A DNA stretch of 22,395 nt, from positions 1-22,395 of IMG/VR virus record IMGVR_UViG_3300021962_009333; one strand, given 5' to 3'. Below, in pieces: positions 1 through 22,395 of the stretch; position 1 is the first letter of the stretch, and each line of letters opens with the position of its first letter. The DNA comes from a virus. The notes beneath the pieces are model-generated. The model was given only the letters and a program-made list of their open reading frames with translations. It did no database searches and had not been told where the DNA came from. The translations under genes were made by a program, and so were the position numbers.

Positions 1-97
1 TAATGATGCTTCATTTTATATAAACGAAGGACTACAACTTAGAATTCCATCTAATCTATCTCAAATTTTAAATGATTTAGAAAAGATAAATAAATAA
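1..97 (+). CDS. 3' end of an unidentified upstream gene (partial)
   Basis: Codons read in frame from base 2 give 31 residues ending ...LNDLEKINK and a TAA stop at 95-97, four bases before the next ATG. The start lies outside the window. The fragment is too short to assign. Its position immediately before a putative baseplate gene on the same strand suggests it belongs to the same virion operon. Confidence 0.6.
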   Translation, partial: NDASFYINEGLQLRIPSNLSQILNDLEKINK

Positions 98-100
98 ATA

Positions 101-2326
101 ATGTCGTTTCCATTTATAGCACCTTTGAAACCTTGGATTAAAACTAAATTAGAAAATAGGGAAAAATTTTCCTATGAAGAATTTAGACTATCTCCATTTG
201 TCATTTTATCATCGGGTGCAACTGTTACAAAGGCAAGTAGTTCTAATATTAAATCTGTTATTAAAACGGGTACATACGAAGGTAATTCCTTTAGAGGCTG
301 TGTTGTATCAAATCAAAGTGAATTTTCAAAGTTGTATCAAACATCCAATTCCATATTGGGTTATGATTTAGATGGAAAACCTATTACAATTGAAGGAGAA
401 ACAAATAGAAAGATTTCTACCCCAATAATTGAATCGGTTGAAATTGATACGGATGGTGGAAACAATACATTAAAAAGTGCAAGAGTTAAAATCAAATGCT
501 TTTCATTGAAGCAATTGGAAATGTTTGACCTTTTCTTTTTAAGACCATCTATGAATGTTATATTAGAATACGGATGGAATACAGATATAGTTGGTAAAAC
601 CAATATAGATTCTCTATTATTTGCAAAAAAGAAATCGGAAGATTATATAAAAGCATTTGCCGAATTATTTGATGATGCTAAAGTTGCCAAAACTACTTAT
701 TTGGATAATTTAGTAAAGACGGATGGTAACTACGATTATATGGCTGGAAAGGTTACCGATTTCAATTACAGCCCATCCGAAGATGGTACATATGATATAG
801 ATTTAGAAATATCCGCTGGAAACGAATTACAATTATGGATGCCAATGAAGCAATCTAATAATAATTCGCAGGTAGGGAAAAAAAGTAAGAATCCGGAAGC
901 ACCATATAATACGTGGTTGAGAAAAATTGCAGCAGATTTTAATTTACCCGGAATGCTATCATTATCTGAAAAAGATTGGAAGCCTGAATTTTTCAATTGG
1001 GATATGATGAACGCTAAGGAAAAAGATAAAGTAGCATCATATGATAGCTATATATCTTTTAAATTGATATTAGAACTACTTCAGAATTCTCAAATATTTA
1101 AAGCTAATAAAGATAAAATTAAAATAAATTATTATTTGGATTCAGCTAAAACCCAACCAATTATACCAATGAATTCTAATGAATTTATGGTTTCATCTTC
1201 GGAGGATATTATAATACCAAATAAAATACCTAAATTCAAATTTTCAACTGACCCTAATAAGAAAAACGTATTGGTTATAGCTGGTATAGGGGAAGATTGT
1301 AAAGTGAATGATAAGATGTTTAATAAAACAAAAATTGATAAGTTATATGCCTTAAATGGTATCGATTATCCAATGGATTCTACAAAAACTTATGGTAATT
1401 TATTAAACTTATTTTTTAGATATGAATCTGTATTAAATGCATATAATCAATCATTTACTCAAGCCGATTTTATAAACGCCATATTGGGGATGGTTAACGA
1501 TAATACATACGGATTGTGTAAGTTGGAAATAATGACAACATCGGATACTTCGGATGTTGGTGGTAAATTATTACAAATAATGGACTATAAATTATTTACA
1601 AAAGCACCATCTGATATTCAGAATCAAAAGCCATATAGATTCAAAGTAGGACCAGTTGGTGGCATTGTAAAAGAATTTAACTTTTCAATGGAATTGAGTA
1701 CATTGGCTCAAGCACAAGCACTATATCAATCCCAATTGAATTTAAATAGTATATTAGCAGGAGAACAATTCGTAAGTGGTTCGGATGCACAATTGAAAGA
1801 TGATGCATACACATTATTTGATATGTCTTATGCAAAAAATGCAGATGGTTGGTTTTCTATAAATGAAGTTGAAAAAGCAATCGTTATACAATCTGCAAAA
1901 AATAATAAGAAAAAAACTGAAACATTTGGTGTAAAGGCTGATGAACCAAAAGTTGATTCCGATGTGGAAGTTGAAAATTTGGAAGAAGTTATTAAGAAAA
2001 AATCCGTTAAGTTTAAAGTTAAACAAAATGGTAAAGATACCATTAAAACATATATATTCTTAGACCAAGGGGTAATTAAAGAAAAAATAGGGCAAGAAGA
2101 AAAAGGTTCGGCTTTAACATATTTGGATGTAACATTATCAATAGATGGAATGGCTGGATTAAGTTGTGGTGAATATTTTCAAATAGATGGTATACCTGAA
2201 ATATATAATAGAAATGGTATATTCCAAATTACAAATGTAAAGCAAGGTATAGATGAAAGTGGTTGGAAAACTACGATAGAAGCTGGATATAGAGTAAATG
2301 TTGAAGCAGTTTTACCAAAAACATAA
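101..2326 (+). CDS. Putative virion structural protein, baseplate/tail-hub-like
   Basis: This 741-aa protein has no signal peptide or membrane segment. Residues about 110-162 contain a beta-rich stretch (IESVEID, then LKSARVKIKC, then VILEYGWNTD). Residues about 694-735 contain GEYFQIDGIPEIYN followed by FQITNV, then a GWKTTIEAGYRV-like ending. That C-terminal pattern, a beta-sheet domain closing with a 'W-T-x-I...Y-R' strand, is familiar from tail hub and late-control-D-type proteins, and the hub assignment is an inference from this resemblance. A lysine-rich segment lies at about 595-645. The start ATG follows the previous stop by three bases within an A/T-only leader (AAATAAATAATG), with no Shine-Dalgarno. 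The next ATG is two bases after its TAA, so it is co-transcribed with the 124-aa gene. Another structural protein of the baseplate region is equally possible. Confidence 0.5.
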   Translation: MSFPFIAPLKPWIKTKLENREKFSYEEFRLSPFVILSSGATVTKASSSNIKSVIKTGTYEGNSFRGCVVSNQSEFSKLYQTSNSILGYDLDGKPITIEGETNRKISTPIIESVEIDTDGGNNTLKSARVKIKCFSLKQLEMFDLFFLRPSMNVILEYGWNTDIVGKTNIDSLLFAKKKSEDYIKAFAELFDDAKVAKTTYLDNLVKTDGNYDYMAGKVTDFNYSPSEDGTYDIDLEISAGNELQLWMPMKQSNNNSQVGKKSKNPEAPYNTWLRKIAADFNLPGMLSLSEKDWKPEFFNWDMMNAKEKDKVASYDSYISFKLILELLQNSQIFKANKDKIKINYYLDSAKTQPIIPMNSNEFMVSSSEDIIIPNKIPKFKFSTDPNKKNVLVIAGIGEDCKVNDKMFNKTKIDKLYALNGIDYPMDSTKTYGNLLNLFFRYESVLNAYNQSFTQADFINAILGMVNDNTYGLCKLEIMTTSDTSDVGGKLLQIMDYKLFTKAPSDIQNQKPYRFKVGPVGGIVKEFNFSMELSTLAQAQALYQSQLNLNSILAGEQFVSGSDAQLKDDAYTLFDMSYAKNADGWFSINEVEKAIVIQSAKNNKKKTETFGVKADEPKVDSDVEVENLEEVIKKKSVKFKVKQNGKDTIKTYIFLDQGVIKEKIGQEEKGSALTYLDVTLSIDGMAGLSCGEYFQIDGIPEIYNRNGIFQITNVKQGIDESGWKTTIEAGYRVNVEAVLPKT

Positions 2327-2328
2327 TT

Positions 2329-2703
2329 ATGTATAAAGATTTAATAAAAGATAATCAATCGTTTTCATTACAAACTCCAAAAACAATAGTCCCTAAACCA
2401 TCTAATAATGATTATGCATCGGCATATTTGGTTAGATACTTCATTCAGAGAGTTAGTGATGATAATGGATTTGTTTATGAAATTTCGGAATCCGAATATG
2501 AAAGCTATTTTGAAAATCCATATTGGATAGTAGCTACTATGAGATGGAGAATATCCGGTCCTTTAAATATGGTATATGATTCAAATGGTAATTTAATAGA
2601 TAAGGGTGTAATTGAATCGAACAAATCATCTTTATCGATAGTTTCTTTGAAAATTAAAAATATTTCATTATATTTACCAAACTTAAAACAATTTCATAAA
2701 TAA
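2329..2703 (+). CDS. Hypothetical 124-aa protein in the virion operon
   Basis: No family is recognised. The protein is soluble-looking and mixed, with an aromatic-rich centre (YEISESEYESYFENPYWIV, about residues 45-63) followed by MRWRISGPLNMVYDSNGNLIDKG, which looks like a beta-hairpin region. It starts two bases after the stop of the hub-like gene, and its TAA stop (2701-2703) shares one base with the ATG of the dioxygenase gene (TAATG), which indicates translational coupling. The position suggests a small tail or baseplate-associated protein, but nothing in the sequence proves it. The reading frame is uninterrupted and its base composition matches its neighbours. Confidence 0.6.
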   Translation: MYKDLIKDNQSFSLQTPKTIVPKPSNNDYASAYLVRYFIQRVSDDNGFVYEISESEYESYFENPYWIVATMRWRISGPLNMVYDSNGNLIDKGVIESNKSSLSIVSLKIKNISLYLPNLKQFHK

Positions 2704-3464
2704 TGAAGCACGTTACCCAAACTGAAGCTGAAAACTTATTACACGATTGGAAATACAAAGGATATGCAATTGTGGATTTTCTTACTGAATCTGAAGTAGA
2801 TGAAATAATTGCTGAATTGGATAGATTACGAATTAATAGAAATCAATCCGATACAAAGTGGGGAGAATACGAACCATATATGCATCCACATAAAGAATCG
2901 GAATTAGTTAATAAGATGTTAGCACATCCAAAAGCCATTGAGATGATGGAATTATTATTTGGTTCAGAAGTACAGGGTGTGCAAACGTGGGCATATTTTA
3001 AACCATCTGGCGAATTGGGTAGAGATGCACATCAAGATGGATTCTATTCACAAGCGGGTTGGAATAAAATTGCAAACATATCAATATCATTAGACCCATC
3101 CGATGAGAGTAATGGTGGATTATGGGCATACGAAGGTTCGCACTACTTACCATTATTGGATATCGAAGTTGATGAGGAGAGAGTTAAAACAAACCCAGGC
3201 AATTGGAGAAACGAAAGAGGTAAAGCATCTAAGATGCCCGAAGGACATAATTTCCCAAAAATATATGCTACACTTAAAAAAGGACAAGCGTTTTTAATTC
3301 ATTCTCATTTAGTACATGGTTCTGATACTAATACGGGTAAAAATTCGAGATATTCCATTTTAAGTGGATATATGGTTAAAGGCGGTTTCCTTAGACAAGG
3401 AGAGCATATGAAAAGAGAACCAATCGATATTTACGATTTAAGACAAAAATATTGGGGAGAATAG
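2703..3464 (+). CDS. PhyH-family Fe(II)/2-oxoglutarate-dependent dioxygenase
   Basis: This 253-aa protein has the double-stranded beta-helix signature of phytanoyl-CoA dioxygenase-type (PhyH) enzymes. The iron-binding HxD is H110-Q-D112 (in GRDAHQDGFYSQ), the distal histidine is probably H205 (in HSHLVHGSD, with H202 as an alternative), and R216 eleven residues on is placed to bind the 2-oxoglutarate carboxylate. A helical N-terminus (MTQ..EAENLLHDWKYKGYAIVDFL-like) also fits the family. Such enzymes couple oxidative decarboxylation of 2-oxoglutarate to hydroxylation of a substrate, which the sequence does not reveal here. T4-like marine phages commonly carry 2OG oxygenases. Coupling to the preceding virion gene by a 1-nt TAATG overlap suggests late expression and possibly a virion protein substrate (inference). 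The gene ends just before a promoter. Confidence 0.85.
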   Translation: MKHVTQTEAENLLHDWKYKGYAIVDFLTESEVDEIIAELDRLRINRNQSDTKWGEYEPYMHPHKESELVNKMLAHPKAIEMMELLFGSEVQGVQTWAYFKPSGELGRDAHQDGFYSQAGWNKIANISISLDPSDESNGGLWAYEGSHYLPLLDIEVDEERVKTNPGNWRNERGKASKMPEGHNFPKIYATLKKGQAFLIHSHLVHGSDTNTGKNSRYSILSGYMVKGGFLRQGEHMKREPIDIYDLRQKYWGE

Positions 3465-3465
3465 T

Positions 3466-3496
3466 TTTGTAAATTCAAAAAATTTTATTATCTTTG
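3466..3496 (+). promoter_or_regulatory. Bacteroidetes-type promoter for the polymerase gene
   Basis: A -33 element TTTG lies at 3466-3469 and a -7 element TATCTTTG (consensus TAnnTTTG) at 3489-3496, with a 19-bp spacer. The start codon at 3503 is only six bases past the -7 box, so the transcript would have almost no leader. The promoter sits in the 38-bp gap after the dioxygenase gene and gives the polymerase gene its own transcription start inside a block of virion-type genes. Confidence 0.75.
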
Positions 3497-3502
3497 TAGG
3501 GT

Positions 3503-4768
3503 ATGAATCTAATAGAAACAAATAAAGCCCTACTATCGTTTTATAACGACAATCATTCAGTTGTATTGGCTGTTCCTATATGGAGTTCACCCAGAGCACA
3601 CGAATATGATACATCGATTTCGTTTTTGTATCTTAGAACCAACGATTCCGATTATATTATAAACTTTAACCATATAGATGCACAAACGTGTAATTTGATT
3701 AAATTTGATAAACTTATTTCAAACGATACATTGGTTTTCGGCAATCGTTATTTAGATACTAAAGGACTCGATTATGAGTGGGTTTATTTTGAAGAGTATG
3801 GTAAACCCTTCATACTCAATGAGTTCGCTGAGGAGGTTTATAAGGGGTACAGAAGCGATTTTAAATATCTAAATGATTGTGTACCCATAATGAGATGGTA
3901 CGAAGTTCTAAGACGAATCCCCATCATATCAGAAATCAAACATTGGTATAGATTATATTCAGATTCCATCAAAACATTGGGGAGGCTGGAGGGGGCTGGG
4001 GTGAAAGTCGAAGAAGAAAAATTTATTGATAGATTTCATTTCAATAAAGAGTATTTACCAAACGGATTTGCTTACACCAAATACAATCCATATACGGTAA
4101 CAGGTAGACCGAGCAATCGCCATCTTAATGTGAATTGGGCTGCGATGAATAAATCAGATGGTAGTAGAGCCAATGTGGTGAGTAGGTTTAAGGGGGGTAC
4201 TCTACTTCAATTCGATTACGAGTCCTATCACATCCGTATCATCGGTAAAATGGTGGGATACGAATTCCCAAATGGTGAAACTGCGCACGAACACTTATCA
4301 AAATATTATGGGGTTACGACAGAAGAATCGAAGGCTCTATCATTTAAATACCTTTATGGTGGTTTGGATGAATTTGCTAAGGGGATTCCATTCTTTCAAA
4401 AGGTAGATGAGTACATCAAATCCGTTTACCAAAAGTTCATAATTTCGGGCCGTTTGACGACTCCTCTATATAAGAGGGAAATTCCGTTTGAACGAATCGA
4501 AGCGGCGAATGAACAAAAGGTATTTAACTATTTACTTCAGGCGTTGGAAACTGAAATGAATTATAAGAAGATTGAGGAAGTGCTACTATATTTGAGTGGG
4601 GTAAGTTCAAAAATGATTTTATATACATACGATGCGTTCTTAATTGATGTACATCCATCGGAAAGAAATTCGGTATTAAGAGATTTAAAGCAAATATTAG
4701 AGAAGGGTGGGTTTCCTGTCAAATCGTATGAGGGAACAAATTACGATAATTTAGAGGTTATAAAATAA
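3503..4768 (+). CDS. Compact family-A DNA polymerase (PolI-like palm/fingers only)
   Basis: This 421-aa protein carries the family-A polymerase motifs in order. TVTGRPSNRHLNVNW (198-212) matches the T-x-TGR-S-S segment. FDYESYHIRII (237-247) is motif A, with catalytic D238. SKALSFKYLYGG (276-287) is motif B, with K277, F281 and Y285-G286. A helix LLQALETEMN (344-353) matches the segment before motif C, and YTYDAFLID (374-382) is motif C, with D377. Differences from the family are visible: the motif-B arginine position is T273, and the usual VHDE of motif C is Y-D-A. The first ~150 residues show no clear DxE exonuclease motif and no 5' nuclease, and the whole is far shorter than Pol I (about 930 aa) or T7 polymerase (about 700 aa). 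A separate 5' nuclease is encoded at 10982. It is probably template-directed DNA synthesis for phage replication or repair, though its role as the replicase is not shown. Confidence 0.8.
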   Translation: MNLIETNKALLSFYNDNHSVVLAVPIWSSPRAHEYDTSISFLYLRTNDSDYIINFNHIDAQTCNLIKFDKLISNDTLVFGNRYLDTKGLDYEWVYFEEYGKPFILNEFAEEVYKGYRSDFKYLNDCVPIMRWYEVLRRIPIISEIKHWYRLYSDSIKTLGRLEGAGVKVEEEKFIDRFHFNKEYLPNGFAYTKYNPYTVTGRPSNRHLNVNWAAMNKSDGSRANVVSRFKGGTLLQFDYESYHIRIIGKMVGYEFPNGETAHEHLSKYYGVTTEESKALSFKYLYGGLDEFAKGIPFFQKVDEYIKSVYQKFIISGRLTTPLYKREIPFERIEAANEQKVFNYLLQALETEMNYKKIEEVLLYLSGVSSKMILYTYDAFLIDVHPSERNSVLRDLKQILEKGGFPVKSYEGTNYDNLEVIK

Positions 4769-4819
4769 AACTTTATATTTATATCATATAATTATATAGG
4801 AACAAATACAAAATAAATA

Positions 4820-6961
4820 ATGACTCCAAATTTCGAAGAAATATTATTGGAATTAAGTTACAGAATACCAGAAGGAATAGTTGATTTAACTAACGAAGAA
4901 CATCTAAACGAACTTATCAATATATTAGAAGAAAATGGTGTGTCTAACGCTAAAGGTTTAGCATTGGAAGCCAAACAAAGTTTAGAAAAATTATTATCTA
5001 CAACATTTAAAAACCCTGAAACGGGAAATTTAGTAAAAGTAGATAGTGCTCTAAGATACAAAAAATCATCACAAGCCTACAAGATAGCTAATAGTATGCT
5101 TGATAAGGGTGGATATAGTGAGGATGATTTAACAACAGTGGATGCTGGACCCGATGATGAGGAAAAGCCTAATGTATTTGGTAAAGATAAAGGGGGTAAT
5201 GTATTTCCATCCAAACCTAAACCAAAAGTTTCTACAAAACCCGCTACAACTAATGCAGATGGTTTGAATTTAAAGGCAGATGAAGTATCAAAAAGAACAG
5301 CCGCTTTATCGCAAGTTATTCAAAAAGATTTTACAACTGAATTAAAGAAGAGTTTAGGAGATAGAGGTATAAAAACTTTGGTGGCTGGATTTGAAAAAAT
5401 GATATCAGGCCAAAAGGTTAATGCACAGGAAAAGGATTTACTACAAAAGTTTGTAGCATTCAAAGATAAAGAAGGTGAAGCTACATTATATATAGCAAAC
5501 GTAACACCTGGTGAGTTTAAAAAGCATAAAAAGGTTGAGTTTGGTGCTACAAAAAGAGAAGCCCTTAAACAATTATCACAATCGTTTGGCTTACAAACTA
5601 CAAAAGCACAAGAAGGTGCATTGGGTAAAAAGGAAGTTGTAGCAAATAAAATAACAAAAGCTAGAAAAACTATTAGTGCCGATAAGGGTAAGGATGGTTC
5701 TATTACGTTGGAAGGAGTTGTACATAAGCCAATTTCTATACCAAAAGAAAAAGATTTGGCATTAGAGCTTAATAAATTGGGAATACCAAATGCTCAAATT
5801 GAAGCCAAAACAGCCATTGCTGCTCTAAGAAGATATAATAAACAATTAGAAATGATGACAACTGCCGGTAAATTTGAGGTAGTTGATTTTGGTGATACAT
5901 CTACACCCGAAGGAAGAGTTAAAACATTTGATAATGTTAAAAAACTTTACACAAATAAGTTTTCAGAATTGTTTCAAAGAAACGGAGCTATAACTAAAGA
6001 ACAAAAAGCTATTTTAGATAAATTTAATAGTATTAAGTTTAATCAAAACGGAAGTAATCCTAATTTTGAAAAAGAAGTAGATGATGTATTAGGTGCAATG
6101 ACTCTTAATAAAGATTTTAGAACCGCTGTACCTGATTTATTGGAAGTATTAGTATTTGCAAAAATGCTAGGTAGAGGTTATCATGCATTCTTACCATCAT
6201 CTGAAACATTTAAGGTATCTGATGTAATAGCATTTAAAGAACCAAATTTAAAATTATCCAAAAATGGTAATGTTGCTAAGTCAATTGCTGATAATTTTAA
6301 AATGATTAAAACCTCAATGGTGTTAGTTGGTGGTCAAAGTGTTAAATTTGCAGAAGGTGGAGCAGGTCAAAGTGATTCTAAAGTAGAACAAACAGAATAT
6401 AGACATCCAGAAACAAAGGTAGTACTACAAAATTTATTAAGTACACATCAATTTGTATATGGAAAGAGTAAAGATGGTAAATACCCACCATCTACCCAAG
6501 ATGTTGCAAAAAGAGAAAAGCAAATAATGTTTCATTTAGATTGGGCAGTAAAAAATAATATCATTTCAAAAGATGAATATAAAGGTATTATGGAAATGGC
6601 TGATAGACAATCTGAAAATGCATTCCAAACTGCTATGAGAAATGGAGTAGGACCTTTTTCAGAATCAGAAAAAGCTGAATATAAAAAATTATTAAGATTG
6701 CATACATTATCCGGAGCATCTGTTCAAGCTATAAATAACAACGATACCGATTTTAATTATTTCTCAAATGAAAGAAGTAAAGTTAATGAGAAAACAGGTG
6801 TAGTTGTTAATGAGGAGTTGGATGGTATTATTAAAAAATGTTGTATGGGATGGTCTTACAACCCAGGTTTTAAATTTAGTTCGTTTGGCGGTAAAAAATG
6901 GATGACACCAAATAATGTTAACCCATCGCATATAGTGTCGTGTGATAAAAAAAGAAGATAA
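4820..6961 (+). CDS. Large hypothetical protein, possibly virion-associated
   Basis: This 713-aa protein is not securely recognised. The N-terminus (residues 1-60) is helical and acidic, with ELSYRIPEGIVDLTNEEHL. It is followed at about 63-90 by NPETGNLVKVDSALRYKK, an arrangement I associate from memory with large proteins of marine T4-like phages (low certainty). Residues about 105-150 form a low-complexity Lys/Pro/Thr linker, followed by long lysine- and glutamate-rich helical stretches. The C-terminus is different in character: aromatic and Gly/Cys-containing (CCMGWSYNPGF, then FSSFGGKKW), with a basic end. There are no membrane segments. The gene is preceded by a 51-bp A/T-rich gap without a strong host-type promoter, and the ATG follows AAATAAATA, the same context as the hub-like gene at 101. 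Late expression with the structural genes is therefore plausible. Confidence 0.6.
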   Translation: MTPNFEEILLELSYRIPEGIVDLTNEEHLNELINILEENGVSNAKGLALEAKQSLEKLLSTTFKNPETGNLVKVDSALRYKKSSQAYKIANSMLDKGGYSEDDLTTVDAGPDDEEKPNVFGKDKGGNVFPSKPKPKVSTKPATTNADGLNLKADEVSKRTAALSQVIQKDFTTELKKSLGDRGIKTLVAGFEKMISGQKVNAQEKDLLQKFVAFKDKEGEATLYIANVTPGEFKKHKKVEFGATKREALKQLSQSFGLQTTKAQEGALGKKEVVANKITKARKTISADKGKDGSITLEGVVHKPISIPKEKDLALELNKLGIPNAQIEAKTAIAALRRYNKQLEMMTTAGKFEVVDFGDTSTPEGRVKTFDNVKKLYTNKFSELFQRNGAITKEQKAILDKFNSIKFNQNGSNPNFEKEVDDVLGAMTLNKDFRTAVPDLLEVLVFAKMLGRGYHAFLPSSETFKVSDVIAFKEPNLKLSKNGNVAKSIADNFKMIKTSMVLVGGQSVKFAEGGAGQSDSKVEQTEYRHPETKVVLQNLLSTHQFVYGKSKDGKYPPSTQDVAKREKQIMFHLDWAVKNNIISKDEYKGIMEMADRQSENAFQTAMRNGVGPFSESEKAEYKKLLRLHTLSGASVQAINNNDTDFNYFSNERSKVNEKTGVVVNEELDGIIKKCCMGWSYNPGFKFSSFGGKKWMTPNNVNPSHIVSCDKKRR

Positions 6962-6967
6962 TAAAAA

Positions 6968-7384
6968 ATGAATACACAGCTTTTATGTTTATTTACATAT
7001 AGAAATGAATTAGATACATCGTTAGAATTTGTATTAAAAAACTATACACTTATAAATCCTAATATATTTGTATTAGAAAGTAAGGCTACCGAAAATGATT
7101 TGTTTATAACATACAATGTAGAGAAAGGGTCTGCTCCAATAGATTCTCAATGGAAAACTATATTGGTGCATAGAAAGAAACAATCAAATACAATTTATAC
7201 AATCAATGCATTAAATGAAGTTATCAAATCTAAAACAGGCGGCCAATTGGATAATTCATATCAATTGGATTGGAATGAATTTAGAAATTGTATAATCACT
7301 ACATCAAATTACGGATACAAAAAAATCCCTACCAAAGTTTACAAAAATTTAAATCTTAGTGATTTAAATATTGATACTTTTTAA
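6968..7384 (+). CDS. Hypothetical 138-aa protein
   Basis: The family is not recognised. The N-terminus MNTQLLCLFTYRNELDTSLEFVLKNYTLINPNIFVLESK resembles an alternating beta-alpha-beta opening such as those of small Rossmann-like or glycosyltransferase-like folds, but no nucleotide-binding or catalytic motif is visible, so no function is claimed. It begins six bases after the previous stop, in an A-only leader (AATAAAAAATG), and is probably co-transcribed with the 713-aa gene. Its last codons overlap the -33 element of the next promoter: the TAA is at 7382-7384 and the TTTG begins at 7385. Confidence 0.55.
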   Translation: MNTQLLCLFTYRNELDTSLEFVLKNYTLINPNIFVLESKATENDLFITYNVEKGSAPIDSQWKTILVHRKKQSNTIYTINALNEVIKSKTGGQLDNSYQLDWNEFRNCIITTSNYGYKKIPTKVYKNLNLSDLNIDTF

Positions 7385-7416
7385 TTTGGAAATTCCGAAT
7401 TAATTTATTATATTTG
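7385..7416 (+). promoter_or_regulatory. Bacteroidetes-type promoter with a palindrome over the -33 box
   Basis: TTTG lies at 7385-7388 and TATATTTG at 7409-7416, with a 20-bp spacer. The start codon at 7440 leaves a leader of about 20 nt. The segment 7383-7401 (AATTTGGAAATTCCGAATT) is a 19-bp near-perfect inverted repeat, with three mismatched positions, that covers the -33 box and half the spacer. This would be a natural place for a dimeric repressor to bind (inference). Confidence 0.8.
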
Positions 7417-7439
7417 TACATCAAACAATTTAATAAATT

Positions 7440-8090
7440 ATGAAGGATATTTACCAAGGACCAGTTTACGAATTCCTTATAAATGAAAGCCTTAACAATA
7501 GAATGGGTTGGGGTGGTAACGCCGGAAGTATCGATGGTATTTCGGATTACGACTTAAATAATTCTAGACGTGGTACTACATTTATGAGAGAATTTCTCAT
7601 TGAGCAAAAACCATTTACAATTTTAGAAACGGGAACCAATTATGGTTCATTCAGTTACGTTTTATATGAAACATTAAACGATTTCAAATTATTCACATGC
7701 GATGCGCATTCCGATAATCAATCGATACGATGTGTAAACTTCATTAACGAATACTATGATGATAACAAAGTGTTTTATCAAAACATTAATAGTATTCAAT
7801 TACTTACTCAATTAAACAATACAGGAATCAAAGTTGATTTAGCTTGGTTAGATAGTACTCACACATATGATATGCTATTAGAAGAACTGATGCTAACCAA
7901 ATCATTACAAGCTAAGTTTATTATGATTGATGATTTTTGGACTCAAAAAGAATTACAAAATGCAGTATTGGATTTCGTAAGACAGAATCCAGAATATAGA
8001 ATTTATTCATTTTCAAATATTAGAGAAAATGTGGGTTCTATTATAATCTTACAAAGAGTGGAAGCAGACAATTTAAATTTAGATAAATAA
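7440..8090 (+). CDS. Class I SAM-dependent methyltransferase
   Basis: This 216-aa protein has a Rossmann methyltransferase core. Motif I, ILETGTNYGS (61-70), is the SAM-binding glycine loop. KLFTCDAHSD (83-92) puts an acidic residue (D88) after strand 2 for the ribose hydroxyls. VDLAWLDSTHTYD (132-144) and FIMIDDFW (160-167) correspond to strands 4 and 5. The arrangement, including 'LDSTHTYD' and 'IDDFW', resembles Methyltransf_24 and cephalosporin-hydroxylase-type proteins that modify small molecules or glycans more than it resembles DNA methyltransferases, because no DPPY or PC motif is present. The substrate cannot be read from the sequence. It has its own promoter and is the first gene of a run ending with dCMP deaminase, which hints at nucleotide-related work (inference). 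Confidence 0.7.
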   Translation: MKDIYQGPVYEFLINESLNNRMGWGGNAGSIDGISDYDLNNSRRGTTFMREFLIEQKPFTILETGTNYGSFSYVLYETLNDFKLFTCDAHSDNQSIRCVNFINEYYDDNKVFYQNINSIQLLTQLNNTGIKVDLAWLDSTHTYDMLLEELMLTKSLQAKFIMIDDFWTQKELQNAVLDFVRQNPEYRIYSFSNIRENVGSIIILQRVEADNLNLDK

Positions 8091-8095
8091 GTTAT

Positions 8096-8452
8096 ATGGC
8101 AGAAGAAATCAAAGCAGAATCGGCAATTCAATATTGCGAACACACATATCCTCAAACTTGTGAGGAATTCAAAAACATTTTAGATGAGATGTATGTTACG
8201 TTTTGTAAAAAACAACGTAATTATGGACCTGGAAATATTTCCGTAGGAACGGCATTGGAAACTAAAGATGATGTTAAGTTATCATTGACTGGATTGTGGT
8301 TTAGAATAAATGATAAAGTTCAACGTTTAAAACAATTAGTAGTATTAGGTCAACCAGATGAGGTAGGTGAATCGATTCAAGACACTTATGAAGATTTATC
8401 GGTATATGGTGTAATCGCACAAATTGTTCAACGAGGTAAATGGGCAAAGTAA
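8096..8452 (+). CDS. DUF1599 / Nmad1-like nucleotide-modification-associated protein
   Basis: This 118-aa protein has the small all-helical pattern of DUF1599, also named nucleotide modification associated domain 1. It has FKNILDEMYVTFCKKQRNYGPG (25-46), FRINDKVQRLKQL (69-81), and ESIQDTYEDLSVYGVIA (92-108). The conserved polar residues of the last two helices (D73-K74, E92, D96 and D100) look like a metal- or nucleotide-binding set as in MazG-like folds. The family was named from its genomic association with base-modification systems, and its activity is not established as far as I know. The start is placed at the ATG in AAGTTATATG, five bases after the methyltransferase stop. Its TAA overlaps the ATG of dCMP deaminase by one base, so the two are likely coupled. 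Confidence 0.7.
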   Translation: MAEEIKAESAIQYCEHTYPQTCEEFKNILDEMYVTFCKKQRNYGPGNISVGTALETKDDVKLSLTGLWFRINDKVQRLKQLVVLGQPDEVGESIQDTYEDLSVYGVIAQIVQRGKWAK

Positions 8453-8895
8453 TGAATTGGGATGAATACTTTATAAACATAGCTCAGCAAATCAAATTAA
8501 AATCCAAAGACCAAAAAACACAAATAGGTGTTGTAATAGTTGGTAAAGATAATGAAATTGTATCAACTGGGTATAACTCATTTCCGAGAGGTATAAACGA
8601 TGATTTGCAAGAAAGACAAGAACGACCTGAAAAATATTATTGGTTTGAACACGCCGAACGAAATGCAATTTATAATGCAGCTAGAATCGGAGTATCTACT
8701 TTAGATACTACAATGTATATGACTTGTGATATCAGTTGTGCTGATTGTGCTAGAGCAATTATTAATGCTGGGATAGCTAATGTGGTATTTAGTAAAAGCG
8801 ATAAACCTTGGAGAGAAGAATGGAAGCAATCAGCAGAACGTTCTATTCAGATGTTCAAAGAAGCTGGGATAGATGTGAAATACTTTGAAAAATAA
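8452..8895 (+). CDS. dCMP deaminase (deoxycytidylate deaminase)
   Basis: This 147-aa zinc-dependent deaminase converts dCMP to dUMP for thymidylate synthesis. FEHAERNAIYNAAR (66-79) contains the zinc ligand H67 and the proton-shuttling E69. TCDISCADCARAII (91-104) supplies C96 and C99. The usual proline before the first cysteine is S95 here. MNWDEYFINIA at the N-terminus is typical of the family, so the start is set at 8452 rather than at an in-frame ATG at 8440 that would add MGKV. The chosen ATG forms a TAATG overlap with the Nmad1 stop, the same device used at 2703 and 12619. Size and motifs match phage dCMP deaminases such as T4 cd. The gene ends immediately before the promoter of the replication operon. 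Confidence 0.92.
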   Translation: MNWDEYFINIAQQIKLKSKDQKTQIGVVIVGKDNEIVSTGYNSFPRGINDDLQERQERPEKYYWFEHAERNAIYNAARIGVSTLDTTMYMTCDISCADCARAIINAGIANVVFSKSDKPWREEWKQSAERSIQMFKEAGIDVKYFEK

Positions 8896-8927
8896 TTTGG
8901 AAATACCAAAAAAATACTCTATATTTG
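8896..8927 (+). promoter_or_regulatory. Bacteroidetes-type promoter of the replication operon
   Basis: TTTG lies at 8896-8899 and TATATTTG at 8920-8927, with a 20-bp spacer. The sequence just downstream of the -33 box, TTTGGAAATACCAAA, closely matches the one at 7385 (TTTGGAAATTCCGAA) and is also partly palindromic, suggesting shared control. The promoter lies two bases after the dCMP deaminase stop and about 97 bp before the SSB start, the longest leader in the window. Confidence 0.85.
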
Positions 8928-8944
8928 TAGAACAAAAAGATAAA

Positions 8945-8983
8945 AAGGTTATATTTAGATATAGGTAATATCGATACAACCTT
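8945..8983 (+). promoter_or_regulatory. Possible structured RNA leader upstream of the SSB gene
   Basis: In the predicted 5' UTR, AAGGTT (8945-8950) is complementary to AACCTT (8978-8983). Inside it, GATAT (8958-8962) pairs with ATATC (8968-8972) around the loop AGGTA. The loop bases AGGT (8963-8966) are also complementary to ACCT (8979-8982), so a nested hairpin and a pseudoknot-like fold are alternatives. T4 gene 32 mRNA has a pseudoknot operator bound by gp32 itself, and a similar role here is inferred from position only. Confidence 0.4.
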
Positions 8984-9024
8984 AAACATTAAACAACAAT
9001 TATTAACTTTAAAACGTAAGACAA

Positions 9025-9876
9025 ATGGACATTTCATTAGCCTTGAAACGATTCAATTCGTTACAAAACACTTCCAAAAAATCAGACTCACTTTGGAAGC
9101 CAACACCGGGAAAACATCAAATTAGATTAGTTCCCTACAAATTCAATAAGGATATTCCGTTCATTGAATTATTCTTTCACTACAACATTAACAACAAAAC
9201 TTATCTATCTCCAATTTCGTTTGGTAGACCTGACCCTATTGTTGAGTTTGCAGAAAAACTTAAACGTACAGGCGATACCGATGATTGGAAAGCAGGTAAG
9301 AAGATGGAGCCAAAATTAAGAACATTCGCACCCGTTATCGTAAGAGGTAAGGAGAATGAAGGTGTTAAATTTTGGGGATTTGGTAAGACTGTTTATCAGG
9401 ACATCTTAGGTTACATCGCTGACCCGGATTACGGAGATATCACCGACCCAATGAATGGTAGAGATATCGTATTAGAAATCACTTCAGCAGAAGAATCTAA
9501 TGCGGCTTATCCAACAACAACAATTCGTGTTAAACCTTCTCAATCAAAAGTAGCCGATACAGCAGAGGGAATTCAAAGTGTTTTGGAAAACCAAAAGGAT
9601 ATTACTGAATTATATTCAGAGTTATCTTACGCTGAATTAAAAGGTGTATTAGAAAATTGGTTAAACCCATCTGCGGCTGTATCAACTGATGATGTAGTTG
9701 AAGAATTAGAAGCTCCTAAACAAGCTCCTAAAGCACAACCACAACCATCGGCAGACTTAGGTGGAACTACCGAAATCGGAGATTTACCTTGGGAAACTGA
9801 AGCACCTGTGGCACCAAAAGTAGCAGCACCAAAAGATGATGTAGCATCGGCATTCGATGATTTATTCAACAACTAA
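9025..9876 (+). CDS. Single-stranded DNA-binding protein, T4 gp32-like
   Basis: This 283-aa protein has the gp32 arrangement. A basic N-terminus (MDISLALKRFNSLQN...) would serve cooperative binding. An OB-fold core at about residues 22-215 includes LWKPTPGKHQIRLVPYK, FIELFFHYNI, TYLSPISFGRPDPIVEFA and VKFWGFGKTVYQDI. A Pro/Ala/Gln-rich linker follows (about 216-265), then an acidic C-terminal tail ending DDVASAFDDLFNN for recruiting replication proteins. The predicted protein contains no cysteine, so the zinc-binding site of T4 gp32 is absent. It coats ssDNA during replication and recombination. It is the first gene of the operon followed by UvsX, as expected. The leader is about 90 nt with possible secondary structure, suggesting autogenous translational control. 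Confidence 0.88.
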   Translation: MDISLALKRFNSLQNTSKKSDSLWKPTPGKHQIRLVPYKFNKDIPFIELFFHYNINNKTYLSPISFGRPDPIVEFAEKLKRTGDTDDWKAGKKMEPKLRTFAPVIVRGKENEGVKFWGFGKTVYQDILGYIADPDYGDITDPMNGRDIVLEITSAEESNAAYPTTTIRVKPSQSKVADTAEGIQSVLENQKDITELYSELSYAELKGVLENWLNPSAAVSTDDVVEELEAPKQAPKAQPQPSADLGGTTEIGDLPWETEAPVAPKVAAPKDDVASAFDDLFNN

Positions 9877-9888
9877 AATTAGGTTACA

Positions 9889-10995
9889 ATGGCCAAAAGA
9901 GAAGAAGATTTAGCGAGTATCCTCGCCGATTCTCTAAACAAACAAAATAAGGATGGTAAGATTGCCTATTTCTTAGATGATGATGGGGGTGATGCTCCTA
10001 CCAACGTTAAGGATTGGCTATCTACGGGTAACGCAATGTTAGACGTAGCAATTTCGAATCGCCCTTATGGTGGTTTGCCGGTTGGTCGTATTAGTGAGAT
10101 TACGGGTTTAGAGCAGAGTGGAAAATCTCTGCTCTCCGCCCATCTCTTAGCAGAAACCCAAAAGAAGGGTGGTGTTGCAGTACTAATCGATACGGAAACC
10201 GCAGTAAGTAGAGAATTTTTAGAAGCAATTGGAGTAGATATCTCAAAACTACTTTACGTTTCAGTTGATACTGTTGAAGGTATCTTTGAAGCATGTGAAA
10301 CAATTATTGAGAAAGTAAGAACGGGTGATAAAGATAGATTAGTTACAATCGTAGTAGATTCAGTAGCAGCAGCATCTTCTAAGAAAGAGATGGAAGCTGA
10401 TTATGATAAAGATGGTTACGCAACTGATAAAGCTATTATCATTTCGAAAGCAATGAGAAAAATTACCAATATGATTGGTAGACAATCGATTGCACTTATA
10501 TTCACAAATCAATTAAGACAGAAAATGAACGCAATGTTTGGTGACCCGTGGACAACATCGGGTGGTAAAGCATTAGCATTCCACGCATCTGTTAGATTGA
10601 GATTAAAGAGTATGGGACAATTGAAAGTTGGTGATAGAATCGTTGGTATCAAAGTTCGTACACAAGTTATTAAAAATAGAATGGGGCCACCATTAAGACA
10701 CGCAGATTTTGATATCTACTTTGATAGAGGTATTGATAATTATGGTGGTTGGTTAGCCGTAATGAAAGATGCAAAAATCGTAAAGCAAGCAGGAGCTTGG
10801 TACGAATACATCGATATCGATACGGGTGAAATTTCTAAATTCCAATCTAAGGATTTCGCTAAGATGTTAGAGAATGAGGAATTAAAAGACCAAATCTATC
10901 GTAGAATTTGCGAGGCAACAATTTTATTATACAAAAACAATTCGAATTCGGAAGAAGTTGAAGTTACAACGGACGGAGCAAATGAGTCAGATTAA
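9889..10995 (+). CDS. uvsX: UvsX/RecA-type recombinase
   Basis: This 368-aa protein is a RecA-fold strand-exchange ATPase. The Walker A is GLEQSGKS (73-80), a variant of GPESSGKT. IDTETAVS (100-107) holds the catalytic glutamate E103, and Walker B is VTIVVDSVAA (152-161). A strong RecA/UvsX signature FTNQLRQKMNAMFGDPWTTS begins at 205, and GGKALAFHASVRLRLK at 225 covers the DNA-binding loop 2 region. The N-terminal segment (DWLSTGNAMLDVAISNRPYGGLPVGRISEITG) is the usual lead-in. It pairs homologous DNA for recombination-dependent replication together with the SSB encoded 12 bp upstream. The 3' end overlaps the 5' nuclease gene by 14 bases, so the pair is translationally linked. It is closer in length to T4 UvsX (about 390 aa) than to a domain fragment. 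Confidence 0.93.
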   Translation: MAKREEDLASILADSLNKQNKDGKIAYFLDDDGGDAPTNVKDWLSTGNAMLDVAISNRPYGGLPVGRISEITGLEQSGKSLLSAHLLAETQKKGGVAVLIDTETAVSREFLEAIGVDISKLLYVSVDTVEGIFEACETIIEKVRTGDKDRLVTIVVDSVAAASSKKEMEADYDKDGYATDKAIIISKAMRKITNMIGRQSIALIFTNQLRQKMNAMFGDPWTTSGGKALAFHASVRLRLKSMGQLKVGDRIVGIKVRTQVIKNRMGPPLRHADFDIYFDRGIDNYGGWLAVMKDAKIVKQAGAWYEYIDIDTGEISKFQSKDFAKMLENEELKDQIYRRICEATILLYKNNSNSEEVEVTTDGANESD

Positions 10996-12040
10996 CAAAA
11001 AGTATTTAGATATACTAAAACAAATAGATGAAGAACATAAAGGTTTCGGTGATTTACATCGTAATTCAAAAACCTTAGTTATTGATGGTCTTAATACCTT
11101 CATTCGTTCTTGGTCAACTGCACCAAATCTCAATGATAATGGTGACCACATTGGAGGAATAGTCGGTACTTTAAAAAGTATCGGCTACGCCATCCGTCTT
11201 ATTAACCCCACACGAGTTGTAGTCGTATTTGATGGTAAGGGGGGTTCAAATAGCAGAAAAGAAATATACGCAGGATACAAATCCGAAAGAGGTAAGAATA
11301 AAATCAAAATGAGATTAAATCGTGCCGCTACCGTTGAAATGAATCCTGAAGAAGAGAGTATCTCAATGAAACGTCAAATGACAGCATTGGGAGAACTCCT
11401 ATCTGCTTTACCCGTAACTATTATGATTTATGATGGAATCGAAGCTGATGATGTTATGGCATATATTGCTACCACATTAAAGCAAGAGAATGAAAAGGTG
11501 GTTATAATGAGTTCGGATAAAGATTTTCTTCAATTGGTAAACAAAGATGTGAGCGCATATTCGCCATCTAAGAAAAAGATTTACACAATCGATGAGGTAA
11601 AAGAAGAATATGGATTTCATCCACATAATTTCATTAATTTCAGAATGATTGATGGTGATAAATCGGATAATGTAGAAGGTATTACGGGCTTAGGAGCAAA
11701 AACGATTATTAAAGCATTTCCTATATTAACTGAAGAAACTGTTCATACAACCGAATCTATGTTGGAGTATATTGAAACTCTACCAAAGAAATCAAAAGCG
11801 CATGATTTATTTCAGAATAATTTGGAAATCTTAAAAAGAAATCGTAAATTGATGCAATTATCGGAGCCAGAGTTTAGTGGTAATCTACGTTTGAAAATAA
11901 TGGATAGATTTGATGAACCAACTCCGAAGTTTGATAAGCATTCGTTTTTAAAGTTAGGATTAAAGCATCGTATGTTAGATGCATTCCCAAATATTAACGA
12001 TTGGTTACAATCAACATTTTCACATATAAGTAAATTTTAA
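10982..12040 (+). CDS. 5'-3' exonuclease / flap endonuclease (T4 RNase H-like)
   Basis: This 352-aa FEN/5' nuclease family enzyme removes RNA primers and 5' flaps. The metal-binding carboxylates stand in the expected order: LVIDGLN (D35), VVVFDGKGGSNSR (D84), the arch residues YAGYKSERG (97-105), IEADDVMAYI (E154, D156, D157), MSSDKDFLQL (D179, D181) and MIDGDKSDNVEGITGLG (D226, D229, leading to the helix-hairpin-helix). The start is taken at ATG 10982 (MSQINKKYLD), which overlaps the end of uvsX by 14 bases. An in-frame ATG at 10958 would add eight residues and overlap more. The length suits T4 rnh (about 305 aa) plus a C-terminal extension. Because the polymerase at 3503 has no 5' nuclease domain, this enzyme could supply the missing activity in trans. 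Confidence 0.9.
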   Translation: MSQINKKYLDILKQIDEEHKGFGDLHRNSKTLVIDGLNTFIRSWSTAPNLNDNGDHIGGIVGTLKSIGYAIRLINPTRVVVVFDGKGGSNSRKEIYAGYKSERGKNKIKMRLNRAATVEMNPEEESISMKRQMTALGELLSALPVTIMIYDGIEADDVMAYIATTLKQENEKVVIMSSDKDFLQLVNKDVSAYSPSKKKIYTIDEVKEEYGFHPHNFINFRMIDGDKSDNVEGITGLGAKTIIKAFPILTEETVHTTESMLEYIETLPKKSKAHDLFQNNLEILKRNRKLMQLSEPEFSGNLRLKIMDRFDEPTPKFDKHSFLKLGLKHRMLDAFPNINDWLQSTFSHISKF

Positions 12041-12049
12041 AAATAAGTT

Positions 12050-12355
12050 ATGGCAGACAAAGTAGCACAACCAATTGGAGATAGAGTTCTCCTAAAAGAA
12101 GTAGAACAACAAAACGATAGAACCGCAGGTGGTATCATTATTCCAGATAGTGCAAAATTGGAAGATGTAAAGCGTGCGGAAGTAATCAAAGTAGGACCTG
12201 GTATTTACACACAAAGTGGAACATTAATTCCAATGAGTGTAAAAGAAGGGGATGAAGTAATTTTACCACCATACCACCAAGGTAATGAGGTTAAAATCAA
12301 TGGAGAAAAATATACCTTACTAAGAGAATCAGAAATCTTAATGGTATTAAAATAA
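12050..12355 (+). CDS. groES: GroES-type co-chaperonin
   Basis: This 101-aa protein has the whole GroES (Cpn10) fold: QPIGDRVLLKEVEQ at the N-terminus, the GroEL-binding mobile loop TAGGIIIPDSAKLED (about 25-39), GPGIYTQSGTLIPMSVKEGDEVILPPY in the core, and EKYTLLRESEILMVL at the end. It would cap the host GroEL to fold phage proteins, as T4 gp31 does for the capsid protein. Unlike T4 gp31, which is barely similar to GroES, this one reads as an ordinary bacterial GroES, suggesting acquisition from a host (inference). It starts at ATG 12050 after AAATAAGTT, nine bases after the nuclease stop, within the replication operon. Confidence 0.95.
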   Translation: MADKVAQPIGDRVLLKEVEQQNDRTAGGIIIPDSAKLEDVKRAEVIKVGPGIYTQSGTLIPMSVKEGDEVILPPYHQGNEVKINGEKYTLLRESEILMVLK

Positions 12356-12371
12356 TTTTTAAATTAAACAT

Positions 12372-12375
12372 GGAG
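12372..12375 (+). promoter_or_regulatory. Shine-Dalgarno-like GGAG before the 78-aa gene
   Basis: GGAG at 12372-12375 lies seven bases before the ATG at 12383. It is the only clear, well-spaced Shine-Dalgarno sequence I noticed in the window, where other starts are preceded by A/T-only leaders or the AAGTT motif. It supports the choice of 12383 as the start. Confidence 0.5.
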
Positions 12376-12382
12376 AAAAACT

Positions 12383-12619
12383 ATGAAGTGTATTAAAGTA
12401 ATTAAAGCAGCAAAATCCTATGAATTAGGTGATATTCGCAGAGTAGATAACGCAGAAGCGGATATTAAAGTAAGTACGGGCTATTGGGCATTCTGTCCAA
12501 AATCGGAATGGAAACTTGCAACTCGTAAACCAAAGAACGACCAAGCCACCGACCAAGCCACCGACCAAGTTAAGGTTAAATCTAAAAAACAATTAAAGAA
12601 ACAAAAAGCTGAAGCATAA
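12383..12619 (+). CDS. Hypothetical 78-aa basic protein with a repeated DQAT tail
   Basis: No family is recognised. The N-terminal part (MKCIKVIKAAKSYELGDIRRVDNAEADIKVSTGYWAF...) looks like a small beta-rich domain, with KSEWKLATRK at its end (about residues 40-49). The C-terminal 25 residues are low complexity: N-DQATDQATDQ-VKVKSKKQLKKQKAEA, a repeat followed by a lysine-rich tail. The repeat is also visible as a 12-bp DNA tandem repeat. The stop codon overlaps the helicase ATG by one base (TAATG). Its place between GroES and the helicase suggests co-expression with replication genes, and its lysine-rich end could bind nucleic acid, although this is conjecture. Confidence 0.65.
   Translation: MKCIKVIKAAKSYELGDIRRVDNAEADIKVSTGYWAFCPKSEWKLATRKPKNDQATDQATDQVKVKSKKQLKKQKAEA
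12539..12569 (+). repeat. 12-bp tandem repeat, about 2.6 copies
   Basis: The unit GACCAAGCCACC occurs at 12539-12550 and 12551-12562, followed by a partial copy GACCAAG at 12563-12569. Copies are identical at the DNA level and encode DQAT in frame, so copy number can change without a frameshift. Confidence 0.9.
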
Positions 12620-13974
12620 TGGAAGCAGTAGATACATTAACCAAATATGGCCAATCGTATCAATCTAAAGTTGTAGCTTCTCTTATATCAGATGCAAAGT
12701 TCTTAGAACAGGTAACTGAAATAACTAAACCAGCTTTTTTTGAATCACAAGCCAACCAATGGATTATTGGAGAAGTTCAAAACTACTTCAATGAATTCCG
12801 TACAATTCCTACTATGGAAGTGTTTAAAATAAAGGTAGGCGAAGTTGAGGATAAAGTACTAAAGCAGACCGTAGTTGAACAATTAAAAAATGTTTACTTA
12901 CAAGTTGGTTCTGAAGATTTACCTTATGTTAAGAAAGAATATCTTACATTTGCTAAAAATCAAAAAGTTAAAGATGCCCTTCTAAAATCGGTAGATTTAC
13001 TCAAAGCAGGAAACTACGACAAGATTATAGATACAATGATGGCAGCATCCAAAGTCGGTGTAGAAAACGATTTAGGATTAGATTACATCGATAATTTCGA
13101 ATTGATTATGGAAGATGTCAAACGAAATTCAGTATCGACCGGATGGGAAGTTATTGATGAGTTAATGGATGGCGGATTAGGACCAGGCGAATTAGGAGTT
13201 GTAATGGCGCCATCCGGAATTGGTAAGAGTTGGTTCTTATCAAAGATAGCTTGTTCAGCGGTTCAAAAAGGATTAAATGTGTTACACTATACTTTGGAAT
13301 TATCCGAAAGTTATGTAGGACAGAGATACACTACAATCCTTACGGGTATCCAAACATCCGAACACAAAGAACGTAAAGATGAAATTGTTCGTAAGATTAA
13401 GAATACGCCGGGTAGAGTTCGTATCAAATACTATCCACCACAATTCGCATCTTCAAAAACCTTATCAGCTCATATCGAAAAGTTAAGAGCAAGTGGATTC
13501 AATCCAAATTTAATCATTATCGATTATGCTGATTTGTTAAAATCTGGCAATAGTAGAGATGGTTTGTATGCCGAATTGGGTGGTATATATGAAGAACTTA
13601 GGGGTTTAAGTGGTGAAACGGGCATTCCAATTTGGACAGCAACACAAACAAATAGAGCAGCAATTGACCACGAGGTTATTCAAGCGGATTCGGTTGGAGA
13701 TTCGTATAAAAAAGTTCAAACCGCCGACTTTATTATGAGTGTTAGTAGAAAAACAAAAGATAAACTATCAAACACAGGCCGTATTCACATCGTTAAGAAT
13801 CGATTTGGGCCTGATGGTATGACTTTCCCTGCTAAAATTGATACATTCCACGGAGTTATGGATGTGTTTGCTGCTAATTCGGCTGATGGTGTTATAGCTA
13901 CCAAAGACTCTAAAAACGGAGAGAATTTAGAGAAAAAATTATTACACAAAAAGTATGTAGAGAATATGGGATAA
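12619..13974 (+). CDS. DnaB-family replicative helicase (T4 gp41-like)
   Basis: This 451-aa protein is a hexameric RecA-fold helicase. The N-terminal helical domain (1-150) precedes the motor domain, which begins STGWEVIDELMDGGLGPGELG (172-192). Walker A is APSGIGKS (197-204). LHYTLELSESYVGQRY (222-237) holds the family's catalytic glutamate region. Walker B is LIIIDYADLL (298-307), and the sensor/motif H4 segment is ATQTNRAA (341-348). VKNRFGPDGMTFPAKID near the C-terminus is the typical ending with an arginine-finger strand. The enzyme would unwind the phage replication fork on the lagging strand. A primase was not found in this window. It is coupled to the small upstream gene by a 1-nt overlap and is the last gene before a 97-bp gap. 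Confidence 0.92.
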   Translation: MEAVDTLTKYGQSYQSKVVASLISDAKFLEQVTEITKPAFFESQANQWIIGEVQNYFNEFRTIPTMEVFKIKVGEVEDKVLKQTVVEQLKNVYLQVGSEDLPYVKKEYLTFAKNQKVKDALLKSVDLLKAGNYDKIIDTMMAASKVGVENDLGLDYIDNFELIMEDVKRNSVSTGWEVIDELMDGGLGPGELGVVMAPSGIGKSWFLSKIACSAVQKGLNVLHYTLELSESYVGQRYTTILTGIQTSEHKERKDEIVRKIKNTPGRVRIKYYPPQFASSKTLSAHIEKLRASGFNPNLIIIDYADLLKSGNSRDGLYAELGGIYEELRGLSGETGIPIWTATQTNRAAIDHEVIQADSVGDSYKKVQTADFIMSVSRKTKDKLSNTGRIHIVKNRFGPDGMTFPAKIDTFHGVMDVFAANSADGVIATKDSKNGENLEKKLLHKKYVENMG

Positions 13975-14071
13975 CCGAAAAAATGTCATATAAAGTTTTC
14001 TAAAGAAAAGAGAAAATTTTAATTTTTGATGAATAGTTATACCTACAACTCTAACAAAAAATTTATATAAG

Positions 14072-15085
14072 ATGAGCAAATTATTTACAGAAAGAATCCC
14101 ATTCAAACCATTTGAATATCCGGATTATTATAACGAAGGATGGTTGAAGCAAATGCAAGCATTTTGGTTACATACGGAAATTCCAATGCAAGGTGATGTT
14201 AAGGATTGGAATGAAAATCTATCCGCATCCGAAAAGCATTTGGTTGGAAATATTCTTTTAGGATTTGCGCAAACCGAATGTGCAGTATCAGACTATTGGA
14301 CAGGTATGGTTACTAAATGGTTTCCAAAGCATGAGATTAGACAAATGGCAATGGCATTTGGTTCACAAGAAACAATACATTCAGTTGCATATTCTTACTT
14401 AAATGAAACATTAGGATTAGATGATTTCGCAGGCTTTATGCATGATGAAGTTATGAAAGAAAGATTCGAATTACTAACAAATACAACCGCAGATTGGAGT
14501 CCTAAAGATTTACAAACAAATCATAAGGCTAGAGTTGAGGTCGCTCGTTCACTTGCTATCTTTTCTGCATTTGCAGAAGGTGTAGCATTGTATTCTTCAT
14601 TCGCTGTATTGTATTCATTCCAAATGAGAAATCTCCTAAAAGGAATCGGTCAACAAATGAAGTGGAGTGTAAGAGATGAATCGTTACACTCAAAAATGGG
14701 TTGCCAATTATTTAGACATATGTGCGATGAATATCCTGAATTATTGGAAGAAGCTAAATCGGATATTTACAAAGCAGCTGAAATCATTAGAGATTTAGAG
14801 CATAAATTCATTGATAAAATTTTTGAAATGGGCGATTTGGATAATCTTAAAAAAGATGACCTAAAAGAATTTATCTCAAAAAGAGTAAATGAAAAATTAG
14901 CAGAATTAGGTTACAATCCAATTAAAGGAGGAGATGATTACTTTGAATTTGATGAAGTAAAAGCATCCGAATTAGATTGGTTCTATCATCTTACAGGAGG
15001 AGTTACACACACCGATTTCTTCGCAATGAGACCAACGGATTACTCAAAAGCAGGAGAAGGTGAAAATTGGGATGATATATTTTAA
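14072..15085 (+). CDS. nrdB: Class I ribonucleotide reductase, small (beta) subunit
   Basis: This 337-aa protein is a ferritin-like diiron subunit that generates the radical for ribonucleotide reduction. Probable metal ligands are E69 (in FAQTECAVSDYW), E100 and H103 (in SQETIHSVAY), E169 (in SAFAEGVALYSS), and E203 with H206 (in RDESLHSKMG). The radical tyrosine position is kept: Y107, seven residues after E100 as in the E. coli E-T-I-H-S-x-x-Y segment. The first ligand is glutamate where E. coli has aspartate (D84). The C-terminus (AGEGENWDDIF) is the tail that docks on NrdA. It starts at ATG 14072 after a 97-bp gap with no clear host-type promoter, and NrdA begins 10 bp after its stop. Confidence 0.93.
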   Translation: MSKLFTERIPFKPFEYPDYYNEGWLKQMQAFWLHTEIPMQGDVKDWNENLSASEKHLVGNILLGFAQTECAVSDYWTGMVTKWFPKHEIRQMAMAFGSQETIHSVAYSYLNETLGLDDFAGFMHDEVMKERFELLTNTTADWSPKDLQTNHKARVEVARSLAIFSAFAEGVALYSSFAVLYSFQMRNLLKGIGQQMKWSVRDESLHSKMGCQLFRHMCDEYPELLEEAKSDIYKAAEIIRDLEHKFIDKIFEMGDLDNLKKDDLKEFISKRVNEKLAELGYNPIKGGDDYFEFDEVKASELDWFYHLTGGVTHTDFFAMRPTDYSKAGEGENWDDIF

Positions 15086-15095
15086 ATTATAAGTT

Positions 15096-16877
15096 ATGAA
15101 AAATTACGGAGAAGAATACGGATGGGAAGTGGATGTTGATTTCCCATCGTGGGGAAACAATGAGATATATGTAAAAACTATATCCAAAACATATTTACAG
15201 GCTGGCGAAAAGCCAAAAGATGCATATTGGAGAGTTGCTACGGCAGTTGCTAAGAGATTGGATAAACCACAAATGGCAACAAAATTCTTTGATTATATTT
15301 GGAAGGGGTGGCTATGTTTGGCAACGCCGGTACTATCCAACACAGGCACCGATAGAGGTTTACCAATCTCTTGCTTCGGTATCGATGTGGGTGATAGTGT
15401 TTATGAAATTGGTTCAAAGAATTTAGAACTAATGTTATTGGCAAAGCATGGTGGTGGTGTTGGTATTGGAATCAATATGATACGACCAGCAGGTTCTAAA
15501 ATCACCGGCAACGGAACATCCGATGGTATTGTACCATTTGCTAAAATCTACGATTCTACGATACTTGCAACCAATCAGGGTAGTGTTCGTAGAGGAGCAG
15601 CATCGGTAAACATTAAAATTGAACATAAGGATTTTGAAGATTTCTTAGAAATTAGAGAACCGAAGGGAGATGTAAATCGCCAATCGCTTAACTTACACCA
15701 ATGTGTTGTGGTTAGTGATAGATTTATGAAGAAAGTTGAAGAAGGTGATTCTGAAGCTAGACGTAAGTGGGGTAAGTTACTTCAGAAACGTAAAGCAACG
15801 GGTGAACCTTACATTATGTATAAGGGGAATGTAAACAAACAAAATCCCGAAATGTATAAGAAGAACGGATTAAAAGTTCATATGACTAACATTTGTTCTG
15901 AAATAGTTTTACATACCGATGAGCAACATTCATTCGTTTGTTGTTTGAGTTCTTTAAACTTAGCAAAATACGATGAGTGGAAAGATACCGACTTAGTTTA
16001 CACATCTACTATTTTCTTAGATGGTGTATTGGAAGAGTTTATCCAAAGAGCTAAGAATATGAAAGGATTTGAGAATTCAGTTCGTTCAGCAGAAAGAGGT
16101 AGAGCATTAGGATTGGGTGTATTGGGATGGCACACTTACTTACAACAAAAGGGATTGCCATTTGAAGGATTACAAGCACAATTCGAAACTCGTAAGATTT
16201 TCTCTCAATTAAAGATTGAATCTGAAAGAGCAAGTAGAGATTTAGCAAATGAATATGGCGAACCACTGTGGTGTAAAGAGAGTGGATTCAGAAACACACA
16301 CCTAAGAGCGGTAGCACCTACTGTATCAAACTCTAAATTGAGTGGTAACGTAAGTAGTGGTATCGAACCTTGGGCAGCTAACGTATTCACCGAACAAACA
16401 TCAAAAGGTACATTTATCCGTAAGAATCCAGAATTAGAAAAAGTATTAAAGAAGATGAATAAAAACACCAAAGAAGTATGGGATAAAATACTCGCAGATG
16501 GTGGTTCGGTACAAGATTTGGAATTTTTAGATGATTGGTGTTTCTCACAAGGAAAATTAGTTGAATGTAAAGAAGTATCGATTGATGAAAGAGCACATAG
16601 ATGTAGTTCAGTTAAAGATGTATTCAAAACATTTAAGGAAATTAATCAGTTAGATTTGGTAAGACAGGCTGGTGTAAGACAACAATATATCGACCAAGCA
16701 GTTTCTCTAAACTTAGCATTTCCTGCAACAGCCGAACCAAAGTGGATTAATCAAATCCATATGGAAGCGTGGAAGCAAGGCGTTAAGACTCTTTACTATA
16801 TGAGAACCGAATCGGTATTGAGAGGTGATATAGCAGCAAGAGCAATGGATGAGACTTGTGTAAGTTGTGAAGGTTAA
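15096..16877 (+). CDS. nrdA: Class I ribonucleotide reductase, large (alpha) subunit, without ATP-cone
   Basis: This 593-aa protein is the catalytic subunit that reduces NDPs to dNDPs. LATPVLSNTG (75-84) is the substrate-binding segment, SCFG (92-95) gives the redox cysteine C93, and HGGGVGIGI (118-126) is the glycine loop. NICSE (265-269) holds the catalytic N265, C267 and E269, and CCLSSLNLAKYDEW (282-295) carries the second redox cysteine. The radical-transfer tyrosines are Y567-Y568, and CVSCEG at the C-terminus (C588, C591) is the shuttle pair that thioredoxin regenerates. It starts directly with the catalytic region. The N-terminal ATP-cone of the E. coli enzyme (761 aa) is missing, so dATP feedback on overall activity is probably absent. 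It follows nrdB after AAGTTATG. Confidence 0.93.
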   Translation: MKNYGEEYGWEVDVDFPSWGNNEIYVKTISKTYLQAGEKPKDAYWRVATAVAKRLDKPQMATKFFDYIWKGWLCLATPVLSNTGTDRGLPISCFGIDVGDSVYEIGSKNLELMLLAKHGGGVGIGINMIRPAGSKITGNGTSDGIVPFAKIYDSTILATNQGSVRRGAASVNIKIEHKDFEDFLEIREPKGDVNRQSLNLHQCVVVSDRFMKKVEEGDSEARRKWGKLLQKRKATGEPYIMYKGNVNKQNPEMYKKNGLKVHMTNICSEIVLHTDEQHSFVCCLSSLNLAKYDEWKDTDLVYTSTIFLDGVLEEFIQRAKNMKGFENSVRSAERGRALGLGVLGWHTYLQQKGLPFEGLQAQFETRKIFSQLKIESERASRDLANEYGEPLWCKESGFRNTHLRAVAPTVSNSKLSGNVSSGIEPWAANVFTEQTSKGTFIRKNPELEKVLKKMNKNTKEVWDKILADGGSVQDLEFLDDWCFSQGKLVECKEVSIDERAHRCSSVKDVFKTFKEINQLDLVRQAGVRQQYIDQAVSLNLAFPATAEPKWINQIHMEAWKQGVKTLYYMRTESVLRGDIAARAMDETCVSCEG

Positions 16878-16897
16878 ACTAATTAAAAATCAATATT

Positions 16898-17023
16898 ATG
16901 AGTAGTAAGTTTTTTAGTAATAAGAATGATAAAAAGGCAATAGCTTCGAAAGGAACTAAAACCTCTCAAACTAAAATAGTACCAAAACAAAATCAGATTA
17001 AGAAATCCGGCAGAGGTAAATAA
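16898..17023 (+). CDS. Small basic 41-aa protein between nrdA and phoH
   Basis: The ORF runs from ATG 16898 to TAA 17023 and encodes MSSKFFSNKND..., ending IKKSGRGK. It is rich in lysine, serine, threonine and glutamine with almost no hydrophobic core, so it is probably unstructured. It may bind nucleic acid or another protein, or may not be functional. Support for it being real: it fits neatly between nrdA (20 bp after its stop) and phoH (8 bp before its start) on the same strand and leaves almost no unused DNA. Its start context (AATATTATG) resembles that of its neighbours. Confidence 0.55.
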   Translation: MSSKFFSNKNDKKAIASKGTKTSQTKIVPKQNQIKKSGRGK

Positions 17024-17031
17024 TAAATTTT

Positions 17032-17757
17032 ATGGCAGAAAATCAATCTACAAAATTCAAAGAATTGACAGAAAAAATTAGAGAAGAAAAAACTGATAAA
17101 CCAAAAGGACCTATTAAGTTCCAAATTCAGTTAAATGAAGAACAAAAAGAAGCTAAAGAAAAGATTTTAAATAACGCCATAACAATCCTAAGTGGTAAAG
17201 CCGGAAGTGGAAAAACACTTTTAGCATGTCAAGTAGCATTAGATATGTTATTTAAAAAGACGGTAAATAAAATCATTATTACTCGTCCTACTGTAAGTAA
17301 AGAAGAGATTGGTTTCTTACCCGGCGATTTAAGAGAAAAGATGGAGCCGTGGATGCAACCAATTTATTCTAACTTTTATCAATTGTATAACAAAGAAAAA
17401 ATTGATAAGATTTTAGAAAGTGGACAAGTGGAAATCGTTCCCCTTGCATTTATGAGAGGTAGAACATTTTTAGATTCGTTTATTATCGTAGATGAGGCTC
17501 AAAACTGTACAAACGACCAAATGGAAATGATTACATCTCGTTTGGGTTTAAGAAGTAAAATGGTTGTATGCGGTGATACACAGCAAGTCGATTTAAAATA
17601 TAGAGGAGATAGTGGATTTAAATTCTTATTATCAGCTGCAAAGAAGATTAAAGATATGGATTCACAAACATTATTAACAAATCATAGACATCCGGTTGTA
17701 GACTCCTTATTGGATGCATATGATGATTTTAAAAATAAAACAAATGGTAACAGTTAA
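17032..17757 (+). CDS. phoH: PhoH-family P-loop ATPase
   Basis: This 241-aa protein carries the PhoH motifs. GKAGSGKT (55-62) is Walker A, followed by ITRPTVSKEEIGFLPGDLREKMEPW (from about 84), the region most typical of PhoH. FIIVDEAQNCTNDQME is the Walker B/DEAQN segment, and VVCGDTQQVDL is motif III. A charged N-terminal extension of about 30 residues precedes the domain. PhoH-like genes are common in marine and other T4-like phages, and the protein is a predicted RNA helicase/ATPase whose role in infection is not settled. It overlaps the thioredoxin start by 14 bases, so the two are likely translated together. Confidence 0.9.
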   Translation: MAENQSTKFKELTEKIREEKTDKPKGPIKFQIQLNEEQKEAKEKILNNAITILSGKAGSGKTLLACQVALDMLFKKTVNKIIITRPTVSKEEIGFLPGDLREKMEPWMQPIYSNFYQLYNKEKIDKILESGQVEIVPLAFMRGRTFLDSFIIVDEAQNCTNDQMEMITSRLGLRSKMVVCGDTQQVDLKYRGDSGFKFLLSAAKKIKDMDSQTLLTNHRHPVVDSLLDAYDDFKNKTNGNS

Positions 17758-18007
17758 GAAATTTAGCGCAGCGTGGTGTGGACCATGTAGAGCATTAGCG
17801 CCCGTAATGAATGAAGTAAAAACACAATTTACAAACGTTGTGTTTGAAGATTATGATGTAGATGAGGCTTATAATGAAGCAACTAAATATGGCATTCGTT
17901 CAGTACCAACGGTAATCATTGAAAGAGATGGTAAAGAAGTTGAAAGATTTACAGGAACATCATCAAAAATGGCATATATTAACGCTATAAACGAAAATTT
18001 AAAGTAA
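17744..18007 (+). CDS. Thioredoxin
   Basis: This 87-aa thioredoxin-fold protein has the active site WCGPC at residues 11-15 and the cis-proline P55 in IRSVPTVII. GKEVERFTGTSSKMAYINAI completes the fold, which is slightly shorter than the roughly 105 aa of E. coli thioredoxin because the first strand is trimmed. The start is placed at ATG 17744 (MVTVKKFSAAWC), overlapping phoH by 14 bases. An ATG at 17714 would add ten unlikely residues. It probably reduces the C-terminal disulphide of the NrdA encoded upstream. A promoter follows directly after the stop. Confidence 0.92.
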   Translation: MVTVKKFSAAWCGPCRALAPVMNEVKTQFTNVVFEDYDVDEAYNEATKYGIRSVPTVIIERDGKEVERFTGTSSKMAYINAINENLK

Positions 18008-18011
18008 AATA

Positions 18012-18043
18012 TTTGTGATTCTCAAAAAAAAGTGTTATATTAG
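18012..18043 (+). promoter_or_regulatory. Bacteroidetes-type promoter of the accessory cassette
   Basis: TTTG lies at 18012-18015 and TATATTAG at 18036-18043 (one mismatch to TAnnTTTG), with a 20-bp spacer. The first ATG of the HTH gene is four bases beyond the -7 box (18048), so the transcript would start at or next to the start codon. Confidence 0.6.
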
Positions 18044-18047
18044 ACGT

Positions 18048-18245
18048 ATGTTAAGAGGAGAAGCGCATCCAATGCACAAATTAACTGAAGAGCAAATATT
18101 GCAAATCAGAGAACTATATAAAGTAGGTCATAGAAATATTAATGTTATTGCTAGGAACTACCGAGTATCTCCTGCTAACATCAAAAAAATAGTTACTAAC
18201 CAAACGTGGACACATATGATTAAGTGGCCATATGAAAAGCAATAA
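18048..18245 (+). CDS. Small helix-turn-helix protein
   Basis: This 65-aa protein begins MLRGEAHPMHKLTEEQILQIRELYK and continues with RNINVIARNYRVSPANIKKIV, ending in NQTWTHM. The pattern 'G-x-x-HP-x-x-KLTEEQ-x-x-x-IR-x-LY...IA-x-x-Y-x-VS-x-x-x-I-x-x-I' is the HTH that occurs in phage HNH homing endonucleases and in stand-alone small phage proteins. No HNH catalytic motif is present. It could regulate its own cassette. The start is at ATG 18048 rather than an upstream GTG at 18015, because the GTG lies inside the promoter and the extra residues (MILKKKCYIRR) do not fit the family. It is the first gene of the Mom-like cassette, and the next ATG is three bases after its stop. Confidence 0.7.
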   Translation: MLRGEAHPMHKLTEEQILQIRELYKVGHRNINVIARNYRVSPANIKKIVTNQTWTHMIKWPYEKQ

Positions 18246-18248
18246 GTT

Positions 18249-18407
18249 ATGACTTCCGAAGAGCAAATCGAAGAGATTTTATTAGAAGCTCATTCTTATG
18301 GATTGTGGAAAGAAGTGTTAGATACAGCTAGCTCTATTATGGATAAAGACCCAAAGAGAGATAGAGTATCTGCGTTCGAAGAGGCATTCAATGAATGGGT
18401 AAAATAG
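18249..18407 (+). CDS. Small acidic 52-aa protein
   Basis: The ORF from ATG 18249 to TAG 18407 encodes MTSEEQIEEILLEAHSYGLW..., ending FEEAFNEWVK. It is predicted to be almost entirely helical and acidic, with regularly spaced hydrophobics (ILL, LWKEVL, AFEEAF), and looks like a compact two- or three-helix protein. No family is recognised. The evidence that it is real is the AAGTTATG start context shared with several neighbouring genes, the exact fit between the HTH gene (3 bp before) and the first Mom-like gene (4 bp after), and the coherent amphipathic pattern. Confidence 0.7.
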   Translation: MTSEEQIEEILLEAHSYGLWKEVLDTASSIMDKDPKRDRVSAFEEAFNEWVK

Positions 18408-18411
18408 TTAT

Positions 18412-19167
18412 ATGAAAGTAGAAGGAAAAGAATATTGCGATATATCCAAACTTTCAATAAGATTAGTAAGTAAAGATATAGCAAAAGATATCATCGTTAA
18501 TAACCATTATAGTGGTATATGGACAAAGGTATCTTATGCTATTGGTTTGTTTTATGTTTCTAATGATGAACACAAATTCTTTGGTGGAGTAAACGAAAAA
18601 CTTATTGGTGTAGCTTGTTATGGCGACCCAATTGGTAGACACTCCGGCGCATCCATTTCGGAACTATTAGATAGAACGGAAGTTTTAGAACTGACTCGTT
18701 TATTTGTATTTGATGGTTATGGTAGTAATATTGAAAGTTGGTTTGTTGGTAAAACCTTTGAATGGTTAAGAGAAAACGCACCACATATCAAAGCATTAGT
18801 ATCATATTCAGACCCAAAGGTAGGGCATTTAGGGACTGTATATCAAGCAACGAATTGGATATATCAGGGTAATAAAATACGACCAAATGATAGCTGGAGT
18901 TTTAGATGGAGTGAAATTGATGAGTGGCATCATAGTAGAACTTCATACGTTAAGTATGGAACAAATGACCCAAAGATAATTCAAACAATGGTAACATCAC
19001 CATTTTGGATTAAAAAAGAACCACGAAAGCATAGATATGTTTACATATTATTGAGTGGAAGAGAACGAAAAAAATTATTAAAATCATTAAAATACCCATC
19101 TCTACCATATCCAAAACTTAATGTGGATTTTGTGGAGGAGATAATTAAATTAGAGCCAATAAATTAA
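18412..19167 (+). CDS. Mom-like GNAT-fold protein, copy 1 (putative DNA adenine modification)
   Basis: This 251-aa protein resembles phage Mu Mom, which converts adenine in DNA to N6-carbamoylmethyladenine and has a GNAT fold. Matching blocks are NHYS (31-34), LIGVACYGDP (64-73), LELTRLFV (92-99), GSNIESWFVG (104-113), LVSYSDP (129-135), and HLGTVYQATNWIYQG (139-153), corresponding to the 'SWADG...VYQA..FLYGG' style of Mom. HSRT (174-177) and KHRYVYIL (206-213) close the domain, and a basic tail follows. Mom binds its small-molecule donor and needs no SAM. The identity of the donor here is unknown. The next gene is a close paralogue. Other GNAT-type acyltransferase activities remain possible, and the assignment rests on remembered motif similarity. 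Confidence 0.62.
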   Translation: MKVEGKEYCDISKLSIRLVSKDIAKDIIVNNHYSGIWTKVSYAIGLFYVSNDEHKFFGGVNEKLIGVACYGDPIGRHSGASISELLDRTEVLELTRLFVFDGYGSNIESWFVGKTFEWLRENAPHIKALVSYSDPKVGHLGTVYQATNWIYQGNKIRPNDSWSFRWSEIDEWHHSRTSYVKYGTNDPKIIQTMVTSPFWIKKEPRKHRYVYILLSGRERKKLLKSLKYPSLPYPKLNVDFVEEIIKLEPIN

Positions 19168-19171
19168 AGTT

Positions 19172-19975
19172 ATGAAAGTAGAAGGCAAAAATTATTGTGA
19201 TACTTCCAGAGTATATCTTTCACCAATATCAAAAGATATCGCGAAAGATATAATTGTAAAGAAACACTACACACACGCTTGGACAGCTTGTAGATATGCA
19301 TTAGGTATATTTTATAAAATGGATGAAGTAAACGCAGTTGGTGAAAGTGATAAATTAATCGGATGTCTAATTTATGGATTTCCCGTAGGAGCTAGAGCAT
19401 CCACATCAGTATGTGAGGGATTAACCAAAGATAACATTTTGGAATTGACTCGTTTATATTGCGATGATGGATATGGTTCTAATATTGAATCATTTGCATT
19501 GGGGCAATCTTTTAAATGGTTAAAGGAAAACGATAAAGCAATTAAGGTATTGATATCATACGCTGATAACGGACAAGAACATTTAGGTGGAATTTATCAG
19601 GCAACTAATTGGATTTATCAAGGTTTAAATACTGATATTGCATTAATGCCAAATTATGGTATCTCCTTATCAAACGACCCATATAAATGGATTCATAGTA
19701 GAACTGTATTTAGTAAATGGGGAAGTGGTAATTTGGAACATCTTCGTAGAGAAATTGGTAAGGATGGTTATAAGCAATTTTGGAGAAGAGAAGAACCACC
19801 AAAACATAGATATGTTCAAATTCTAGCTGCCGATAAGAAAGAAAAAAAGGAATTAAAAAGTAGATTAAAGCACGCAATTAGAGAATATCCAAAAGATGCG
19901 AGAGCATTCAACAAAACCATTCAGGAGCATACTACAATAGAACCTGAAACCGAAATAACTACCAATTTTTGGTAA
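19172..19975 (+). CDS. Mom-like GNAT-fold protein, copy 2 (putative DNA adenine modification)
   Basis: This 267-aa protein is a paralogue of the preceding gene. Both start MKVEGK-x-YCD and share SKDIAKDIIV (20-29) identically. KHYT (31-34), LIGCLIYGFPVG (62-73), ELTRLYCDDGYGSNIES (91-107), ISYAD (128-132), EHLGGIYQATNWIYQG (136-151), WIHSRT (173-178) and PKHRYVQIL (210-218) line up block for block, while the region about 151-170 and the C-terminal tail differ. The tail is longer and lysine-rich, ending EITTNFW. It starts four bases after the first copy with AAGTTATG. Tandem duplication followed by divergence is the simplest origin, and the two copies may differ in target sequence or act as a heterodimer (inference). 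Its 3' end contains the promoter of the next gene. Confidence 0.62.
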   Translation: MKVEGKNYCDTSRVYLSPISKDIAKDIIVKKHYTHAWTACRYALGIFYKMDEVNAVGESDKLIGCLIYGFPVGARASTSVCEGLTKDNILELTRLYCDDGYGSNIESFALGQSFKWLKENDKAIKVLISYADNGQEHLGGIYQATNWIYQGLNTDIALMPNYGISLSNDPYKWIHSRTVFSKWGSGNLEHLRREIGKDGYKQFWRREEPPKHRYVQILAADKKEKKELKSRLKHAIREYPKDARAFNKTIQEHTTIEPETEITTNFW

Positions 19976-19999
19976 TTTAAAATTAATTTGTTATATTTG
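19968..19999 (+). promoter_or_regulatory. Bacteroidetes-type promoter for the DUF4338 gene
   Basis: TTTG lies at 19968-19971, overlapping the last codons of the second Mom-like gene, and TATATTTG at 19992-19999, with a 20-bp spacer. The ATG at 20004 is four bases past the -7 box, so a leaderless or near-leaderless transcript is predicted, the same geometry as at 18012-18048. Confidence 0.8.
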
Positions 20000-20003
20000 T
20001 AAT

Positions 20004-21230
20004 ATGAAATTTTGGAATACAGGAGAAGAAACAAACACAATCACATTCGATTATGATGTGATGAAAAAGAAGTTCATTGAGAATTTGGACTATCTTAAAG
20101 AAATGTCAGTAGAGGAGCAAACTCTATATAAGAAATGGATTGAGTGGAATGCTGATAGAGTTTCGCATATGAAACGTTTGCCAGTATTACAATCGTATTA
20201 CGATTCACTATGGAAGCCTACCGATATTACTAACAAAGAATTAACTATTTCTGAAATAGAAGCAATAGACCCTTATGTGGAAATCGTAGAAGATGACCCA
20301 AAAGAATCTACTCGTTGGACTGAAATTCGTAAGTTAATACATACTATGGAGTTTTCAGCTAACCCTGGCAGAAATGTAAAAATATATGTTAAGGATAGAG
20401 TAAGTAATAAAATATTAGGACAAATTTGCTTAGGTTCTGATATTACATCATTAGGTGTTAGAGATGAATATATTGGTTGGACTAAAGAGGATAAGTTTGA
20501 AAAAGGTAAATTAAATTGTACATCAATTGCCACCACCATTGTATCGACTCAACCATTTGGTTATAACTTTTTAGGAGGCAAATTAATTGCAGCATTGGCA
20601 ACCGCACCTGAAGTTAGAGCATATTGGAAAACTAAATATGATAATCCATTAGTTGGAGTAGGAACTACATCTTTATATGGTATCCATTCACAATATAATG
20701 GTATCCCACATTTCAAAACATTGGGAGAATCTAAGGGTAAGATTTCAACAAAGCCAGATGATTCGGTTTATAATCCTTGGCATCAATGGATTAAAGAAAA
20801 TCGTTCTGAATGGTATAAGAAAAACATTATGGATGAAAGAGAACGTAATGGTGCAAATATGGGTTACGAAAAGAACGGACCTGTAAGTGGAATTAAACAA
20901 AAGATTATTCAGGCGATATTTAAAGAGTTGGGAATCAAAGGTAACGCTTATGACCACGGATTTCAAAGAGGGGTATATTTTGCCCCAATATACCAAAATG
21001 GTAATGAATTCTTAAAATCAAATATCGAAGAGAAAGATTTAATCCTTAATGAAAAATTTGCTAAAGGAAACGAATATACTACAAAATGGTGGAAAGACAA
21101 AGCCATTAAAAGATATACAAAACTACACGAAGAGGGTAGAATCAAACCCGAAGTATTGTTCTATGTTGATGCCATTGGTATGACGTGGGAACAAATGAAA
21201 AACCATTATTTAAAAGAAGTGGGTAGATAG
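20004..21230 (+). CDS. DUF4338 (DruA-like) domain protein
   Basis: In this 408-aa protein, residues about 104-245 resemble DUF4338, the domain of Druantia DruA. RWTEIRKLIHTMEFS (104-118) comes first, then KILGQICLGSD (136-146), the RD-x-x-IGW block RDEYIGW (153-159), and NCTSIATTIVSTQP (171-184), followed by FGYNFLGGKLIAALA. TTSLYG (221-226) and FKTLGESKGK (237-246) close the domain, corresponding to DUF4338 'GYrA.NW...G.T.GRG'. The N-terminal 100 residues are helical and charged. The C-terminal 150 are basic and aromatic-rich (EWYKKNIMDERER, KWWKDKAIKRYTKL) and may bind nucleic acid. The function of DUF4338 is unknown to me, and none of the other Druantia genes are present. It has its own promoter and terminator. 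Confidence 0.6.
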   Translation: MKFWNTGEETNTITFDYDVMKKKFIENLDYLKEMSVEEQTLYKKWIEWNADRVSHMKRLPVLQSYYDSLWKPTDITNKELTISEIEAIDPYVEIVEDDPKESTRWTEIRKLIHTMEFSANPGRNVKIYVKDRVSNKILGQICLGSDITSLGVRDEYIGWTKEDKFEKGKLNCTSIATTIVSTQPFGYNFLGGKLIAALATAPEVRAYWKTKYDNPLVGVGTTSLYGIHSQYNGIPHFKTLGESKGKISTKPDDSVYNPWHQWIKENRSEWYKKNIMDERERNGANMGYEKNGPVSGIKQKIIQAIFKELGIKGNAYDHGFQRGVYFAPIYQNGNEFLKSNIEEKDLILNEKFAKGNEYTTKWWKDKAIKRYTKLHEEGRIKPEVLFYVDAIGMTWEQMKNHYLKEVGR

Positions 21231-21242
21231 CCCACTTTTTTT
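21217..21242 (+). terminator. Rho-independent terminator of the DUF4338 gene
   Basis: AAGTGGG (21217-21223) pairs with CCCACTT (21231-21237) across the loop TAGATAG, and a run of seven T residues occupies 21236-21242. The TAG stop codon (21228-21230) lies in the loop. GC pairs in the stem and the T-tract make this the clearest terminator in the window. It isolates the accessory cassette from the next gene. Confidence 0.85.
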
Positions 21243-21253
21243 ATGCTAAAATG

Positions 21254-21285
21254 TTTGGTAATATCAATATATTTTCGTATATTTG
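21254..21285 (+). promoter_or_regulatory. Bacteroidetes-type promoter for the last gene
   Basis: TTTG lies at 21254-21257 and TATATTTG at 21278-21285, with a 20-bp spacer, directly after the terminator. The -33 box is extended as TTTGGTAAT, like that at 19968. The ATG at 21322 gives an A/T-only leader of about 33 nt. Confidence 0.85.
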
Positions 21286-21321
21286 TTGTAAATAAAATTT
21301 AAAATATAAAATAAATTAACT

Positions 21322-22395
21322 ATGAGTGTAATTCACGCCCCAAAAGGTATCAAAAATCAATACAAATTAAAAGAGAGTGATTTTTTAAAAACACCATCTA
21401 TAATAAAAGTTGATATTGGTAATCAGCCCACGCACTATGAGGCATATCTTTACTTAATAACTGACATACCCACTAAAAGAAAATATTTAGGAATACATAA
21501 AAAGAACGATAAAGTTTATTGGACTTCCGCATCCGATAAGGAATTATTAAAACTTTTACAAGGAAGTGAAGGTAGAATTGAATATAAAATATTAGAGTAT
21601 GGCTTTTTATCTGCAATACAAACGAAAGAGCATAAATTACTCTTGCAAAATAATGCAGCAAATTCCGATGAATGGTTTAATAAACAAAATGGATATGTTT
21701 ATTCAGAGAGTGTAGATTATACAATAATCAATAAATTGATTAAAAGAATCAAATCCGGTGAATGGAAATCCAATACCAAAGAAAGTGTAAAAGAATTATT
21801 TGAAAATACACCAACGTGGCAAATTAGAGCCGAAGAATATGTTCCCGCATTACTTAAAGAGTTAAAAGATATTTTAACTGCGGCTGGTAATAATACCGAT
21901 AAATGTAATCCAATTGTAATTTTAGAAAATAGATTAAATGGTAAAATTTATGATGAAACGGATTTAAGAATTGATGGGGCACACACATTAAAAGCTGCAT
22001 ATGAAGTAGGTTCTCAAGAAATACATACAATACGGATACCTGAAGCAATACATAAAGTATTAAACAATACCGAGGTTGAAGTATTGGCATCATTTCTAAA
22101 TGCAAAAGAAGAAATAATAAAAGAGCCGAATTCAAAGGAAACTGCTGCAAAATTTATTTTCAATCGTTACTTAAAAAGTAATGAAGATTATAATTCGGAT
22201 TCTAATATAGAATATCTGAAAGGTTGCGGATTCCAATCTTCAACAGATAGAAAAAAGATTTTGGAGATGGCAAAGGAGATGATTAAAACTTATGATAAAG
22301 AAACTAAGTTTAATATAGTTCTCATTGATTATAAGGAAGCGGATAGTGATATTTTAAATAAAAAAATTAAAGAATTAGAATCCGACGTAAAATTA
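21322..22395 (+). CDS. GIY-YIG-like plus ParB-like domain protein (partial, 3' end outside window)
   Basis: The frame is open from ATG 21322 to the window end, giving 358 residues. At the N-terminus EAYLYLITD (40-48), RKYLGIHKK (53-61), YWTSASDKELLK (66-77) and TKEHKLLLQNN (101-111, candidate catalytic E103) follow the order of a GIY-YIG nuclease, although the first motif is degenerate (YLYL). At 215-240 LRIDGAHTLKAAYEVG, then EIHTIRIPE, resembles the ParB/Srx-type nuclease motif (IDG-H-x-L-x-AA-x-x-x-G). The region about 265-330 (SKETAAKFIF, EYLKGCGFQSSTDRKKILEMAKEM) looks helical and may bind DNA. It could be a free-standing homing endonuclease or a DNA-binding regulator. Its own promoter and preceding terminator make it an independent unit. 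Confidence 0.6.
   Translation, partial: MSVIHAPKGIKNQYKLKESDFLKTPSIIKVDIGNQPTHYEAYLYLITDIPTKRKYLGIHKKNDKVYWTSASDKELLKLLQGSEGRIEYKILEYGFLSAIQTKEHKLLLQNNAANSDEWFNKQNGYVYSESVDYTIINKLIKRIKSGEWKSNTKESVKELFENTPTWQIRAEEYVPALLKELKDILTAAGNNTDKCNPIVILENRLNGKIYDETDLRIDGAHTLKAAYEVGSQEIHTIRIPEAIHKVLNNTEVEVLASFLNAKEEIIKEPNSKETAAKFIFNRYLKSNEDYNSDSNIEYLKGCGFQSSTDRKKILEMAKEMIKTYDKETKFNIVLIDYKEADSDILNKKIKELESDVKL

What the first reader, a model, noticed from the sequence alone, without database searches (positions are those of the whole stretch)
18412..21230. Two tandem Mom-like genes followed by a DUF4338/DruA-like gene: candidate DNA-modification cassette
Two divergent paralogues with Mom-type blocks (ELTRL, SNIES, SY-S/A-D, HLG-x-x-YQATNWIYQG) stand side by side, and a DUF4338-like protein with its own promoter follows. 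Mu carries one mom gene. A pair suggests two target specificities, a heterodimer, or one copy acting on a different substrate. DUF4338 and Mom also share a similar layout (G-x-x-x-(F/Y)G, then a GY-x-A-NW-like end), so all three proteins may be variants of one GNAT-like fold. The combination could be a phage anti-restriction system that has not been described.
Basis: partly seen in the sequence, partly recalled or inferred. Interest (0 to 1): 0.75.

Follow-up and report, generated by a model that had tools for sequence, protein, structure and literature searches.

The report
Paired Mom DNA-modification genes beside DruA-like gene
A large bacteriophage carries two different copies of a Mom-type DNA-modifying enzyme side by side, followed by a relative of the immunity protein DruA; the Mom pair is fixed across dozens of related phages, and a previously unnoticed small protein in the same gene slot links the Mom and DruA families.

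Summary
ORFs 18412-19167 and 19172-19975 are bona fide Mom proteins (Pfam Mom E 1.6e-42 and 3.8e-44), about 45% identical. ORF 20004-21230 is a DruA/DUF4338 protein (E 3.4e-23) with its own Bacteroidota-type promoter. Both Mom copies keep every Mom-invariant residue, including the serine equivalent to Mu Mom S124, and both are under purifying selection. All 49 contigs with Mom1 and enough sequence also carry Mom2 downstream, whereas 311 isolate phages with Mom show one copy each. So the Mom pair is a stable feature, most likely two active DNA acyltransferases with different target preferences (inferred). The pair is transcribed with an upstream HTH gene. DruA is looser: adjacent in only 23 of 62 contigs, separately promoted, and with no Druantia helicase. 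DUF4338 was already called a GNAT domain in the literature. New here is a short DruA-like family that occupies the same operon slot and bridges DruA and Mom: profile probability 98% to DruA and 97% to Mom, shuffled controls at most 8%, with Mom's R, N, S/T, G, Y and N residues kept. Some phages hold HTH, short DruA, Mom1, Mom2 and DruA in a row. DNA modification itself is untested.

The parts
18015..18245 (+). Small HTH protein (76 aa, GTG start as listed; HTH_7-like), conserved first gene of the Mom operon
   Evidence: Pfam HTH_7 E 1.6e-4, just under cut-off; directly upstream of Mom1 in 53 of 59 near-distinct contigs with room, often overlapping it (e.g. L100 HTH 5784-6008, Mom1 6001)
18249..18407 (+). 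52-aa unknown ORF between HTH and Mom1, present in some relatives only
   Evidence: translation; no Pfam match; variably present in related loci
18412..19167 (+). Mom1: Mom-family GNAT acyltransferase, 251 aa
   Evidence: PF25680 E 1.6e-42; PHROG 1384 E 1.6e-50; PDB 8bv8 E 1.9e-9; AlphaFold2 model pLDDT 77.9, best Foldseek hit Mu Mom E 8.1e-13; all Mom-invariant residues kept; median dN/dS 0.13
19172..19975 (+). Mom2: divergent Mom paralogue, 267 aa
   Evidence: PF25680 E 3.8e-44; PHROG 1384 E 2.4e-47; PDB 8bv8 E 2.4e-4; all Mom-invariant residues kept; median dN/dS 0.15
19968..19999 (+). Bacteroidota-type promoter TTTG-N20-TATATTTG for the DruA-like gene, overlapping the 3' end of Mom2
   Evidence: 11 in window, 2.0 expected; full promoter or its TAnnTTTG element kept upstream of DruA in several different contexts, none upstream of 62 Mom1 genes
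20004..21230 (+). DruA/DUF4338-family protein, 408 aa, GNAT-like core about residues 90-245 with helical N- and C-terminal parts
   Evidence: PF14236 E 3.4e-23; PADLOC DruA E 3.1e-20; AlphaFold2 pLDDT 82.7; 49 of the 50 best PDB fold hits are GNAT-fold proteins, though E 0.015-0.3
21217..21242 (+). Intrinsic terminator: 7-bp hairpin AAGTGGG/CCCACTT then T run, overlapping the DruA stop codon
   Evidence: read directly from the sequence; the hairpin is listed on the - strand, T run on + read by eye

Best explanation
The window is part of a large T4-like phage, probably of a Bacteroidota host. It carries an operon, HTH-Mom1-Mom2, that encodes two active Mom-type GNAT enzymes. Shown: both are Mom-family proteins; both keep the family-invariant residues; the pair is retained under purifying selection. 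Inferred from Mu Mom: each transfers a small acyl-type group to N6 of adenine in phage DNA and so shields it from host restriction enzymes. Inferred from anatomy: the two copies persist because they act on different target contexts. They differ most in a segment after the YQATNW motif (Mom1 residues 156-205, 26% identity against about 50-63% in the core), and that same segment has been swapped as a block between Mom1 genes. The DruA-like gene is a separately transcribed GNAT-fold protein of the same wider superfamily. It often lies nearby but is not an obligate part, and its substrate is unknown.
For: Mom family matches far above cut-off and Mu Mom structure as best fold match. Across 20 diverse phage Moms, H58, Y59, G81, R111, S/T124, G156, Y159, A161 and N163 (Mu numbering) are invariant or nearly so, and Mom1 and Mom2 keep all of them plus D149; PDB 8bv8 is titled the inactive S124A mutant. 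Median dN/dS is 0.13 and 0.15 with no pair above 1. All 49 near-distinct contigs with Mom1 and room have Mom2 downstream. In 13 of the 14 large contigs with Mom genes (81-245 kb) there are exactly two; the other has three. Mom1 and Mom2 form two clades, each 100/99. Mom1 versus Mom2 identity by segment is, and the swapped block in L049 and L161 (97% identical to each other there, 52% to L160, flanks 71-91%). Operon structure: HTH upstream in 53 of 59, no promoter before 62 Mom1 genes.
Against: No chemistry has been seen. Different specificity is inferred only from divergence and one block swap. The dependence looks asymmetric: Mom2 occurs without Mom1 in 8 contigs but Mom1 never without Mom2, which a simple two-specificities model does not predict. 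Sisterhood of the two Mom clades is favoured (98/84) but grouping either with the Polaribacter phage Mom is not rejected (AU p 0.09 and 0.08), so two separate acquisitions remain possible. The active-site loop of the Mom1 model is low confidence (residues 140-147 below pLDDT 50), and Mom2 was not modelled.
Confidence: 0.55

Rival explanations
1. Mom1 and Mom2 work as a heteromeric enzyme, or Mom1 depends on Mom2, so the pair is one modification activity rather than two.
For: Mom1 is never found without Mom2 (49 of 49), while Mom2 occurs without Mom1 in 8 contigs; in most window-like contigs the two genes abut (ORF gaps of -19 to -1).
Against: Both keep the full set of Mom-invariant residues, unlike a pair with one non-catalytic partner. 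In many relatives one to three other genes are inserted between them (gaps of 238 to 2434 nt), weakening a need for co-translation. No complex prediction was possible.
Confidence: 0.2
2. One copy has shifted to another acyl donor or another substrate (RNA, protein or a different base), while the other remains a classical Mom.
For: 24 positions are fixed but different between the two clades, several next to conserved motifs (for example F111/A109 and S133/A131).
Against: The residues shared by all Moms, including the S124 and D149 equivalents, are kept in both; A at the S133 position is the Mu wild-type state.
Confidence: 0.15
3. All three genes form one pathway in which DruA adds to, removes or reads the Mom modification.
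For: DruA lies beside Mom2 in 23 of 62 contigs with room and within about 8 kb in most large contigs; a short DruA homologue sits inside the Mom operon in several phages.
Against: DruA has its own promoter, is about 19 kb away in G003, absent from the G008 record with Mom and present without Mom in the G010 record (fragments). Pelagiphage and cyanophage relatives have DruA among replication genes with no Mom next to it.
Confidence: 0.1
4. The DruA-like protein is a phage-borne part of, or decoy for, the Druantia defence system and has nothing to do with DNA modification.
For: Matches PADLOC DruA models; DruA-like proteins in Synechococcus phages were noted by structure in the Phold paper (PMC12774648).
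Against: No MZB/DUF1998-type helicase domain (DruE) in the window or 15 related large records. The fold is GNAT-like and linked to Mom through the short family.
Confidence: 0.1

Closest known systems
Phage Mu Mom (PDB 8bv8; Pfam PF25680; PHROG 1384)
   Same: Same family by HMM, sequence, predicted fold and invariant residues for both window genes.
   Different: Two tandem paralogues here, one in Mu. A small HTH gene stands upstream in place of the Mu com gene. No activity shown.
Polaribacter phage P12002L Mom-like protein (YP_009209713.1)
   Same: Nearest isolate relative, 43-45% identity to either copy; has a DNA methyltransferase gene beside it.
   Different: Single copy, no DruA neighbour.
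DruA of Druantia type I (Pfam PF14236 / DUF4338, PADLOC DruA)
   Same: Window protein 3 is a member by score.
   Different: No Druantia partner genes; part of a phage family (PHROG 19197) also seen in pelagiphages and cyanophages.
DruA-like proteins of Synechococcus phages (Phold paper, PMC12774648) and pelagiphages Mosig and HTVC008M
   Same: Same PHROG 19197 family, 24-37% identity.
   Different: Lie among replication and recombination genes, no Mom gene in the stretches read.
DUF4338 as a GNAT domain fused to DndF (PMC10853773)
   Same: Independent published assignment of DUF4338 to GNAT, agreeing.
   Different: That paper treats a fusion domain in bacterial Dnd systems; the passages read do not mention Mom or phage copies.
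Jumbo-phage Mom domains fused to nucleases (PMC7824862)
   Same: Mom in large phages as DNA modification.
   Different: Described there as Mom-nuclease fusions; here two free-standing tandem Moms without a nuclease domain.

Membership tests
Mom family (PF25680) | Score above the curated cut-off over nearly the whole model | tested here: met
   145.9 and 151.2 bits against 27.1, model positions 2-202 of 202
Mom family (PF25680) | Residues invariant in diverse Moms, incl. Mu R111, S124, D149, Y159, N163 | tested here: met
   all present in Mom1 and Mom2
Mom family (PF25680) | GNAT-type fold like Mu Mom | tested here: met
   Mom1 model best PDB hit 8bv8, E 8.1e-13, TM 0.60/0.73; Mom2 only by sequence alignment
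Mom family (PF25680) | Modification of adenine in DNA | not testable with these tools
   needs mass spectrometry or nanopore data
Mu-type com-mom system | com zinc-finger translational activator overlapping the start of mom | tested here: not met
   the conserved upstream gene matches HTH_7, not a Com family
DruA (PF14236) | Score above curated cut-off | tested here: met
   82.7 bits against 27; all 42 relatives match
Druantia defence system | DruE helicase with MZB/DUF1998 domain encoded with DruA | tested here: not met
   PF09369 absent from the window and 15 related records, while 8 of 14 control genomes rang; records may be fragments
GNAT superfamily (DruA-like protein) | GNAT fold by structure comparison | tested here: inconclusive
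   49 of 50 best PDB hits GNAT-fold but best E only 0.015, target TM up to 0.48
Mom-DruA bridging short DruA family (in related phages) | Significant profile similarity to both DruA and Mom | tested here: met
   hhalign 98.3% to DruA, 96.6% to Mom, 96.4% to Mom from other phages only; shuffled controls at most 8%. The 242-aa type carries the DruA link; the 192-aa type alone reaches only 13% to DruA by hhalign but Pfam DruA E 7.9e-9

The most novel reading that the evidence does not exclude
Mom, the short DruA proteins and DruA (including bacterial Druantia DruA) form one superfamily of DNA nucleobase acyltransferases. These phages carry an expandable island of two to four of them (HTH, short DruA, Mom1, Mom2, DruA in a row in L378), each adding a different mark or acting in a different context, and Druantia type I would contain a DNA-acylating or mark-reading subunit.
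Probability: 0.25. Interest if true: 0.85.

Novelty: new variant of a known kind. Interest (0 to 1): 0.58.

Why it matters
An obligate pair of Mom enzymes would be the first clear sign that phages combine Mom-type DNA marks, as bacteria combine methyltransferases. The sequence bridge between Mom and DruA gives DruA, a subunit of unknown role in Druantia type I, a concrete and testable biochemical hypothesis: acyl transfer to DNA or recognition of acylated DNA. The swapped segment in Mom1 points to where target choice may reside.

Tried and rejected
(1) I considered that Mom2 is a dead enzyme because it has SYAD where Mom1 has SYSD and 8bv8 is an S124A mutant. Rejected: in Mu the mutated serine is in the NSES motif (kept in both copies), and Mu wild type also has SFAD. 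(2) Direct profile comparison of long DruA with Mom gave nothing (0.9% and 1.3% probability); the link rests on the short family. (3) A genome-contig scan with the DruA alignment found no relatives. (4) The literature held here did not contain the primary Mu Mom biochemistry papers, so residue roles beyond the 8bv8 title are not cited. (6) One record of 14 has a third, unrelated Mom, so the pair is not a strict upper limit. (7) A test of whether the pair is one duplication was not decisive.

Full report
What is there. The window is a 22,395-base virus record. Its genes include a gp32-like single-strand binding protein, RecA/UvsX-like protein, DnaB-like helicase, both ribonucleotide reductase subunits, PhoH and thioredoxin. 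Related records reach 137-245 kb. Promoters of the pattern TTTG-N15-21-TAnnTTTG are enriched (11 against 2.0 expected), and Flavobacterium phages are among the nearest isolates by helicase (37%), so a Bacteroidota host is likely (inference). Mom1 and Mom2 are Mom-family proteins and ORF 3 is a DruA/DUF4338 protein, all far above curated cut-offs.

Are both Mom copies functional? Twenty Mom proteins from diverse phages, Mu included, were aligned. H58, Y59, G81, R111, S/T124, G156, Y159, A161 and N163 in Mu numbering are invariant or nearly so; Mom1 and Mom2 carry all of them and also D149. The PDB entry 8bv8 is titled the inactive mutant S124A of Mu Mom. The mutated serine lies in the NSES motif (compare), which is SNIES in both window copies. 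The S/A difference in SYSD versus SYAD is not informative, because Mu has SFAD. The predicted Mom1 structure finds Mu Mom first, then many GNAT acetyltransferases. Median pairwise dN/dS is 0.13 for Mom1, 0.15 for Mom2 and 0.125 for DruA, with no pair above 1.

Is the pair a fixed feature? Related loci were collected from viral contigs and grouped into 76 near-distinct contigs carrying a Mom copy. This grouping is approximate, by shared 400-base stretches. All 49 with Mom1 and at least 3.5 kb of downstream sequence have Mom2 there; 8 have Mom2 without Mom1. Thirteen of the 14 large contigs with Mom genes have exactly two; the other, G011, has three. Its third copy (L373) looks like the ICP1/RaK2 type, judging by its ELRRLCLVDDTPKNAES motif, and so is probably a separate acquisition. 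Among isolate phages, 311 records match Mom1 and 257 match Mom2, always at one place per record. Mom1 and Mom2 form two clades, each 100/99, that group together at 98/84; a smaller analysis did not reject pairing either with the Polaribacter phage Mom (AU p 0.09 and 0.08). A duplication in this phage lineage before the sampled phages diverged is favoured, not proven.

Operon structure. A small HTH gene stands directly before Mom1 in 53 of 59 contigs with room, often overlapping it; a Microbacterium phage also has an HTH gene overlapping its mom. No promoter of the enriched type lies in the 60 nt before any of 62 Mom1 genes, whereas the DruA gene keeps such a promoter or its TAnnTTTG element in several different genomic contexts (23 of 62; 12 with both elements). 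DruA adjoins Mom2 in 23 of 62 contigs with room, lies downstream at 0.6-3 kb in 12 more, lies roughly 6-8 kb away in several large contigs and about 19 kb away in G003. DruA is therefore a frequent neighbour, not part of the core unit. No MZB domain (DruE) was found, so this is not a Druantia system.

The DruA-Mom connection. Long DruA and Mom cannot be linked directly by profile. The DruA model is confident (pLDDT 82.7) and 49 of its 50 best PDB matches are GNAT-fold proteins, but none reaches E 0.001. A published analysis already labels DUF4338 a GNAT domain (PMC10853773). The new element is a short DruA family. In loci lacking Mom1 (L031, L069) the slot between HTH and Mom2 holds a 242-251 aa protein; in G011 a 192-aa one stands between HTH and Mom1; in L378 the order is HTH, short DruA, Mom1, Mom2, DruA. 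Elsewhere the short gene lies 0.7-2.6 kb from a long DruA. These proteins match Pfam DruA (2.8e-26, 6.9e-23, 7.9e-9). Public PHROG models score both families on single proteins, for example L388 at 2.1e-6 for the DruA-like PHROG 19197 over residues 22-142 and 1.6e-5 for the Mom PHROG 1384 over residues 152-240. Profile comparison gives 98.3% to DruA and 96.6% to Mom, 96.4% with Moms from other phages only. The reversed control gives 0.1% and sixty shuffled controls at most 8%. The 242-aa type carries the DruA link; the 192-aa type alone scores 95.7% to Mom but only 13% to DruA by this method. In the short family the positions aligned with Mu R111, N121, S124 (S or T in all 32), G156, Y159 and N163 are invariant and A161 is mostly kept, while D149 is not.

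Possible specificity module. Mom1 and Mom2 are 49-63% identical through the core but 26% in residues 156-205. Two Mom1 proteins (L049, L161) share a residue 159-200 block at 97% identity, while both are 52% identical to L160 there and 71-91% in the flanks. A block swap exactly where the paralogues differ most suggests a target-recognition segment. This is inference; the segment was not placed on a DNA complex.

Mechanism, with status. Shown: membership, conserved residues, purifying selection, fixed pairing, separate transcription signals for DruA. Inferred from Mu: acyl transfer to adenine N6 and protection from restriction. Inferred from anatomy: division of labour by target context. Unknown: the role of DruA and of the short DruA.

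Known versus new. Mom in large phages (PMC7824862), DUF4338 as GNAT (PMC10853773) and DruA-like proteins in cyanophages (PMC12774648) are known. I found no description of a tandem Mom pair or of a Mom-DruA bridge in the library searched; that library omits most subscription journals, so absence there is weak evidence.

Noticed in passing
L378:3757-7496: Five genes in a row: HTH, short DruA, Mom1, Mom2, DruA; the fullest form of the island seen.
   Followed up: partly
L373:1347-1958 (minus strand; G011:C1 100475-100903 is the Mom match): A third Mom gene, with motifs of the ICP1/RaK2 type, far from the Mom1-Mom2 pair in the same record, next to a primase-like gene.
   Followed up: partly
L018:3484-4395 and L155:4689-5603: A predicted N6/N4 DNA methyltransferase gene sits between or beside the Mom and DruA genes in some relatives (Pfam N6_N4_Mtase E 3.9e-23 for L018).
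   Followed up: partly
L049 and L161, Mom1 residues 159-200: Block replacement in Mom1 suggesting recombination of a specificity segment.
   Followed up: partly
window 19968-19999: The promoter -7 element of the DruA gene ends 4 nt before the ATG, so the transcript may be nearly leaderless; the same 4-nt spacing is seen in 10 unique relatives.
   Followed up: partly
window 8096-8452: Protein with a sub-threshold match to DUF1599, Nucleotide modification associated domain 1 (E 6.7e-5).
   Followed up: no
window 2703-3464: PhyH-type 2-oxoglutarate dioxygenase (E 2.3e-20); similar oxygenases neighbour DruA in pelagiphages.
   Followed up: no
window 21322-22395: Large ORF after DruA with its own promoter and no Pfam or PHROG hit; homologues occur near Mom2 in several relatives.
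   Followed up: no
BFVD hits A0A3G4ZXG3, A0A5K0UAJ3, A0A3G4ZRA1: Giant viruses (Faunusvirus, Yasminevirus, Dasosvirus) encode proteins structurally matching the DruA-like protein, E 2.6e-18 to 1.6e-9.
   Followed up: no
L186:3728-4849 (Synechococcus phage S-SCSM2R): A DruA-family protein is annotated in GenBank as methylcarbamoylase mom, a label supported only at superfamily level.
   Followed up: partly
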